Below, one piece after another: positions 1 to 64,000 of a stretch of DNA of 64,000 bases (positions within the stretch are counted from its first letter, which is position 1; each line of letters opens with the position of its first letter). A model generated the notes under the pieces. It did no database searches. It saw only the letters and a list, made by a program, of their open reading frames with translations, and was not told the origin of the DNA. The position numbers and the translations under genes are program-made. This DNA is from Thermogemmatispora onikobensis (GTDB lineage Bacteria > Chloroflexota > Ktedonobacteria > Ktedonobacterales > Ktedonobacteraceae), in contig NZ_BDGT01000002.1 of assembly GCF_001748285.1 (NCBI RefSeq), positions 1 through 64,000 on the forward strand, in the 5' to 3' direction.

Positions 1-944
1 GGAGTGAAGTCTGTTCCGCCGCGACCTCGTGGGGGTGGCAACTCGGCGGAGACGCTGCTGACCTCATAGGGGCCGTAGCAGGCTGTATCGACATAGTAGA
101 GTTGGCCAATCACGTGGGGATAGGCAGCCAGAATGCCCCGCAGCTCGCTCAGGAAAAGACCTGAGTCGCTGTCGCTGATCGAGCCACTGGTATCGATAGC
201 AATGTAGACGTACAGCTGCTCGTTGTCCTGAGCGTCGAGGTAAAGCCGCTGGCCGATAAAGCGCCGGTCGAAGCCAGAGAAGTCGCTCGGGGTCTGTGTC
301 AGAAAGCGCCAGAGATAGCTACGCCAGTCAAGCCGACTTGGCTCGATACGAGCAAGCTCGCGCTCCAGGCCGAGCGGAAAACGACCGGGTTGTACTACTG
401 TGCTGCGTGCTTGCTTAATGGCCCGCCACCAGTAGTCTCGCTGGCGGTCATGCTCCGCGTGTGACAACGGGTCCTCCTGTTGGCTCTGCGGCTGGAGATC
501 GAGAGGAGTGCGCAGCTGGGCGGCGCGCTTGGGATTCTGCTGTAGTTGTTGATAGACCTCCTCGACGCTCAGGCTCTCTAAATCAGGCTCGCGCAAATGT
601 CCCCTGGGCAGCTCTAGCCCTTCCAGATGGGCAATGATGCCATTGACAACGATATCGGCAGCAATGTTCCAGAGGTGCGCATCACGCTGGCCGCGCCTTG
701 GCACATGCTGCAGGGCGGTGTGGAGCACCTCGTGGGTCAGCACCCCCAGGCGCTCGGCAGGCGTCAGCTGGAGCCAGAAGGCGGGATTGAACGTGATGCT
801 GCGCCCGTCTGTCATGGCTGTGTCGACACTATCGTTCACTTTAATCTGGGCGAAGAGGCTCAGAGTGGCGAAAAAGGGCTGCCGTAGACGAAGCTGGAGA
901 ATCGCGCCGCTGATCTGCTTGTGAACATTGTGGTGCTCCTGCAT
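1..944 (-). CDS. Metallopeptidase-like (DUF2201) + vWA-like protein, partial at 3' end
   Basis: At least 314 residues are visible and the C-terminus runs off the window. The N-terminal half carries an HExxH zinc-type motif (HEVLH, residues 71-75, with a further His at 80). A vWA-like domain follows, with a MIDAS-type DTSGS at 251-255 and a late GGTDF motif near 306-310. This architecture is that of the putative metallopeptidase/vWA-like family commonly encoded beside MoxR ATPases. The ATG at 944 follows a strong Shine-Dalgarno (AAGGAGG-like, about 951-957); the ATG at 949 is in another frame. It is the last gene of a module with the MoxR ATPase (88-bp gap) and the LRR-variant protein. By family analogy the AAA ATPase remodels the vWA protein or its metal-bound client; the substrate is unknown. 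Confidence 0.85.
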   Translation of the reverse strand, partial: MQEHHNVHKQISGAILQLRLRQPFFATLSLFAQIKVNDSVDTAMTDGRSITFNPAFWLQLTPAERLGVLTHEVLHTALQHVPRRGQRDAHLWNIAADIVVNGIIAHLEGLELPRGHLREPDLESLSVEEVYQQLQQNPKRAAQLRTPLDLQPQSQQEDPLSHAEHDRQRDYWWRAIKQARSTVVQPGRFPLGLERELARIEPSRLDWRSYLWRFLTQTPSDFSGFDRRFIGQRLYLDAQDNEQLYVYIAIDTSGSISDSDSGLFLSELRGILAAYPHVIGQLYYVDTACYGPYEVSSVSAELPPPRGRGGTDFT

Positions 945-1032
945 GGCATCTCCTCCTTGGAGCGAAGCGGCTCAGGCGAAGGCTGAGCGCGGGCAGCCTC
1001 TGGCTATAATGAGCGTGCTGCTCCTCCTTCGT

Positions 1033-2040
1033 TCATTGTTGTGGATTGAGTAGCTCCATGTACTCGGCAAACAGCTTCTGGAGCTGCTGGTTGCGCTGGG
1101 CCAGGGCGGCCAGCTTGCCTAGCTCGTTGCGCGCGCGCAGCAGGCGGAAGAGATCCGTGGCGAAGAGCTGAACCCATTCGGGTTGGGCTTTCTGGCTCAT
1201 CCAGACGAAAGCCTGATAGCACTGCTGCAGGGTTGAGGCGCGCGTCGCCAGAGCAACCGTGATGGCATAGCGCAGCGATGGCTCGCTCGGAAAGGCGATC
1301 TGCTCGCCTGCCCCCTCAAGGATAGCCTCGACATCGGGGAGGCGCTCGTAGAGGGCCATGAATGCCTCAAACTCGGCGGCGGCCCCCTGGCCCACTGCCG
1401 GAGCGATATCCAGTCCGGCCTTGTAGAGAGCGTCGGCCATCATCCAGGTGCGTGGGGAAGGCCAGGCTGGCTGCTGCGGATCGAGCTTGTGCAGCAGCTC
1501 GGGACGGAAGGCCAGGAAGGCTAATAAGTGCTCGTGTATGCCCTGCTCCAGAGCGTAGGTTTTAAAGCTATCGAAGTTCGGTTCCACGAAGAGATGGATA
1601 AAGCGGTTGCTCAGCGGTGCGGGCATATCGAAGACGGCGGCGCGATCTTCTTTGCGATTGCCAGCGGCCCAGATGAACCAGCCTTCGGGGACGGTGTAGC
1701 TGCCGACGCGCCGGTCGAGAATCAGCTGCTGGGCGATGCCCTGGATTGTGGGCGGAGCCAGGTTGAGCTCATCAAGGAAGAGGATGCCCCGGCCCGCGCG
1801 CGGCAGAAACTCAGGCGGATACCAGCGGGCTGTCCCTTCCTCGGCCACGGGCAGACCGCGCAGATCGGTCGGTGCCAGCTGTGAGAGACGCAGGTCGATC
1901 AGCTCCAGACCGTGGGCCCGTGCCGTCTGCGCGACAATGCTGGATTTACCAATGCCAGGCGGCCCCCAGATCATGGTGCTCATCATCAGGCGTCGACTCA
2001 CCAGACCGGACAGAAAGTGTGCCAGGGCATCAGGTCGCAT
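1033..2040 (-). CDS. MoxR-type AAA+ ATPase
   Basis: 335 aa, a normal length for MoxR-family ATPases. The Walker A motif GPPGIGKS is at 26-33, Walker B ILFLDE at 86-91, a sensor-1 Asn near 128 (AAGNR) and an Arg-finger-like LSNRF near 143-147. The C-terminal 150 residues are helical and lack a recognisable extra domain. MoxR proteins act as chaperones that insert cofactors or remodel complexes together with vWA-domain partners, and the next gene is exactly such a partner. The ATG at 2040 is preceded by a GGAGGG stretch. The gap to the upstream LRR-variant gene is 91 bp, so the three genes are probably cotranscribed. Confidence 0.92.
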   Translation of the reverse strand: MRPDALAHFLSGLVSRRLMMSTMIWGPPGIGKSSIVAQTARAHGLELIDLRLSQLAPTDLRGLPVAEEGTARWYPPEFLPRAGRGILFLDELNLAPPTIQGIAQQLILDRRVGSYTVPEGWFIWAAGNRKEDRAAVFDMPAPLSNRFIHLFVEPNFDSFKTYALEQGIHEHLLAFLAFRPELLHKLDPQQPAWPSPRTWMMADALYKAGLDIAPAVGQGAAAEFEAFMALYERLPDVEAILEGAGEQIAFPSEPSLRYAITVALATRASTLQQCYQAFVWMSQKAQPEWVQLFATDLFRLLRARNELGKLAALAQRNQQLQKLFAEYMELLNPQQ

Positions 2041-2131
2041 GAGGCTCTTTCTCCCTCCTTTATGGGTATTCTTGTCTTCAGCGAGCGAGGTCAGATCTGC
2101 TATCTAGCCTGCGAAAAAGCCTTCCCACCTG

Positions 2132-4105
2132 TCAACTCCCTGGCTGACTGGCCAGGCGAGCGCGAGCAGCGGCGCGCACAAAGCAATTGCCATCGCGGGC
2201 CAGGGTCTCCAGCAAGCTGGGCGGCGCGGCGACATGCCGGCTCACAAGATAGCGCTCAACCCAGCGGCCCGATTCGGCGAACAGCTCCAGTAAAGCTGGC
2301 GGCAGATCTGGCCGCTGCAGAAGCAGTGGACGCAGACGCGAGGGCAGGTCAGCTTTGATAATCTCTTCACGCAGGGTCTCTAGCAGATACTCGAAGATCA
2401 GGTTCTGACCTTGGGCAGAGACCTGGGGATGAGTCGCGACTGTGATTGCTACTTCGCTATCGTTCAGGCGGAGCAGCTGCTCTAGCAGCGTCAGCGGAGC
2501 GGCAGGGTGAGCTGCCAGAGAGCGAAGAATCTCGATGGGTTGCGCGTTCTCTTCTGCCACGAGGGCTGCGCGTTGGCGACGCCACTCGCTCAGGTAGTGG
2601 GTGGCAAGGCGCTCCAGCAGGGACACGGGCAAGTGCGGCTGCTGGCACAAGGCCAGATGGATCTCGCGGTCATCAAGCTCCACAAGACGCGCCAGGATCT
2701 CGGTGGGGGTCTGGGGATTACGAGCCAGACCAGCCAGCACAGCGCGATCCTGCTTGCGGGAGGCGGCCAGATGGTGCAAGATCTCTGGCGCTAGCGCTGG
2801 ATGGGAGGCGGCACGCCGACGGACCATCTCCTCTGGATGGGCGCAGAGCTGCTCGGCGAACTCTGTGGGCAGACACGGGTTGCCTGCCAGCGCGAGCACC
2901 ACTTCCAGTGCGGGGTCGCGGGTCAGAGAAGCAATGAGCGTCGCCGGCAGCCCTGGGTGAGCGGCGACGGCAGCCCGCACCTGAGGGGACTCATCCGCGG
3001 CCAGAGGCCGGAACAAGGCGCTCTCAGGCGGCAAATAGGGCACAACGGCGGCCCGGACCTCAGCGCTGGCATCGGTGGCAAACAGCTCACGCTCGCTGGC
3101 ACCTAGCGCGGGATGGCTGGCCACTGCCCGCCGGACCTCGGATTCGGGACTATGGACCAGGCGCGCTAACGCCTGCGCTGGAAGCTGAGGGTGAAGGGCG
3201 GCAGCGCTGCGTACCTGGCCGCTGGGGTCCTCTATCAACGACAGCAACAGAGCAGGAGGCGTAGCGGGATTGGCCGCCACGGCGCTGCGAATCTCTACCT
3301 CTGGCCCCTTCGCCAGATCCTGAAGAAGCTCAGGAGGAAGTGCCGCCAGCCTCACAACCTCAGCGCGGACCGCTAACGGTCCCTCGCTGACCAGCTTCAG
3401 CAACGTTCCCTGGTGCAGGTGGGGGAAGCTGGCCAGCAAAAGCCGACGCCAGCACTCGTCGTCTGGCAGATAGATCCCCTCAACCAACTCAGGATAGAGA
3501 TCGGGCATGGCTAACGCCAGGAGCACCAGCGTCGAGCTGAAAGAACGGGGATAGAGGCCAACCTGACTGCTACGCCGCTCGTAATCAGCCACCGCTTCGC
3601 TGGCGATGTGCTGCCACTGCTGGTTAAACTCGGAAATCTCACCTGCGATGGCTACGTGCCACTGTAAGGCCCACATGGTTTCATCGGAGAACCAGCGAAT
3701 GCGACTGAGATTCACGTCCTCATTGAGCCAGCGTAACCAGAGCAGAGGCGTCTCTTCGCAGCGTAAGAGTTGCAGCCAGGCCTGGGGCGAGGCTTGTTTA
3801 ATAAAATCGGGCTGCGTCAGGTTCAAAAGGGGCAGAATAGGATTGGAAAGAAATTCGTGAGGAAACTCGCGCGCCAGCTCCAGCAACAGGTCAAGCGAAG
3901 TATTCGGATTGCGTGCCACGGCCCGGCGTACGGTCAGATCGCGTTCCCTGCTCAGCTGCTCCAGTGCAGCGGGCGGCGTCGCCGGGTTGGCAGCGACCAG
4001 GGGACGCAGGGCAGGCTGTTGACTCAGCTCGATCAATCGCTCAGGGGTCGTGTCAAGATCTTGAGCTTCAGCGACCAGCTCGGGAGGCACGTTTTCTGTT
4101 GTCAT
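2132..4105 (-). CDS. Variant leucine-rich repeat / HEAT-like repeat protein
   Basis: 657 aa made almost entirely of helical repeats of about 23-26 residues, with a repeated core of the type VRxAVAxNPxTPxxLLxxL (for example residues 25-75 and from about 265 to the C-terminus). This resembles the variant-LRR (LRV) and HEAT/armadillo-like scaffold families. A non-repetitive, Trp-rich segment at about 80-240 interrupts the array and may be a separate domain. No catalytic motif or transmembrane segment is visible. It lies first in the module with the MoxR ATPase and the vWA/metallopeptidase protein, so it is likely their scaffold or client-recognition subunit; that role is inference. The ATG at 4105 has no convincing Shine-Dalgarno. 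Confidence 0.8.
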   Translation of the reverse strand: MTTENVPPELVAEAQDLDTTPERLIELSQQPALRPLVAANPATPPAALEQLSRERDLTVRRAVARNPNTSLDLLLELAREFPHEFLSNPILPLLNLTQPDFIKQASPQAWLQLLRCEETPLLWLRWLNEDVNLSRIRWFSDETMWALQWHVAIAGEISEFNQQWQHIASEAVADYERRSSQVGLYPRSFSSTLVLLALAMPDLYPELVEGIYLPDDECWRRLLLASFPHLHQGTLLKLVSEGPLAVRAEVVRLAALPPELLQDLAKGPEVEIRSAVAANPATPPALLLSLIEDPSGQVRSAAALHPQLPAQALARLVHSPESEVRRAVASHPALGASERELFATDASAEVRAAVVPYLPPESALFRPLAADESPQVRAAVAAHPGLPATLIASLTRDPALEVVLALAGNPCLPTEFAEQLCAHPEEMVRRRAASHPALAPEILHHLAASRKQDRAVLAGLARNPQTPTEILARLVELDDREIHLALCQQPHLPVSLLERLATHYLSEWRRQRAALVAEENAQPIEILRSLAAHPAAPLTLLEQLLRLNDSEVAITVATHPQVSAQGQNLIFEYLLETLREEIIKADLPSRLRPLLLQRPDLPPALLELFAESGRWVERYLVSRHVAAPPSLLETLARDGNCFVRAAARARLASQPGS

Positions 4106-4701
4106 AGGCCAGAAGATCCATCGTAGTCTAGTGCTCGACTATTGAGAATGCTGCTTCACGTACTGGAGTAGCGTCAACGGCAGGCGGCGCGCGAAGCAAC
4201 TCGCTGTCAAGTCAAGCAAGGAGAGCAGAAGCATAGGCTGAGCAAGAGTCGCCCTCGGCGGCGGCTCTCCGGGCTAGCCCACTGGCAGACAGATAGGTGA
4301 GTGACTCGTGGAAACTACTATAGACGACAAGGTGGGTCTCTGTCAATCTGATCCCTGGCCTGCCTGGACGCCCTGCGGTTGGTCCGGTGTAGACGGAAAT
4401 TCGCTGGACCTCCTCACCTGCCTGCCAAGGGCTGGCAGCCACATTCCTCCCGAGACCACTTAGCTGTGGTGTGAGATCGGCTCTCACTATTCTGCTGCTA
4501 CAGTCAGAAGTTCTCCTCCGCTCTTGAGATCCGCTCGCAAGGCCATCTCGTTAAGCGTCGTCTTGTATAACTTCTTATGAGAAGAGACGCTATTTTTAAC
4601 AAACTATTAATATCCATCTGGTTTAGATAGGTGCTATACTCTCTAGCTGTATAGAAGAAACTATTCAAGTGTTCTCCCTATTCTCTGTCAGGAGCGCCTA
4701 A
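4106..4701. other. Divergent intergenic region, 596 bp
   Basis: It separates the minus-strand LRR/MoxR/vWA module from the plus-strand HAMP-like gene. The right third (about 4560-4680) is clearly AT-rich compared with the surroundings and holds an extended -10 element. A 91-codon minus-strand open frame at 4212-4487 has no recognisable homology or convincing start signal, so I do not call it. No RNA gene was recognised. Confidence 0.6.
4632..4640 (+). promoter_or_regulatory. Extended -10 promoter element upstream of HAMP-like gene
   Basis: TGC followed by TATACT (4635-4640) matches an extended -10 (TGn plus five of six -10 bases). It lies in an AT-rich stretch 62 bp before the ATG at 4702. 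No good -35 is present at 16-18 bp spacing, as expected for extended -10 promoters. Confidence 0.45.
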
Positions 4702-5457
4702 ATGTTGGCAGATCGCCGTCTAGAGCTGCAATCAGGGTATGAGGTGGAGCGGAGCCAGTGGCAGGAAGCTTCTCTTGACCTGGCTACCCTGCTGCGTCGC
4801 ACGGGCTTTGGTATCAAACTACGCTTTCTTATATCAATGCTCATTGTGTCGCTAATACCTGTGAGCTTATTTGCTGTGCTTTTTTATGAATCTGTCTATC
4901 GGCTAGAGGGGAGGAAAACCTGGCTGCTTCTCAGTGGCATCCTCCTCTTGACTGTTTTGACGGCAACCTGGGTCTTCCTCCCAATTGTGCGCCCCATCCG
5001 TCGGGCAACGCGCCGGATCGCAGCTACCACCGACGAAGTGCGGCGCCTGACCATTGACGCCCAACGTATTGCCGGCGAGCAGCAGGTCGGGACCTCCATT
5101 TTAGCGGCGGTCAGCCGACACCTGGCGGTGCGTCACACGGCCATTGTGCGTGATATCTCCCTGATCGCCCGAACGTGCCAGGGCCTGCAGCCTCGTTTGG
5201 CCCTGCTGCTTCAGCGGGCCCAGGCCAACCACGAGGGCGAGGCCCTGGAAGCGCTGATAGCGCTCCGTCATGGATTGCAGCAAATCTCATTTCTTGCTGG
5301 TCGAATGTCTGATGCCTATGAGCGCGATAGGTTGCCGGAGCAGCTAGATAAAGCCATGAAGAGCGCCCAGGAGATCGCGGCCCAGTTCAACGAGGCCAGT
5401 CAGCAGCTTGCCAAAGATCTAGAGCAGCTTGAGCTGGCCACCGAGGCACTGATGTAG
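4702..5457 (+). CDS. HAMP-like two-helix membrane protein with C-terminal helical domain
   Basis: 251 aa. Two transmembrane helices are at about 41-66 and 72-95, separated by only a few residues. A HAMP-like linker follows (P-I-R-R near 99-103 and a helical stretch to about 125), then an amphipathic, probably coiled-coil region to the C-terminus (for example 200-250, rich in Ala, Gln and Glu). No histidine kinase, cyclase or methyl-accepting signature is visible, so it looks like a stripped-down membrane signal transducer or scaffold. GGAG at 4691-4694 gives 7-nt spacing to the ATG. The DUF4388-like gene follows on the same strand, and PatA-type DUF4388 proteins are often signalling adaptors. 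The exact function is unknown. Confidence 0.7.
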   Translation: MLADRRLELQSGYEVERSQWQEASLDLATLLRRTGFGIKLRFLISMLIVSLIPVSLFAVLFYESVYRLEGRKTWLLLSGILLLTVLTATWVFLPIVRPIRRATRRIAATTDEVRRLTIDAQRIAGEQQVGTSILAAVSRHLAVRHTAIVRDISLIARTCQGLQPRLALLLQRAQANHEGEALEALIALRHGLQQISFLAGRMSDAYERDRLPEQLDKAMKSAQEIAAQFNEASQQLAKDLEQLELATEALM

Positions 5458-5550
5458 ACTGCTCAAGGGCGATCGAAGGGATCTCCCTGCCCGGCGCGGA
5501 AGGCAAGTGAACTGGTCAGTTTGCTGGAGGACGATGGGGACAGCGATGCG

Positions 5551-6078
5551 ATGTACACCAAGGATTTTGCCAGCTTGCTGCAACTCCTGGGTCTGTCTCA
5601 GCAGAGTGGGACGCTGATCGTGCTTCGCCAGGGAGAAGCCTGGCAGGCCAGTGTGCAGCTACAGAAGGGGCGTCCTCTCTCGTGTGTCATTATCAGTCTG
5701 GTCGATGGGCGGCTCCTCATGAGCGGTGCTCAGGCGATTGACTGGCTGGCCAGGCGAGGAGAATTACAGTGGCATCTGGCGGCAGAAGAGCAGATGGAGG
5801 CCGCCGCCCCGGCGCCTGGTCCTGGCCAGCGCCTCACCTCGCCTCCATTCTCTGCACAGGAGCCAGGGCTTTCCCATCTGGTACCTTGCCGGCTGTCCCA
5901 GTCGCCTCCTCTCTCGTCCTGGTCGCGTGAGGAACGACTGATCTTTGCCCTGGTTGATGGAAGCCGCACAGTGACTGAAATCGCCCATCTGCTCCGTCGC
6001 TCACCAGATCAGATTATGCCTCTACTCCTTTCCATGTCTCAAAAGCGGGCTATCACGCTCAAAGAGATCCGTAAGTGA
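5551..6078 (+). CDS. DUF4388-like (PatA N-terminal-like) regulatory protein
   Basis: 175 aa from the ATG at 5551; a TTG ten codons upstream (5521) is possible but has a worse ribosome-binding context. The first ~90 residues have the DUF4388 pattern: a helix (FASLLQLLGL), then SGTLIV, a strand-rich middle and a second helix-strand unit that ends with an ELQWHL-like strand. A low-complexity Pro/Ser linker (about 95-130) leads to a C-terminal winged-helix-like segment (about 130-175, SREERLIFALVDGSRTVTEI). DUF4388 proteins appear in bacterial signalling, often next to response regulators or GTPase modules. It is 93 bp after the HAMP-like gene, so the two may work together. Confidence 0.65.
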   Translation: MYTKDFASLLQLLGLSQQSGTLIVLRQGEAWQASVQLQKGRPLSCVIISLVDGRLLMSGAQAIDWLARRGELQWHLAAEEQMEAAAPAPGPGQRLTSPPFSAQEPGLSHLVPCRLSQSPPLSSWSREERLIFALVDGSRTVTEIAHLLRRSPDQIMPLLLSMSQKRAITLKEIRK

Positions 6079-6122
6079 AATATAGACATAATTATATATA
6101 CCTACGGTAGAGGGAGAGAGCC

Positions 6123-7841
6123 ATGAACTCGTTTGCATCTCCGCTAGCGCCCGAGCAGCGCCCATCTGCTGGAGATCGAGCGCAGCTGGAAAGTCGCCCT
6201 GTCTTGCCGAGCGAGCATTTCCCGCTGGGGCGCTTGCCGCGCGTCCTCCGTCCGCGAGATCTGACGGTGCTCTGTCTATTCGCTGTGCTTCTCATTAACA
6301 ATGTCCAGACGGTTGGGGCGGCGGGAGGGGGGGGCCTGCTGTACTGGACGCTGGGGTTTCTCTGCTTTCTCGTTCCCTCAGCGCTAGTCTGTGCTCAGCT
6401 CTATCGCCTCTTTCCCGGCGAAGGGGCGGTTTACTTATGGGCGAATCGGGCCTTTGGCAATTTCTGGGACACCTTTCTAGGCTTTTTCTGCAACTGGTGG
6501 CCGGGGGCCATTGGTTTAACTGTGGAGGCTGAAGCTGCCGTCGCCAGCATTCAGGGACTCAAGAGCGACTGGCTCACGCTGCCCTGGGAGCAGGGAGTGG
6601 CGGCGATCCTGATCTTGCTGGCAGCGCAGTTGCTCTGTGCTCTCGGCCAGAAGCAACTGCAGCGCATCTTGAACGTTGCCCTCGTTGCCTATGCCCTCAT
6701 GTTCGGACTTGTGGGCCTGGCTGGCCTCGGGTGGCTGCTGAGTGGTCAGCCGCTGCGCGGAGACTTCTCGGCCCAGTCCTGGCAGCTCAGCCCCTCTAGC
6801 CTGCCGGTGCTGGCCATCGTCACCGTCGCCTTACTAGGGATAGCTGTGCCCTTGAATATGGGGGGCGAGGTCGTGGACTCGCAGCGCAGTGAGCGTTACC
6901 TCCTGTGGGGAACGCTCATCATTATCGCAGGCTACCTCTTGGCCACCTTTGGCGTTCTGGCCGTCCTTTCTCCCGCGGAGCTGAAAGAGCCGGGCTTCGT
7001 CTCTGTGCTCTTCAGCCATGTTTTTGGTGATGAGGTCGGCTATATTATTTCAGATTGCTATTATCTTACAATGTTCTTCTATTTCATTTGTGCAACAGCG
7101 GCCTACAATGCCATGTTCGCGCGTCTGCTCTTCGTCGCGGGCCTGGATCGGCGCTTGCCTCGTGCTCTGGCGCGTCTCAACGCCAGCGGGGTGCCTTTCA
7201 ATGCCATGTTGTTGCAGACAGCCATGAATATAATCTTTCTTATTATCATATTCTTTATTGCTCCTGCAGCGCCTAACCAGGAGTTAGCCCTCGCCGTCTT
7301 CCTGGTCGTCATTAATGGGGCCTCGGTCATCTGGGACATAGCGATGATCAGTCTCTTCCTCAGCGGCATTCTCCTCTGTGGTCGTTTCGGTCGACAGCTG
7401 CGCCAGCGCTGGGTGGTGCCGCCGCCGCTTTTTTACCTGGCTACTGTGCTTGGGATCGCCCTGACTGGTGTCGCCATCGGTTGTACCTTTTTCGCTGGGT
7501 CGCCAGTACCGGAGGTCTTGAGCAACGAAGACTGGGGCTTCTGGGTTTTGCTCTTTGTGCTGGCCAGCCTGACGGTGGGAGCGATCTACAGCTTTCTGGT
7601 GCCGGAGGCGGAGGACCTGGCGGCCCTCTTGCCAGTGCCGTCGAGCGGCCCGACAGTTGGGGCACCGCTGGCGGCCAGCTCCCTGGAGCACATGGCCTCT
7701 CCCGCTGGCTCTGTTCCCGGCGCGCTCACTGGCGGTCCGGGGGAGGGGCGTCCTCTCCAGGGGGGCATCTCACATCAGTCTGAGCCGTCGCCGTGGCCAC
7801 GGCCCGGCTCGCTTCCCGGTCCTGGGGGATGGAGGCCATAG
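6123..7841 (+). CDS. APC-superfamily amino acid permease
   Basis: 572 aa with about twelve hydrophobic helices between residues 45 and 490, a cytoplasmic N-terminal extension of ~40 residues and a disordered Pro/Gly/Ser-rich C-terminal tail from about 500. The first helix region holds a Gly-rich stretch (near 66-71) as in APC transporters, where the unwound TM1 binds the substrate amino or carboxyl group. Substrate is not predictable. A GGGAGAGAG ribosome-binding site precedes the ATG. The 44-bp gap from the DUF4388 gene is unusually AT-rich and has a TATATA stretch at about 6095-6100, a possible internal promoter. A second APC permease follows, but the two differ in sequence and are not a recent duplication. 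Confidence 0.85.
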   Translation: MNSFASPLAPEQRPSAGDRAQLESRPVLPSEHFPLGRLPRVLRPRDLTVLCLFAVLLINNVQTVGAAGGGGLLYWTLGFLCFLVPSALVCAQLYRLFPGEGAVYLWANRAFGNFWDTFLGFFCNWWPGAIGLTVEAEAAVASIQGLKSDWLTLPWEQGVAAILILLAAQLLCALGQKQLQRILNVALVAYALMFGLVGLAGLGWLLSGQPLRGDFSAQSWQLSPSSLPVLAIVTVALLGIAVPLNMGGEVVDSQRSERYLLWGTLIIIAGYLLATFGVLAVLSPAELKEPGFVSVLFSHVFGDEVGYIISDCYYLTMFFYFICATAAYNAMFARLLFVAGLDRRLPRALARLNASGVPFNAMLLQTAMNIIFLIIIFFIAPAAPNQELALAVFLVVINGASVIWDIAMISLFLSGILLCGRFGRQLRQRWVVPPPLFYLATVLGIALTGVAIGCTFFAGSPVPEVLSNEDWGFWVLLFVLASLTVGAIYSFLVPEAEDLAALLPVPSSGPTVGAPLAASSLEHMASPAGSVPGALTGGPGEGRPLQGGISHQSEPSPWPRPGSLPGPGGWRP

Positions 7842-8009
7842 GGTGGGCGCTCTCGTACCTGCCTGCTATCCGCCTGGGTCTGGTGTGGTGGAGTGCTCAA
7901 CGCAACGGCGGCATGCCGGGTCTGGCCAGAGTTAGCCTGACAGGAGGCGATGAGCCTGGGGCGCTGAGCAAGTGTCACGCGAGATGAGAAGAGAAAGGAA
8001 CGATGCAAG

Positions 8010-9479
8010 ATGAGTGAAAGCCAGATGCAGACCTCATCGGAGCTGTCTCCTCAAAGCGAGGCGCAGATCTATACCTTACGCAAGAACAGCCTGGGTCTCT
8101 TCGATGCCATTGCCCAGTCGGTGGCTCTGCTCTCGCTGGAGATGGGCATTGCTCTCTCCAGCTCCTTTGCCGCCGCTTCGGCGGGGGTAGCCGTGCCGCT
8201 GGCCTATGTTGTCGCTGGTCTTGCCAGTCTCTGTCTGGCCTACGTCATCATTCGTTTTACCAGGCGCTTTGCCAGTGCTGGGGGTCTCTATACCTATATT
8301 GCTCAAGGGCTTGGGCCGCAGGCTGGCTTTATTGGCGGCTGGATGTATGGCGGGGCTTTTGCTGCCGGGGCTTCCTTCACACTTGCTATTTCCAGTATCT
8401 TTCTTGATCAGTTGTTGGAACATCTGGGGCTGACGCTTCACTGGTTCGTCATTTTCTGTATCTTACTGGTGCTCCTCTTTATCCTGGCCTTCTTTGATGT
8501 CCGGCTCTCGACGCGAACGCAGCTACTGCTCTCCTTTATCGGTCTACTCTCGGTCCTCGCCCTGGCTGTGATTATCCTGGCCCGTGGTGGAGCGAGCGGC
8601 ATTAGCTTCACCCCCTTGTCGCCGGCTGGACTGGCGGGTGGCTGGTCCTCGCTCTTCTTCGCCGCCATCTTCAGCTTCACCTCGTTTATTGGCTTCGAGG
8701 CGGCGGCGGTGCTTGGAGAAGAGACACAGCGTCCGCGTCAGGCTATTCCCTGGGCCATTCTGACAGCGGTGCTGGTGGCCATTCTCTACTATGTCCTGGT
8801 CTCCTTTGCGATGGCCAACGGCTATGGAGTGGCGCACATCGATCAATGGGCCAGGGACGAAGCGCCTCTGGACACGCTGGCAACGCGCTACGCAGGGGCC
8901 TTCCTGGCGACCCTCATTGACCTCATGGTTGCCATTGGGGCCTTTAGCGCCACGCTGGCGGGGGTTGTTCTGGCTTCGCGCATGATGTTCGCCGTCGGGC
9001 GCGATGGTGGCTTACCGGCAGTCTTTGCCGTGACCCACCCTCGCTACAAGACCCCCTGGGTGGCGATTCTGGTAGTGCTGGCTCTGACGCTGGTACTGGG
9101 GGCTGCACTGGGGACGCAGCTGGGACCGTTCCTCTTCTTCGGCTTCATGGCGACGACGGCCTCGCTTGGGATTCTGCTGGCCTACATTCTGGTAGCCCTG
9201 TCGGGGATCGTGGCCTCTATCCGGGCCCGCATGCGCGGTGAGGGTGCTCCCCTGGCTCTGGCCTTTGATATCCTGCTGCCCTTGATTGCGATCATCATCT
9301 GCGCCTTTACTATCTATAGCTCGATTGTACCGGTGCCGCAGTTTCCGCTCAACCTGGCCCCCTATATTGCGGCGGCCTGGCTGGTCATTGGCCTGGGACT
9401 GCTGGTCGCTCTCCAGCTACGCCGCCCGCAGCAGGTGCAGCGCTTCGGGAAAATCCTGGGAGAGCACGTCAGCGAGTAG
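8010..9479 (+). CDS. APC-superfamily amino acid permease
   Basis: 489 aa with twelve predicted transmembrane helices. The N-terminal pattern, including SAGGLYTYIAQGLG at about 90-103 and the glycines of TM1, is typical of APC amino-acid/polyamine transporters. A middle motif near 230-245 (SFIGFEAAAVLGEE) is also characteristic of this family. It imports or exchanges an amino acid or amine in the cytoplasmic membrane; the specificity cannot be read. A GAAAGGAACG stretch precedes the start. Another ATG at 8003 is out of frame. The GNAT gene follows 51 bp downstream and may be cotranscribed. Confidence 0.88.
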   Translation: MSESQMQTSSELSPQSEAQIYTLRKNSLGLFDAIAQSVALLSLEMGIALSSSFAAASAGVAVPLAYVVAGLASLCLAYVIIRFTRRFASAGGLYTYIAQGLGPQAGFIGGWMYGGAFAAGASFTLAISSIFLDQLLEHLGLTLHWFVIFCILLVLLFILAFFDVRLSTRTQLLLSFIGLLSVLALAVIILARGGASGISFTPLSPAGLAGGWSSLFFAAIFSFTSFIGFEAAAVLGEETQRPRQAIPWAILTAVLVAILYYVLVSFAMANGYGVAHIDQWARDEAPLDTLATRYAGAFLATLIDLMVAIGAFSATLAGVVLASRMMFAVGRDGGLPAVFAVTHPRYKTPWVAILVVLALTLVLGAALGTQLGPFLFFGFMATTASLGILLAYILVALSGIVASIRARMRGEGAPLALAFDILLPLIAIIICAFTIYSSIVPVPQFPLNLAPYIAAAWLVIGLGLLVALQLRRPQQVQRFGKILGEHVSE

Positions 9480-9530
9480 GCGATGAGAGAGCACTTGACG
9501 ACGAAAGAGAACCTGGCAGGAGGAAAAGCG

Positions 9531-10355
9531 ATGACAGAGGCAATGGAGCAGTCGGGAACAGGACCCTCGCCCGAGCTGCTCGCAGCGATGGAAGCCAATC
9601 TATTTGAAGCCTATGCCCACCTTGGGCGGGCCTTGGGCGGTGAGTTTCACGAGCGTGATGGCCTGCTCTTCTTTTTCAGCGGACGACCGGTCTTCTTCGG
9701 CAACGGAGTGATACGCTGCCAGCTTGCTGAGGAGGAGGCCGGAGGGCAGATCGCGGCCCTCTGTGCGGAGGCGCGTCGCCGGCAGGTTCCCTTGACCTGG
9801 TTACTCTCCCCCTCATCGCGTCCCGCTGATCTTGAGCAGCGTCTGCTGGCCCAGGGCTGCCGGCTGGACGAGGAGGTGCCGGGCATGGCCATCGAGCTGG
9901 GGCGGCCCTTGCCGTCAACAGTGCCAGCGGTGCCCGAGGACCTGGTTGTCGAAGAGGTTGGCGACGCGCGGGCAATGGAGATCTGGCTGCAGGTGCTCTG
10001 CGATGGCTTCGGCTTCCCTGAGCCGATCCGGGCGGTCTTCTTCGATCTCTACCAGCGCTATGGCTTTCTGCCGGGCCAGCAGGTGTGCTATCTGCTAGGC
10101 TTCTGGCGTGGGGAGCCGGTCGGAACAGCCCTGCTAACCTTCGGCGGGGGCCTGGCGGGCCTCTACGGCGTGGCAACGCTCCCCCAGGCGCGTCGTCAGG
10201 GAATCGGCACAGGGATGACGCTGGCGGCCATGCGCACGGCTGAGCGGCTGGGCTATCGCCGTGCCACCCTCCAGGCCACACCGATGGGCTTGAACGTCTA
10301 TCGGCGCCTGGGCTGGCAGGAGTACTGCCTCTTCAAAACCTATGTCCTGGAGTGA
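9531..10355 (+). CDS. GNAT-family N-acetyltransferase
   Basis: 274 aa. The C-terminal half (about 138-274) is a GNAT domain with the acetyl-CoA pyrophosphate-binding motif RRQGIG at 221-226 in LYGVATLPQARRQGIG, and a late NVYRRLGW motif near 256-263. The N-terminal ~130 residues form a second, degenerate GNAT-like or related domain. The ATG at 9531 is chosen because a strong AGGAGG stretch lies 6-12 nt upstream; the in-frame ATG at 9483 has none. The acceptor is unknown. It closes the plus-strand run that starts at 4702; a long inverted repeat follows before the mutS promoter. Confidence 0.85.
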   Translation: MTEAMEQSGTGPSPELLAAMEANLFEAYAHLGRALGGEFHERDGLLFFFSGRPVFFGNGVIRCQLAEEEAGGQIAALCAEARRRQVPLTWLLSPSSRPADLEQRLLAQGCRLDEEVPGMAIELGRPLPSTVPAVPEDLVVEEVGDARAMEIWLQVLCDGFGFPEPIRAVFFDLYQRYGFLPGQQVCYLLGFWRGEPVGTALLTFGGGLAGLYGVATLPQARRQGIGTGMTLAAMRTAERLGYRRATLQATPMGLNVYRRLGWQEYCLFKTYVLE

Positions 10356-10429
10356 GCGTTTGGCGGCCCGGTGGTGGAGGCTGGCCTGCTGACAGCGCGG
10401 AACAGTTGCTTCCATGCCAGGCACGGACC

Positions 10430-10477
10430 GACAAGGGAGGCGTCCCGGCACTTGTCAGGAAGGGGCGCCTCCCTGTC
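10430..10477 (+). terminator. Terminator-like inverted repeat after GNAT gene
   Basis: Left arm 10430-10442 (GACAAGGGAGGCG) pairs with right arm 10466-10477 (CGCCTCCCTGTC): 12 base pairs with one bulged A and a 23-nt loop. No U-tract follows. It sits between the GNAT stop and the mutS -35, so it plausibly separates the two transcription units. Confidence 0.45.
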
Positions 10478-10563
10478 TGCTGCCCGGTTTCGCCTGCCCG
10501 CTGCGATTGCTTTGCCTTTTGTCTCTCTCTGTGCCGACCGCGCCGCATTCGGGCTACCGGGTT

Positions 10564-10592
10564 TTGACAATCAGGGTGGAATACGCTATAGT
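10564..10592 (+). promoter_or_regulatory. Sigma70-type promoter of mutS-mutL
   Basis: TTGACA at 10564-10569, 17-bp spacer, TATAGT at 10587-10592: a perfect -35 and five of six -10 bases. The expected start point is about 10599, only ~18 nt before the ATG at 10617. This fixes the mutS start downstream and rules out longer in-frame extensions that would cross the promoter. Confidence 0.85.
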
Positions 10593-10616
10593 ACAGACGT
10601 TCGGTCGAGGTCTGCT

Positions 10617-13396
<2,780 letters not shown>

Positions 13397-13400
<4 letters not shown>

Positions 13401-15208
13401 GTCGCCCAGACCCATTCATGTCTGATTTAACGCAGCGTACTCTATCGGCTCCGAGATCGCTTCCTCCGCGCCTCCCCATTCGCCAGCTACCGGCGGAGGT
13501 AGCGGAACGCATCGCCGCCGGCGAGGTCATCGAGCGTCCTGTCTCAGTGGTCAAAGAGCTGGTAGAGAACGCCCTTGATGCCGGCGCCCACGAGATCCGC
13601 GTTGAAATTCGAGACGGGGGCCTGCGTCTCATTCGCGTCAGTGACGATGGTCAGGGGATTCCCGAGGAAGACCTGGAACGAGCCTGTGCTCGTCACTCCA
13701 CCAGTAAGATCGGGCGTGTCGAGGATTTAGAGCAGCTACACACGCTGGGTTTTCGAGGCGAGGCCCTGGCCAGCATCGCAGCGGTCTCCGAGCTGACCCT
13801 ACTCAGCCGGCCCGTAGAGAGCGAGGAGAGCGGCCAGGAGGAACCGGCGGCCTGGATTACGGTGCGTGGTGGGAACCTTGTCCAGCGAGGTCATCGGGCA
13901 CGCCCGCGAGGCACGACCGTCACCGTACGCGAACTCTTCTACAATGTTCCAGCGCGACTCAAATTCATGCGCAGTGCCCGGAGCGAGGCTGGCCAGATTC
14001 TGCAGCTGCTCTATCGCTACGCCGCGGGCTATCCTGCCGTACGCTTCAACCTGACCGTCGAAGAGCAGCCCCTCTTACAAACCAGCGGCAGCGGCGAGCT
14101 GGCCACCGCTCTAGCGGAGCTCTACCGTCTACCGCTCGCGGAGCTGCTCATCCCCGTTGAGGTGGAAGATGAGCAAGGCATCAGGATCTTCGGCTACGTA
14201 GGCAACCGTGTCCTGGCCCAGCCCAATCGGCAGCACGTGATGCTCTTCATCAATGGGCGGCCTGTGCAGGTGCGTGCGCTGCAAGAGGCCCTGGAAGTGG
14301 GCTATCGTCCACTGCTGGCCAAAGGGCGCCATCCCTTGCTGGTGCTCCATCTGCAACTGCCGGCCTCAGAGGTCGATGCCAATGTTCACCCGGCCAAAAC
14401 AGAGGTCCGTCTGAGGCGCGAGCGCGAGCTGGCGACCTTGCTCACCCAGAACGTGCGCGCGGTCCTCGAACGCAGTCCTGTGCTGCCCGCCGAAAGCACC
14501 TGGCCAGGTCCGGCCAGTGTCTATCAGCCGCACTTGCCGGGGCCACGTCGGCGGGGCCTGCGAGTGCAGGAGGAGAGCGAGCGTTATGGCAACGGAAGCA
14601 GCCGCCCGACGCCCGCTGAGGTTCTGGCGGCCCTGCGTCCCCTGGCTCAGCTGCAGCAGGCAGTCATTCTTGCCGAAGCTCTCGATGGGAGCCTTTATCT
14701 CATCGACCAGCACCGTGCCCATGAGCGCATCCTCTATGAACATCTGCGCAGCCGGACTGCTGGAGCTGGGAGCGAAGGAGCAGAGAACCTGGCGGCGCAC
14801 CTCCTGCTGGAACCGATAGTACTGGAATTGAAAGGCTGGCAGGCGGAGCTGCTGGAGCAACGTCTGCCGATCCTGGCCAGCCTGGGCCTGGACTGCGAGC
14901 ATTTCGGAGGACGCAGCTTCCTGGTGCGTTCAGTTCCCGAAGGCATCGGCGACAGCGAGCAGCTGGCGGCCCATCTGCGTGAGCTGGTGGAGATTGCTCT
15001 TGAAGACAGCGAAGACTGGAAGGATCACCTGCTCATTGGGCTGGCCTGCCGCTCGGCCCTGCGCCGAGGACGTACCTTGAGCCAGGGCGAGCAACAAGAC
15101 CTCCTGCTTCGTCTGGCCCAGACAGCCGCTCCAGCGGTCTGTCCTCATGGTAGTCCGGTGCTGCTCCACTATAGTCGCGCCTTCCTCAGCGAAAAGTTTG
15201 AGTGGTAG
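13397..15208 (+). CDS. mutL: DNA mismatch repair protein MutL
   Basis: 603 aa. The N-terminal GHKL ATPase has ELVENALDAG (catalytic Glu near 54-57), a DGxGI motif (DDGQGI) and GFRGEAL. The C-terminal domain is of the endonuclease type: metal motif D437-E448 (DQHRAHERILYE), ACRSA at 550-554 and CPHG at 582-585. In the usual DQHA(x)2E(x)4E motif the Ala is here Arg, while Asp, His and both Glu are kept. MutL nicks the nascent strand after MutS activation in bacteria lacking MutH. ATGA overlap with mutS. A second ATG at 13418 is possible. The gene ends in a convergent junction with a strong inverted repeat at 15237-15310. Confidence 0.97.
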
Positions 15209-15236
15209 CATTGGTAGCAACCCACTGCCACGGCGG

Positions 15237-15310
15237 CAGCCCGTCCAGGGAGCCAGGACGCGCAGACCAAAGACCCCGACGCCCGACGGTGACAGGCTCC
15301 GGACGGGCTG
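15237..15310. terminator. Bidirectional terminator-like inverted repeat (mutL/M50 junction)
   Basis: CAGCCCGTCC (15237-15246) pairs with GGACGGGCTG (15301-15310), and GGAGCC (15249-15254) pairs with GGCTCC (15295-15300). This gives 16 base pairs with a 2-nt bulge and a 40-nt loop. It lies between convergent genes and has no U-tract on either side. Confidence 0.5.
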
Positions 15311-15354
15311 GCATCCAGGTCAGACGGGCGACAGACAGCAAGCGCCAGGGCCGG

Positions 15355-16155
15355 TCACAGCAGCCGGTTGAGGAGATCGGCCACAATAAAGATGGCCAGG
15401 TCGAGGATCAGCAGAGCCAGCAAAGCAAAATCGATGTGGAGGGCCACAGAGGCCACTCCCTGCAAGAGGGCCTCGTTGAAGACGAGCAGGTGCGTATACC
15501 AGAGCAGCGCTAGCGTAATCCCGGCCAGGAGGAAGAGGCCCGTCAAGAGCCAGCGCGCGCCACGCCAGTCCTGGGAGCTGGGCCAAAGCTCAGCAGTAAT
15601 GGTTAAAATCAGGTAAGGGGCGAAGAGGAGCGTCCACCAGGGCCAACCTGGCCGGATCAACTGCAGACGTACCTCCCAGATATTGTAGCCAGTGGCCACC
15701 CAGTAGAGAAAAATGATGGCCCCAATCCCTCCGATCAAAGGAGCGACGGCGCTCAAGCCATCGCCGATATGGCTGACCAGACGCCCTGGCGGGCGCACAT
15801 ATTGCACCTCGCCGAGCTGCAGCGCCTGGGGCATGCCACGCTGTAGCATACCGTACGCTCTTTCCTGCACTAGTGGTCTGATGCGGAAAAGCGTGATTTT
15901 GGTAATGCGGAAGCCAAAGGGGCGGAAGAGCAGGACCACAAAGGCGTGGCAAAGCTCATGCAAGATGACGCCGGGGGCATTCATCCAAAACCAGATCAAC
16001 AGGCCCCGCTCGCCGAACAAGCGATAGCCGATACGATCGACGCGATGGCGCAGAGCGCGGCAGGTCAGGCGGAGCAGGATAAAGAGCGCGAAAACACCGG
16101 CGATCAACAGCCAGGGTTCATAGGGCTTAATCTGAGCAGTCAGGGCAGGGTCCAT
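15355..16155 (-). CDS. M50-like membrane metalloprotease
   Basis: 266 aa from the ATG at 16155, chosen over 16161 because GAGG at 16164-16167 is at 8-nt rather than 2-nt distance. The HELCH zinc motif (HExxH) is at 66-70 inside a hydrophobic helix (GVILHELCHAFVVLLF). The protein has about six membrane helices, and a downstream PSSQDWRG segment near 200 could provide the third ligand as in site-2 proteases. It resembles the M50 intramembrane protease superfamily but lacks a PDZ domain. Substrate unknown. Its C-terminus points into the mutL junction. The 103-bp gap upstream to the MFS gene suggests separate or loosely coupled transcription. Confidence 0.7.
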   Translation of the reverse strand: MDPALTAQIKPYEPWLLIAGVFALFILLRLTCRALRHRVDRIGYRLFGERGLLIWFWMNAPGVILHELCHAFVVLLFRPFGFRITKITLFRIRPLVQERAYGMLQRGMPQALQLGEVQYVRPPGRLVSHIGDGLSAVAPLIGGIGAIIFLYWVATGYNIWEVRLQLIRPGWPWWTLLFAPYLILTITAELWPSSQDWRGARWLLTGLFLLAGITLALLWYTHLLVFNEALLQGVASVALHIDFALLALLILDLAIFIVADLLNRLL

Positions 16156-16258
16156 GAGCATAGCCTCAGCGACAGTCGACAGCGCGACGGCCTCTCATCT
16201 TATCACTATTGTAGAGAAGGATCTGGACGAGCGTCAATAGGGCCACGTTTTTCCGGAA

Positions 16259-17701
16259 TCAGCGACTTATCTCATCGGCTTCCGTCTCAAACTCCTCGTG
16301 CCCATATTCTTCCTCTGGCTCCTCCTGCAGGCAAGTAGCGGCAGCAGGGTGACGGCGCTCGTAGAAGAAGCCCCAGAGAGCGAAGAGCAAGATAGCCAGA
16401 GACAACAAATAGATCACGCGATCGATACCGAGCAGATCGGCTGCCGCGCCAGTCAGCAGAATCACCGGGATTGTTCCGGCATTATAGAGCATCAACTGCA
16501 GGGCCAGCACACGGCCCTTAATCCACTCAGGTGTCTCCTCCTGAACACGGGTCTGAGCGGGGATATTAATGCAGTCCAGGGCGATGCCGCCCAAGAACAT
16601 AATCAGCGCGGCGCTGCCCAGGAAGAGCGGATGAGTATTCCAACCCACCGGCTGCAGGCTGCGGGCAATAAGTGTCAATAGTGGCAGGAGCAGAATGATC
16701 AAAGCGAAGCCCAGGCAGCCTAGAAGAATCGAGCGAGAGATCCCGAGGCGGCGCGTGATGCGGGGCATAAAGAGCGAACCCAGCACCAGGCCGATGCCGG
16801 CGGGAGCGAAGACAAAGGCCAGGGTGTCGGCTGGCAGCAGGAAGAGCCGTGTCACCAAAGCCGTGGCCAGCTCAGCCACCAGAGCCAGCAAGATACCGGC
16901 GAACGACAGCTGCACCACTGCCAGCAGCAAGGGTTTATTCTGGCGGATAAAGAGCCAGCCCTGGCGCATTTCGCTGCCGATATTGCCGAACAGGCTCAGC
17001 GACTGCGTAGCCAGGTCCTCGCCGGAAGCAGCCGGGCGGTGCGGAGCGTGCTGTTCGAAAGCGCGGGGAGGGATCAGCAAGATCAGGCCCGCGCAGAGCA
17101 GGTAGAGCAGCCCGATCAAGAAATAGAGCGTCTCCACAGGCTGCACTGTCAACGAAAAGAGCTGCAAGGTGGGGAGCAGGCTCAGCACCAGGGGGGCGAA
17201 AATAATCATCCCCAGGGCCATCGACGTCATAAACGTGATATTGAAGAGCGCCAGGGCGGGCATCAGCTCGTCCTCATCGACCAGCAGAGGGATTGTCGAA
17301 CTCTCGGCGGGCGTAAAGAACTGGCCGATACTCGAGATCAAGAAGGTCAGCAAGTAGGCGGGGATCAGCTGTCTGGCATCGATCAGCAGTGAGATCACGA
17401 AACCGAAGCTCGCGATCGCGCGCAGGCAATTACTGCCCCAAAGAATCAGCCGTTTGTCCAAGCGGTCGACAAAGACGCCGGCGGGGGCACTGAAGAGCAA
17501 AGCGGGCAAGCTGAAGCTGATAATCGCCACACCCACCAGCGTCGTCGACCCCGTGACCTCCTCAACGAGCACCATGATAGCGTAATTGGAGGCGTTGAGG
17601 ATAGTCATCGAGATCAACTGAGCGAGCCAGAGGTAGACAAAGTTCTTCTTCCTGAGAAGTGTCTTGAAGCCTCCCCCTTGCTTGGACCTGGCAACATCCA
17701 T
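16259..17701 (-). CDS. Major facilitator superfamily transporter
   Basis: 480 aa from the ATG at 17701, which has GGGAGAG (17707-17713) at 5-nt spacing; an ATG at 17746 lacks it. Twelve membrane helices are expected. The loop motif VDRLDKRLILWGSN near 80-93 is the MFS motif A region between TM2 and TM3, and LGISRSILLGCLG near 300 is its second-half counterpart. The arrangement resembles the enterobactin-exporter/MFS_3 type of drug or metabolite efflux proteins. The C-terminal ~35 residues are acidic. It lies downstream of DUF951-nadD (199-bp gap). Substrate not predictable. Confidence 0.85.
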   Translation of the reverse strand: MDVARSKQGGGFKTLLRKKNFVYLWLAQLISMTILNASNYAIMVLVEEVTGSTTLVGVAIISFSLPALLFSAPAGVFVDRLDKRLILWGSNCLRAIASFGFVISLLIDARQLIPAYLLTFLISSIGQFFTPAESSTIPLLVDEDELMPALALFNITFMTSMALGMIIFAPLVLSLLPTLQLFSLTVQPVETLYFLIGLLYLLCAGLILLIPPRAFEQHAPHRPAASGEDLATQSLSLFGNIGSEMRQGWLFIRQNKPLLLAVVQLSFAGILLALVAELATALVTRLFLLPADTLAFVFAPAGIGLVLGSLFMPRITRRLGISRSILLGCLGFALIILLLPLLTLIARSLQPVGWNTHPLFLGSAALIMFLGGIALDCINIPAQTRVQEETPEWIKGRVLALQLMLYNAGTIPVILLTGAAADLLGIDRVIYLLSLAILLFALWGFFYERRHPAAATCLQEEPEEEYGHEEFETEADEISR

Positions 17702-17900
17702 AGCATCTCTCCCAAGTGTGCTAGCTTCGAAGTGGACAAGGAGCAACGACCACGGTCAGGCGCGCAGCCGTGGCCATCCGCAGACCCGAGCCGGTGGTGT
17801 TCTGGCTCCAACCCTGGGCCGAAGCTGGGGCTAGAGCCTGGGCCGCTCGTCTGTCTCTTCGGGTTCTGGTTCTGGAGCGTACTGGCCCTCTCTCCATCGG

Positions 17901-18143
17901 TCAGGGCTGGAAAGTTGGCGGCGTCTGCGGATCGTCATTCGGCGGAGTCAAGGGCGGCAGCCGCTCTTTAGTGCGCCGCTCCACCTCCGAGCGGGGCAAC
18001 AATACGCGCCGTCCGCACGTCTCACAGCGCAGGCCGATATCGGCGCCCAGGCGCACCACCTGCCAGGTTGACCCGCCGCAGGGATGCGGCTTACGCAGGC
18101 GCAAGCGGTCCCCAAGCTCAAGATGCATGGGCATCCTGGACAT
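17901..18143 (-). CDS. DUF951-family small zinc-binding-like protein
   Basis: 80 aa from the ATG at 18143, which has GGGAGG (18151-18156) at 7-nt spacing. Longer in-frame extensions would run through nadD and look non-coding. The DUF951 core HLELGDRLRLRKPHPCGG is at 7-24, with conserved Cys22, Cys40 and Cys43 (RCETCGR), likely a small metal or nucleic-acid-binding fold. The C-terminal ~20 residues are Pro-rich. It overlaps the 3' end of nadD by 26 bp, so the two genes are very likely cotranscribed and translationally linked. The molecular role of DUF951 is not established. Confidence 0.85.
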   Translation of the reverse strand: MSRMPMHLELGDRLRLRKPHPCGGSTWQVVRLGADIGLRCETCGRRVLLPRSEVERRTKERLPPLTPPNDDPQTPPTFQP

Positions 18144-18813
18144 AGCTGGACCTCCCCTCTGCTGGTTCACGCGGCACCGACTCGCGATAGAGCTGGTGCT
18201 GTGCAATATACGCCTCGACACTCTCTGGTGTTTGGTACTTGATCGGGCGCCTCTCCGCCACCCGCCGACGCAGGTCGCTTGCCGAGATAGAGAGGTAGGG
18301 TGCATTGACCACGCGGAGCCGTTCGCGTATGCCTGGAAGGCGCTCTTCTAGAGCTGTGACCAGCTCCTGGGGCGGGCGATAACCGGGGCGGCCTACCGCC
18401 ACTAAGCAATCGAGCTGCGCCAGCACGCCAGCGGCGTTGTACCAACTGGTGAACTCGGCCAGGCTATCGGCGCCCAGGATAAAAGCCAGGTAGACCGGTT
18501 GTGCGCCCCAGCGCTCGCGCAGCAGGCGCAGGGTATCCACCGTATAAGAAGGGCCTGGCCGCTCGATCTCGATCTCGCAGAGAGAGAAAGCGGGATTCGA
18601 CGCGATGGCCAGTCGCAGCATAGCGAGGCGATGCTCCGCAGGAGTCACCGGGCGGCCCGGCTTATGGGGCGGCTGACCAGCGGGGATAAACGCTACCTCA
18701 CTGAGCGCCAGCGTTGCCCGCACTTCCTCGGCGATCACCAAATGCCCGTAGTGAATCGGGTCGAAGGTCCCTCCCAGCAGGCCGATGCGCCTCACAGCTG
18801 GCGTCTCTCCCAT
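18118..18813 (-). CDS. nadD: Nicotinate-nucleotide adenylyltransferase
   Basis: 231 aa from the ATG at 18813; an in-frame TTG at 18825 is worse placed against the GAGGAG at 18827-18832. The nucleotidyltransferase motif GGTFDPIHYGH is at 14-24, and the C-terminal ISASDLRRR motif follows a NAPYLSIS stretch. NadD adenylates nicotinate mononucleotide to deamido-NAD in NAD biosynthesis. Length fits the family (about 190-230). It overlaps the following DUF951 gene. A TACAAT -10-like box at 18841-18846 (minus) could be its promoter, although the -35 is poor. Confidence 0.95.
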   Translation of the reverse strand: MGETPAVRRIGLLGGTFDPIHYGHLVIAEEVRATLALSEVAFIPAGQPPHKPGRPVTPAEHRLAMLRLAIASNPAFSLCEIEIERPGPSYTVDTLRLLRERWGAQPVYLAFILGADSLAEFTSWYNAAGVLAQLDCLVAVGRPGYRPPQELVTALEERLPGIRERLRVVNAPYLSISASDLRRRVAERRPIKYQTPESVEAYIAQHQLYRESVPREPAEGRSSYVQDAHAS

Positions 18814-18885
18814 AGGCGAAAACAACTCCTCTCAGCAAGAATTGTAGGCGGCGCGTCCACCCGACCACCCGACCGGGCTGAGCTG

Positions 18886-19926
18886 CTAAATGGCGCCGGC
18901 AGACTCCTTGACCGTCAGCTCGGCCTCTGCAAAGGCGTTGCGTAGGGAGTGCAGGGCGTCGGCAATCACGCCGCTCTGGCCGTGGACGATCCAGAAGCGT
19001 ACCGTCAGGGTCACTGTCTCGCGCGTATAGCCACTAATGGTGGCCACTGGCTCTGGCTTGGGGATAATCTCATCAATTTCGCGCAGGATACTCAGAATCC
19101 GTGCGGGCGTCTGCTCACGATCGTACTGCTCCTGGGGCAGCGTCATCGTCAGAGTCACGCGGCGTTCGCCATAAAAAGTATTGTTGATGACGGTGGTGCT
19201 AAAAAGCCGTGCATTTGGAATCGTCACTTCCTCGCCGCTGACCAGACGGACCTTCGTCGCGCGCAGCTGCACCTCTTCGACGCGCCCTGTCAGGGTACCG
19301 GCGGTTCCTCCCTCGATGCTGATCTCATCCCCGATATGGAAAGGGCGCTCGACCAGGATATAGAAACCGGCCACGAGGTCCTTGAGAATATCCTGGATCG
19401 CAAAAGTAAAGGCCACCGTGAGGGTGCCCAGAATTGCCAGCGGTGTCTCGATCGAGAGGTGCCAGAGGGCGAGAATCCAGAAGACGGCAATGCCCAGCAC
19501 CACGAAACTCAGCATGCGCCCGATCAGCGTCCGCGTGTTGATGTCGATGCGGTTCTCTGCCAGATTGCGGATAGTGATCTTGCTTACCGTGCGACCGATA
19601 CCGATGCCGAGCACCAGAATGACGGCGCTCAGAATGACGGTCCAGACATCGCCCATATAGTTGGCCAGCTTCTCTATTGCCAGGTTGCCTGCGAAGCTAT
19701 GCCACAGCAGCTGCAGATTACTGATGCTCCAGATGCTAATGACCACCACCACCCCAAGGGCGAGCAGGAGCAAAATGAGCATCACGCCCAGGGTCTCGAC
19801 CAGCCAGGCATCCAGCACGGTCTGGCGCAGGCGCCTAACGAGCAAACGACGTAAAAAAAAGCCCGCTGCTCCCGCTATGAGGAGAGTCAGGATCGAGTAG
19901 ATAAGCTGTTGCACCTGGATTCCCAT
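18886..19926 (-). CDS. Mechanosensitive ion channel (MscS family)
   Basis: 346 aa. Membrane helices are expected at about 7-30, 40-65, 88-112 and 135-180. The pore-lining and beta-domain region from about 155 contains AILGTLTVAFTFAIQDILKD, which corresponds to the conserved MscS TM3 and its continuation. The strand-rich middle includes FHIGDEISIEG and VTIPNARLFSTTVIN, standard for MscS. The channel releases solutes during osmotic downshock. The ATG at 19926 has a weak Shine-Dalgarno. Its promoter is probably the extended -10 at 19994-20002, which overlaps the 3' end of maf. Confidence 0.92.
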   Translation of the reverse strand: MGIQVQQLIYSILTLLIAGAAGFFLRRLLVRRLRQTVLDAWLVETLGVMLILLLLALGVVVVISIWSISNLQLLWHSFAGNLAIEKLANYMGDVWTVILSAVILVLGIGIGRTVSKITIRNLAENRIDINTRTLIGRMLSFVVLGIAVFWILALWHLSIETPLAILGTLTVAFTFAIQDILKDLVAGFYILVERPFHIGDEISIEGGTAGTLTGRVEEVQLRATKVRLVSGEEVTIPNARLFSTTVINNTFYGERRVTLTMTLPQEQYDREQTPARILSILREIDEIIPKPEPVATISGYTRETVTLTVRFWIVHGQSGVIADALHSLRNAFAEAELTVKESAGAI

Positions 19927-19993
19927 TGCAAACCCGCGTCCGGCTCTTTGCGTTCCCTGAAAAGAGCGTGTGATGTGTATTACTTCGTCGCAA

Positions 19994-20002
19994 ATTATAT
20001 CA
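19994..20002 (-). promoter_or_regulatory. Extended -10 promoter of mscS-like gene
   Basis: On the minus strand TGA followed by a perfect TATAAT (19999 down to 19994). No good -35. Its position at the very end of maf means that the maf stop and the mscS promoter overlap. Confidence 0.55.
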
Positions 20003-20744
20003 TACTCTTCCCGGCTGGCAGCAGGCAGTGCTTTGACCAGGGGCAGAGGCTGTCTGGCAGGGGCTGCGCTGAAGCTGGCAGAGAGAAGCCACCGGCCTGC
20101 AGGAGGGCGCTCAGGGTACAGAGCGGGAAGCCCACAACATTGAGGTAGCAGCCGGCAATGCGCTCGGGCAGCTGAAAGGCCGGGTTCTGAATGCCATAGG
20201 CGCCAGCCTTATCAAGTGGGTCGCCGCTGGCAATATAGGCCTCGATCTCCTCATCGCTGTAGGCGCGCATCAAGACTGGAGTCACGCACTGACTGCTCCT
20301 GATCAGAGCCTGCCTCTGGCCATTGCGACCGCCTGACTCGCCGGTCTCATCTTCGCTCAGCGGGAAGGCCACGGCCACCCCTGTAATGACCTGGTGCCAG
20401 CGTCCACGCAGCCGGCGCAGGATCTCTCGGGCGTGGGCGGCATCGCGTGGCTTCCCCTGCGAGATCCCATCGAGGATGACCGTGGTATCGGCGGTCACCA
20501 CGAGGCAGCCTGCGGCCTCGGGCAAGGCCAGAGCGGCCTCTGCCTTCTGCTCGGCCAACCAGCGCCCTAGCTCTTCGGCGGGACCCTTGTAGCTCGCCTC
20601 CAGTCGCTCTTCATCGAGTGGAGACACCGCTACCTTGAAAGGCCGGCCCAGCCGGGCTATCAGCTGGCGTCGGCGGGGTGAAGCCGATGCCAGTAACAAG
20701 ACTGGGAGCCGCTGGCTACTCTCACTGCTTCTCTTGTCGTTCAT
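19995..20744 (-). CDS. maf: Maf-family nucleoside triphosphate pyrophosphatase
   Basis: 249 aa from the ATG at 20744, the one that overlaps the rlmD stop (ATGA) and has GGAGAGG just upstream. The Maf signature LLLASASPRRRQLI is at 16-29 and the acidic motif VVTADTTVILDG follows at about 91-102. Maf proteins hydrolyse (d)NTPs, often dTTP, UTP or modified pyrimidine nucleotides, and act in house-cleaning or division arrest. The C-terminal ~40 residues look less conserved. It is the last gene of the TPR-rlmD-maf operon with ATGA overlaps. Confidence 0.92.
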   Translation of the reverse strand: MNDKRSSESSQRLPVLLLASASPRRRQLIARLGRPFKVAVSPLDEERLEASYKGPAEELGRWLAEQKAEAALALPEAAGCLVVTADTTVILDGISQGKPRDAAHAREILRRLRGRWHQVITGVAVAFPLSEDETGESGGRNGQRQALIRSSQCVTPVLMRAYSDEEIEAYIASGDPLDKAGAYGIQNPAFQLPERIAGCYLNVVGFPLCTLSALLQAGGFSLPASAQPLPDSLCPWSKHCLLPAGKSMI

Positions 20745-22117
20745 GCCTGCCTCTCCAGGATTGCGATACATTCAATATGGCTCGTCTGAGGGAACATGTC
20801 CAGTGGCTGGACCGAGAGAAGCCGGTAGGCGGTCTGGCGCCGGCAAAGGATCTGCACATCACGGGCCAGCGTCGACGGGTCGCAGGAGACATAGACGATC
20901 CGCCTCACCGGGTGCTGCAGAAGTGCCTCCAGGACCACCTCCTGGCAGCCAGCGCGCGGCGGATCAAGAACCAGGCCATCGACTTGGCCGGCCAGGGTGG
21001 GCAGGAGCTGCTCCACCTTGCCTTTCAGAATCTCAACATTGTTGACATGACGCAGATTCCACTGGGCATCCTGAATGGCGCTGGGCGACTCCTCGATGGC
21101 GTAGACTCTGGCGGCATAGCGTGCCAAAAGCAGCGCGAAGGTGCCCACGCCACAGTAGGCATCGGCCAGGACTGGTCGGCGCTCAGGCTCAGTCTCTGCG
21201 GGCAAGGTCTGACTTTGCCCGCGCCCGCCCGAGGAGGTGCCAGGGCTGGCAGCAGTCTTCTCCTGAAGCAGGCCCTCGATGACCAGACGCGCCATCTTTT
21301 CGGCCTGGGCCGTGTTAGTCTGGAAAAACGAGCTGGGACGAATGCGGAAGATCTCGCCAGCCAGACGCTCCTCGATGGCCTCGGTATGGATCTCGAGGCC
21401 GGCCTGGCTCAGCTCCTCAGCAACCTCCGGCGCCGGAGCCGGCTGAATAAGCACCTGGCCTGTGGCGGCACCACAGCGTACCAGGACCTGGGGACGTGGA
21501 TTGACGTGACGCGCCAACACTCCCAGAACGCTGTTAATCCGCTCATGAGCAATTGGACACGTGCTTAGTGGCAGCACGCGATGGCTGCCGCGCGCCGTCA
21601 GTCCCGGCTGGCCCTCGCGATTGACCGAAAAGCGCATGTGATTGCGATAGTGCCAGGGAACATCACACGGCTCCGTCGCCCGCACAAGCTCATCCGACTC
21701 CGACGCCCCAAAGCCGGCGATCTCGCGCAGCAAAGAAACAACCACCTCACGCTTCCAGGCCAGCTGAGCATCGTAGTGCATATGTTGTAGCTGGCAGCCG
21801 CCGCAGGTACCAAAGACCGGGCAGGGAGCGGGCACCCGCACAGGAGAGGCTTCATGAATAGCGCTGATCCAGACGCGCGGTGGCACGTGGCGGCGAGCGC
21901 GTCGCCGACGGACCGAAGGTGTCAGCTCTTCAACAGCGATCGTCACGCGCTCGCCTGGCAGGCCGGCGGGTACCTCCACTACCCGAGGCTGGCGGCTGGC
22001 GACCTCACCTGGCTCGCTCAGACGCTCGCCAGGAATCTCTGCCTGGGCCAGACCGCTGCGCGCCAGTGGACCCAGAGTTACCGTGTGATAGGTCAGTGAA
22101 CGCTCTCCCTCCATCAT
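20741..22117 (-). CDS. rlmD: 23S rRNA (uracil-C5)-methyltransferase, RlmD/RumA type
   Basis: 458 aa. An N-terminal TRAM-like OB domain (about 5-90) is followed by the iron-sulfur cysteines C99, C105, C108 and C187 in an RlmD-like spacing. The SAM-binding motif YCGVGTF is at 321-327, DPPRAGC at 385-391 and the catalytic Cys412 in VSCDPSTLARD. RlmD methylates uracil in 23S rRNA (U1939 in E. coli). The exact target could differ, since RlmC/RlmD/TrmA are related. The ATG at 22117 overlaps the stop of the upstream TPR gene (ATGA), and the stop overlaps the maf start. Confidence 0.92.
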   Translation of the reverse strand: MMEGERSLTYHTVTLGPLARSGLAQAEIPGERLSEPGEVASRQPRVVEVPAGLPGERVTIAVEELTPSVRRRRARRHVPPRVWISAIHEASPVRVPAPCPVFGTCGGCQLQHMHYDAQLAWKREVVVSLLREIAGFGASESDELVRATEPCDVPWHYRNHMRFSVNREGQPGLTARGSHRVLPLSTCPIAHERINSVLGVLARHVNPRPQVLVRCGAATGQVLIQPAPAPEVAEELSQAGLEIHTEAIEERLAGEIFRIRPSSFFQTNTAQAEKMARLVIEGLLQEKTAASPGTSSGGRGQSQTLPAETEPERRPVLADAYCGVGTFALLLARYAARVYAIEESPSAIQDAQWNLRHVNNVEILKGKVEQLLPTLAGQVDGLVLDPPRAGCQEVVLEALLQHPVRRIVYVSCDPSTLARDVQILCRRQTAYRLLSVQPLDMFPQTSHIECIAILERQA

Positions 22118-24468
22118 CGCTGTTTCCTGCGCTCGTTCAAAAGCTCACGGGCGGCCTGCACGCTGGGCAGGCGCTGATCGATCTGCTCAGCCTCTTCTAG
22201 CAAGCGTTGCGCCTGGCGCAGATCGCCCTGCTCGGCGAGCACCATCGCCAGCAGCGCGCGCAGATGGGCCGACTGAGGAAGCTGCTTCAGGCCCTCCTCT
22301 AGCACCGCACGTGCCTCGCCGAACTGCTGTTCCTCGACAGCCAGGTCTACCAGCTCGCTGTAGGCTTGTAGTTCGGCAGGATTGTAGCGGAGAGCATGTC
22401 GCAGGCTCTCGCGGGCTTCCGCTCGCCGGCCAAGGGCCCGCTGGGTATGGCTCAGGGCCAGCCAGATCCCGGGGTAATCGGGGCTGAGCGAGGCGGCCCG
22501 TTCGTAGTGCTGTAAAGCCTGCGGCTGGTCGCCGCGTGCACTGGCGATCGTCCCCAGTACCGCCTCAATGATGGTCTCCTCGGCGCGATTGGGATTGAGC
22601 GCTCGCGCCTGGGCCAGCAGCTGTTCCGCCTCCTGCAAAACTTCTGGTGGAGGGAGTGGAGCCGCGGTATGCTGCAGCTTCATCTGGGCCAGGAGCGCAT
22701 AGCCAAGGGCTGTCGGACGCAGGGCCAGCGACTCCTGCATATGCTGCTCGGCCAGCTCGTCGAAGCGGCGACTCCGCTCCTTCAAGCCCTGCTGCTCGAA
22801 AAGAGTAGCCAGACTATCCTCGGTCATCGCCAGCTCGCGCAAGGCATCGGCACGGCGGCCCGGGAAGCGCTGCGCCAGCCGCTCCAGATAGACTATCGCT
22901 CGCTCACCATTACGGAGAGTGGCGGCATGGTTGTAGGCATTTTCGACAAGCTGCTGGTCGAGCGGGAGGCGCACCAGCAGAGCATCCTCATAGTGCATAG
23001 CCTGGGTCAGGCGGCGTGTCACCTCTTCGAGCAGCGCCTGCGGATCGGGCCGGTCCAGCAGGGAAATGCTCTTCAGCAGAGCCTCGCGCTGCTGCACTGA
23101 AATCTCGCGCACGCGCTCATCGTGCTCCTTAATGCGCTGTTGCAAGTCAGGGATCGGCAGACCCTGAGCGCGGGCCCCCTCATCGGTCATCGAATGAATG
23201 CGCCAGACCTCATCTTGGCGCTGCAGTGTATAGCTTGTCCAGAACCAATGGCGGCCTGTTTCCTTATTGACCGCCGTGCCCATTGCCATTTCTGGCAAAG
23301 TGCCGCTCAGGGGCGTCTCGCTCAACTCCAATGACCAGCCGATCTCAACCAGCTTGCGCGGGCCACGACTGGAGAGGGTACTGCCTGGCAGCCAGAGACC
23401 GCTTTGCGGCTGCTCACTTTCGGTCACGAAGCTGACCGTCAGGCGAGTGGGATGCGCCTCATTGGCCCACGCGCGGCGGCGTTCAATCCACTCCTCGCGG
23501 CTCAACCCCTCGCGCAAGGGACTCTGCGGCGTTAACAGATCATAGGCCAGCCCGAAGTCACCCAGCGACCAGGAGCCGATAAAGGTCAGAACCAGCTCTT
23601 CCGGGTCCAGGTCTGGCTGAATGAAGGTCAGGCCGCGATCGTGACCGGCCTCAGCCTCGGGAGCCTCCAGTATCAGCTGGCGGATCAGCGGCAGATGATA
23701 GCGATAACTTTCTGGCAACTCCTGCCCGCGCCAGCGGCTCACTGCCAGAGCCTCTTCCAGCAAGCGGCGCCCCTCGGCCAGCGTGCACTCCTGAAAGCGA
23801 ACCTCCTCCAGCAGACCCCTCAGTTCGCTAAGGCGTGTCTCGATGCGGCGTTTACCTGCGCGCTCGACGATGCAATCGCGCACCCCTTGCTGCCAGAAAT
23901 CCAGCTGCAAGGCGATCAGGCGCGCCTCGTCATAGTCGTAGCCCTCTTCCCAGCAGAGGAAGAGCTGAACCTCGCCCCGCTCGCGGGTCTCTGAGACCAA
24001 CCCTTTCCAGAAGCGTGGAGGGAGAGCCTGGAAAGTCGTCGGCTGTTCGCGTGGAGGCTGCCATTGAGGATAAAGGCGGGCCCCTTCCAGACGAATCAGC
24101 GAGCGCCTGGCCTCCTTGCGACACTCCTTCTCGGGGCTGTAATGATAAAGAGCCTGCAAGAGATCGGCAGCATCCTGCCCGCTCCAGCGAGGCCCTTCTG
24201 CTGCAGAGGGAAGCCCTTGAAGCCCCTGCGGCTCCTGAGACCGCTCCCTTCCTGCAGATCCGAGTGATCCCTGTGCCAGCTCTCGCGACAAAGCGAGCTG
24301 GACGCTCACGGGAGCGGAGGTAATAGGTGCCAGCGCAGCCTCCACCTCCTGCTGACTCTGGCTGCTGCGGAGCTGTCTGGCCAGATCGGAGACCTGAGCG
24401 AGCAGGCTTTGGAGGCGGGCCTGATCCTCCGCAGAGGCCGGGCTGGCAATTTCTTTCTTCCGTGCCAT
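22114..24468 (-). CDS. Large TPR-repeat protein with an NTF2-like middle region
   Basis: 784 aa. The N-terminal ~270 residues are helical and unassigned, with charged segments. The middle region (about 280-430, GSWSLGDFGLAYDLLTPQSP through HWFWTSYTLQRQDEVWRI) looks like an NTF2-like/DUF4878-type fold. The C-terminal ~340 residues contain TPR-like helical hairpins with Ala/Leu/Gly spacing (for example ALQHYERAASLSPDYPGIWL). It probably acts as a protein-interaction scaffold. No signal peptide or membrane helix is evident, so it is likely cytoplasmic. It is first in the TPR-rlmD-maf operon with an ATGA overlap to rlmD. I do not know its function. Confidence 0.7.
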   Translation of the reverse strand: MARKKEIASPASAEDQARLQSLLAQVSDLARQLRSSQSQQEVEAALAPITSAPVSVQLALSRELAQGSLGSAGRERSQEPQGLQGLPSAAEGPRWSGQDAADLLQALYHYSPEKECRKEARRSLIRLEGARLYPQWQPPREQPTTFQALPPRFWKGLVSETRERGEVQLFLCWEEGYDYDEARLIALQLDFWQQGVRDCIVERAGKRRIETRLSELRGLLEEVRFQECTLAEGRRLLEEALAVSRWRGQELPESYRYHLPLIRQLILEAPEAEAGHDRGLTFIQPDLDPEELVLTFIGSWSLGDFGLAYDLLTPQSPLREGLSREEWIERRRAWANEAHPTRLTVSFVTESEQPQSGLWLPGSTLSSRGPRKLVEIGWSLELSETPLSGTLPEMAMGTAVNKETGRHWFWTSYTLQRQDEVWRIHSMTDEGARAQGLPIPDLQQRIKEHDERVREISVQQREALLKSISLLDRPDPQALLEEVTRRLTQAMHYEDALLVRLPLDQQLVENAYNHAATLRNGERAIVYLERLAQRFPGRRADALRELAMTEDSLATLFEQQGLKERSRRFDELAEQHMQESLALRPTALGYALLAQMKLQHTAAPLPPPEVLQEAEQLLAQARALNPNRAEETIIEAVLGTIASARGDQPQALQHYERAASLSPDYPGIWLALSHTQRALGRRAEARESLRHALRYNPAELQAYSELVDLAVEEQQFGEARAVLEEGLKQLPQSAHLRALLAMVLAEQGDLRQAQRLLEEAEQIDQRLPSVQAARELLNERRKQR

Positions 24469-24525
24469 ATCAGTAGTACTCTGCTCCTCCCCTCGCGGCG
24501 ACGTACCTCTGTCTCTGTTGGGAGG

Positions 24526-24555
24526 ATTGTATCACGTCCGGGCGTGAGGCGTCGA
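24526..24555 (-). promoter_or_regulatory. Promoter of TPR-rlmD-maf operon
   Basis: On the minus strand TCGACG (24550-24555), an 18-bp spacer and TACAAT (24526-24531), preceded by TGA, so an extended -10 with four of six -35 matches. Located 58 bp before the start codon at 24468. Confidence 0.55.
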
Positions 24556-24634
24556 GACCTCATCTACTGGCAGCCAGGCAGGCCATTCCGGCCCTGGCCA
24601 CAGGAGGCGAGGCCGCAGGCAGCTGCTGACCTGG

Positions 24635-26287
24635 CTAGCCCGACAACCGTGACCGCCGCTGCAATGGCAGGGCTGATAACGAATCAACTGCCGGCAGGCT
24701 CGACAGCAGTCCCGCCCCCGCTGGTTGCAAAGCAGCCCGTCCGCTCAGAGCGGGCAGCGGGTGCTGCCCGGCCATCGCCGGCAACGGCTCGCTGGAAGCG
24801 GGGCGCTGGGCAGGATACTGCTCACGCTCAAGAGCCGCCTTCTGACGCAGGCGAGCCACCTGTAGCACAAAGAGCGGGAAGGCCGCGCAGTAGAAGTAAG
24901 ACGAGAGACTGCGCCAGGCGAAGAAAAGCGGCACCGAGGCCAGGAAGAAAGCCGCCTCTGGTCGTGTGCGACAGATCTGCCAGTACCAGACCAGAGAAGC
25001 TACCATAGCCGTCAGCTCAAGAGCGAGGTAGACCTTTTCTGGGAGATAGGGAATCAGGTGCGTGGCGCTCAGATTAATAATCCCGACCCCGAGAGGGAAC
25101 ATCGGATCGTTGAGAGGGGCCAGGACGCCGGAGATAAAGGCTCCCGGGTTCCAGACAATAAACGGGAGATTCACCGCCAGGGCTGTCAAAGCGGCGATTC
25201 CCATGCGGCGCAAAGCCTCGCGCGGCTGGTAGAGACGCCAGGCCATAATCAGATAAAAAGGCGTCGAAAACCAGGCTGGTTGCTTTGTGGCGATGGCCAG
25301 GCCCAGCAAGAGAGCTGAGAGCCAGCCGCGCTCGCGCAGTAGCCAGGCGAGCAGCAGTAAGAGGCAGCAAAAAATATCGAGGTTCGCACCTACTGTGGAG
25401 GCCCACATGGGGACATTGGCCAGACCCAGCAGCAAAACCCAGGGGCGCAGCTCCTGACGAGCCAGGCGCCAGCCGATCGCCACGATCAGCAGATAACTCA
25501 GCAAATAGAGGGGGAGCACGTTCACATCGCGCAAGGGCGAGTGAAGCAGCACGAAAGGAATGAGAGTCAGAAAAGAGAGGGCGGGATAACTCACCTTGCC
25601 CTCGAACTCAGGAGCCTGACCGGTTTTGATCGCCGTGGCGAAAGCAGCCGCCAGCTCGGCATCCGAAGGATAGTCCAGGCGGTTGGCAAAGCGGCCCTGA
25701 CGCAGCGGGGTGGTCCACTCGGGTTGGATCGCAAAGGTGCGCGCAATGCTCACAAAGTTCGAATCGCTATAGGGATTGCGCCCTGCCAGCAGGAGAGCAG
25801 CCGCGTTCGTGTCCAGGGTCGTGCCATCGTTGGAGAACTCGGGAGGGAGGAAGCACATCACGATACCGCGACCTAGCTCTATCACGCCTACCAGGCTTGT
25901 CAACAAGATAAGGATGAGAGCGATACGCTGCCAGCGGCGCGGGAAAGGCAGGCTCAGAGTCCGCGGCTGTGGCCGACGGGGTAAGGGGCGCAGGGCCATC
26001 AGCATAGCAGCGAAGCTGCCCAGAATCAACCCCAAAGGAATGAGCGAGCCGTAGGGGAGCAAGTAGGGTATATAGAGACGATGATCGATCTCGTTGAGCG
26101 CTTGCAGGATCAGGGCGATGCCGATCCAGACAGCGCGTTCCTGCAGGGCGCGGACCAGGTAGTTATCGGGGCTTTGATCCTCACTGAAGAAAAATCGTAA
26201 CCAGCTACGCTTGGCTGTGGTGGTGGCCTGCGTGGCCTGCTGCTCGCACGCCTCCAGGGACGGGGGCAGTAGGGATGGCTGCACCAT
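24635..26287 (-). CDS. GT87/DUF2029-like membrane glycosyltransferase
   Basis: 550 aa from the ATG at 26287, with AGGAGGG (26300-26306) upstream; an in-frame ATG at 26419 would add 44 residues of unlikely sequence. About eleven membrane helices, with a large periplasmic-type loop near 130-190 (NAAALLLAGRNPYSDSNF), fit the GT-C fold of GT87/DUF2029 mannosyltransferases, which use polyprenyl-phosphate sugar donors outside the membrane. The C-terminal ~60 residues are low-complexity and charged. A second GT-C enzyme is at 45221-47131. Acceptor and sugar are unknown. Confidence 0.75.
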   Translation of the reverse strand: MVQPSLLPPSLEACEQQATQATTTAKRSWLRFFFSEDQSPDNYLVRALQERAVWIGIALILQALNEIDHRLYIPYLLPYGSLIPLGLILGSFAAMLMALRPLPRRPQPRTLSLPFPRRWQRIALILILLTSLVGVIELGRGIVMCFLPPEFSNDGTTLDTNAAALLLAGRNPYSDSNFVSIARTFAIQPEWTTPLRQGRFANRLDYPSDAELAAAFATAIKTGQAPEFEGKVSYPALSFLTLIPFVLLHSPLRDVNVLPLYLLSYLLIVAIGWRLARQELRPWVLLLGLANVPMWASTVGANLDIFCCLLLLLAWLLRERGWLSALLLGLAIATKQPAWFSTPFYLIMAWRLYQPREALRRMGIAALTALAVNLPFIVWNPGAFISGVLAPLNDPMFPLGVGIINLSATHLIPYLPEKVYLALELTAMVASLVWYWQICRTRPEAAFFLASVPLFFAWRSLSSYFYCAAFPLFVLQVARLRQKAALEREQYPAQRPASSEPLPAMAGQHPLPALSGRAALQPAGAGLLSSLPAVDSLSALPLQRRSRLSG

Positions 26288-26646
26288 AGCGTTCCACTTC
26301 CCTCCTGATACTGATGTAGGGCAAGCCTGTTGTATACTCGTGCGCATGACAGGACCACTACCCAACTGGCACCGGGAACCTGTGGGAGACGGCCTGATCT
26401 GCTCTCGGGTCAGGCGCACTGGCCGTGCAACCGCACCAGTGAAGCCGGGACGGCCAGAGAGCGGGCGGGGTAGGGCTTCCTCTGATGTTTCCCCAGCCTG
26501 AGTCTTACAACGAAGAGGAAGAGCCGGGCGTCACAAATTGGCGTGGGGCTGCGGAGGCTGCTTCGTCTTGCAGAGATGGAAGGCGGGCCAGCGTATGGGC
26601 GGGCGGACACCAGGGAGTAGGTGGCGAAGAGCCGTCGTCAGTCTCG
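26288..26646. other. Gene-free stretch between GT87-like and GNAT genes, 359 bp
   Basis: Contains the ribosome-binding region of the GT87-like gene. No coding potential or RNA gene was recognised on either strand; the region is GC-rich with no notable repeat. No convincing promoter was found. Confidence 0.5.
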
Positions 26647-27117
26647 CTAGAGGGAAAGGCGATAATACAGCTCACGGTGCTGCAGCTGGAAGCCCAATGA
26701 CTCATAGAGGCGAATCGCCGGCCTGTTCTCCTCCCAGACGTGCAGATCGAGTGCCTCCAACTGCTCCTGTTGGCGGGCAAAGTCGATAATATAATAGAGC
26801 AGGCGGCGAGCAAAACCGCGCTGCCGATATTCCGGCAGGACCACTACCCGGCGGATGTAGCCGGTGCGGCTTCCTTCACTGCCGTCGGCGGGGGGCAGCA
26901 TCAGCTCGGCCTTGGCCACCGCTTGCCCCTCCAGCTCCCCAAGAAAAATCAAGCCCCGCTCATGTGTTGAAGGATCAACCGAGCCGAAATATTTCTCCAG
27001 CTCGCGATGAATGTTGCGTGTGGGCGAGGTACCGAAGCGGTCCAGGTATTCGATGCTCTGGATATCCTCCGCGCAGGCCAGGCGAATCGCAAAGGGGGCG
27101 GTGTGCTCCTCTACCAT
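26647..27117 (-). CDS. GNAT-family N-acetyltransferase
   Basis: 156 aa, the standard length for a single GNAT domain. The acetyl-CoA-binding motif A is IRRVVVLPEYRQRGFARRLL, with RQRGFA at 98-103. Motif B follows with ENRPAIRLYESLGF near 130-143, including the Asn and Tyr typical of RimI-like enzymes. It may acetylate a small molecule or a protein N-terminus; there is no evidence for which. The start at 27117 has no clear Shine-Dalgarno. It stands between the GT87-like gene and a small membrane protein, probably as its own unit. Confidence 0.88.
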   Translation of the reverse strand: MVEEHTAPFAIRLACAEDIQSIEYLDRFGTSPTRNIHRELEKYFGSVDPSTHERGLIFLGELEGQAVAKAELMLPPADGSEGSRTGYIRRVVVLPEYRQRGFARRLLYYIIDFARQQEQLEALDLHVWEENRPAIRLYESLGFQLQHRELYYRLSL

Positions 27118-27176
27118 AGGCTGCTACTGATTACCGGTGATTACCGGCGTTGCTCTCGTGGGTTGATCCGGTTCGA

Positions 27177-27407
27177 CTAGCGCTGGGCATGCCTGGCCTT
27201 TCTGCTCTGCCGTTCTCGCTCATCCTCTGTCTTCTTGCGTGGCAGCAGCAGAATAGAAACGAGAGCGTAGCCTGCGCACCCCAAGAGCATCAGGGCATAA
27301 ATGACATCTTCAGTACTTGTGCGATTCGCCAATTGCCAGAGTCCCCACCACAGAAAAGCCGCAAATACAAGAAACAGCAACACCGTGCTGAGGATGGTCT
27401 TGCTCAT
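27177..27407 (-). CDS. Small two-helix membrane protein
   Basis: 76 aa. Two hydrophobic helices are at about 4-24 and 34-54, with a strongly basic/charged tail (KKTEDERERQSRKARHAQR). The composition is plausible for a real small membrane protein and the GTGAGG before the ATG supports translation. No family recognised; possibly lineage-specific. It lies 59 bp beyond the GNAT start codon. Confidence 0.5.
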   Translation of the reverse strand: MSKTILSTVLLFLVFAAFLWWGLWQLANRTSTEDVIYALMLLGCAGYALVSILLLPRKKTEDERERQSRKARHAQR

Positions 27408-27465
27408 AGCCTCACGATCCTTACATACTGGCCGGCTGGCTGATTGCCATCGCCTGGCATTGTCC

Positions 27466-27508
27466 CTGTACTGCTGCAGAAGCTGGCTGGAGCATGAGAA
27501 CAGTACAG
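27466..27508. repeat. Inverted repeat between FAD oxidoreductase and small membrane protein genes
   Basis: CTGTACTG (27466-27473) and CAGTACAG (27501-27508) form an 8-bp perfect stem with a 27-nt loop, 186 bp downstream of the FAD oxidoreductase stop. It could be a terminator or an operator; nothing more can be said. Confidence 0.3.
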
Positions 27509-27693
27509 CTCACCCTGGGGCAAAGTCGTTGCCAGCGCTCCTGGCCTGTACCAGTGCAGAGTGGGCGGGTCTGCTGCCAGCCAGTGGCAAATACTCGCTA
27601 GTATTGTAGCATATCCGTCTAGCGTGCTGCCAGCGGCTCGCGCAGGTGGGCGGGTCTGGTCTCAAGAGCAAGAGAAAGAAGGAGAGAGGAGAG

Positions 27694-28773
27694 CTAACGA
27701 CGGCTGGCCAGCAGGCGGAAAGCGCTCTCTTTTCCCTGGGCCAGGGCCAGGTGCACTCGTCCGCCAGTGAAAGCATCGCCACTGAAGAACAGCCCATAGG
27801 GGGCGCTTACCCTATGCAGGGCTTCTGCCTCCAGCAGCGTTCCTGGTTCCGGAAGGGCCAAAGGCCAGCGCTGGACGTCGTAGAAGTCCGCGGCTGGCAA
27901 GCGCTGGCCGAGCAGTGTCGAGACCAGGGTCGTCGTAGCTGTGGCCAGGGCCTGGTTATCCCAGGACCAATGGGCCCGGCTATAGTCGGGGGCGAGCTGA
28001 ACGATGAGCAGCGTCCAGGCGGGTGGAACCCGCTCGGGACTCTTTTCCTCCTCGCGGGCCAGCCAGGAGATAGGATGAGCCTTATCGCTATTGACCAGGG
28101 CATAGTAAGGGGTAGGTGGGAGTGCGCTTCGGGGCCAGGCCAGGGCGACTGACAGCAGAGGCCGGTAGTGAACCTTGCCGAGCTCGGCGAGCAGGGCCTG
28201 CTGCAGCTCAGATGGCAGCTCGCTGGCGGCAATCAAGGCCGCTGCCTCTGGAGCAGGCAGCGTGACCAGCACGTTAGGGACCTCGGCCACAGCCTGATCG
28301 CTGGTGGAGAAGAGGCGCCAGCCTGGTCTGAGGTAGGCCAGACGTGCGATTTCACAGTGGGTATAGACCGTCAGCTCGCGCGCCATCAGCTCCCCCAGCG
28401 TCAGCAGCCCGTATCGATACGTCCAGCGTGGGAGGGCGTTCTGGCGTCGATCACCTTCGCGAATGCGGTTCTGGCTATCGAAGGTCCAGACTGGCTTGGC
28501 GATGGCCACCAGCTCGGAGGTAGCGAAGCGCTGGAGCAGCAGGGCGTCGCTGGCGGGCGCGTTGCCGTGGATATACTGGGCGCCGGGGTCGAAGCAAAAA
28601 CCCGCGCGCACGCGCGTCGTTGCCCGGCCCCCTACGCGCTCCTCGCGCTCGTAGAGGATCACCTGCAGAGCGTGGTCGCGCAGCACATGGGCTGCTGCCA
28701 GGCCAGCGACACCCGCACCGATCACCGCCACCTCAGCGCTCCTCTGGTGCGCGTCCTCTCGCCGGCTCTCCAT
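27694..28773 (-). CDS. FAD-dependent amine oxidase / renalase-like protein
   Basis: 359 aa. The Rossmann dinucleotide motif GAGVAGLAAA is at 19-28, an acidic residue follows the second strand (YEREERVGGRATTR at 41-54), and GAQYIHG at 64-70 is the amine-oxidase/renalase second FAD motif. The C-terminal GLFFSGDAFTGGRVHLALAQG contains the flavin-contacting G-D motif. Length matches renalase-like proteins rather than full monoamine oxidases. The substrate is unknown; some renalases oxidise aberrant NAD(P)H isomers. It lies 22 bp after recN, so likely a recN-cotranscribed gene. AAGGAG stands upstream of the ATG. Confidence 0.85.
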   Translation of the reverse strand: MESRREDAHQRSAEVAVIGAGVAGLAAAHVLRDHALQVILYEREERVGGRATTRVRAGFCFDPGAQYIHGNAPASDALLLQRFATSELVAIAKPVWTFDSQNRIREGDRRQNALPRWTYRYGLLTLGELMARELTVYTHCEIARLAYLRPGWRLFSTSDQAVAEVPNVLVTLPAPEAAALIAASELPSELQQALLAELGKVHYRPLLSVALAWPRSALPPTPYYALVNSDKAHPISWLAREEEKSPERVPPAWTLLIVQLAPDYSRAHWSWDNQALATATTTLVSTLLGQRLPAADFYDVQRWPLALPEPGTLLEAEALHRVSAPYGLFFSGDAFTGGRVHLALAQGKESAFRLLASRR

Positions 28774-28795
28774 TCCTCTGCTTCACTCCTTCCCG

Positions 28796-30799
28796 CTAGC
28801 GGGCCTGGGCCTGAGAAGCGTCTCGGCTGGCTCTCTGCTCTGCGACCTCGCTGGTGCCGGCTGTCTGGCTCTCAACCTGGCGTAGCCAATTCTCCTTCCA
28901 GAGCTGGGAGCGAGCCAGCAGCTCCTCGGCGCTCTTGAGAGAGAACTCGCTCACGTTCCCGCCCATGATGTGAGCAAGCTCGCGCGCGCGCTGCTCGGGG
29001 CGCAGCTCGTTGACGATCGTGATCGTCCGCTCACCCAGCACCTGCTTATTCACATTGAAGTGCAAATCGGCGAAGGCTGCAATCTGGGGCAAATGGGTCA
29101 CGCAGATCACCTGGTGATTGCGGGTCAGCATCCACAGCTTCTCGGCCACCACCTGGCCGCTACGTCCACTAATACCCGAATCGATCTCATCGAAGATCAG
29201 CGTTGGCGTCGCATCGGCCCGGGCCAGGATCGTCTTCAAAGCCAGCATCAGGCGGGAAGTCTCACCGCCCGAAGCGATCTTCGTCAGCGGTTTGAGAGGC
29301 TCGCCTGGATTAGGAGCGATCAGAAACTGGATGCGATCAATGCCGGTCGCGTCGCAGGCGTAGAGCGTCTCGGGTTGGCCGTCGATTGTAGCTGGCACGC
29401 CCTCGGGATCAGGCTCCTGAAGAATCTCCACCGCGAAGCGGGCCCGCTTCATATTCAAATCATCCAGCTGCTCCTCCATCGCGCTGGCCAGGCGAGCGGC
29501 GGCGGCGCGGCGGCGTGTTGACAGCTCCTGGGCGATGCGCCCGATCTCGCGGCGCAGCTGTTGGTCCTGCTGCTCCAGTCTGCGGATATGTTCCTCGCGA
29601 TTGACAATGCGATCCAGCTCCTGGCGATCCTCCTCGGCGCGCCTGAGAATCTCCTCAATCGTCGCTCCATACTTTCGTTTCAAGCGAGCGATCAGATCGA
29701 GGCGCTCCTCGATTTCTGCCAGGCGGGCGGGATCATCCTCGATATCGGCCTCATAACTGCTAATCGCGGCGGCCACATCTTCCAGACGATAGATGGCCTC
29801 ATCCAGGTTTGCCTCCTGCTCCGCGAGGCTCGTATCCAGGCGCGCCAGCTCATTGAGGGCGCGGGTGGCGCTGCGCAGCAGATCGAGGGCTGACTGTGTC
29901 AGGTCGCTGGCCAGCTCCGACCCTTTAATGGCCCCATAGGCCAGGGCGCACAGCTCGCGCATGCGTTCGGCATTGCTCAGGACCTTGCGCTCACGCTCCA
30001 GCTCCTCGATCTCGCCGGGCTGCAGCTCCGCCTTCTCAATTTCCTCGATCTCAAAGCGCAAGAACTCAGCGCGGCGGCTCTCATCGCGTTCCGCCTGCAG
30101 GAGCTGCTGCAGGCTCTTACGCACCTGGCGCCACTCGCTGACGCGGGCTGCCAGCTGTTCGCGCAGTGGTAGCAGCTCAGCGTAGCGATCAAGAAAGTTG
30201 ACATGCTGGTCCGGGCGCAGCAGGCTTAGATGCTCGCTCTGGCCGTGGATATCGATCAGCCAGCTAGCCACCTGCTGCAGGACATGCTGAGAGACAGCGC
30301 GTCCGTTGATCCGAGAGACCGTACGTCCCGAGCGGAAAATATCGCGTGAGAGGATCAGCGTTCCTTCTTCAGGCTGGAGGCCATACTCTTGGAGCAAGCT
30401 GGCGAGAGCCAGGCGTGCATCGGCACTAGAAAGATCGGCGCGGAGGCGTTCCAGGCGCCGGCCCTCCTGGCTTTCGGCCTGCTCCAGGGCCTCATAGAGC
30501 GTATCGCCGACAGCAGCCGCTTCCTCCTCCCCCTCAGCCGTGCGGGCCAGGGGCTGGAAGCCATTGCCGCCGGGCGGCAGCAGCGTCTCCAGCGAAAAGA
30601 CGCCCTCGACACTGGCGCGCTCGCAGCCGGCGCGCACATACTCTGCACCGATCTTTCCTCCCAGCAGGGCGCTAACGGCGTCGATGATGATAGACTTGCC
30701 GGCCCCTGTTTCGCCGGTAAAGACGTTGAAAAGTCGATGGAAAGTGAGATGCAGATTGTCGATGATAGCGAAATCCTTAATATTCAGTTCGAGCAACAT
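28796..30799 (-). CDS. recN: DNA repair protein RecN
   Basis: 667 aa, slightly longer than the usual ~560. The N-terminal Walker A GETGAGKS is at 29-36, a long coiled-coil region follows in the middle, and the SMC-type signature IASGGETSRLML with Walker B LIFDEIDSGISG is in the C-terminal half. RecN is an SMC-like ATPase that acts early in double-strand break repair. The N-terminal region has an insertion at about 65-110 and the C-terminus has a ~40-residue extension rich in Ala, Ser and Gln. The start at 30799 lacks a clear Shine-Dalgarno. It is downstream of nadK (170-bp gap), an association common in bacteria. Confidence 0.97.
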   Translation of the reverse strand: MLLELNIKDFAIIDNLHLTFHRLFNVFTGETGAGKSIIIDAVSALLGGKIGAEYVRAGCERASVEGVFSLETLLPPGGNGFQPLARTAEGEEEAAAVGDTLYEALEQAESQEGRRLERLRADLSSADARLALASLLQEYGLQPEEGTLILSRDIFRSGRTVSRINGRAVSQHVLQQVASWLIDIHGQSEHLSLLRPDQHVNFLDRYAELLPLREQLAARVSEWRQVRKSLQQLLQAERDESRRAEFLRFEIEEIEKAELQPGEIEELERERKVLSNAERMRELCALAYGAIKGSELASDLTQSALDLLRSATRALNELARLDTSLAEQEANLDEAIYRLEDVAAAISSYEADIEDDPARLAEIEERLDLIARLKRKYGATIEEILRRAEEDRQELDRIVNREEHIRRLEQQDQQLRREIGRIAQELSTRRRAAAARLASAMEEQLDDLNMKRARFAVEILQEPDPEGVPATIDGQPETLYACDATGIDRIQFLIAPNPGEPLKPLTKIASGGETSRLMLALKTILARADATPTLIFDEIDSGISGRSGQVVAEKLWMLTRNHQVICVTHLPQIAAFADLHFNVNKQVLGERTITIVNELRPEQRARELAHIMGGNVSEFSLKSAEELLARSQLWKENWLRQVESQTAGTSEVAEQRASRDASQAQAR

Positions 30800-30969
30800 G
30801 GCACTGCACAGGCAACTTTCTCAACGGATGAGCAAAGCGGGAGGCAACAGCGGGCCGGCGGATCGAACCGGCAGCCGGGCCGCCACCTGGCACCCGTTGC
30901 TGAAGGGAGCGCGGGCAAGCGCGCGCCTGGCATCGGGGGATAAGCGAGCGAGTGAGCGTACGAGCGATC

Positions 30970-31812
30970 CTACTCGTCATCTCGCAGCTTCGCATTGATG
31001 ATCTGGTAAAAGTAAGTTGGCGGTCGGCGTCGCAGGAAGCGAGTCTCATATTGGCTTTTCTGGACAGTGACCATTGCGCCGTTGCGTACCTCACGGTTCA
31101 ATTGGCCATCGGCAGAGAAGACACCATTTTGCGAGCCGGTCACGATTTGCAGGCGCACGCAGGCATCGGGGTGAAGAATCAGCGAGCGATCGGAAGCCAG
31201 ATGGGGAGCGATGGGTGTCAAGACCATGCTCTGCACCTGGGGATGGAGCAGTGGCCCCCCGACAGCTAAATTATAGGCCGTTGAGCCGGTAGCTGTTGAG
31301 ACAATCACCCCATCAGCATAGGTTGTACTATAAAAATGATCGTCGATCCAGATACCTACCTGCACCACGCGGGGCCAGGTGCCGCGTGCGATCACGATAT
31401 CGTTGAGCGCCAGAAAGGTTTCGCTTTGTCCTTCCTGATCCAGGGTGGCGGTGAGCATAGTGCGTGTATCCACCCAGACCGAATCATCCTTCTCCAGATA
31501 GTGTACCAGCTCGTAGGGAAGATCGCGCGGCTCCAGTTCTGTCAGAAAGCCGACACGCCCGTACTTTACTCCCACGATTGGGATACCATCGGCAGCACAC
31601 AGGCGCGCGGCGTGCAAAATCGTACCATCGCCGCCCAGCACGATGGCCAACTCGCAGCCCTGCAGCAGGCCCGCGGGGGTCTCCTCCCCCTCCTCGCGGA
31701 TATCAACACTACGAACCTCGTAGCCGCGGCGGCGCAGAAACGGTTCGATCTGGGCAGCAGCCTCAGCGGTGTGCTGTTTGCGGCCCTGATAGAATATCGC
31801 GATGACCTTCAC
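30970..31812 (-). CDS. nadK: NAD kinase
   Basis: 280 aa. The GGDGT motif is at 60-64 (VLGGDGTILHAARL), the Asn-Asp pair at 137-138 (ALNDIVIARG) and the TGSTAYNLAVGGP motif begins at 175, all diagnostic for NADP-forming NAD kinases. The start codon is GTG at 31812 (residue Val as Met), supported by GGAG at 31819-31822 with 6-nt spacing; there is no nearby in-frame ATG. NadK converts NAD to NADP. The gene has a -35/-10 promoter far upstream (32019-32047) and therefore a ~200-nt leader with two strong hairpins. Confidence 0.97.
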   Translation of the reverse strand: MKVIAIFYQGRKQHTAEAAAQIEPFLRRRGYEVRSVDIREEGEETPAGLLQGCELAIVLGGDGTILHAARLCAADGIPIVGVKYGRVGFLTELEPRDLPYELVHYLEKDDSVWVDTRTMLTATLDQEGQSETFLALNDIVIARGTWPRVVQVGIWIDDHFYSTTYADGVIVSTATGSTAYNLAVGGPLLHPQVQSMVLTPIAPHLASDRSLILHPDACVRLQIVTGSQNGVFSADGQLNREVRNGAMVTVQKSQYETRFLRRRPPTYFYQIINAKLRDDE

Positions 31813-31916
31813 AGATGGCTCCAGTTCGTCCGGTTGCGTCGGGTCGGGTCGGGTCGGTCAGTCGGGGATGGCCCGGCACCCCCACGGATCTGCGGTTTGC
31901 CCCGCACTCCTGGATA

Positions 31917-31943
31917 GCTCGCCAGGCACGCCCCCTGGCGAGC
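31917..31943 (-). repeat. 10-bp perfect hairpin in nadK leader
   Basis: GCTCGCCAGG (31917-31926) and CCTGGCGAGC (31934-31943) form a perfect 10-bp stem with a 7-nt loop, about 105-131 nt upstream of the GTG. No U-tract follows on the transcribed strand, so it is not a simple terminator; it could be a protein- or translation-regulatory element. Confidence 0.5.
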
Positions 31944-31976
31944 AACCGCCTCGTGGTGTGGTGCACAGCTTCCAGC

Positions 31977-31994
31977 AGAAGCCGTTTGGCTTCT
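31977..31994 (-). repeat. 7-bp hairpin in nadK leader
   Basis: AGAAGCC (31977-31983), 4-nt loop, GGCTTCT (31988-31994). It is the first strong structure in the leader, about 18-35 nt after the expected start point. Confidence 0.4.
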
Positions 31995-32018
31995 ACCACA
32001 GCGGAGTGTCACACGGTA

Positions 32019-32047
32019 ATGGTACGTCATCTAGATAGGCTTGTCAA
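32019..32047 (-). promoter_or_regulatory. Sigma70-type promoter of nadK
   Basis: On the minus strand a perfect TTGACA (32042-32047), a 17-bp spacer and TACCAT (32019-32024, four of six). Expected start about 32012. Confidence 0.65.
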
Positions 32048-32118
32048 CCGTAGTGCAGCCAGGCTCGGAAGGGCAGAAGCCCCCTCCCGAGCCGCTTGAG
32101 AGCGAACAGACAGATTTT

Positions 32119-33300
32119 CTAGTTCGTTCGGTAGCCGTGGCGCTGGCGGCTGTTGTTGTCTGGCGGCAGGCCCGCGCTGAGTGACGTCAGGTTGACCGCC
32201 AGGGAATCGCTATGGGCCAGGGCCGCCCGTGGAAGCTGCTTCTCAATCGCCTGAATAAACGAGGCCTTGCAGACGCTGGCCGGTTGATCGTTAGTAGCCA
32301 CGCAGATCCCTGCCGTCAAATAATTGGCCACGCCCAGGATGCTCTTCGAAATGGACGTGCTTGAATTAGTGATCTGAATCGCAATATCCTTCTGCGAGAG
32401 GCCGCTGAGCAACCCCGGGTCAACGGTCTGGCCTTGTGACATATAGATATTGGCGATGTCCAGGAAAGGGAAACCGCCGCTGGGATTGAGGGCGTTCACC
32501 AGCTGTTGCTGCTCCTGATTGGGGGTCTGCAGGGCCTGCTGATTGCGGTCTTCGACCTCTAGCGGCACAAAATCAATATAGGAGCTGGTATAGCTGCTGC
32601 CGTAGAAGGTGAAGGTCGCCGTATCAGGATAGACATCGCTACTCGAAGAGGTCGTCTCTGGGAGGGCGCTGAAGTGGCCAAAGCGGCTCAGAGCAATTAC
32701 CAGCGACCAGCGTTCCGCGGCGCAATACGGGCAGAACTCTGCACCCCAGTAGAAGACCTCGGGCTTGCCGTGGGGGCCTACCAGACGATCGCGGTTCGTG
32801 ACGGCCTTCAAGGGACTCTTCTGTCCACCGGTGCCGATTTGCGCCAGCAAATTGGAGTCGACGCTCGTCACCGTCTTCAGGACCTCGGGGTCGGTGCTGC
32901 CGCGTGCTCCAGAGCTGCTGTGCTGCTGAGAGAGGACAATGAAGCCTCCTATGATCGCCAGCACGACAATCAAGGCCCCGGCGACGATCAGCCAGCGTGT
33001 TCGTCCACTGACGCGCTGGCGTGTGTAGCGGCGCTGGGTCTGGCGGGCCGTGCTGCTCGGGCGGCTGCTCGCTTCCGTGCGCGTGGTAGTACGCACTGTG
33101 GCGGTGCTTACGCTCTTGGGAGAGGTGCCCGCTGTGCTCGTCGAACTCGAAGAAGGGGTCCTGCTCTGGGCTCCCCCTGCCGGTGCGCCACCGGCGCCCT
33201 GCGGACTGCGGCTCTGCAGCTGGGCCTGCGCCTGAATCTGCGCCCGTCGCTGGACTGCAGAGGAGCCGCTGCCGCTGTTTTTCTTGCGCTTTTTGGCCAT
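32119..33300 (-). CDS. DUF929 thioredoxin-like membrane-anchored protein
   Basis: 393 aa. A long Ser/Thr/Arg/Gln-rich N-terminal region (1-100) precedes one transmembrane helix at about 103-125. The following extracytoplasmic domain has CPYC at 190-193 ([16 protein letters not shown]), like a thioredoxin active site, and matches the DUF929 pattern known from Chloroflexota, actinobacteria and archaea. The likely location is anchored outside the membrane, where it could act as a disulfide oxidoreductase; activity is inferred. The N-terminal segment resembles that of small secretory or spore-surface proteins and is probably disordered. Transcription likely starts from the extended -10 at 33376-33384. 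Confidence 0.85.
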
Positions 33301-33375
33301 GCTATTCGTTTCCCATTTAGGAATTGTTGAACCAGGTGACTTGAGGAATCGTTTGGCTGCCGGGTATCGCCAGTT

Positions 33376-33384
33376 ATTATAGCA
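33376..33384 (-). promoter_or_regulatory. Extended -10 promoter of DUF929 gene
   Basis: On the minus strand TGC followed by a perfect TATAAT (33381 down to 33376). No good -35 at 17-18 bp. About 75 bp upstream of the ATG at 33300. Confidence 0.6.
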
Positions 33385-33548
33385 CGGGTCCTTTGAATGG
33401 AACAGGGCAGGAGTGCGGAGCGAGCATGCAGGGCTGGCCGCCGGGTAAGAACAGCTCGGAGAGCGGAGAAGGCGCTCTGGCTGGCCTGTCTGAGAAGCAG
33501 GCGAGGAGGCTACCGACCTGGTTGGGCCAGGAGCCGGCGGGGTCAGGG

Positions 33549-35147
33549 TCAGCTTCCTGAGCCGGGATGGGTCGTCTCCGGGCTGTCAGCTACGCGGGTC
33601 TGCAGGTACTCGCGCGCCAGCCAGAGGGCCTCTTCCTTCGAGTGGATACGCTCCTCGGCGCGGGCCTCAGCGATGACTTCGAGCAGTTCACCGATCAGTG
33701 GGCCTGGCTCCAATCCCAGACGGCGCATCAGCTCGTGGCCTGTCAGCAGGCGCGTTGGCAGAAAGCGCTCGCGCTCATGCAGATAGCTGCGCAGCAGCAG
33801 TGCTACGCAGGCAAGGTGTGCTTCCCAGGCACCAGTGGGGCGCCGGGGGTAGTCGGGGCCGTAGGTGGCCAGATGGTCGGCCAGTGAGAAAAGAGCCACA
33901 TGCAAACCCTGCACACCCAGATCGACAAAGTAGCGACGAATAGCACGCGGCGTCACCGTCTCCTGCTGGGCAAGCTGGCCCGGACGCATGTGATGGAGCG
34001 TCACCAGACGCACCAGATGGCGATCATGGCCGCTGGCGCTCAGGCGCTTCATCACACCCTCGGCGAGCGGGGCGCCAGCTTGCTGGTGGCCGTAGAAATG
34101 GCTGACTCCTTGCTCATCGTAGCTCAGGGTGACAGGCTTGCCGATATCGTGCAAAAGAGCGGCCAGCTTCAAAGCTGGTTTCGTCAGCTCGGAGAGCGAC
34201 AGCAGGTTCTGATGGCTCGCCTCGGCCAACAGCGCGCGCAGCTGGGCGATCTTCTCCGCCAGCTCAGGAGCCAGCAGGAGCGGCTGACTCCACGAAGCAC
34301 AGGACAGCTCGTCCAGTGAGAGCGGCTCGGGATACAAGGCGCGGACCACTGCCTCCAGGGCGCTCACGGTCTCTAGCGAGTGCTCAAAAACGTCCCAATG
34401 ATGGGGAGGTGGCTGTGGCATGCCTCGGGCGGGGGCCAGCTCCGGGATCAGGACAGTGAGCAGGCCGTGGTGATCGAGCAGACGCAAGCTGCTGGTGCCA
34501 TCCTCCTGTCCGAGCAGCTGGTACAGCTCGCCGTGGAGGCGCTCAGCCACCTCGGTGGCTAGCAGCCCGACGTCGCGGCGGATGAGAGCTTCGGTAGTGG
34601 GCTCGATCCGCAGGATGTAGCGGTGTGAAAGGCGGATGGCGCGCAGCAGACGCACCGGGCTGCTGCGAAAGACCTCCTCGTTGACTGCCCGCAGCAGACG
34701 AGCCTGAGCATCGGCGAGGCCACCGCAGGGATCGATCCACGGCAGGGAGAGCAGAGCGGAAGGAGAGGGCAGGCTCAGGAGTGCGTCCAGAGGTAGCGCC
34801 AGAGCATTCACTGTAAAGTCACGCTGGCGCAGGTCTTCCTCAATGCTGGAGCCCGCCAGCGGGGCCATGTCGAGCGTCCACTCGCCTGTTGGCTGGCGTA
34901 CCACGACCCGACTGGCTTTTTCATGCATATAGGCATAATAGCCGCCGAGGGCATCGGCCAGCTGGCGCGCCAACAGCGGCGCCTCACCGACGACGACCAG
35001 ATCCCAGTCGACGGTGGGTAGGCCCAGTAACAGGTTGCGCAAGGCCCCACCTACCAGATACACCTGAGTCTGGTGCCGCTCTGCAAAGAAGCGCGCTACT
35101 TGCTTCAGTAGCTCGTAGGTTTCTTGCTCTAAAAAAGGCACCGACAT
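33549..35147 (-). CDS. CCA tRNA nucleotidyltransferase / poly(A) polymerase family, with HD domain
   Basis: 532 aa. The nucleotidyltransferase signature is [24 protein letters not shown], with GG at 33-34 and the metal-binding D47xD49. Helical RNA-binding subdomains follow, and an HD phosphohydrolase motif LLHDIGKP has H333-D334. This combination is typical of bacterial CCA-adding or poly(A) polymerase-like enzymes of class II with an HD domain, which mature tRNA 3' ends. The family splits into CCA-, CC- and A-adding types, so the precise activity is undetermined. GGGAGAGAG sits next to the ATG at 35147. The gene is divergent from cas6 (198 bp apart). Confidence 0.9.
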
Positions 35148-35242
35148 CTCTCTCCCTGCTCATTAGATCGGGGTGGCAATGCCTGGGCGCGGAAAAAGGA
35201 GCTTCTCCCTGTCCCGTCAGCAGCCACCTTTCCTACTCCTGC

Positions 35243-35271
35243 TGGACAAGAGGTTATACATATTTTATGCT
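35243..35271 (+). promoter_or_regulatory. Candidate promoter of orphan cas6
   Basis: TGGACA (35243-35248, five of six), 17-bp spacer, TATGCT (35266-35271, four of six) in an AT-rich segment. An overlapping TGC-TAACAT at 35268-35276 could also serve as an extended -10. Confidence 0.5.
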
Positions 35272-35345
35272 AACATACAGTTGTGGCAGTTGCAACCATT
35301 AACCTGTGGTACATCTACATATGAGAGTTCTCGGAAGGGGCGAGC

Positions 35346-36347
35346 ATGGAAACCACAGCTCTAGTATCGCCGGGCAGCTTCAAAGCTGATCTTTATGCCC
35401 TGCATCTGCGATTGCGGCCATTGCAGCCGGGGACCTTAATGCCGTTTTCGGGAGAACTGGTGCATGGGGCCTGGCTCGAATGGCTGCGTGGTGCAGCCCC
35501 GGATGTCTCGGCACGCCTCCACGAAGGAAACAAGCGTCGCCTCTTCACCTGCTCCAGTCTGCAATTTCCGCTGCCGCCGGCCCAGGTCAGAGAGGCGGAG
35601 CGCAACAATCGGCACCTCCCGCTCAGCCCGGAGAAGACCTATACCATCCGCATTACCTTGCTGCTCGGCGAGCTATTCCCGCATTTCTACAAAGCCCTGA
35701 TCCAATTCAACCACTTCAGTGGCAATCTGCGCCGTTCACCTTTCATGCAGATTGGGCGCCAGGTCTTTCTGCTGGAAGAGGTCATTGCCAGCCCCGACGA
35801 CCCTGCACGCTGGACGGGTTTCACTACCTTTCGTGAGCTGGCTGCGCAAGCGGCCTTGTTGCAGCCCGCGCGCTGCGAACGCATGACTTTAGAATTTGAT
35901 TCCCTCACGACCTTTAATTGGATTAACACGCGCAACAAAGTCTATGGCAACTATTATGCTCTGCTTCCGTTACCACGCTACCTTTTCCCCGGCCTGGCCA
36001 AGCGCTGGCAGGAGCTCGTCTCACAAGAGCCGGAGACGCGCGAGCTGGCCGTGCTGGTCCAGCCTGAGCTGATCGAAGAGTATATTCTTGACGATGGTAT
36101 TGTCATCGACGACTATGACTTGCGCCCGCATCAGGTGCATTTCTCTACGCATGTTCAACCGGGCTTTATCGGGCGTTGCGTCTACCGCCTGCGTGGGCCT
36201 GATCCTCCGCCAGCCTCTGGGTCAGCGTTGGCGGCGGGGCCAGCTCTGACGGTGCGGCAACAGCTCTGGCTTCTCGCCTATCTGGCTTTCTACTCTGGTG
36301 TAGGGTACAAAACGCCTATGGGCATGGGGCGAGTGCGCCCTCTATAG
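35346..36347 (+). CDS. cas6: Cas6-like CRISPR RNA endoribonuclease, orphan
   Basis: 333 aa. The C-terminal Gly-rich signature GVGYKTPMGMGRVRPL closes the protein (the last 14 residues are 320-333), a hallmark of the Cas6 RAMP fold. A candidate catalytic His is H40 in GELVHGAWLEWL, where the related signature is usually GExxHGAxL. The N-terminal ferredoxin-like domain spans about 14-130. Cas6 cleaves the CRISPR precursor RNA within repeats. No other cas gene and no CRISPR repeat array lies in the window; the neighbours are a tRNA nucleotidyltransferase and an FHA-PrsW protein. Hence it is an orphan that may serve a remote array or have another RNA substrate. AAGGGG precedes the ATG. Confidence 0.85.
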   Translation: METTALVSPGSFKADLYALHLRLRPLQPGTLMPFSGELVHGAWLEWLRGAAPDVSARLHEGNKRRLFTCSSLQFPLPPAQVREAERNNRHLPLSPEKTYTIRITLLLGELFPHFYKALIQFNHFSGNLRRSPFMQIGRQVFLLEEVIASPDDPARWTGFTTFRELAAQAALLQPARCERMTLEFDSLTTFNWINTRNKVYGNYYALLPLPRYLFPGLAKRWQELVSQEPETRELAVLVQPELIEEYILDDGIVIDDYDLRPHQVHFSTHVQPGFIGRCVYRLRGPDPPPASGSALAAGPALTVRQQLWLLAYLAFYSGVGYKTPMGMGRVRPL

Positions 36348-36459
36348 AGAGGAAAGCGCTTTATAGAATGAAGCCCTGACATCGTTCTCAGTCTGTCGTC
36401 TACGCGTGGCGGGTGAGCTATCTCTGCGGCCAGGTGGCTTACTCTCCCCGCGCTTTCTA

Positions 36460-36468
36460 TGCTACCAT
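36460..36468 (+). promoter_or_regulatory. Weak extended -10-like element before FHA-PrsW gene
   Basis: TGC followed by TACCAT (36463-36468, four of six -10 bases) about 120 bp before the gene. There is no -35. Listed as a candidate because the same TGC context is seen upstream of many genes here. Confidence 0.25.
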
Positions 36469-36589
36469 TATATAGCAGTGATGCAGCCTGAGCCGAGCGA
36501 GCGGTCCATCCAAGCCGTAGTACGTAGGCAGAACATGCAGAGCGCGTACTGACGATCAAAACAGCTATTGCCCCAGGAACGCATGGACA

Positions 36590-38416
36590 ATGAGCCAGAG
36601 CTATGGTGTGCTACGGGTGGTGCGCATGTCCCACCTTCAACCCCCAACGACGCGGGGCTGGGCCATACGTACGCGCTCTCCAGTTGTCTGGTTGCCTGAT
36701 GAGCAGCTGGTGCACGTCCTGACGCGGCGTGAGACCAGCATTGGGAGGGCGCTCAGCAACGACGTTATCCTGATGGATCTCGCGGTCTCGCGCGAGCATG
36801 CGCGCGTGGTGCTCGATAGCGATGGTTGCTGGTACATTATCAACCTGACGCCTCACAACGTGATTCGGGTCAACGGGCAAGTCATTCCCTCGCGTGTGCC
36901 TTTTCCCCTGCGTTCCCAGGATATCATCGTCTTAGGCAGCACGATGCTCCAATTCCTGGCTCCCCATGTGGCTCTCGTGGGAGAGAGCGGAGAGCGGGCA
37001 GAGCAGATAGATGTCCGCTCTGCTGAGCAGGTCACGCAGTTGCTGCCGAGCACCCCCTCCCTGGGAGTCTCGCCTGCGTCTGGTGCTTCCATTCCGCCCA
37101 CCCTGCCGCCGGGCGAAGGAGGAATGACGGTCTTTGGGCCTTGGGGTGAGGAGGAGGGCGAAGAGGAGGACCTGCTTGGAGCGGGCATTACCATGCAATT
37201 CGCTCTCTCGCCGCGACTGGGAAGGCGTATGCGCTGGCTCATGGCCGGTGTTGGACTCAGTGTTCTCGCCATCTGTGCCCTCATGACCCTCATCCTCAAC
37301 AGTTTCATTGGCATCAATGCCCTGACGCAGAATGGCGCTTCCAGTCTGCTGGCTGCTCTCACCATTCCGCTCATTCCTGCCCTCGCTACCCTACTGCTCG
37401 TCAACTTTATCGATCGGTTCGAGCGAGAGCCGTGGTATCTTCGCCTGGCTACCTTTCTCTGGGGTATGGTAATTGCCATTCCCACCGCCTTCTTTATCGA
37501 GCGCCTGATCGATGGCGTGCTTCTCAATCTCTTGGAGCCGGGCACAAGTACGGTTCTGCGCTCGGCCTTGCAGGGTCTCAACGCCGGTTTCACTGAAGAG
37601 ACCGTTAAGGGGCTGGGCCTGCTCCTGCTCTTTCTGGTCCTGCGCGACCAGTTTGACAATATCACAGACGGCATTGTCTACTCGGCCATGATTGGGGCCG
37701 GCTTTGCCCTGGTAGAGAACTTCAGCTATTTCGCCAGTGGTTATCGCAACTCGCTGGTCTTTCTCATTATCTACCGGGTTGTCCTGGGCTGGTTGGGACA
37801 TCCGACCTTTACCGCCTGTTTTGGCGCGATGCTGGGCTACACGCGCCACACGCGCTCACGCTGGCAACAGGTGATCACCCCGTTGCTGGGCTACATCATG
37901 GCTGTCATGCTGCACAGCTTTTTCGATTTTGTGGACATTCAGGCGGGCATGGAGGTTCAGGCTAATCCTGGCAATACGCATGTGGCCATGTTAGCTCTGG
38001 TAGCGATCATCTGTGACTACGTTCCTCCTTTCCTTGCCCAGATGATGCTGCTCTATCTACTGATTCGCTCGCTGGCCCAGGAGGCGGCCATCATCCGCGA
38101 GTTTCTGGCCACCGAGGTGAGCAATGGCGTGGTCACGGTCGACGAGTATGCTTTACTGCAGCACTCCTTTCAGCGCACGCGCCAGGAGCGTAAGGCCCTC
38201 TGGCAGTATGGTTTCAAGCATTGGCTACGGGTCAAAGCCCTCTATCAAGCGGAGATTGGCCTGGCTTTTCGCAAGTGGCATGTGAGCATGGGCGACAGTC
38301 AAAAAAACGGCTATCTGCGCCAGCCGGAAGATGTCTATCGGGAGCGCATTCGCCGTTTGCGCCAGGAAATTCGCGCATTTGAGGAGCAGGAGCGAGCGAG
38401 GCGACGGGGGACCTGA
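36590..38416 (+). CDS. FHA domain - PrsW-family intramembrane protease fusion
   Basis: 608 aa. An N-terminal FHA domain (about 48-115) has GR at 52-53 and SREH at 67-70, the phosphothreonine-binding core. A 100-residue acidic/Pro linker follows, then a polytopic domain (about 215-510) with PrsW motifs: FTEETVK at 334-340, the FALVEN motif near 372-377, HPTFTACFG at 404-412 and HSFFDF at 442-447. PrsW proteases cut anti-sigma factors or related membrane proteins. Coupling to an FHA domain suggests control by Ser/Thr kinases. The C-terminal ~90 residues are a charged helical tail. The start may be 36590 or the ATG at 36626 (no strong Shine-Dalgarno for either). Confidence 0.85.
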   Translation: MSQSYGVLRVVRMSHLQPPTTRGWAIRTRSPVVWLPDEQLVHVLTRRETSIGRALSNDVILMDLAVSREHARVVLDSDGCWYIINLTPHNVIRVNGQVIPSRVPFPLRSQDIIVLGSTMLQFLAPHVALVGESGERAEQIDVRSAEQVTQLLPSTPSLGVSPASGASIPPTLPPGEGGMTVFGPWGEEEGEEEDLLGAGITMQFALSPRLGRRMRWLMAGVGLSVLAICALMTLILNSFIGINALTQNGASSLLAALTIPLIPALATLLLVNFIDRFEREPWYLRLATFLWGMVIAIPTAFFIERLIDGVLLNLLEPGTSTVLRSALQGLNAGFTEETVKGLGLLLLFLVLRDQFDNITDGIVYSAMIGAGFALVENFSYFASGYRNSLVFLIIYRVVLGWLGHPTFTACFGAMLGYTRHTRSRWQQVITPLLGYIMAVMLHSFFDFVDIQAGMEVQANPGNTHVAMLALVAIICDYVPPFLAQMMLLYLLIRSLAQEAAIIREFLATEVSNGVVTVDEYALLQHSFQRTRQERKALWQYGFKHWLRVKALYQAEIGLAFRKWHVSMGDSQKNGYLRQPEDVYRERIRRLRQEIRAFEEQERARRRGT

Positions 38417-38445
38417 GCCGTCTATTCTCGCAGCGGAGCGCTTTG

Positions 38446-38454
38446 TGGTACACT
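38446..38454 (+). promoter_or_regulatory. Weak extended -10-like element before E1alpha gene
   Basis: TGG followed by TACACT (38449-38454, four of six). It would give a ~210-nt leader to the ATG at 38671. No -35 recognised. Confidence 0.25.
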
Positions 38455-38670
38455 TATGGGGGCAGGCGCGTCCATCACCACGGCCAGAGAAGCAGACGAG
38501 CTGCCTACTGCTGCCAAGCGGTGGGAAGGGTGGTGAAGCCGTTTCTGGTGAGGCTCGCTGCTGGTCGCTGGTCGTTGGAGATGCCCGTTGTCGGCCACAC
38601 AGACAGACGCTCACTCCCTCGTCAGGCAGGGATCAGGCGATCACAATGCGGAGGAGTATCCCAGAGGATC

Positions 38671-39765
38671 ATGAGCGAAGCGGAGCGGGCTGACCTGCTG
38701 TTGCAGATCTATTATTATATGCGCCTCACCCGCGCGATGGAGGATCGTACGCGCACGCTCTTTCTCCAGGGGCGGATTGTCGGCGGAGTCTATACGGCGC
38801 AGGGTCATGAGGCGACGACCGTCGGGGCGGCGATGACGCTGCGCGATGGAGACTGCATTGTACCGCAGCACCGGGATCTGGGCATGCATCTGGTACGGGG
38901 AGTCTCGCCACGCGCTGTGATGTGCCAGTGGTTGGCACGCGGCAATGCTCCGACGCTGGGACGCGACGGCCAATTGCACATTGGCGATATGCATCAAGGG
39001 GTCGTCCCGATGATCAGTATGCTGGGCGAGTCGCTGCCGGTGGCCTGCGGCGTAGCCCTGGTCATGAAGATGCGCCGCCGTTCAACGGTGGTGCTGGCCA
39101 GCTGTGGCGATGGGGCGACCAGCACCGGGGCCTTTCACGAGGCCCTCAATTTTGCTGCGGTGCAGCGATTGCCCGTCGTCTTTCTGATCGAGAACAATGG
39201 CTATGCCTATTCGACGCCGAACGCCAGGCAGTTTGCCATTGAGCAGCTTGCGCAGCGGGCGGTGGCCTATGGTATGCCCGGCGAGAGTGTCGATGGCAAT
39301 GACGTGCTGGCGGTGATGGAAGCTGTCGAGCGGGCAGTGGCTCATGCGCGCAGTGGCCGCGGGCCGGCGCTCGTCGAGTGCCGTACTTTCCGCGTTCGGG
39401 GCCACTCCGAGGCCGATAAGGCCGACTATGTGCCGCCAGCCCTGCGCGAGGAGTGGCTCGCCAGGGACCCAATCAAGCGGTTTGAAGGCTATTTAACAGC
39501 TCAGGGACTGCTGAGCGCAGAGCGCCGCCGGGAGATCGAGGCCCGGGTGCGGGCCGTGGTCGATGATGCCGTGGCCTTTGCCGAGGCCAGTCCCCCACCC
39601 GATCCGGCGACCGTGGCCGACTATGTCTTTGCTCCCGATGGCCCGATCGCTATCGTTGGCGAGCCGGGCGCCACCGATCCTCGCTATGTCAATGCGTTGG
39701 ATACGCGCACCGGAAGGCCTTTCTGCACGATGAGTCAGGTAGAGGAGGCTGTTACTCAGTTATGA
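38671..39765 (+). CDS. 2-oxoacid dehydrogenase E1 component, alpha subunit
   Basis: 364 aa from the ATG at 38671. An open frame extends further upstream to 38443 but is unlike the family and lacks a ribosome-binding site. The thiamine-diphosphate motif GDGATSTGAF starts at 146 and ends with ENNGYA around 174-179, giving the standard GDG...NN spacing. The activation-loop-like RGHSEADKADY lies near 250. With E1beta it decarboxylates a 2-oxoacid (pyruvate, branched-chain oxoacid or acetoin), transferring the acyl group to lipoyl-E2. The substrate type cannot be fixed. The stop overlaps the E1beta ATG (ATGA). Confidence 0.93.
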   Translation: MSEAERADLLLQIYYYMRLTRAMEDRTRTLFLQGRIVGGVYTAQGHEATTVGAAMTLRDGDCIVPQHRDLGMHLVRGVSPRAVMCQWLARGNAPTLGRDGQLHIGDMHQGVVPMISMLGESLPVACGVALVMKMRRRSTVVLASCGDGATSTGAFHEALNFAAVQRLPVVFLIENNGYAYSTPNARQFAIEQLAQRAVAYGMPGESVDGNDVLAVMEAVERAVAHARSGRGPALVECRTFRVRGHSEADKADYVPPALREEWLARDPIKRFEGYLTAQGLLSAERRREIEARVRAVVDDAVAFAEASPPPDPATVADYVFAPDGPIAIVGEPGATDPRYVNALDTRTGRPFCTMSQVEEAVTQL

Positions 39766-40745
39766 CTGCGGTAACCTATCTGGAAGCGATCAGCCAGGCA
39801 ATTCGCGAGGAGATGCGGCGCGACGAGTCGGTCTTTCTCCTTGGCGAGGATGTGGGCACCTACGGAGGGGCCTTCAAGGTGAGCGCCGGCTTCCTGGAGG
39901 AGTTCGGCCCGGAGCGGGTGATCGATACGCCAATGTCTGAGACGGCGATCATTGGCTCGGCGGTGGGGGCCGCCTTGATGGGAATGCGCCCGATCGCTGA
40001 AATGCAGTATATCGATTTTATCACCTGCGGCTTCGATCAGATCGTGAACATGGCCTGTAAGATGTACTGGCGCTCTGGTATCCCTTTGCCGCTGGTGATC
40101 CGTGGTCCCGCAGGCGGCGGCACGCATGGTGGCCCGTTTCATTCGGCCAGCCCAGAAGCCTGGTTCTTCCACACGCCCGGGATCAAGGTAGTGATGCCGG
40201 CCACCACCTACGATGCCAAGGGCCTTCTGAAGGCGGCGATCCGCGATAACAACCCCGTCCTCTATCTGGAGCATAAGCTGCTCTATCGCCTGCCGGAGCT
40301 GCGCGAAGAGCTGCCCAGTGAGGACTACATTGTGCCGTTGGGGAAGGCCATCATTCGCCGCCGTGGTCGCCATATGACGATGCTGACCTATGGGGCAATG
40401 GTTCATCAGTGCCTCAAGGCTGCCGAGCAGCTCGCCTCTGAGGACGGTCTGGCGGTCGAAGTGGTCGATTTGCGTAGCCTGACCCCTCTTGATCGCCAGA
40501 CAATTAAGGAGTCGGTCATGCGAACCAATAAGGTACTGATTGTGCATGAGGATACGCTGACCGGGGGTGTGGGGGCCGAGCTGGCAGCTCTGCTGGCCGA
40601 GGAGCTATTTGACTATCTCGACGGCCCGATTATGCGGGTGGCCGCTCCCGATGCTCCCTATCCCTATGCCCCTCCTCTGGAGATGGCCTACTTGCCTGGC
40701 GTCGAGCGCATCGTGGCCGTTGCCCGTCAGCTCGCTGCCTACTAG
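39762..40745 (+). CDS. 2-oxoacid dehydrogenase E1 component, beta subunit
   Basis: 327 aa, family length. N-terminal motif LGEDVGTYGGAFKVS near 27-41, followed by GPERVIDTPMSETAIIGSAVG and a conserved GGGTHGGPFHSASPEAWF loop. Forms an alpha2beta2 E1 with the preceding gene and houses part of the active site. ATGA overlap with E1alpha ensures stoichiometric translation. The 162-bp gap to the E2 gene is purine-rich with no promoter obvious. Confidence 0.93.
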   Translation: MTAVTYLEAISQAIREEMRRDESVFLLGEDVGTYGGAFKVSAGFLEEFGPERVIDTPMSETAIIGSAVGAALMGMRPIAEMQYIDFITCGFDQIVNMACKMYWRSGIPLPLVIRGPAGGGTHGGPFHSASPEAWFFHTPGIKVVMPATTYDAKGLLKAAIRDNNPVLYLEHKLLYRLPELREELPSEDYIVPLGKAIIRRRGRHMTMLTYGAMVHQCLKAAEQLASEDGLAVEVVDLRSLTPLDRQTIKESVMRTNKVLIVHEDTLTGGVGAELAALLAEELFDYLDGPIMRVAAPDAPYPYAPPLEMAYLPGVERIVAVARQLAAY

Positions 40746-40907
40746 CCCGACGAGGTCCGTGCTCCCTCCGTCCTTGGGAGCGACCATGTGACGAAGTGCG
40801 CGGTGAGTGAGTTCGTGAGGCCGGGGAGGCGTAAAAGGAGAAAGGGAGAGCAATTTGCTCGCCTCTGAAAGGAAACCGATGGAGTAATTGTTTGCGAGGA
40901 GTGGACT

Positions 40908-42299
40908 ATGCCAACGCCGGTGAAATTCCCCCGTCTCGGCGAGTCAGTTGCAGAAGGAACTGTCGCTGCCTGGCTCAAGCGTGAAGGCGATTATGTGGAA
41001 AAGGATGAGGCTCTGGCCGAGGTAGTGACCGACAAGGTCAATGCTGAGCTTCCTTCACCTGTGGCTGGTCGGTTGGTGAAAATTCTGGTGCCAGCTGATC
41101 AGACGGTACCAGTCGGGACTGCCATCGCCCTCGTTGAGGAGGAAGGAGCGGGGGCGGAGGTCGCAGAGGAAGCGAGGGCTGGTCAGAGCGAGAGTGGTAG
41201 TGTAGCCGCTGCTCAGCCGGCGCCCGTAGGTGAGCAGGTGACTTCTGCAGCTGCAGTGCAACGTGGCACCTCGGCCCTCTCGGTAGCGGCTGAGGCCGTG
41301 ACGGCGGAGCCACACGATGGTCAGCAGCCTGGCGAACGTCAGCGCATTTCGCCCCTGGCGCGTCGCCTTGCTCGCGAGCATGGCATCGACCTGAACGAAA
41401 TCAAGGGTACGGGCGTCGGTGGACGGGTGCGCAAAGAAGACATCCTGGCTTATCTGGAGCAGCGTCAGCTTGGCGAGCAGACGATTCAGGCACCCGCCGC
41501 CGCGGCTGTGACTCTCCAGCCCGGGCCTGCCTCCACCGCTGGCGTCAGCACAGCTGCAGGTGCTGCCAGGGGACCAGAGCCGGTGGCTGTTGGCCCCGAT
41601 GAGGAAGTCGTCGTCCCCGATCGTATGCGCCTGGCCATCGCTGAGCACATGGTCCGTAGCAAGCGGACAGCACCCCATGCCACCACCGTTGTCGAGGTCG
41701 ATATGACCGCCATTGCGCGCTGGCTGGAGCGCAACAAAGAGGAATTCAAGCGACGCGAGGGCTACAGTATCAGCTACGTGCCCTTCGTCATGAAAGCGGT
41801 CTGTGAAGGCATTCGGAAGGTACCGCTGATCAACTCCAGCTGGACCGAGGATAACCGTATCATTGTCAAGAAGCGTATCCATCTCGGGGTGGCGGTTGCT
41901 ACCGATAGTGGCCTGGTGGTGCCGACCATTCATGATGCCGACCAGTACACCATTGCTGGCCTGGCGCGGCGTCTCAATGAAGTAGCGCAGCGAGCGCGCA
42001 GCAACCGTCTGACGGTGCAGGACCTGCAAGGAAGCACCTTTGTGGTTAATAATCCGGGTACCTTTGGTACAATACTATCGGTACCGATTATCAATCAGCC
42101 CCATGCAGCTATTCTCAGCATGGATGCCGTGGTCAAGCGCCCGGTAGTGACAGAGGACGATGCCATTGCCATTCGCTACATGATGTATCTCTGTCTCTCC
42201 TTTGACCATCGCATCCTCGATGGAGCCGGGGCGGCCACTTTCCTGCAGGCTGTGCGAGCCAAACTGCAGAGCTACGGGCCGGAGATCGATGTCTATTAA
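40908..42299 (+). CDS. Dihydrolipoamide acyltransferase (E2) of a 2-oxoacid dehydrogenase
   Basis: 463 aa. One N-terminal lipoyl domain with the lipoylated Lys43 in VVTDKVNAEL, an Ala/Glu-rich linker, a peripheral subunit-binding domain (RISPLARRLAREHGIDL, 146-182), a second flexible linker and a catalytic domain with HRILDG at 434-439 (HxxxDG). The E2 core transfers the acyl group to CoA. The lipoyl domain's own E3 partner (dihydrolipoamide dehydrogenase) is not in the window. GAGGAG precedes the start. lipA follows, which supplies the lipoyl cofactor. Confidence 0.95.
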   Translation: MPTPVKFPRLGESVAEGTVAAWLKREGDYVEKDEALAEVVTDKVNAELPSPVAGRLVKILVPADQTVPVGTAIALVEEEGAGAEVAEEARAGQSESGSVAAAQPAPVGEQVTSAAAVQRGTSALSVAAEAVTAEPHDGQQPGERQRISPLARRLAREHGIDLNEIKGTGVGGRVRKEDILAYLEQRQLGEQTIQAPAAAAVTLQPGPASTAGVSTAAGAARGPEPVAVGPDEEVVVPDRMRLAIAEHMVRSKRTAPHATTVVEVDMTAIARWLERNKEEFKRREGYSISYVPFVMKAVCEGIRKVPLINSSWTEDNRIIVKKRIHLGVAVATDSGLVVPTIHDADQYTIAGLARRLNEVAQRARSNRLTVQDLQGSTFVVNNPGTFGTILSVPIINQPHAAILSMDAVVKRPVVTEDDAIAIRYMMYLCLSFDHRILDGAGAATFLQAVRAKLQSYGPEIDVY

Positions 42300-42502
42300 A
42301 GAGGCTGCTAATGGGGCAAAGGGAGAGAGAGGAGACAGCGCAAGCGGCAGCCTGCTGATCCCGCTGCTGATCTGGCGGCGTACTTGAGCAGGCCAGGTGG
42401 AGTAGGCCAGACCTGGCAAGTGCCAGGCAGTCAGCAAAGGGAGCGATACGAGAGCGAAGCTGAAGCCGAAGCCAAGCCAAGAGAGGAAGTAGAGGAACGA
42501 TC

Positions 42503-43375
42503 ATGGCGACCATTATCCCTGAGCGCCGCCCCTCGTGGTTACGTGTGCGCCCGCCCGAGGGAGAGGGCTATGAAGAGATCAAGCGGCTCATGCGCAGCAA
42601 AGCGCTACACACAGTCTGCGAGGAGGCGCGCTGTCCCAACATCCGTGAATGCTGGGGGCATGGCACTGCCACCTTCATGATTCTGGGGCGCATCTGCACT
42701 CGCAGCTGTGGCTTCTGTGCCGTTGAGACGGGGCGTCCCCTGGGTGTAGACTGGGAAGAGCCGAAGCGGGTAGCGGAGGCCGTACGACAGATGGGGCTGC
42801 GTTATGCCGTAGTGACCTCGGTCAATCGCGACGAATTGAAGGACGGCGGGGCCTCTATCTTTGCCGCGACCATTCGCTGGATTCGGCGCCTCAATCCCGG
42901 CTGCAAGGTGGAGGTGCTCACGCCCGATTTCAAGGGAGACTACGAAGCGCTCAAGGTGGTGATGGACGCCAGACCCGATGTCTTCAACCACAACGTGGAG
43001 ACGGTTCCGCGCCTCTACCGTCGTGTGCGGCCCCAGGCAGTCTACCAGCGCTCGCTGCAGGTGCTCAAATGGGCCAAGGAGCTGAATCCGGCGGCCCCCA
43101 CCAAGTCCGGCTTCATGCTTGGTCTTGGCGAAACCTGGGACGAGGTGCTGGAGGTCATGCGTGATTTGCGTGCCCATGACGTGGATATCCTCACCATTGG
43201 CCAGTACCTGCGTCCCTCTTTCCAGCATCTGCCGATCCAGCGCTATGTCCCGCTGGAGGAGTTTGCCGCGCTCAAAGAGGAAGGGAAGAAAATGGGCTTT
43301 CGTCACGTAGAGTCCGGCCCCTTTGTGCGCAGCTCCTATCACGCTCACGAGCAGGCTGAGGAGGCTCTGGGGTGA
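42503..43375 (+). CDS. lipA: Lipoyl synthase
   Basis: 290 aa. The auxiliary-cluster cysteines are C39, C44 and C50, and the radical-SAM motif CTRSCGFC has C65, C69 and C72. The C-terminal RSSYHA supplies the serine ligand of the auxiliary cluster. LipA inserts two sulfurs into octanoyl-protein to make lipoyl groups needed by the adjacent E2. Location straight after E2 suggests coordinated expression; the gap is 203 bp. GAGGAAC stands before the ATG. No octanoyltransferase (lipB) lies in the window. Confidence 0.97.
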
Positions 43376-43513
43376 GCGTGCCGGTGGGGGCGGGAGTTGC
43401 GCTGCGGCGCTGGTTCTGTTGGCGCTGGCTCGGCTCAAGCACGCAGCCGGCGCCCTCAGTGGCTGCGCGCCCGTGGCACTCGCTAAACTTCAACTGAGGA
43501 GGGGAAGCTGCTC

Positions 43514-44320
43514 ATGAAAGCACGGCTCAACGGCGTCCAAATCGCCTATGACGATCATGGTGCGGGCTTGCCTGTGCTCTTTCTGCATGCTTTCCCACTG
43601 AATCGCAGCATGTGGCAGAGCGAGATGGAGGGACTCCTGCGGGAAGGCCGCTATCGCCTGGTCGCTCTCGATTGGCGCGGCTTCGGCGAGAGCGAGATTG
43701 ATCGTGAGATTCTCACGATGGAGACGCTGGCCGACGATGTGGCAGCGCTGATGGACTGGTTGGGCATGGATGGCGCTGTGCTCTGCGGTCTGTCGATGGG
43801 GGGCTATGTGGCCTTTGCCTTTCTGCGCAAGTATCCCCAGCGTGTCCGTGGTCTGATTCTGGCCGATACACGACCTGAACCTGACAGCGAGGAGGGGAAG
43901 GCTAATCGCGAGCAGTTGGCGCGTCTGGCTGAAATCCAGGGCGTGGAGGCGGTGGCCGATCTGCAGATTCCGCGTCTCCTCTCGGAAGAAACGCGCCGCC
44001 AGCGGCCCGAGGTTGAGGCTCAGGTGCGGCGCTTGATCGCGGCGGCAACGCCGCGGGGCATTGCTGCAGCCTCACGTGGTATGGCTCAGCGTGCCGATGC
44101 CCGTGAGCTATTGTCTACCATTCGCTGCCCGGCGCTGGTTGTCGTGGGCGAGCTGGATCAGCTTTCGCCACCCTCGCTGGCCCGGGAATATGCGGCGCGC
44201 ATTCCACAGGCCCAGCTGCAGGTGATTCCGCGGGCGGCGCATCTCTCCAATTTGGAGCAGCCACAGGCTTTCCTTGACACCATTAGCGCTTTCCTGCGCT
44301 CCTCAATCCCGGCTCTGTGA
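43514..44320 (+). CDS. Alpha/beta-hydrolase
   Basis: 268 aa. The nucleophile elbow GLSMGG is at 92-97 (Ser94), the acid is probably Asp215 (VVGELDQLSPP) and the base His243 (RAAHLSNLEQP). LFLHAFPLN near 22-30 supplies the oxyanion-hole region. It resembles 3-oxoadipate enol-lactonase and similar esterases, but that assignment is only by general similarity. GAGGAGGGG precedes the ATG. Neighbours lipA and the CheY-like gene give no clue to its role. Confidence 0.9.
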   Translation: MKARLNGVQIAYDDHGAGLPVLFLHAFPLNRSMWQSEMEGLLREGRYRLVALDWRGFGESEIDREILTMETLADDVAALMDWLGMDGAVLCGLSMGGYVAFAFLRKYPQRVRGLILADTRPEPDSEEGKANREQLARLAEIQGVEAVADLQIPRLLSEETRRQRPEVEAQVRRLIAAATPRGIAAASRGMAQRADARELLSTIRCPALVVVGELDQLSPPSLAREYAARIPQAQLQVIPRAAHLSNLEQPQAFLDTISAFLRSSIPAL

Positions 44321-44550
44321 GCAGGCAAGGTGGCAAGTGGGCCCCTCCTCTGGGCGGAGGAGCGAAATGCGGATCAGAGGAGCCGGTGCGCTGGGCTTGG
44401 GCTGTAGGGGAGGTAGGCTGTAGGCGAGCGGAGTGGTCGGGAGGGGAGGGCCTTCCAGCAGCGGCCCCTGGCTCGCTCGCGCCTTCGATCAACGGCGGGA
44501 GCGCCCGCTGGCGCTAGCGGTTGGTAGAGGTGATATATGGGTAGTGCTCT

Positions 44551-44985
44551 ATGGTAAGGGGAAAACAAGAAGAAGCAATGGACAATGATTGTGATCGGAG
44601 TGCAGGCCATCACCCGATTGTGCTGGTTGTGGATGATAATCCGGCCATTCGCGACATGGTAGCCTGGGCGCTGGAGCTGGATGGCTATGAGCCAGCGGAG
44701 GCTGCTGAAGGTCAAGAGGCGCTGGCCTGGGTCGATAATGCGGTGCGCGAGGGGCGCTATCCTTCCGTGATCCTGCTCGACCTCGCCATGCCGGGTATGG
44801 ATGGTGAGACCTTCTTGCAGCGCCTGCGCTCGCAATGGGAGCCGGCTTATCCTTTTCCTCGAATTGTGGTCATCACCGCCGGAACCGGCTTGACCACTGC
44901 TGCCGCTTTAGATGTGCAGCAGATCATTGTCAAGCCCTTTCACGTGCGAGACCTGCTCGAGGTCATCCGCCGTCTCACCGCCTGA
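44551..44985 (+). CDS. Single-domain response regulator (CheY-like)
   Basis: 144 aa from the ATG at 44551, or 135 aa from the ATG at 44578; neither has a strong Shine-Dalgarno. The receiver residues are Asp28-Asp29 (VVDDN), the phosphoacceptor Asp77 (ILLDLAMPGMDG), Thr109 (VITAG) and Lys128 (VKPF). No output domain is present. It probably acts through protein interaction. No histidine kinase lies nearby. It ends in a convergent junction with two hairpins. Confidence 0.9.
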   Translation: MVRGKQEEAMDNDCDRSAGHHPIVLVVDDNPAIRDMVAWALELDGYEPAEAAEGQEALAWVDNAVREGRYPSVILLDLAMPGMDGETFLQRLRSQWEPAYPFPRIVVITAGTGLTTAAALDVQQIIVKPFHVRDLLEVIRRLTA

Positions 44986-45071
44986 GGCCAGCCAGAGCCA
45001 CCAGGCGAGCCAGCCTCTTGCGGAAGAAGGACGGCAGGGGGGAGAAGAGAGGTGTATGTTCTCCCCGCCAG

Positions 45072-45102
45072 GTGGCAGGAGCCTGCGTCAGGCTCTTGCC
45101 AC
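45072..45102. terminator. Bidirectional terminator-like hairpin (CheY / GT-C junction)
   Basis: GTGGCAGGAGCCTG (45072-45085) pairs with CAGGCTCTTGCCAC (45089-45102): 14 base pairs including one G-U, with a 3-nt loop. It is the most compact strong hairpin seen in the window, without a U-run. Confidence 0.6.
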
Positions 45103-45140
45103 TACCACTTGGGCTGTCTCTCTGCCAGATGACAGGCAAG

Positions 45141-45160
45141 CATCAGATGCTCCTCTGATG
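45141..45160. terminator. Second hairpin in CheY / GT-C junction
   Basis: CATCAGA (45141-45147), a 6-nt loop, TCTGATG (45154-45160): 7 perfect base pairs. It lies 60 bp from the GT-C stop and may act as its terminator. Confidence 0.35.
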
Positions 45161-45220
45161 GGTGAGGAGATCCCCATCCTGTCCCTGGCGCTGTTCCTCT
45201 CTTGCAGCGCTTCTTTCAGC

Positions 45221-47131
45221 TCATTCCATTGATGAAGATGGCTGCCGCTCCTCCCGCTGCTCGCTGGCGCCAATTTGGAGCAGGAGGCGATAGGGCTGTG
45301 AGAGACGTTGGATGAATAGGGCAGCGGGCGGAAAGTCTGGGCGTCCAGTCGCTTGCGAACTGAGGCCAAGACGAGCGCGGCCAGCAAGGCGATCGATCAG
45401 CCAGGTCAGGAAGAGCGGCAGAAGCCAGGCGCAAGGGCCACGCAGATAGGCCAGTTTGAAGCCAGGAAGGAAAGGCACAAAGGCGCCATGCAGGGCCCAG
45501 GCATAGGAGCAGTAGAGCATCAGCATCGTCAGGCTGAGCAGGCGGAAAGGTAGAGGCCGCCGGAGCATGGCCAGCCCACGCCAGCGTACGAGGGTCAATG
45601 GCCAGCGCCTGCTCTCGCCGCTCGCTTCCAGCAGGGCATAGAAACCGAAGAACGTGACCAGGTACCAGGGCCAGAACCAGGGAGTGCCGACGGCGCAATA
45701 GAGCAGCCAGACCAGCGCCAGCCACTGAATCAGACCGCTGGCGGTCCTGAGACGCCAGGGGTGGCGGAGGGCCTGCCAGCAGAGCCAGAGGTAGCAGAGG
45801 ACGAAGAGACCCATGCTCAGCGTATGGGTGAGGCGTTCGCCAGGCGAGCCGATAATTGGGATTGTCATCTCGAAATGCGAGACAATAAGCGCGTTGTAGA
45901 ATTGACCAAGAAACTCGGCGAGCGTATTAATATTACGCGAGGCTGAGGGATTGACGCGCAAGACCTCTAGAATGGCGCCACCATTCCAGAAAGGGGCATA
46001 GAGCAGGACGATACAGCTGAGGTAGAGCCCCAGGCAGAGGGCGATCTGTCGCAGCGGTAGGCCCCGCCCCCACAGCAGCAACAGTAGCCCTGGAAAGAGC
46101 AGGACCGTGTTAATCTTCAGACAAGCTGCCAGAGCGAAGAGCACCGTCACCAGCGAGTAGAGGAGCAGCACCGGCCTTCCACGCACAAGGAGCCAGAGAG
46201 CTAGCAAGATTAGGAAGAGCAGCGTGCTATCGTTATGGGCGTTAACCGCTGCCTCAAAAAGCAGAAGCGGATTCCAGGCGAAGGCCAATGTTGCCAGAAC
46301 GTGCCGGCGCTGCCTATGCTGATCCTCATCTCGTGCCGGTTGTAAGTAGCCGCTGATAGACCAGATCAGAAGGGCCGAACCCAGGTGAGTGGCCAGGCCA
46401 AGCAGGCGCAGCAATAACAAGGGAAGAACCAGATTGTTGGCCCCAGCTAGCGGCAGCGCCAGCCACTGTAAGAAACAAGTGATGGCGGCCCAGGTTGGTC
46501 CATAAGCCGAGGGTTGATCGATCCAGTAGAGATAAGGATAGGTTACATCATAGTGGATTTGGGTCGGAAGCGTAGTGAGAGGATTAAGGTGATAAATAAC
46601 GCCCATCCGCGCATAGATCAGGTAAGAGAAAAGATCTGGCGAGGTGACAACGGGAATAAGCGCGTAGAGCAGGCCAAGGGCTACCGTTGAGAGTACGACA
46701 TACCGACGGGAGATGAGGGCAGGCAGCCTGGCCAGAGCGTAGAGATAGAGGAGAAAGAGGGACGTCAGGACTGTCAGGAAGAGGACGACCTCAAGCCAGG
46801 CCACCGGGGGCGAAGGAATCGCCGGGTCGGTGGGTACTGGCTGGAGCGGAATAATGCTCCAGCTGGGAAAGAGCGCCTGTGTCGGTAAGAGCGACCAGGT
46901 GCCGGCCCGTGAGAGCAGCACATCGTTGAACCAGAGGCCGCTGAGCGGGAGCACAGCGTCCAACAGCACAATGGCCAGGACCATTCCCCCAAAAACGGCC
47001 AGCGGGAGAAGCCGCTGACTCCTGTGCGGCCTCGCTGGCGCCTGTGGAAGGCTTGCTTCCTTCAACTCCTGTTGAGTGACGACATCTATTCCCGCCGTTT
47101 TCTGCTCAAGTGGCAATTCTACATTTCTCAT
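45221..47131 (-). CDS. GT-C fold polytopic glycosyltransferase (mannosyltransferase-like)
   Basis: 636 aa from the ATG at 47131; an in-frame extension to 47353 is Cys-rich and unlikely, and the promoter-like element lies inside it. About twelve membrane helices. A loop motif near 194-230 (YARMGVIYHLNPLTTLPTQ and then YPYLYWIDQPSAYGPTWA) resembles MptA/MptB-type alpha-mannosyltransferases and related polyprenyl-phosphate-dependent enzymes. It probably builds cell-surface glycans or glycolipids from the outer membrane face. The C-terminal ~60 residues are cytoplasmic and charged. AGGG before the ATG is a weak ribosome-binding site. Assigned by motif only. Confidence 0.75.
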   Translation of the reverse strand: MRNVELPLEQKTAGIDVVTQQELKEASLPQAPARPHRSQRLLPLAVFGGMVLAIVLLDAVLPLSGLWFNDVLLSRAGTWSLLPTQALFPSWSIIPLQPVPTDPAIPSPPVAWLEVVLFLTVLTSLFLLYLYALARLPALISRRYVVLSTVALGLLYALIPVVTSPDLFSYLIYARMGVIYHLNPLTTLPTQIHYDVTYPYLYWIDQPSAYGPTWAAITCFLQWLALPLAGANNLVLPLLLLRLLGLATHLGSALLIWSISGYLQPARDEDQHRQRRHVLATLAFAWNPLLLFEAAVNAHNDSTLLFLILLALWLLVRGRPVLLLYSLVTVLFALAACLKINTVLLFPGLLLLLWGRGLPLRQIALCLGLYLSCIVLLYAPFWNGGAILEVLRVNPSASRNINTLAEFLGQFYNALIVSHFEMTIPIIGSPGERLTHTLSMGLFVLCYLWLCWQALRHPWRLRTASGLIQWLALVWLLYCAVGTPWFWPWYLVTFFGFYALLEASGESRRWPLTLVRWRGLAMLRRPLPFRLLSLTMLMLYCSYAWALHGAFVPFLPGFKLAYLRGPCAWLLPLFLTWLIDRLAGRARLGLSSQATGRPDFPPAALFIQRLSQPYRLLLQIGASEQREERQPSSSME

Positions 47132-47167
47132 CCCTATGCTTGCTACCCATCTATCACAGTTGATGCT

Positions 47168-47176
47168 GATATAGCA
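47168..47176 (-). promoter_or_regulatory. Extended -10-like element of GT-C gene
   Basis: On the minus strand TGC followed by TATATC (47173 down to 47168, five of six). No -35. The expected start is ~30 nt before the ATG at 47131. Confidence 0.35.
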
Positions 47177-47203
47177 CTGGCAGGTGGTAGCTGGCCTGCA
47201 TGA

Positions 47204-47231
47204 AGGAAGGCCCCGAGGGCAGGGCCTTCCT
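47204..47231. repeat. 10-bp hairpin in the GT-C/DUF1800 divergent region
   Basis: AGGAAGGCCC (47204-47213) and GGGCCTTCCT (47222-47231) with an 8-nt loop. It lies between two divergent promoters, so an operator or insulating role is as possible as termination. Confidence 0.4.
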
Positions 47232-47378
47232 GGACAGCGAGAGGCACAGCTTCCAACTTTCTTGAACGATTGATAGTTTTGCACGGTGACGGACTGGGCC
47301 AGATTCCTTTCGAGAGCCATCTTCAGCAAACATATAGCTCTTCTTGAGGACATCTTGAGCTTTCTCTGCTAGCATGAC

Positions 47379-47387
47379 TGCTATAGT
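47379..47387 (+). promoter_or_regulatory. Extended -10 promoter of DUF1800-DUF1501 genes
   Basis: TGC followed by TATAGT (47382-47387, five of six). No -35 at 17-18 bp. It lies 46 bp before the ATG at 47433. Confidence 0.5.
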
Positions 47388-47432
47388 CCAGAAAACATTT
47401 TGTAGAGAGGATGCACGGGAGCGACCTGGCTT

Positions 47433-49007
47433 ATGGAAGAAGCAGCGAGCTATGAGGCACCGACCTGGTCCCACCCGGCAGAGCAGAGAGAGCCGGAGCC
47501 GGGAACGTCTTCCTCAACCTCAGAATCAGCCTCGACGCGGCTGCCCCGGCGACGGCTCCTTGGGCTGGCGGGGATCGGCCTGGGAGCAGCCGGCCTGGTG
47601 ACTGGAGGCATCGCCCTGGAACAGCTCTGGCAGCAGAACCACGCAGCTGGCGCCCAGGCTGATCAGCAACTCATCGGTCACTTGCTGCGGCGTGCGGGCT
47701 TTGGCGCTGGACCCGCGGAGCTAGCGCTCTATCGCAAGCTTGGCTTTGCCGCGGCGGTCGATCGCCTCCTGAGCTACCAACACGTCCCCGACGATGAGAT
47801 GGAGCAGCGTCTGGCAGCCCTCAATCTCAATCTCGATCGGCCACAGGATCAGCAGCGTTGGTGGTTGCTGCGCATGGCCTGGACGCAGCGTCCGCTGTTA
47901 GAAAAAATGGTCCTTTTCTGGCATGGGGTGCTTACCAGCAGCTTTCGCAAAGTCGGCGGTCCGCGCTTCTATCGCCGCATAGTTATCCAGAACCAGTTTT
48001 TGCGCGAGCGTGCCCTCGATACCTTTGACAATATCCTGCTGGGAATCACCAGCGACCCTGCCATGCTCTTCTATCTCGATCTCACCAAGAGCACGCGCAA
48101 CGCCCCCAATGAAAACTATGCGCGCGAGCTGATGGAACTATTCACCATCGGGCTGGGTCATTACACCCAACAGGATGTCACCGAAGGAGCGGCGGCCCTG
48201 AGTGGCTGGCATGTTCGGGGCCTCTCCTCTTATTACAATCCTGCCAGTCACAGCGACCGTATCAAGCATTTTCTGGGGCACAGCGGGAACCTGGATTATC
48301 GGGACGTCATCGCGATCCTCGCCGATCATCCAGCCACTCCCTGGTTTCTCGCGCGCAAGCTCTTCAGCTTCTTTGTCTACGAGAACCCGAGCGAGGAGGA
48401 CCTCCAGCCGCTCGTCACTGCTTATCAGCACAGCAACCATAGTATTGGCGCGGTCATGCGTGCTCTCCTGCTCTCTCCGCAGTTCGCCTCGGCCAAAGCC
48501 TACCGTAGCCGACTCAAGTCGCCGGTTGAATTTGCCGTTGGTGCCTATCGAGCGTTGGGTCTCCAGGACGATGGCAGCCTGCTGCCGCAGTTCACCACAC
48601 TCATGGGTCAGACCGTTTTTGATCCTCCCAATGTTGGCGGCTGGCCTGGTGACAAGGTCAGCGCTTTCTGGCTCAATAGTGGCACGTGGATGACGCGCCT
48701 CAATTACGTGGACCTTCTCCTGCGTCGTGGTCTGGGGCGCGGTACCGTTCGTCCGCTCGATTTGCAAGCGCTGATTGAGAAGAACCGGCTGGCCTCGCCC
48801 GAGGCCTTCGTCGACTACTTTGCGGCCTTCCTGCTCGACGGTCAGCTTGCCAACGACCGGCGGGCCTTGCTCGTCAGCTATCTCACTGCGCCGGCTCCGG
48901 GGCGGCAGGAGAGCGTCACCTTCGCCAATGGCAGCGCCTACCCGCTCAGCCGTGTGCGAGATGCTCTCTATCTACTCCTGGCCTCGCCGGAGTATCAGCT
49001 CAACTAA
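47433..49007 (+). CDS. DUF1800 protein, Tat-type signal peptide
   Basis: 524 aa. The N-terminal region carries a twin-arginine-like signal (PRRRLLGLAGIGLGA at about 34-48) followed by a hydrophobic stretch. The body has DUF1800 hallmarks: HLLRRAGFGAGPAELALY near 83-100, NENYARELMELFTIG near 225-240 and PPNVGGWPGD near 392-401. DUF1800 and DUF1501 proteins usually occur as neighbours and are exported; their biochemical activity is unknown. GGGAG precedes the ATG by 11 nt. The DUF1501 gene follows 85 bp downstream. Confidence 0.9.
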   Translation: MEEAASYEAPTWSHPAEQREPEPGTSSSTSESASTRLPRRRLLGLAGIGLGAAGLVTGGIALEQLWQQNHAAGAQADQQLIGHLLRRAGFGAGPAELALYRKLGFAAAVDRLLSYQHVPDDEMEQRLAALNLNLDRPQDQQRWWLLRMAWTQRPLLEKMVLFWHGVLTSSFRKVGGPRFYRRIVIQNQFLRERALDTFDNILLGITSDPAMLFYLDLTKSTRNAPNENYARELMELFTIGLGHYTQQDVTEGAAALSGWHVRGLSSYYNPASHSDRIKHFLGHSGNLDYRDVIAILADHPATPWFLARKLFSFFVYENPSEEDLQPLVTAYQHSNHSIGAVMRALLLSPQFASAKAYRSRLKSPVEFAVGAYRALGLQDDGSLLPQFTTLMGQTVFDPPNVGGWPGDKVSAFWLNSGTWMTRLNYVDLLLRRGLGRGTVRPLDLQALIEKNRLASPEAFVDYFAAFLLDGQLANDRRALLVSYLTAPAPGRQESVTFANGSAYPLSRVRDALYLLLASPEYQLN

Positions 49008-49092
49008 TCAAACGAAGATTGGAGGAAGCAGACGACCCGCAGGCCCGCGGTCGCGGTCTGCTGGGGAGCCTGATTGAACTGAGAGGAAAGCA

Positions 49093-50355
49093 ATGGCCCT
49101 GTCTCGTCGCACCCTGATCAAAGATGGTATGCTCGTCGTGAGCGCTGGCATGGTTATGCCCTCTATCTTCAGCCGTGCCGTGCTCTCGGCGCGTGCGCAG
49201 GCCCGTGAAGGGGCGCGGCTGGCCCAGGCGGCCAGCGAGCGTACCCTGATCGTCGTACAGTTAGCCGGTGGCAACGATGGTCTCAACACCGTCATCCCTT
49301 ATACAGACACCCGCTATTACCAGATGCGCCCCACCCTGGCGATCAAAGAGGCCCAGGTACTGCCGTTAGATCAGCGGCTGGGCCTGCATCCCGAAATGGC
49401 AGGCTTCCAAAAGCTCTGGGAGGCCGGGCACCTGGCTGTCATCGAGGGAGTCGGCTATCCCAATCAAAGTCTCTCGCACTTCCAGGCGATGGACATCTGG
49501 CAGACCCTCGATCTCAGTGGCAACGGGCGCGAGGGCTGGCTAGGGAAACTTGTGGCCGGCCTTGTGGACCAGGAAGGTCACCCTTTCAAGGCGCTAGAGA
49601 TCGGCAGCCAGACCGCGCTTGCCCTTTCATCGCTCACTGCCCAGGTCCCGACGCTCTCCAGCCTCAGCTCCTACCGTCTCAACGCTGACCCAGCCGATCA
49701 CGATGGCGGGGCCTCGCGCCTGCAGGCTCTGCTCAAGCTCTACAATTCCTATCCGCGGACTGCGCCTTATGCTGTGCTGCTGGAGACCACCGCCCTTGAC
49801 GCCCAGGCGGGTGCGGGGCGCCTGCAGCAAGCGGCCAACACCTACAAGCCTGCGGCAAGCTATCCCCAGGGTCCTTTTGCCGAGGGACTCAAGATTCTTG
49901 CGGAAGTCATTGTCAACGATCTGGGCCTGCGTGTCGGCTACATCACTCTGGGTGGCTTCGACACCCATGCCAACCAGCAGGAGACCCATGCCCAGCTTGT
50001 CAAAACCCTCTCCGACGGCCTCTATGCCTTCTACACGGACCTCGCTTTGCACGGCAAAGCTGATCAAGTTGTCGTCATGACCTGGTCCGAGTTTGGGCGA
50101 CGTGTTGAAGAAAATGGCAGTCTGGGGACCGATCATGGAACAGCTGCCCCCATGTTCATCGTCGGCAGCGCTGTCAATCGCGGCATTTTTGGGGAGCCGC
50201 CGTCACTGACGAATCTGGACGACAACGGGAATCTAAAATACACGGTTGATTTCCGCTCGGTCTATGCCACCGTATTAGAGCGCTGGATGGGAGCCTCGGC
50301 GCGCACTGTCCTGGGAGGCTCCTTCGGCACACAAAATTTCCTCTCGGCCTCATAG
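49093..50355 (+). CDS. DUF1501 protein, Tat-type signal peptide
   Basis: 420 aa. Signal: SRRTLIKDGMLVVSAG near 4-19, close to the Tat consensus SRRxFLK. The body has the DUF1501 features: VQLAGGNDGLNTVIPY near 55-70, GYPNQSLSHFQAMDIW near 122-137 and the C-terminal TWSEFGRRVEENGSLGTDHGTAAP region with GTDHG. The fold is alkaline-phosphatase-like, and a phosphatase/sulfatase-like role has been proposed for relatives, but the metal ligands were not fully checked. Partner of DUF1800; cotranscription is likely. GAGAGGAAAG stands before the start. Confidence 0.9.
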   Translation: MALSRRTLIKDGMLVVSAGMVMPSIFSRAVLSARAQAREGARLAQAASERTLIVVQLAGGNDGLNTVIPYTDTRYYQMRPTLAIKEAQVLPLDQRLGLHPEMAGFQKLWEAGHLAVIEGVGYPNQSLSHFQAMDIWQTLDLSGNGREGWLGKLVAGLVDQEGHPFKALEIGSQTALALSSLTAQVPTLSSLSSYRLNADPADHDGGASRLQALLKLYNSYPRTAPYAVLLETTALDAQAGAGRLQQAANTYKPAASYPQGPFAEGLKILAEVIVNDLGLRVGYITLGGFDTHANQQETHAQLVKTLSDGLYAFYTDLALHGKADQVVVMTWSEFGRRVEENGSLGTDHGTAAPMFIVGSAVNRGIFGEPPSLTNLDDNGNLKYTVDFRSVYATVLERWMGASARTVLGGSFGTQNFLSAS

Positions 50356-50523
50356 CCTTATCGGCTATTGAGCTGATCTATCCTATCGGGGGCTACCAGC
50401 GTTTCCCTTCTGTGGACTGCCGATGTGCTCCTGGTTGCCTGGCGGCGGTGGCCTGGCCGTCGGGGTGATCAGGAGCGGCCAGCCTGCCTTGTGAGCTGCC
50501 CTGACTTCCAGCGACGAGGCCGT

Positions 50524-50553
50524 CTGACCCGCCTGTCGGATCTTTGCTATAAT
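50524..50553 (+). promoter_or_regulatory. Promoter of the membrane-anchored protein gene
   Basis: CTGACC (50524-50529, four of six), 18-bp spacer, TATAAT (50548-50553) preceded by TGC (50545-50547). A perfect -10 with extended motif. Confidence 0.65.
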
Positions 50554-50600
50554 ATGAACCGGTTGATCTAACTCTCGCAGTCAGGAGTACCATCGTCAAG

Positions 50601-51149
50601 ATGTCTGATGATTTCAAGGAAGAGGGGTATCCGCAGCGGCGTGAGCTGTGGATCACACTGGGCATTGTGGTGCTTGTGATGCTGATCGTCCTGGTTGGTC
50701 TCATGGCCTATAGCCACTTACCGCGAGCTGGAGGCAATAGCAACGATGCCCTAACGGCGCTTACCCCCACCCCGGCGCAGAAGAATCCGGTGGCCTCCAT
50801 CGAGTTAAATCGCACCTTCTCCTATAGCGGGGTCAACCTGACCGTGACCCGGGTTGGTGAAGCAGGCAGCTACTCTGATGATCAGAAGCACCAGAGCAAC
50901 TATGTCATTCGGGTCTATCTGGACGTTCAGAATCCCGGCGAATCGCCAGTCGGGATCGACTACCAGGCCCTGGCGCGCCTGGTGCTTCCCGATGGCACCC
51001 AGATAGCTCCCCAGCTCATTACCATTCCTCCTGTGGTCCTACCGGGCCAGAAGCAAACGGGCTACCTTGATTTTCCTGCCAATCGGCAACTCGATCTCTC
51101 CACGCTTTCACTGCATCTCGGCAAGAAAGCGCAGGTGCTCTTCTCCTGA
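50601..51149 (+). CDS. Single-pass membrane-anchored protein with DUF4352-like domain
   Basis: 182 aa. One transmembrane helix at about 16-38 with a short cytoplasmic N-terminus; a Thr/Pro linker; then a beta-rich domain (about 65-180) with the pattern V-x-L-D-V-x-N and a PGQKQTGYLDF strand. This resembles the telomeric-repeat-binding-factor-2-like/DUF4352 immunoglobulin-like domains that lie outside the membrane. Role unknown. AGGAG at about 50583-50587 precedes the ATG. The next gene overlaps its stop by one base (TGATG). Confidence 0.65.
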   Translation: MSDDFKEEGYPQRRELWITLGIVVLVMLIVLVGLMAYSHLPRAGGNSNDALTALTPTPAQKNPVASIELNRTFSYSGVNLTVTRVGEAGSYSDDQKHQSNYVIRVYLDVQNPGESPVGIDYQALARLVLPDGTQIAPQLITIPPVVLPGQKQTGYLDFPANRQLDLSTLSLHLGKKAQVLFS

Positions 51150-51685
51150 TGCATTCCCCGGACGAATACGAAGAACAAGAACAGGAGCGAGGAAGCGATG
51201 AGCTGCTCGCCTCAGATGAGCTACGCCTTCCAGAGGGGGCCAGCTTCCTTGTACGGCTGCACGCAGTCAGGGCCTGGCTGGCACGTCGGCAAGAGGAAGC
51301 AAGGCTGGCCGCAGGTGAGGCGGCTCTGCGCCTGCAAGAGCAAGCCCTGGCCCAGGAAAGAGAGTCACGTCTGCGCCGGCGTCAGCTAGAGCAACAAGCG
51401 CGTCTGCAGGAGCAGGCGCGTCAAGAACTGGAGGGAGCCAACCGTCGGCTCCAGGCCTACGCTGAAGCCGCGGCCCTCTTAGAGGAGACGATCGATCACA
51501 CCAGCGGCCAGCGCGTGCTGGTCGAATATTATCTGACCCTGAGCGAGCTACTAGAGCACGAAGTAGATAGCGCCAGGTCGCCCCAAGAGAGGGAGAGCCT
51601 GATCGCCTGCTCGCCACGGCTCCAGGCTTTGCAGGAAGTGCTGCAGCGCGTGGAGCAGGTAAGCGTATCAACAGAAGACGACTGA
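51149..51685 (+). CDS. Coiled-coil protein
   Basis: 178 aa. Acidic N-terminus, then a Gln/Glu/Arg-rich coiled coil at about 45-110 (heptad-like, RRQLEQQARLQEQARQELE) and a short helical C-terminal domain (about 115-165). No homologue recognised, no catalytic motif. The start codon overlaps the previous gene's stop, so it is cotranslated with the membrane-anchored protein and may be its cytoplasmic partner. It ends before a 12-bp inverted repeat at the convergent junction. Confidence 0.6.
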   Translation: MHSPDEYEEQEQERGSDELLASDELRLPEGASFLVRLHAVRAWLARRQEEARLAAGEAALRLQEQALAQERESRLRRRQLEQQARLQEQARQELEGANRRLQAYAEAAALLEETIDHTSGQRVLVEYYLTLSELLEHEVDSARSPQERESLIACSPRLQALQEVLQRVEQVSVSTEDD

Positions 51686-51715
51686 TCTACTTGCCGGCGG
51701 GCAAACCGGACAAGG

Positions 51716-51772
51716 CGAAGAGAGACGAGCATCCTTCCACCCATCAAGGTGGTGAAGGCCCGTCTCTCTTCG
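51716..51772. terminator. Bidirectional terminator-like inverted repeat (coiled-coil / SSS junction)
   Basis: CGAAGAGAGACG (51716-51727) and CGTCTCTCTTCG (51761-51772) form a 12-bp perfect stem; the 33-nt loop contains a second stem (CCTTC-CACC with GGTG-GT-GAAGG). The plus-strand sequence continues TTCGTTCC, a weak T-rich tail. Confidence 0.55.
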
Positions 51773-51904
51773 TTCGTTCCAAAGCTCCAATTGCGCCTTC
51801 GTCTTTTCCGTCCATTGGGCCTCATCCGGGCCAGGGCTGCCAGCCAGTCAGCATGCGCCAGGCAGGGCAGGGAGCGGACGAGAGACGAGTCCAACCAACA
51901 GGAC

Positions 51905-53491
51905 TCAGGCCAGCTCCTCCATCAAAGGCTCCTTGGGTAGAGCAGCCAGCCCCTCCTCCTCATAATCGGCAGGCTGCGTATTGTCCTTCCCCGAAGGAAC
52001 CCCCAGGGCACGGAAGACCGGGGTCAGGATCAGCGTCAAGACCAGGTTGACCAGCAGCGAATAGACGGCGATATAGGCGGCGATCTTCACATTGCCGAGA
52101 GAGATCGTGAAGACCGAGGAGGCGAAGTTATTGGCCACCGCCATCCAGGTGCCAGTCACCATGCCGCCGACCCAGCCGATAATCATCGCCCAGCGGTGCA
52201 TCCAGTTGGTATAGAGACCCAGGAAGACAGGGGGAAGCGTCTGAATAATCCAGACCCCACCCAGGAGCTGGAAATTGATAATATCGGTAGCCGGCACCAG
52301 CAAGATAAAGAGCAGGGCGCCGAATTTCACCACCAGCGAGACCACCTTCGCCACTGTCGACTCCTCGCGGTCCGAGCAATTCGGGCGGAAGTACTCCTTA
52401 TAGATATTGCGCGTGAAGAGGTTGGCGGCAGCGATCGACATCACTGCGGCAGGAACCAAGGCCCCGATGGAGATAGCGGCGAAAGCGAAACCCGCAAACC
52501 AGTCGGGGAAAGCCCAGCTCATGAGCGAAGGCACGGCGCCATTAGCCTTATAGCTATGGAAAGCGGGCTGGCTTGTGACCCCGGTGCCGGCAGCGATGGC
52601 CATATAGCCGAGCAGGGCCAGCAGGCCCAGCATCAGCGAATAAAGGGGCAGCAGGGCAGCATTGCGCTTGACCACCTGGCGACTGCTGCTACTAAGCACC
52701 CCCGTCATCGCGTGGGGGTAGAGGAAGAGAGCGAGGGCCGAGCCGAGAGCCAGAGTCGCGTAGGCCATCTGGGCCTGGGGAGTTGTCAGCAGATCGCGGA
52801 AGGTCGTGCCCTGAGCAATCGCGTTCAGGTGCTTAGTGTGGGCCGCTGCGAAAATATGGTCGAAGCCGCCCAGCTTAATGGGGATCACGATGATCGCCAC
52901 GATCATCACCGTAAAGATCATCAAATCCTTGACCAGAGCGATCATCGCAGGCGCGCGCAAGCCGCTGGTATAGGTATAAGCGGCCAGAATCAGGAAAGCG
53001 ATAATCAGAGCGGCCTCAACCGGGACCCCCATTTGAGCGATCGAGACCTCGATACCGAACATCTGGAGGGCGATGTAAGGCATCGTTGCCAGGATGCCAG
53101 TGAAAGCGACCACCAGGGCGAGGGTGCTGCTCCCGAAGCGATCGCGGACAAAGTCCGAAGCGGTGATATAGCCATGCTTCTTGGCGACGCTCCAGAAGCG
53201 CGGCATCAACAAATAGACCAGGGGATAGGCCACAATCGTGTAGGGGACAGCGAAGAAGCCGGTGGCTCCACTATTGAACATGAGGCCCGGCACAGCCACG
53301 AAGGTGTAGGCCGTGTAGAGGTCGCCGCCCAGGAGGAACCAGGTGATCACGGTCCCGAAGCGTCGACCAGCCAGCCCCCACTCGTTCAGCAGGCTCAGAT
53401 CACCGCGACGCCAGCGAGCGGCAACGAAGCCCAGCACGGTGACAAGAATGAAAAATACAATGAAGACGCTTAAAGCAACGACATTGACCAT
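51905..53491 (-). CDS. Sodium:solute symporter (SSS family), MctP-like
   Basis: 528 aa from the ATG at 53491, supported by the AAGGAAAG stretch about 7 nt upstream. Thirteen membrane helices are expected; the N-terminal LNEWGLAGRRFGTVITWFLLGGDLYTAYTFVAVPG is typical for SSS/monocarboxylate (MctP) transporters. It couples uptake of a small organic acid or similar solute to Na+. The gene stands 105 bp downstream of the DUF3311 gene, the small subunit often paired with such transporters. Substrate not determinable. Confidence 0.9.
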   Translation of the reverse strand: MVNVVALSVFIVFFILVTVLGFVAARWRRGDLSLLNEWGLAGRRFGTVITWFLLGGDLYTAYTFVAVPGLMFNSGATGFFAVPYTIVAYPLVYLLMPRFWSVAKKHGYITASDFVRDRFGSSTLALVVAFTGILATMPYIALQMFGIEVSIAQMGVPVEAALIIAFLILAAYTYTSGLRAPAMIALVKDLMIFTVMIVAIIVIPIKLGGFDHIFAAAHTKHLNAIAQGTTFRDLLTTPQAQMAYATLALGSALALFLYPHAMTGVLSSSSRQVVKRNAALLPLYSLMLGLLALLGYMAIAAGTGVTSQPAFHSYKANGAVPSLMSWAFPDWFAGFAFAAISIGALVPAAVMSIAAANLFTRNIYKEYFRPNCSDREESTVAKVVSLVVKFGALLFILLVPATDIINFQLLGGVWIIQTLPPVFLGLYTNWMHRWAMIIGWVGGMVTGTWMAVANNFASSVFTISLGNVKIAAYIAVYSLLVNLVLTLILTPVFRALGVPSGKDNTQPADYEEEGLAALPKEPLMEELA

Positions 53492-53596
53492 TGTAGTCTT
53501 TCCTTTCTCGGCAGGCATTGCATCACGGTGCAATGCAGCAATCCGTTGCACAGATGCTCGAACAACGCTGTTCTCAGGGCCGCCTGCTTCGCTGGC

Positions 53597-53791
53597 TCAA
53601 GCGCTCAACCAGTAAACAATGGCAGTGACCAGCGCGCCGAGAATGGTCCAGAGCAGCTGATACCAGTAGAAGAATGGGATGCCGATGAACTCCGGCTGAT
53701 AGGAGTTGTAGAAAAAGGGCAGCAGGGTAGCAATGAAGGGGATGATGAGCAAGAGAAGAGGCCAGCGTCTCTTCTCGGTACGGGTAACCAT
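53597..53791 (-). CDS. DUF3311 small membrane subunit
   Basis: 64 aa with two membrane helices and the conserved FGIPFFYWYQLLW-type motif of DUF3311 (here IGIPFFYWYQLLW near 35-47). AAAGGAGTG precedes the ATG at 53791. DUF3311 proteins are typically encoded next to SSS symporters and may be accessory subunits. The extended -10 at 53895-53903 is a plausible promoter for both genes. Confidence 0.85.
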   Translation of the reverse strand: MVTRTEKRRWPLLLLIIPFIATLLPFFYNSYQPEFIGIPFFYWYQLLWTILGALVTAIVYWLSA

Positions 53792-53894
53792 AAGCTGTCA
53801 CTCCTTTGAAACAGGTGATACGATTCCCGCGGCGCGTTGGGAGACGATTGGATGGAAAACCTGGTATGGTCGGGTCGGTAAGGCCCATGCGAGA

Positions 53895-53903
53895 ACGATA
53901 GCA
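53895..53903 (-). promoter_or_regulatory. Extended -10-like element of DUF3311-SSS genes
   Basis: On the minus strand TGC followed by TATCGT (53900 down to 53895, four of six). About 104 bp before the DUF3311 start. Confidence 0.3.
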
Positions 53904-54108
53904 AGAGCCAGCACACAGGCATGAGGCACTGGATGAAGCAGCACCTACCTCATCGGCTGGCTCGCTGGCTCGCTCGCTGTTGGCCTTTGCCAAGACCATC
54001 CCTGCGTGCACCCTTGCACGCAGCTGGCCCGATCAGGCTGAATTGGCGCGTTTCTCAGTCTGTACTGTTGCTGGACCCGGCAACCGACACGCCCAATGCT
54101 GACTGGTA

Positions 54109-54117
54109 TGCTATAAT
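54109..54117 (+). promoter_or_regulatory. Orphan extended -10 element
   Basis: TGC followed by a perfect TATAAT (54112-54117). No recognisable gene starts soon after; the next clear start codon is at 54391. Either it drives a ~265-nt leader or a small unannotated transcript, or it is fortuitous. Confidence 0.4.
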
Positions 54118-54350
54118 CGTACGCAATCAAAGTCGAAAAGTCAACCCGCCCTTGAAGCTAGTCATTCGGACATCCGTGTCTTATGCCGCTCTCCGCAGTT
54201 CCCTCCCAGCCAAAGCAGACTGGTATGATTGGAACAACAGGGGGAATTTCCTGCCTGTGCAGAAGTATAATGATATAAAGGTAGCACCACTAGATGGTAG
54301 ACCTCTCTGTTAAGCTCTTCCTGGATATTCGTCATATACAATAAAAAGGG

Positions 54351-54356
54351 TATAAT
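54351..54356 (+). promoter_or_regulatory. -10 box of pseudokinase gene
   Basis: A perfect TATAAT 34 bp before the ATG in an AT-rich segment. The -35 region (TTCGTC at 54328-54333, 17-bp spacing) is weak. Confidence 0.5.
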
Positions 54357-54390
54357 AATAAGGAGAAGAAGAAAGGCAGATAGTCAGCTC

Positions 54391-55566
54391 ATGAACGAAG
54401 CGCAGACGAGAGGGAGCGCGTGGGATGTAGAAGAACGGGAGCTGCATGGGGCGGCACTGCCGGAAGGCTCGATCATCCTTGGCGGGCGCTATCGTCTGAT
54501 CCGCCTGCTGCATGAGCGTCCGCGTGTCCATCTTTACCTTGCCAGGCGTCTCTCGGGCAGGCGGGAACGCATCCAGTACAGTGAGGAGCCGGAGCCGCTG
54601 GTAGCGGTGCGCGAGCTGCTCCTTGGTGGGCTGAGTGCTCGCGAGCGCATGCAGATTGAGCGAGCGGCCTATGAAGAATTTGCCTCTTTCACGCTGCTGG
54701 CCTCGCCGCGCCTGCCCGAGGCGGGGGATCGCCTGCGGGTAGAAGGTGATCGGCACTATCTTGTCCAGCAGCTGGTTGGTTTGCGGCAGGCGCGTGAGCT
54801 CGAGGTCATGACCCTGGCCGACCTGCTGCTGGCCGATGGGCGCTGGCCGGCCTGGCTTGATCTAGAGGTTGCGCTCTCCTGGAGTATTCAGCTTGCCCGT
54901 CTGGTGGCGCGTCTGCATCGCCTGGGTTGTGTTCTTGGGGACCTTGATCCGGCCACCGTGCTGATCGATGCTGATGGGCGGGCCCCCTGGTCGCCGACGC
55001 TGCTCGTCTCCTGGCCGCCGCCACCGGTCTTCTGGCAAGCGACCGTTGGCACCCCCCAGCTCGCCTTCGAGCATTACCGTCAGCTCTTTCCGTCGCCTGC
55101 CCCCTCGGCGGCCAATCCATTCGTGGCTCCCGAAGTCTTTTCAGGTCAGTGCGACGAGCGCTCCGATGTCTATTCGCTGGGGGCGCTCCTCTACCTGCTT
55201 TGCACGCATTATGCCCCCATTACCGCGACGCATCGCCAGTTAGCGGAGATCCTCGATTGCGAAGAGATGGGGGCAGAGGTTCCTGATCCCCTGGAGCCAT
55301 TGCCCGTACCCGAGGGTCTGGCTCTGGTTCCTCCACATCTGCTGAATGTTCATCTCCCGCTTGCCATTGAGGATATCCTCTTACGGGCTTTGGCCCTTGA
55401 CCCTGAGCAGCGCTATCCCTCGGCCTTTGCCCTGGTAGAGGAGTTAGAAGCGCTGGACCTGCGGCGCCTGGGGATCTCGCGCTATCGGCCAGGCGTTCTG
55501 GCCCGTTGCCTGAGCAAGCTCTCCGCCTTCCTGCGCCGCTGCACCGGCGCTTACGACCTTGCCTAG
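54391..55566 (+). CDS. Protein-kinase-like protein, probable pseudokinase
   Basis: 391 aa. The sequence follows the Ser/Thr kinase fold but with degenerate sites. The Lys motif reads VAVRE (71-75, Arg for Lys). The catalytic loop is GDLDPATVLI at 183-192, with no HRD. The DFG position is lost (VSW near 206-208). APE at 246-248 and the DVYSLG motif at 259-264 are kept. It is probably a catalytically inactive scaffold or ATP-binding sensor. No transmembrane helix is evident; the C-terminus from about 355 is basic. The FHA-PrsW protein at 36590 would be a logical partner class for kinases, but it is distant. The start at 54391 has a poorly placed GAAAGG. Confidence 0.8.
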   Translation: MNEAQTRGSAWDVEERELHGAALPEGSIILGGRYRLIRLLHERPRVHLYLARRLSGRRERIQYSEEPEPLVAVRELLLGGLSARERMQIERAAYEEFASFTLLASPRLPEAGDRLRVEGDRHYLVQQLVGLRQARELEVMTLADLLLADGRWPAWLDLEVALSWSIQLARLVARLHRLGCVLGDLDPATVLIDADGRAPWSPTLLVSWPPPPVFWQATVGTPQLAFEHYRQLFPSPAPSAANPFVAPEVFSGQCDERSDVYSLGALLYLLCTHYAPITATHRQLAEILDCEEMGAEVPDPLEPLPVPEGLALVPPHLLNVHLPLAIEDILLRALALDPEQRYPSAFALVEELEALDLRRLGISRYRPGVLARCLSKLSAFLRRCTGAYDLA

Positions 55567-55956
55567 CTGCAGCTCTGCCGTCTGCTTCCTGCCCTCGTGA
55601 GCAAGCGAGCGAAGAACAACCGGACTGGCAACTATCAAAGCCCCAGTCGGGCAGGCGCCAGCGCTGATTGTCGCTGCCTTTCTTCGGAGAGGTCTGTCGC
55701 TCTTCTCGCTCCCCGCTAGCTGGTTGCCTCTCCTCGCCTCAGAGAACTTCTTCTTACTGCTGACCTCTCTTGCCCGACGGGCCTGCTTGCTGTTCAGGGG
55801 ACTGAGCGAGCTGGTCACCTGTCATGGCGTCAGGCCCATAGAGATGAGGAAAGGATAGTGTATGATAGAGGAGAGATCAGAAAGGCTCTGGTCTTGCCCT
55901 CGTGGCGCCGGCTGCTTTCTGCACAGCAGGTGAGCAAAGGAGAGGACACAGCTATC
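55567..55956. other. Gene-free stretch between pseudokinase and CitE-like genes, 390 bp
   Basis: GC-rich, no coding signs on either strand. A TATGAT (five of six) at 55861-55866 about 96 bp before the CitE start could be a -10, without a -35. No RNA gene seen. Confidence 0.45.
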
Positions 55957-56865
55957 ATGAGCACGGTGCGCCTGAGACGCAGCGAACTGTCGACACCGGC
56001 CAGCAATGCGCGCATGCTGCAAAAGGCGGCGGCCAGCCAGGCCGATCTTGTCATGTTGGATCTAGAGGATTCCGTTTCCCCCGCCGAGAAGGAGAAAGCG
56101 CGCGAGCAGGCCATCGAAGCCCTGCGCTCGCTGGACTGGGGAAAGAAGACCCGGGCGGTGCGCATTAATGATCTTGAAAGCGAACATGCCTATCGTGACA
56201 TTGTGGCACTTGTCGAAGAGGCTGGGGAACACCTCGACATCCTGATCATCCCCAAAGTCAAGCGAGCGCGTGACGTCTGGTGGGTTGATCGCTTGCTCAC
56301 CCAAATCGAGAAGCGCTGCAAGCTGACGCGGCCCATTGGACTGGAAGTTTTGATTGAGGAGACCGAGGCCCTGATCAATGTTGAAAAGATCGCCCGTGCG
56401 AGTGCGCGCCTGGAAGCCCTGATCTTTGGTCCCGCTGACTATGCGGCCTCCCAGGGCATTGATCTCAAGTACATTGGCAACGATCTGGATGCCTATCCTG
56501 GTGATCTCTGGCACTATGCGCGCAACAAAATCGTTGTAGCGGCGCGGGTGGCGGGTATCGAGGCTGTTGATGGTCCCTATATCGACATTCGCAACCTTGA
56601 CGGCTACCGACGTGAATGCCTGCGGGCGAGCATTCTGGGCTGCAGTGGCAAATGGGCTATTCATCCTGAACAAATTCCCATTGCCAACCAGGTCTTCGCG
56701 CCCCCGCCCGAGCAGGTAGCTCAGGCGCGTCGGCTGGTGGCGCTCTATGAGGAGGCTCAGCGTCAGGGGCAGGGCGCCATCGAAGTCGAAGGCCGCATGA
56801 TCGACGTGGCCGTGGTTCGCAACGCACGACGGCTCATCGCTCGTGCTGATCTGCTGGGTCTCTAG
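55957..56865 (+). CDS. CitE-like (HpcH/HpaI superfamily) acyl-CoA lyase
   Basis: 302 aa from the ATG at 55957, preceded by AGAGG; an in-frame extension to 55858 is unlikely. The N-terminal RRSELSTPASNARM is the CitE-type substrate-binding start, DLEDSV at 35-40 holds the metal-proximal acid pair and GPADYAASQG near 156-165 is the superfamily signature. Malyl-CoA, beta-methylmalyl-CoA or citramalyl-CoA lyase activity is expected; size and motif resemble the short CitE/Mcl type. The convergent MaoC hydratase and acyl-CoA dehydrogenase suggest a shared pathway. The gene ends before an inverted repeat (56882-56924). Confidence 0.85.
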   Translation: MSTVRLRRSELSTPASNARMLQKAAASQADLVMLDLEDSVSPAEKEKAREQAIEALRSLDWGKKTRAVRINDLESEHAYRDIVALVEEAGEHLDILIIPKVKRARDVWWVDRLLTQIEKRCKLTRPIGLEVLIEETEALINVEKIARASARLEALIFGPADYAASQGIDLKYIGNDLDAYPGDLWHYARNKIVVAARVAGIEAVDGPYIDIRNLDGYRRECLRASILGCSGKWAIHPEQIPIANQVFAPPPEQVAQARRLVALYEEAQRQGQGAIEVEGRMIDVAVVRNARRLIARADLLGL

Positions 56866-56881
56866 GCGGTCAGCATGGCAG

Positions 56882-56924
56882 GGCAGGCGCGGGCCGCTGG
56901 TGCCAGAGCGAATCGGCGCCTGCC
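56882..56924. terminator. Terminator-like inverted repeat (CitE / MaoC junction)
   Basis: GGCAGGCGC (56882-56890) and GCGCCTGCC (56916-56924) form a 9-bp perfect stem; the 25-nt loop holds a small inner hairpin (CTGG-tg-CCAG). No U-tract. Confidence 0.4.
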
Positions 56925-56989
56925 TGGCGCTTTAGCTACTTCCACCCCAGGGTCTGGCCAGGACGCCGCTCAGGGGCGGCGGGATTGGC

Positions 56990-57505
56990 CTAGAGACTGG
57001 TTCCGTCGCGCCCTTGCTCGATCCGGGCCCGCACCTGGCGCTGCAGCTCCTCATCCAGGGCCCGCGTGGGAACCAGCACGCGCCTCCTGTATGACAGGAC
57101 CATTTCCCCACGCTGGTTGTAGGCCACCGTCTCGACGGTGACAATGCCACGGTCCGGCTTACTGGTCGAGAGCCGCTTATCGAGCACGCGCGACTCAGCA
57201 TAGATTGTATCGCCGTGGAAGGTGGGGGCCAGGTGCTTGACTTCCTCAAATTCAAGATTAGCGATGGCTTTCCCGCTGACATCGGGCACCGACATGCCGA
57301 GCGCGATGCTGAAAACCAGCGCGCCCACAACCAGACGCTGCTTGTGTTGCGTGTAGGCAGCATAGTTGGCGTCGATGTGCAAGGGATGGTGATTCATCGT
57401 TAACATGCAAAAAAGCGTGTCATCATACTCGGTGATGGTACGCCCCGGCCAATGCTTGTAAACATCCCCGACCTCAAAATCTTCATAGCAGCGACCGAAT
57501 GACAT
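56990..57505 (-). CDS. MaoC-family acyl-CoA hydratase/dehydratase
   Basis: 171 aa from the ATG at 57505, preceded by AAGGAG (the 8-codon longer start at 57529 is less likely). Hotdog fold with the catalytic loop DDTLFCMLTMNHHPLH near 27-42, which supplies the Asp/His dyad of R-specific hydratases, and the late FGDTIYAES-like strand (HGDTIYAESRVL). It would hydrate an enoyl-CoA to a 3-hydroxyacyl-CoA, for example mesaconyl-CoA or a related compound, which suits the neighbouring lyase and dehydrogenase. It follows the acyl-CoA dehydrogenase by 38 bp. Confidence 0.88.
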   Translation of the reverse strand: MSFGRCYEDFEVGDVYKHWPGRTITEYDDTLFCMLTMNHHPLHIDANYAAYTQHKQRLVVGALVFSIALGMSVPDVSGKAIANLEFEEVKHLAPTFHGDTIYAESRVLDKRLSTSKPDRGIVTVETVAYNQRGEMVLSYRRRVLVPTRALDEELQRQVRARIEQGRDGTSL

Positions 57506-57543
57506 GGTATTCTCTCCTTCTCTCTCCATACTAGCCAGGACGG

Positions 57544-58713
57544 CTACCTGTCAATCGCATACCGTTGGAGGAGCTGGCGGGCGATAATCAGGCGCTGAAT
57601 CTCGCTGGTGCCCTCGCCGATCAGCATAAAAGGAGCATCGCGATAATAGCGTTCGACATTGAACTCCTTGACATAGCCAAAGCCGCCGTGGATTCGCAGC
57701 GCCTCCAGCGTCACGCGCTGGCACATCTCAGTAGCGAAGAGCTTGGCCATCCCTGTTTCGAGATCGCAGCGCCCGCCGGCGGTCTTCTTGCGGGCTGCCT
57801 CATGGAGGAGCAGCCGGGCGGCCTCGATCTCCGTATACATCTCGGCCAACTTCAGCTGAATGGCCTGATGCTCAGCGATCGGCTGGCCGAAGGTGCGGCG
57901 TTGCTGGGCATAGCGGATGGCATCCTCAAAGGCGGCGCGAGCCAGGCCCACAGCGCGAGCGGCCACATTGAGCCGTCCGATCTCCAGGCCACTCATTGCC
58001 TGCTTGAAGCCCTGGCCCTCAAGGCCGCCGAGCAAATTGGCCACAGGCACGCGCACCTCCTCAAAGACCAGCTCAGCCGTATCCACGCCCTTATAGCCCA
58101 GCTTCGCGAAGGTGCGGCCCACATGGAGGCCCGGCGTCTCCTTCTCGACCAGAAAGAGGCTCATGCCGCGGTAAGGTGGTTGAGCCTGGAGATCGGTGCG
58201 GGCCAGCACGGCCAGAATGCTGGCATGGACCCCGTTGGTCACCCAGAGCTTGGCCCCATTGAGTACATAGGACTCACCGTCGCGCACCGCTGTCATCCGA
58301 ATAGCCTGGACATCGCTACCGGCCTCTGCTTCCGAGAGACAGAGAGCGCCCCGGCGCCTGCCTTCGGCCATCACTGGCAAAAAGCGCTGGCGCTGCTCTT
58401 CGGTACCGTACTGAGCGATCAGAGCAGCCACCAGGACGTGCGTATTGACCACGCCGGCCAGGCTCATCCAGCCGCGCGCCAGTTCCTCGATGAGCTGGAC
58501 ATAGGTCAGCAGGTCCAGCCCCAGACCGCCATAGCTCTCGGGAATAGTGGCTGCGAAGAGGCCGAGGTGGCGTAGCTCTTCGACCAGCTCGCTCGGATAA
58601 CGGTCCTCATGCTCCAGCTGCTGAGCAACCGGCAGCACCGAGCGCTCCACAAAGCGCCTGACCTCGGCGACCAGCAGACGCTGCTCCTCATCGGAGTGTG
58701 ATGGCATCTCCAT
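57544..58713 (-). CDS. Acyl-CoA dehydrogenase
   Basis: 389 aa, standard ACAD length. Contains the FAD-interacting CLSEAEAGSDV near 127-137 and WVTNGVHASILAVLART near 160-176. The C-terminal IGEGTSEIQRLII near 366-378 bears the Glu of the EGTSEIQR motif that acts as base in many ACADs. It oxidises an acyl-CoA to an enoyl-CoA with electron transfer to ETF. The acyl specificity is unknown. AAAGGAGG stands before the ATG. Cotranscription with MaoC is likely. Confidence 0.93.
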   Translation of the reverse strand: MEMPSHSDEEQRLLVAEVRRFVERSVLPVAQQLEHEDRYPSELVEELRHLGLFAATIPESYGGLGLDLLTYVQLIEELARGWMSLAGVVNTHVLVAALIAQYGTEEQRQRFLPVMAEGRRRGALCLSEAEAGSDVQAIRMTAVRDGESYVLNGAKLWVTNGVHASILAVLARTDLQAQPPYRGMSLFLVEKETPGLHVGRTFAKLGYKGVDTAELVFEEVRVPVANLLGGLEGQGFKQAMSGLEIGRLNVAARAVGLARAAFEDAIRYAQQRRTFGQPIAEHQAIQLKLAEMYTEIEAARLLLHEAARKKTAGGRCDLETGMAKLFATEMCQRVTLEALRIHGGFGYVKEFNVERYYRDAPFMLIGEGTSEIQRLIIARQLLQRYAIDR

Positions 58714-58851
58714 CGAAGCCTCCTTTGCTTGCTCACTAGAGTCTCGTCCAATAGGGTGGTGACTACTCCTTTGCAGCCGAGCCAGGGCCCGTGCCTTGTG
58801 GCAGGCAGTGGATTCAGGCGCTCAGCCAGGTGGCAGCGGTTGCCGTCGGCG

Positions 58852-59778
58852 CTAGGAGTGCGGAGGTTCCTGCTTGCGGAGTCGCTTATCAGCGTGTTGC
58901 AGGAGAAAGAGCTTAAAAGCCCGCGCTGTGGCAGAAAGATTCTTATCCTTCAGATGGACGATGCGCCACTGGCGAATAATCGGAAAGCCCTCGACATCGA
59001 GAATGACCAGGCGGCCTGTCTCCAGCTCCATATCGATGGCCACTCGCGAGATCAGAGCGATTCCCAGGCCCGCGGTCACGCCCTGCTTAATGGCGCTGTT
59101 GTTGCCTACCTGCATGGCCACTTTCAGCGGGACTCCGGCCTCCTGGAAGAGGCCCTCCAGAGCGGCGCGTGTGCCCGAACCGACCTCGCGCAGCAGGAAA
59201 GTCTCGCGCGTCACCTCCTCGAATGGAACCTTGCTACGTCCCGCAAGGCGATGTGTGGGTGCGGCCACCAGTACCAGCTCGTTAAAAGCGAAAGGCTCGA
59301 TGACCACTGGAATGTCATCGGGCACCCGTCCAACCACCGCAACATCGATGCGATTATTGGCCAGGGCCTCCACCACCGCCGCCCGGTTAAGCACGTTCAA
59401 CGTAATCTCTACCTCGGGATACATCTGATGAAACTTGCCGAGCAGGCGCGGAATGACATAGGAGCCGACGGTGGTATCGGCAGCCACGCTGAGCCGCCCA
59501 TAGTGTGGACTCCGCAAGGACTCAATGACCTCTAGGGCCTCCTCGATGACAGAGAAAATCTTCTGGCTGTAGAGATACAGCTCCTCGCCGGCCTGGGTAA
59601 GATGGGTTTTGCGCCCGATCTGATCGAAGAGCTTGACGCCCAGACTCTCCTCAAGCTGGCGAATCTGTGCCGAAACCGCGGGCTGGCTAAAATGGAGTTC
59701 CTCCGCGGCGCGGACAAAACTACAGTGTTTGGCGACTACCTGGAATGTGGCGAGCTGATGCAGATTGAGCGTACGCAT
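58852..59778 (-). CDS. LysR-type transcriptional regulator
   Basis: 308 aa from the ATG at 59778, with CAGGAGA just upstream. The N-terminal winged helix-turn-helix (about 5-60) has HFSQPAVSAQIRQLEESLGVKLF. The effector domain (about 90-300) follows; relatives such as CbbR-like proteins sense metabolic acyl or sugar intermediates. It lies 138 bp upstream of the acyl-CoA dehydrogenase gene on the same strand, so it may regulate or share the ACAD-MaoC operon. Binding sites were not identified. Confidence 0.93.
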   Translation of the reverse strand: MRTLNLHQLATFQVVAKHCSFVRAAEELHFSQPAVSAQIRQLEESLGVKLFDQIGRKTHLTQAGEELYLYSQKIFSVIEEALEVIESLRSPHYGRLSVAADTTVGSYVIPRLLGKFHQMYPEVEITLNVLNRAAVVEALANNRIDVAVVGRVPDDIPVVIEPFAFNELVLVAAPTHRLAGRSKVPFEEVTRETFLLREVGSGTRAALEGLFQEAGVPLKVAMQVGNNSAIKQGVTAGLGIALISRVAIDMELETGRLVILDVEGFPIIRQWRIVHLKDKNLSATARAFKLFLLQHADKRLRKQEPPHS

Positions 59779-60180
59779 GGGGTCTCCTGGCAAGGGAATG
59801 GGAATTCGACGGTATATGTATAAGGTGTAGAAAGCACAGTTGCCCAGATGCTTGCTCTTTGTCGTTTATTTATTATCTTAGAAGAAAAGGGCTGACCTCG
59901 ACAAGCGAGCAAGGAACGGCGAGGCCCTCTCGCAGGGAGCGCCTGGTCGGCTCGGCTACCGCGGGGAAGGCACCAGAGCAGGCTCGCTCTCCTCTCTATA
60001 GGATGGGCCTTGCGCCTGGCGCTGACCTCAGTATACCATGAGGGAGGGAAAGGTTGCGGGGGAGCAGCGAGCAGTTCAGCTTCGGGATGATCGACCAGCG
60101 CCCGTGGACCGACGGGCGGGCCAGCCAGTCAGCCAGCCAGCCAGTCAGCCGGAGCGGTCAGTAACTCAAGGAGCCAGCAT
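59779..60180. other. Divergent region between LysR and cytidylate-kinase-like genes, 402 bp
   Basis: The left part (59800-59880) is AT-rich; the right part is GC-rich and includes a low-complexity run of CAGCCAGT-type units at about 60119-60156 just before the ribosome-binding site of the next gene. TATAGG at about 59997-60002 and TATACC near 60033 are not convincing promoters. No RNA gene or open frame recognised. Confidence 0.45.
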
Positions 60181-61008
60181 ATGAACAGCGAGAACGAGGG
60201 GCAGGTCCGCGAGCAGGCAGCAGAGGAAATGGGAGAGCGCTCCGCCCGCTCTGAAGAGAGGGGAACCCCGACGCGCCTGCTGGAAGAACGAGCCTGGAGT
60301 GAGGAGCTGCCGTCAGGGGTGCCTCCCCAGGGAACGGTGGTGATCACGATCGCCCGTCAACTCGGTAGTGGCGGCAGCGAAGTAGGGCGTCTGGTGGCCC
60401 GTCGTACGGGGCTACGCTATCTGGATCGCCAGATTATTACCGAGGTGGCCCGTCGCCTGGGCGTAGATGTCCGTGAAGCAAGGCGTCTCGATGAATATAC
60501 CGTCGGCGTGGCGGCCCAGATCCTTGAGGCTGTACGTGCCAGCCAGCCCTTCACCCTCAATTACGCTGGCTTGCTTGGTCAGACCAGTCGTCCCCTGCAG
60601 CAGCATGATGAAGTAGCCTATCTGCACCTGACCCAGAAAGTCATTTTAGAGATGGCCACGCAGGGGAACGTCATCATCGTAGGTCGTGGTTCCCAGTTCT
60701 TGCTACAACATGCTCCGCGCACGCTCCATGTTGCTCTCTTTGCCCCGCTGCCGCAGCGCATTGCGCGCGTCATGAGCGCGCTGCATGTTGATCAGCGCCG
60801 GGCGCGCGAGCTAATTGAGCAGCGTGATTATGAATATACGGCCTACCTGCGCCGCTACTATGGGAGCGATGGCCAGCAGCCGGGCCTCTACCACTTACTC
60901 ATCAATACTGGCCTCTTCTCCTTCGAGCAGGCTGCTGACCTCATCTGTCAGGCCCTCTCTGCCGTCAGCGGTGAGCCAGAGGCCGACCTGGCATCCCCCC
61001 AGCAGTGA
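60181..61008 (+). CDS. Cytidylate-kinase-like P-loop protein
   Basis: 275 aa. After a disordered ~50-residue N-terminus, the P-loop segment is ARQLGSGGSEVGR (58-70), as in the cytidylate kinase-like family. VIIVGRGSQFLLQ near 167-179 and HVDQRRARELIEQRD near 203-217 correspond to the lid and nucleoside-binding parts of that fold. Differs from canonical CMP kinases, so function may be NMP or another small-molecule phosphorylation. AAGGAG precedes the ATG. It stands alone, followed by its own terminator-free gap. Confidence 0.8.
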   Translation: MNSENEGQVREQAAEEMGERSARSEERGTPTRLLEERAWSEELPSGVPPQGTVVITIARQLGSGGSEVGRLVARRTGLRYLDRQIITEVARRLGVDVREARRLDEYTVGVAAQILEAVRASQPFTLNYAGLLGQTSRPLQQHDEVAYLHLTQKVILEMATQGNVIIVGRGSQFLLQHAPRTLHVALFAPLPQRIARVMSALHVDQRRARELIEQRDYEYTAYLRRYYGSDGQQPGLYHLLINTGLFSFEQAADLICQALSAVSGEPEADLASPQQ

Positions 61009-61013
61009 CTGAT

Positions 61014-61043
61014 TGGACAGCCTGCACTGCCCTATGGTATACT
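61014..61043 (+). promoter_or_regulatory. Promoter of small C2-H2 zinc protein gene
   Basis: TGGACA (61014-61019, five of six), 18-bp spacer, TATACT (61038-61043, five of six) preceded by TGG, an extended -10. It starts a ~150-nt leader with a long-range stem (61054-61061 with 61111-61118). Confidence 0.6.
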
Positions 61044-61053
61044 GTAGCGAAAG

Positions 61054-61118
61054 CAGGCGGGACACGGGTCTTTTTCTGCTGGGCCGTGGAGTAGTCAGCC
61101 AACCTGCCTGCCCGCCTG
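61054..61118 (+). repeat. Long-range stem in leader of small zinc protein gene
   Basis: CAGGCGGG (61054-61061) is perfectly complementary to CCCGCCTG (61111-61118); 49-nt loop. It could organise a structured 5' leader. Confidence 0.3.
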
Positions 61119-61201
61119 AGAAGTGAGCGTCGTGCAGAACACAAGCCATCACTGCCAATAGAGCGAAACTGGTATTCATCAGATGAAAGGGGGTAGCGTG
61201 T

Positions 61202-61393
61202 ATGCCGCGTAAGGGTGAGCTGTCCAAGACAGCGCGCGCGTCGCTAGCCAATCGTGAAGAGGTCAACCATCTGACCGGCCGCATTTGCGCGAAGTGCGGT
61301 GAGCCGATCATGCTGAAGGAGCTGCAGCCAGTAAAGGTGATCGGCAAGGGCATGGTATATTATCACAAGAACCATTATAGCATTCAGCAGTAG
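61202..61393 (+). CDS. Small C2-H2 zinc-ribbon-like protein
   Basis: 63 aa. Cys29 and Cys32 (CAKCG) plus His55 and His58 (YYHKNHY) form a C-x2-C...H-x2-H set, fitting a short zinc-binding fold. The N-terminus is basic. A GGGGGT stretch 7 nt before the ATG supports translation. No family name recognised; the pattern suggests a nucleic-acid- or ribosome-associated small protein. It has its own promoter and an unusually long structured leader. Confidence 0.65.
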   Translation: MPRKGELSKTARASLANREEVNHLTGRICAKCGEPIMLKELQPVKVIGKGMVYYHKNHYSIQQ

Positions 61394-61691
61394 GAGCATG
61401 AGCGGCGGGGAGCGTACTCAGCGCGAGTAGACCCATCGACCGTACGACCTCCCATCCAGCGTCAGCCGGGGCGTAGCAGCCTGGGGAGCCAGGCCAGGTA
61501 CGCTCAAGAAGGTGCTTACCTGCAGGCAAGGAGGGCATCAGCTACGCTGGCCCGGTCCGGCTGGGGGTGCCCGCTGGCGCCCCCGCCTGCCCAGTTCAGA
61601 CAAGCGGTTCTGGCCTTCTCTCCTCTGGGGCGGCGGCGCGACGCAACGATAGTGCTGAGTGCCTCTCTTCGTCTGAGAAGGTGTTGAGCCA

Positions 61692-62072
61692 ATGACATGG
61701 AAACGAGCGCGTGTCTTATTCTTCCGGGCCTTGTTGCTGCGCTGTCCGGTTTGTGGTGAGGGCAAGCTCTACTGTGGGTTATTCAAGACCTACGAGCGCT
61801 GTCCGGTCTGCAACTTTGAATACGAGCGTGAGCCAGGCTACTATACGGGGGCGATGGCCGTCAACCTGGTGTTGAGTGAACTGCTCATCACTGCGATCAC
61901 TCTCCCGCTGGCGGTTAACACCAGTGTTCCCTTTATTCCCCTGCTCATCTGGGGCATGACGATGCCCATCATCTTCCCTCTCATCTTCTATCGGCACACG
62001 AAAAGCTTCTGGATGGCCTTTGACCACCTCATTCATCCGGTGACCAACGAGCGTGTCTTTTTCCCAGAGTAG
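61692..62072 (+). CDS. DUF983 small membrane protein
   Basis: 126 aa. An N-terminal zinc-ribbon-like region has CPVCG (Cys18, Cys21) and CPVC (Cys37, Cys40), followed by two membrane helices at about 55-75 and 80-102, exactly the DUF983 layout. Function unknown, found in many bacteria. GAAGGTG precedes the ATG. The gene ends shortly before a purine-rich tract (62111-62155) and the TnpB relic. Confidence 0.88.
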   Translation: MTWKRARVLFFRALLLRCPVCGEGKLYCGLFKTYERCPVCNFEYEREPGYYTGAMAVNLVLSELLITAITLPLAVNTSVPFIPLLIWGMTMPIIFPLIFYRHTKSFWMAFDHLIHPVTNERVFFPE

Positions 62073-62217
62073 GGCAGAGCCAGCGCCCGTGCCAATGGGA
62101 GTTAAGGGCCGGGTAGGGAAGGAAGGAAGGAAGGAGGGAAGAGGCGAGGGGGAGTGACAGAGGCCATCTGGCGCGCTGGCCGAGAGAGATGTGGCTGTGT
62201 ACCGTATCAGTCAACGA

Positions 62218-62237
62218 CCCCTGGCTCAAGCCAGGGG
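62218..62237 (-). repeat. Subterminal hairpin of decayed IS200/IS605-type element
   Basis: CCCCTGGCT (62218-62226) and AGCCAGGGG (62229-62237) form a perfect 9-bp stem. On the minus strand it is followed by TCGTTGAC. A hairpin of this kind near the 3' side of TnpB genes is typical of IS200/IS605 family right ends. Here it lies directly beyond the TnpB-like fragment, and the element's other end is not visible. Confidence 0.5.
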
Positions 62238-62251
62238 CTTGCCCGCAGCCG

Positions 62252-62387
62252 CATCGGCCCGCGTCTGGGCAAAGGTCTGGGTGCGATGCCGTTGCCGGCG
62301 GCCAGACCTTTGCAGCACCCGTCGGACACTGCGGGTGTCCCGATGCTGTACCTTGCGGGCCGCCAGCTTCCGCAGTAACACTTTCTC
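62252..62387 (-). pseudogene. TnpB-like (IS200/IS605 OrfB) relic
   Basis: A minus-strand frame reads EKVLLRKLAARKV followed by DTRSVRRVLQRSGRR and RTQTFAQT, which resembles the basic middle segment of IS200/IS605 TnpB/OrfB proteins (usually GTRSAKRVLxRLxxR-like). An in-frame stop lies just upstream (62388-62390). The DED catalytic residues and the zinc finger are absent. So this is only a short remnant of a transposon gene, attached to an end-like hairpin. It cannot be active. Confidence 0.45.
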
Positions 62388-62541
62388 CTAAAGCCTGCTC
62401 AAAGCCTTGTTCTGTGCGAGATCTGACCAAGACCACGCGAGCCTCTCCAAGTAAGGTGTAAACAGCTCTTACCTGCCATAGCTCCGAACCTTCCTGTCTC
62501 TTCTTATGCTAACCTGTCTCGGCCAGCGTCAAGCTTTCCTC

Positions 62542-62570
62542 TTGACAGCGGAAACAGGAATTGGGACAAT
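62542..62570 (+). promoter_or_regulatory. Sigma70-type promoter of pheA
   Basis: TTGACA (62542-62547, perfect), 17-bp spacer, GACAAT (62565-62570, four of six). Expected start near 62577, 32 nt before the ATG at 62609. It excludes the longer in-frame start at 62561. Confidence 0.65.
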
Positions 62571-62608
62571 CGAGAGCGACTATCTGGGTGAGGAGCAAGG
62601 TATCTTTG

Positions 62609-63544
62609 ATGGTACAATCGCTAGAGCATGAGCAGGATCGCCCATTGTTGGAAGAGACGACCTCGCGTGCAGAAGAAGGGCGGGGAAGGTCAGCCACGGC
62701 TGGAGCCGGGAAGGGCGAGGAAGCCACCGTCCGCGTAGCTTTTCAAGGAGAGCGGGGCGCTTTTGGAGATGAAGCGGTGCGGGCCTACTTTGGTCCCGCC
62801 AGTGAGCCGCAGCCCCATCGCAGTTTTGCAGATGTTTTTCACGCTGTTGCTGCTGGTACGATCGACTATGGCCTGGTGCCAGTAGAAAATTCGCAAGCCG
62901 GGAGTATCAATGAGGTCTATGATCTGTTGCGTCAGTACGATCTCTTTGTTATTGGCGAGATCAGCCTCCCGGTCAACCATTGTCTGCTGTGTTTACCTGG
63001 GCAGCAGCTCAGTGAGATCAAGCGAGTGATTTCCCATCCACAGGCTCTGGCTCAGAGCGAGGCTTTTCTGCGCGAGCTAGGGGTGGAAGTGGTCGCAAGC
63101 TACGATACTGCTGGTAGCGCCAAGATGATCCGCGAGCAGAATCTGCGAGGAGTAGCTGCCGTTGCGGGAGCGGCAGCTGCCGAGCTCTACGGGCTGCAGA
63201 TTCTGGCTGAGGGCATCCAAACCATCAAGGATAACCACACGCGCTTCATCGCTCTGGGGCGTGATCCGGCACCTCGCCGGGAGGGACCAGCCAAGACCAT
63301 GATTGTCATGGCGACGCCGCATCAGCCTGGGGCCCTCTATCGTTGTCTGGGAGTGCTTGCCGAACGGGGCATCAACCTGCTCAAGCTAGAGTCGCGCCCC
63401 TCGCGCCAGCGTGTCTGGGAGTATGTCTTTTATCTCGATTTCGAGGGGCACCGCGATGATCCACCCGTGCGCAGCGCCCTGGCCGATCTGGCGCAATATA
63501 CGACCTTTTGCAAAGTCCTCGGCTCCTTCCCGCGTCGTATTTAG
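62609..63544 (+). CDS. pheA: Prephenate dehydratase
   Basis: 311 aa from the ATG at 62609, consistent with the promoter. A ~40-residue acidic/Ala-rich extension precedes the catalytic domain (about 41-220), which has FQGERGAFGDEA, the conserved DTAGSA near 166-171 and the catalytic TRF motif at 211-213 (NHTRFIALG). A C-terminal ACT domain (about 228-305, GALYRCLGVLAERGINLLKLESRP) gives phenylalanine feedback inhibition. It makes phenylpyruvate from prephenate; there is no fused chorismate mutase. Ends before a 13-bp inverted repeat. Confidence 0.97.
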   Translation: MVQSLEHEQDRPLLEETTSRAEEGRGRSATAGAGKGEEATVRVAFQGERGAFGDEAVRAYFGPASEPQPHRSFADVFHAVAAGTIDYGLVPVENSQAGSINEVYDLLRQYDLFVIGEISLPVNHCLLCLPGQQLSEIKRVISHPQALAQSEAFLRELGVEVVASYDTAGSAKMIREQNLRGVAAVAGAAAAELYGLQILAEGIQTIKDNHTRFIALGRDPAPRREGPAKTMIVMATPHQPGALYRCLGVLAERGINLLKLESRPSRQRVWEYVFYLDFEGHRDDPPVRSALADLAQYTTFCKVLGSFPRRI

Positions 63545-63872
63545 CTGGCGCATGCTGGGGCCTGACGGCGAGAGGATCATGCCAGAGGAGAGCAAGAGAG
63601 AGGGAGGGAGATGCGAAGAGCCTGGCGGGGCACAGCGCAGCGTATCCTTGCAGAGCTTTCCTCTCCTTGGTGTCCGCTGTGCCCCGCTTACCTGACTGGG
63701 CTTCAGTGTACTCCTGCTCCGGGCCTCTTCCTCTCACGCATTCCCCGGAACTCGGAAACAGACGGCCCGATGGTGGGCGGGGCCGCTGCAACGAGCCGGG
63801 CGGAGGGAGCGCAGCTCACCAGCCGACCGCTGGCGAGTGGCCAATGCGACAGAAGAAGCGGCAGGGCAGGAC
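63545..63872. other. Convergent region between pheA and Mrp-like genes, 328 bp
   Basis: Mostly GC-rich, with a 13-bp perfect inverted repeat at 63625-63687. No open frame or RNA gene recognised. Confidence 0.5.
63625..63687. terminator. Bidirectional terminator-like inverted repeat (pheA / Mrp junction)
   Basis: GCGGGGCACAGCG (63625-63637) and CGCTGTGCCCCGC (63675-63687) form a perfect 13-bp stem with a 37-nt loop. No U-tract follows on either strand. Confidence 0.55.
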
Positions 63873-64000
63873 TTAGCGTTTGATCTTCAGCGTATTCAAG
63901 AAGTTCTCGGCCAGTAGCTGGTAGGCCGACGATTCATACTCTTCAATGCGACCTGCGTCACAGAGGGCGGCAACCTGGGGATCAATCGGTAGTTGTGCGA
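63873..64000 (-). CDS. Mrp/ApbC-like P-loop ATPase, C-terminal fragment
   Basis: Only 41 residues and the stop are visible; the rest lies beyond the window edge. The readable part has LPIDPQVAALCDAGRIEEYE near its start, which resembles the C-terminal region of Mrp/Nbp35-type iron-sulfur carrier ATPases (where a similar IPLDPxxxxxxDxGxP occurs). The evidence is limited to this short stretch. Confidence 0.55.
   Translation of the reverse strand, partial: AQLPIDPQVAALCDAGRIEEYESSAYQLLAENFLNTLKIKR

Follow-up and report, generated by a model that had tools for sequence, protein, structure and literature searches.

What does a single cas6 gene do when it stands beside a tRNA nucleotidyltransferase gene, in a stretch of chromosome that holds no other part of a CRISPR system? 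The window analysed here takes up the first 64 kb (1-64000) of the 239.6-kb contig C2 in the 5.56-Mb genome of Thermogemmatispora onikobensis, a heat-loving soil bacterium, and carries such an orphan cas6 on the plus strand (35346..36347, 333 aa). We consider it quite probable that the encoded protein is a trans-acting, crRNA-processing Cas6 that serves distant arrays, and our best reading of its origin is that the gene was left from, or became detached from, a type III locus.

The orphan cas6, its candidate active site and its upstream region

The open reading frame is intact, and its product passes both Pfam cut-offs for Cas6, scoring 52.9 bits for PF10040 (CRISPR_Cas6; cut-off 25) and 28.7 for PF19308 (CRISPR_Cas6_N; cut-off 23.9). 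Several PADLOC Cas6 models also match, the best at 1.5e-19, while the NCBIfam equivalog TIGR01877 gives 40.1, under its cut-off of 58.65. The C-terminal glycine-rich loop GVGYKTPMGMG (residues 318-328; 36297..36329, plus strand) aligns with the loops of Thermus Cas6A and Cas6B, and the top solved structure by sequence, using phmmer, is Thermus 'CAS6B' 4c98 (E 3e-6). With a Cas6 profile, the glycine-rich loop and a candidate catalytic histidine, the protein is, as judged from its sequence, a genuine but divergent member of the family, and the complete Cas6-like protein described in the first-pass annotation is borne out. An AlphaFold model reached a mean pLDDT of 32.6, its alignment input consisting of just six near-identical sequences, a value too low to judge the two RRM/RAMP domains typical of the Cas6 fold. 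Orthologues at 91-97% identity are all found in Thermogemmatispora.

A catalytic histidine is typical of Cas6 enzymes, but not universal. The first-pass annotation had put forward His40 (codon 35463..35465, plus strand) as the candidate, and this residue is indeed present, aligns with a histidine of Thermus Cas6B 4c98 (phmmer) and is retained in 21 of the 21 clade members having that column, the I-D Cas6 group from these organisms carrying Gln instead. Yet the histidine common to every Cas6 compared is His59 (codon 35520..35522, plus strand), which likewise aligns with a histidine of 4c98, and which an alignment of 33 Cas6 proteins shows to be invariant, in the orphan's clade as well as among 11 outgroup sequences. 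As such, His59 is the probable catalytic histidine, and His40 would take the first active-site position. Arg65 (codon 35538..35540, plus strand), for its conservation in the clade, is a candidate to occupy the triad's Lys position; its column holds Arg in 22/22 clade members, and Arg or Lys in the other Cas6 compared. Based on spacing, His40/His59/Arg65 would match the Tyr31/His46/Lys52 triad of Pyrococcus furiosus Cas6 (PMC3652601), with His59 in the place of His46.

The gene is under strong constraint. Simple pairwise NG86 estimates of dN/dS range from 0.043 to 0.066 over five Thermogemmatispora genome pairs, compared to 0.10-0.18 for the neighbouring CCA gene and 0.11-0.12 for the FHA-PrsW gene. 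Within the pair G000-G003 (G000 being the genome studied here) the orphan stands at 0.046, the I-D cas6 at 0.112 and other cas genes at 0.09-0.35, which places it below its neighbours as well as below every other cas gene compared. These values show a working, constrained protein, and do not distinguish between a function in CRISPR and some other one.

Conservation extends into the 125 bp 5' of the gene (35221..35345, plus strand), where 93% of the columns are identical among six Thermogemmatispora, against 46% at the third codon positions of cas6. This stretch is single copy, restricted to the genus, and among the top 2.9% of local 125-bp windows by conservation, with some other windows ranking higher. 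It contains a promoter-like TGGACA-17-TATGCT (35243..35271, plus strand) that is conserved in the genus. The idea that cas6 has its own promoter gains from the position of this site within so well-conserved a stretch, but the site is a 9/12 match to consensus, and three promoter-like sites occur in the region where 0.7 would be expected. We read the stretch as a conserved promoter plus leader that may also serve the divergent CCA gene. A structured RNA was considered at this position as well, and rejected: the stretch folds no more stably than shuffled sequences, it is a single-copy, genus-only element, no Rfam family attains its gathering score across the window, and near cas6 there is no convincing match, the lone sub-threshold one lying on the opposite strand, downstream of the gene.

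The isolation of cas6, first noted for the 64-kb window, holds for the whole 239.6-kb contig. No repeat arrays were found in the window or in the remainder of the contig, and neither were matches to Cas1, RAMP or Cas10 on it. A repeat relic flanking the gene was also rejected, as the best matches reach 22-23 of 37 positions everywhere in the window, and no higher beside cas6.

The CCA/FHA-PrsW interval and the relatives of the orphan

Pfam confirms the neighbours that had been assigned to the gene. Upstream and divergent lies a CCA/polyA-polymerase-type tRNA nucleotidyltransferase with an HD domain (33549..35147, minus strand; PF01743, PF12627 and PF01966), and downstream lies an FHA-PrsW protein (36590..38416, plus strand; PF00498 and PF13367). 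The latter has a match in all 29 family genomes and adjoins the CCA gene in most loci read, and the CCA-type gene is found at this position in relatives whether or not they have cas6 there. In nine family genomes the pair has neither cas6 nor other query-matching cas genes between its members, and a lone cas6 sits there in each of the six Thermogemmatispora as well as in G009 and G016, which represent two other genera. More than a lone cas6 is found in three further genomes: G018 has, in order, an NE0113-type gene, a Csx3 gene, cas6, a 118-aa ORF and FHA-PrsW; in G013 (L156, G013:C380) the interval holds a III-B operon together with NE0113, Csx3 and Csx15 genes; and in G017 it holds Cmr1 and Csx15 fragments. 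The simplest reading is that the interval is a CRISPR insertion or remnant site that once held type III material, from which Thermogemmatispora keeps its cas6.

Cas6 proteins of the same clade occur in I-D loci (G006, G015 and G027), in a III-D-like locus with an array (G027), near a Cas10 gene (G023) and, in G007, some 200 bp away from a bare array. In G016, a genome that is 85% complete, the copy at the CCA locus is the only Cas6 detected, and both arrays and a III-D-like operon are present. The association of the clade with III-D-like Cas10 has a p of 0.002 when counted by species, and of 0.5 when counted by genus. The p-AU for one shared origin of the copies at the CCA locus is 0.036 with a long outgroup and 0.12-0.14 without it; the trees do not resolve the deep branching order of the clade, and they neither establish nor firmly reject one lineage for these copies. 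Clade members are also solitary at different places in G025, G013 and G011 (L083, L084 and L085), with no array found and no neighbour matching the cas queries.

Distant arrays and the probable role of the orphan

Elsewhere, the genome carries at least seven CRISPR arrays, with 37-nt repeats ending in GATTGAAA. These were sought by pattern search and in selected stretches, such that the count may leave out any repeats with ends other than GATTGAAA or TTGAAAC. All repeats found have a GTCRGAA start in common besides the GATTGAAA end, and terminate in ATTGAAA plus one base; each folds no better than its shuffles, and any hairpin is therefore weak. PF10040 detects exactly three Cas6 genes in the whole genome: one in the I-D locus, one in the I-A locus and the orphan. 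The I-D locus (contig C59) has four arrays alongside its own Cas6, and the I-A locus (C26) comprises Cas7, Cas8a, Cas5a, Cas3, Cas4, Cas1 and Cas6. No Cas6 gene accompanies the III-B operon of C10 or the III-D-like operon, with its SAVED effector, of C8; since PF10040 finds just the three above, neither operon has one that is visible to that profile. The other arrays are located on contigs C6, C100, C74 and C95. As a separate observation, the complete-looking I-A locus (L007-L011) has a Cas6 that contains cysteine. No array for this locus was found on its own 80-kb contig, and it may likewise use distant arrays.

The same dispersed layout is seen in T. carboxidivorans PM5, where it is not an assembly effect, as this genome is a single contig. 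Its three Cas6 genes lie at 0.926, 1.234 and 2.746 Mb, and type III operons are found near 0.77 and 3.62 Mb, so that roughly 146 kb or more separates the orphan cas6 from every effector operon. Two of its arrays are at the I-D locus, and three (2.959, 3.042 and 3.262 Mb) lie away from those cas loci that were examined. The orphan is intact in 6/6 Thermogemmatispora genomes, and arrays are present in all six (G000-G005) as well as in G016. Two features of the III-B operons in this genus are recorded separately. T. tikiterensis (G001) alone has an extra Cas6, related to I-A Cas6, directly after Cmr6 (L243:11283-12260). Furthermore, cmr1 is just 46% identical between two Thermogemmatispora species (L068:11876-12874 and L231:13385-14425), the neighbouring cmr genes read being about 78-91% identical, and this divergence suggests that cmr1 was replaced.

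How, then, would the orphan act? Made from its own promoter and with its candidate residues intact, it would act in trans, binding the 37-nt repeats (of the GTCRGAA...GATTGAAAC type) in CRISPR transcripts encoded elsewhere. The cut would probably fall before the last 8 nt (AUUGAAAC), yielding crRNAs with an 8-nt 5' handle. Probable main recipients are the III-B and III-D-like complexes, whose operons lack a cas6. As for the gene itself, it probably came to the CCA/FHA-PrsW interval, or persisted in it, as one component of a type III locus later lost or broken up there. From cleavage, cut site and the arrays and complexes served to the direction of evolution, this is an inferred scheme. The suggestion that the orphan may process distant arrays is supported by the seven or more arrays, by two type III operons that are without Cas6, and by clade members beside arrays and cas operons.

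Several points count against this reading: the hairpins of the repeats are weak, the association with III-D-like Cas10 is significant by species and not by genus, the copies at the CCA locus are not shown to form one lineage, and the I-D or I-A Cas6 could process these arrays too, the 3' ends of the repeats being common. The orphan might then be redundant, with a back-up or narrow role, the arrays being mainly cut by the I-D or I-A enzyme, or another RNase acting for type III. We regard this as unlikely, though less so than the other alternatives. It would fit the GTCRGAA and GATTGAAA ends found on all repeats in the genome, and it has a parallel in Synechocystis CRISPR3, which includes a Cmr2 gene and whose crRNAs are unaffected by any cas6 knock-out (PMC3575380). 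A redundant copy, however, should not be the most constrained of the cas genes (0.046, versus 0.11 for I-D cas6 and 0.09-0.35 for others), and G016, at 85% completeness, appears to have no other Cas6 to which its copy could be a back-up. Still less probable is a gene in decay, left over from a vanished type III locus and now functionless. The full III-B operon of G013 and the fragments of G017 in the same interval speak for it, but a gene that is intact in all six Thermogemmatispora, with a dN/dS of 0.04-0.07 and invariant candidate active-site residues, argues against it, and the selection result already disfavours it.

The first-pass annotation had also raised the possibility that the enzyme was repurposed for another structured RNA, proposing as signs of this a genome free of arrays, or CCA-cas6 synteny in relatives that have none. 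Neither lends it support: arrays do exist in this genome, and the synteny is kept, but in array-bearing genomes (the six Thermogemmatispora and G016). For the remaining lone copy, that of G009, a search that covered just GATTGAAA arrays and clustered TTGAAAC arrays found neither. A Cas6 processing a non-CRISPR RNA, for instance one linked to tRNA metabolism, would account for the place beside the CCA enzyme, which is kept in other genera too (G009 and G016), and would agree with the very low dN/dS and the conserved upstream stretch. We nevertheless think it very unlikely, given that CCA and FHA-PrsW are adjacent without cas6 in nine other genomes, such that no functional tie is needed, and that the interval holds type III genes in relatives. 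Furthermore, the upstream stretch is not unusually folded, and Rfam offers no family at gathering score in the window, nor a convincing match near cas6. A gain of a second, housekeeping RNA substrate besides CRISPR repeats seems similarly improbable; if true, it would explain a constraint stronger than that of the other cas genes compared and even of the adjacent CCA enzyme, and also the well-kept leader. Processing of distant arrays in trans stays our preferred reading, and with Thermus as a precedent for Cas6 acting in trans, it is also the ordinary explanation for an orphan of this kind.

Comparison with known systems

A Cas6 encoded apart from effector genes is already known from Thermus, and the picture of Cas6 is unchanged by this locus. 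What it adds is a dispersed CRISPR layout kept across a genus, with the effector operons, the arrays and the processing enzyme each in a different location, along with a place in the chromosome where type III genes are found time and again, and a testable case in which two type III complexes may be served by the same Cas6. In Sulfolobus solfataricus, a multiple-turnover Cas6 is able to feed several complexes (PMC4041471). That organism resembles ours in having several Cas6 families and repeat families per genome (PMC4041471), but its Cas6-1 is without the canonical catalytic histidine, for which the orphan has a candidate. Pyrococcus furiosus Cas6 offers the likeness of a stand-alone enzyme with a triad (PMC3652601, PMC3150331), where the corresponding positions of the orphan, as placed by spacing, read His40/His59/Arg65. 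The closest parallel in arrangement is Thermus thermophilus, in which Csm crRNA maturation begins with a Cas6 'encoded elsewhere in the genome' (PMC5256923). Its Cas6A and Cas6B, acting for Csm (III-A), share with the orphan a gene set apart from the type III effector operon, and Cas6B is in addition the best sequence match in the PDB, with two aligned histidines. In contrast to Thermus, the effectors in Thermogemmatispora are III-B and III-D-like, cleavage by the orphan is predicted, and its gene sits in a CCA/FHA-PrsW interval that is found family-wide.
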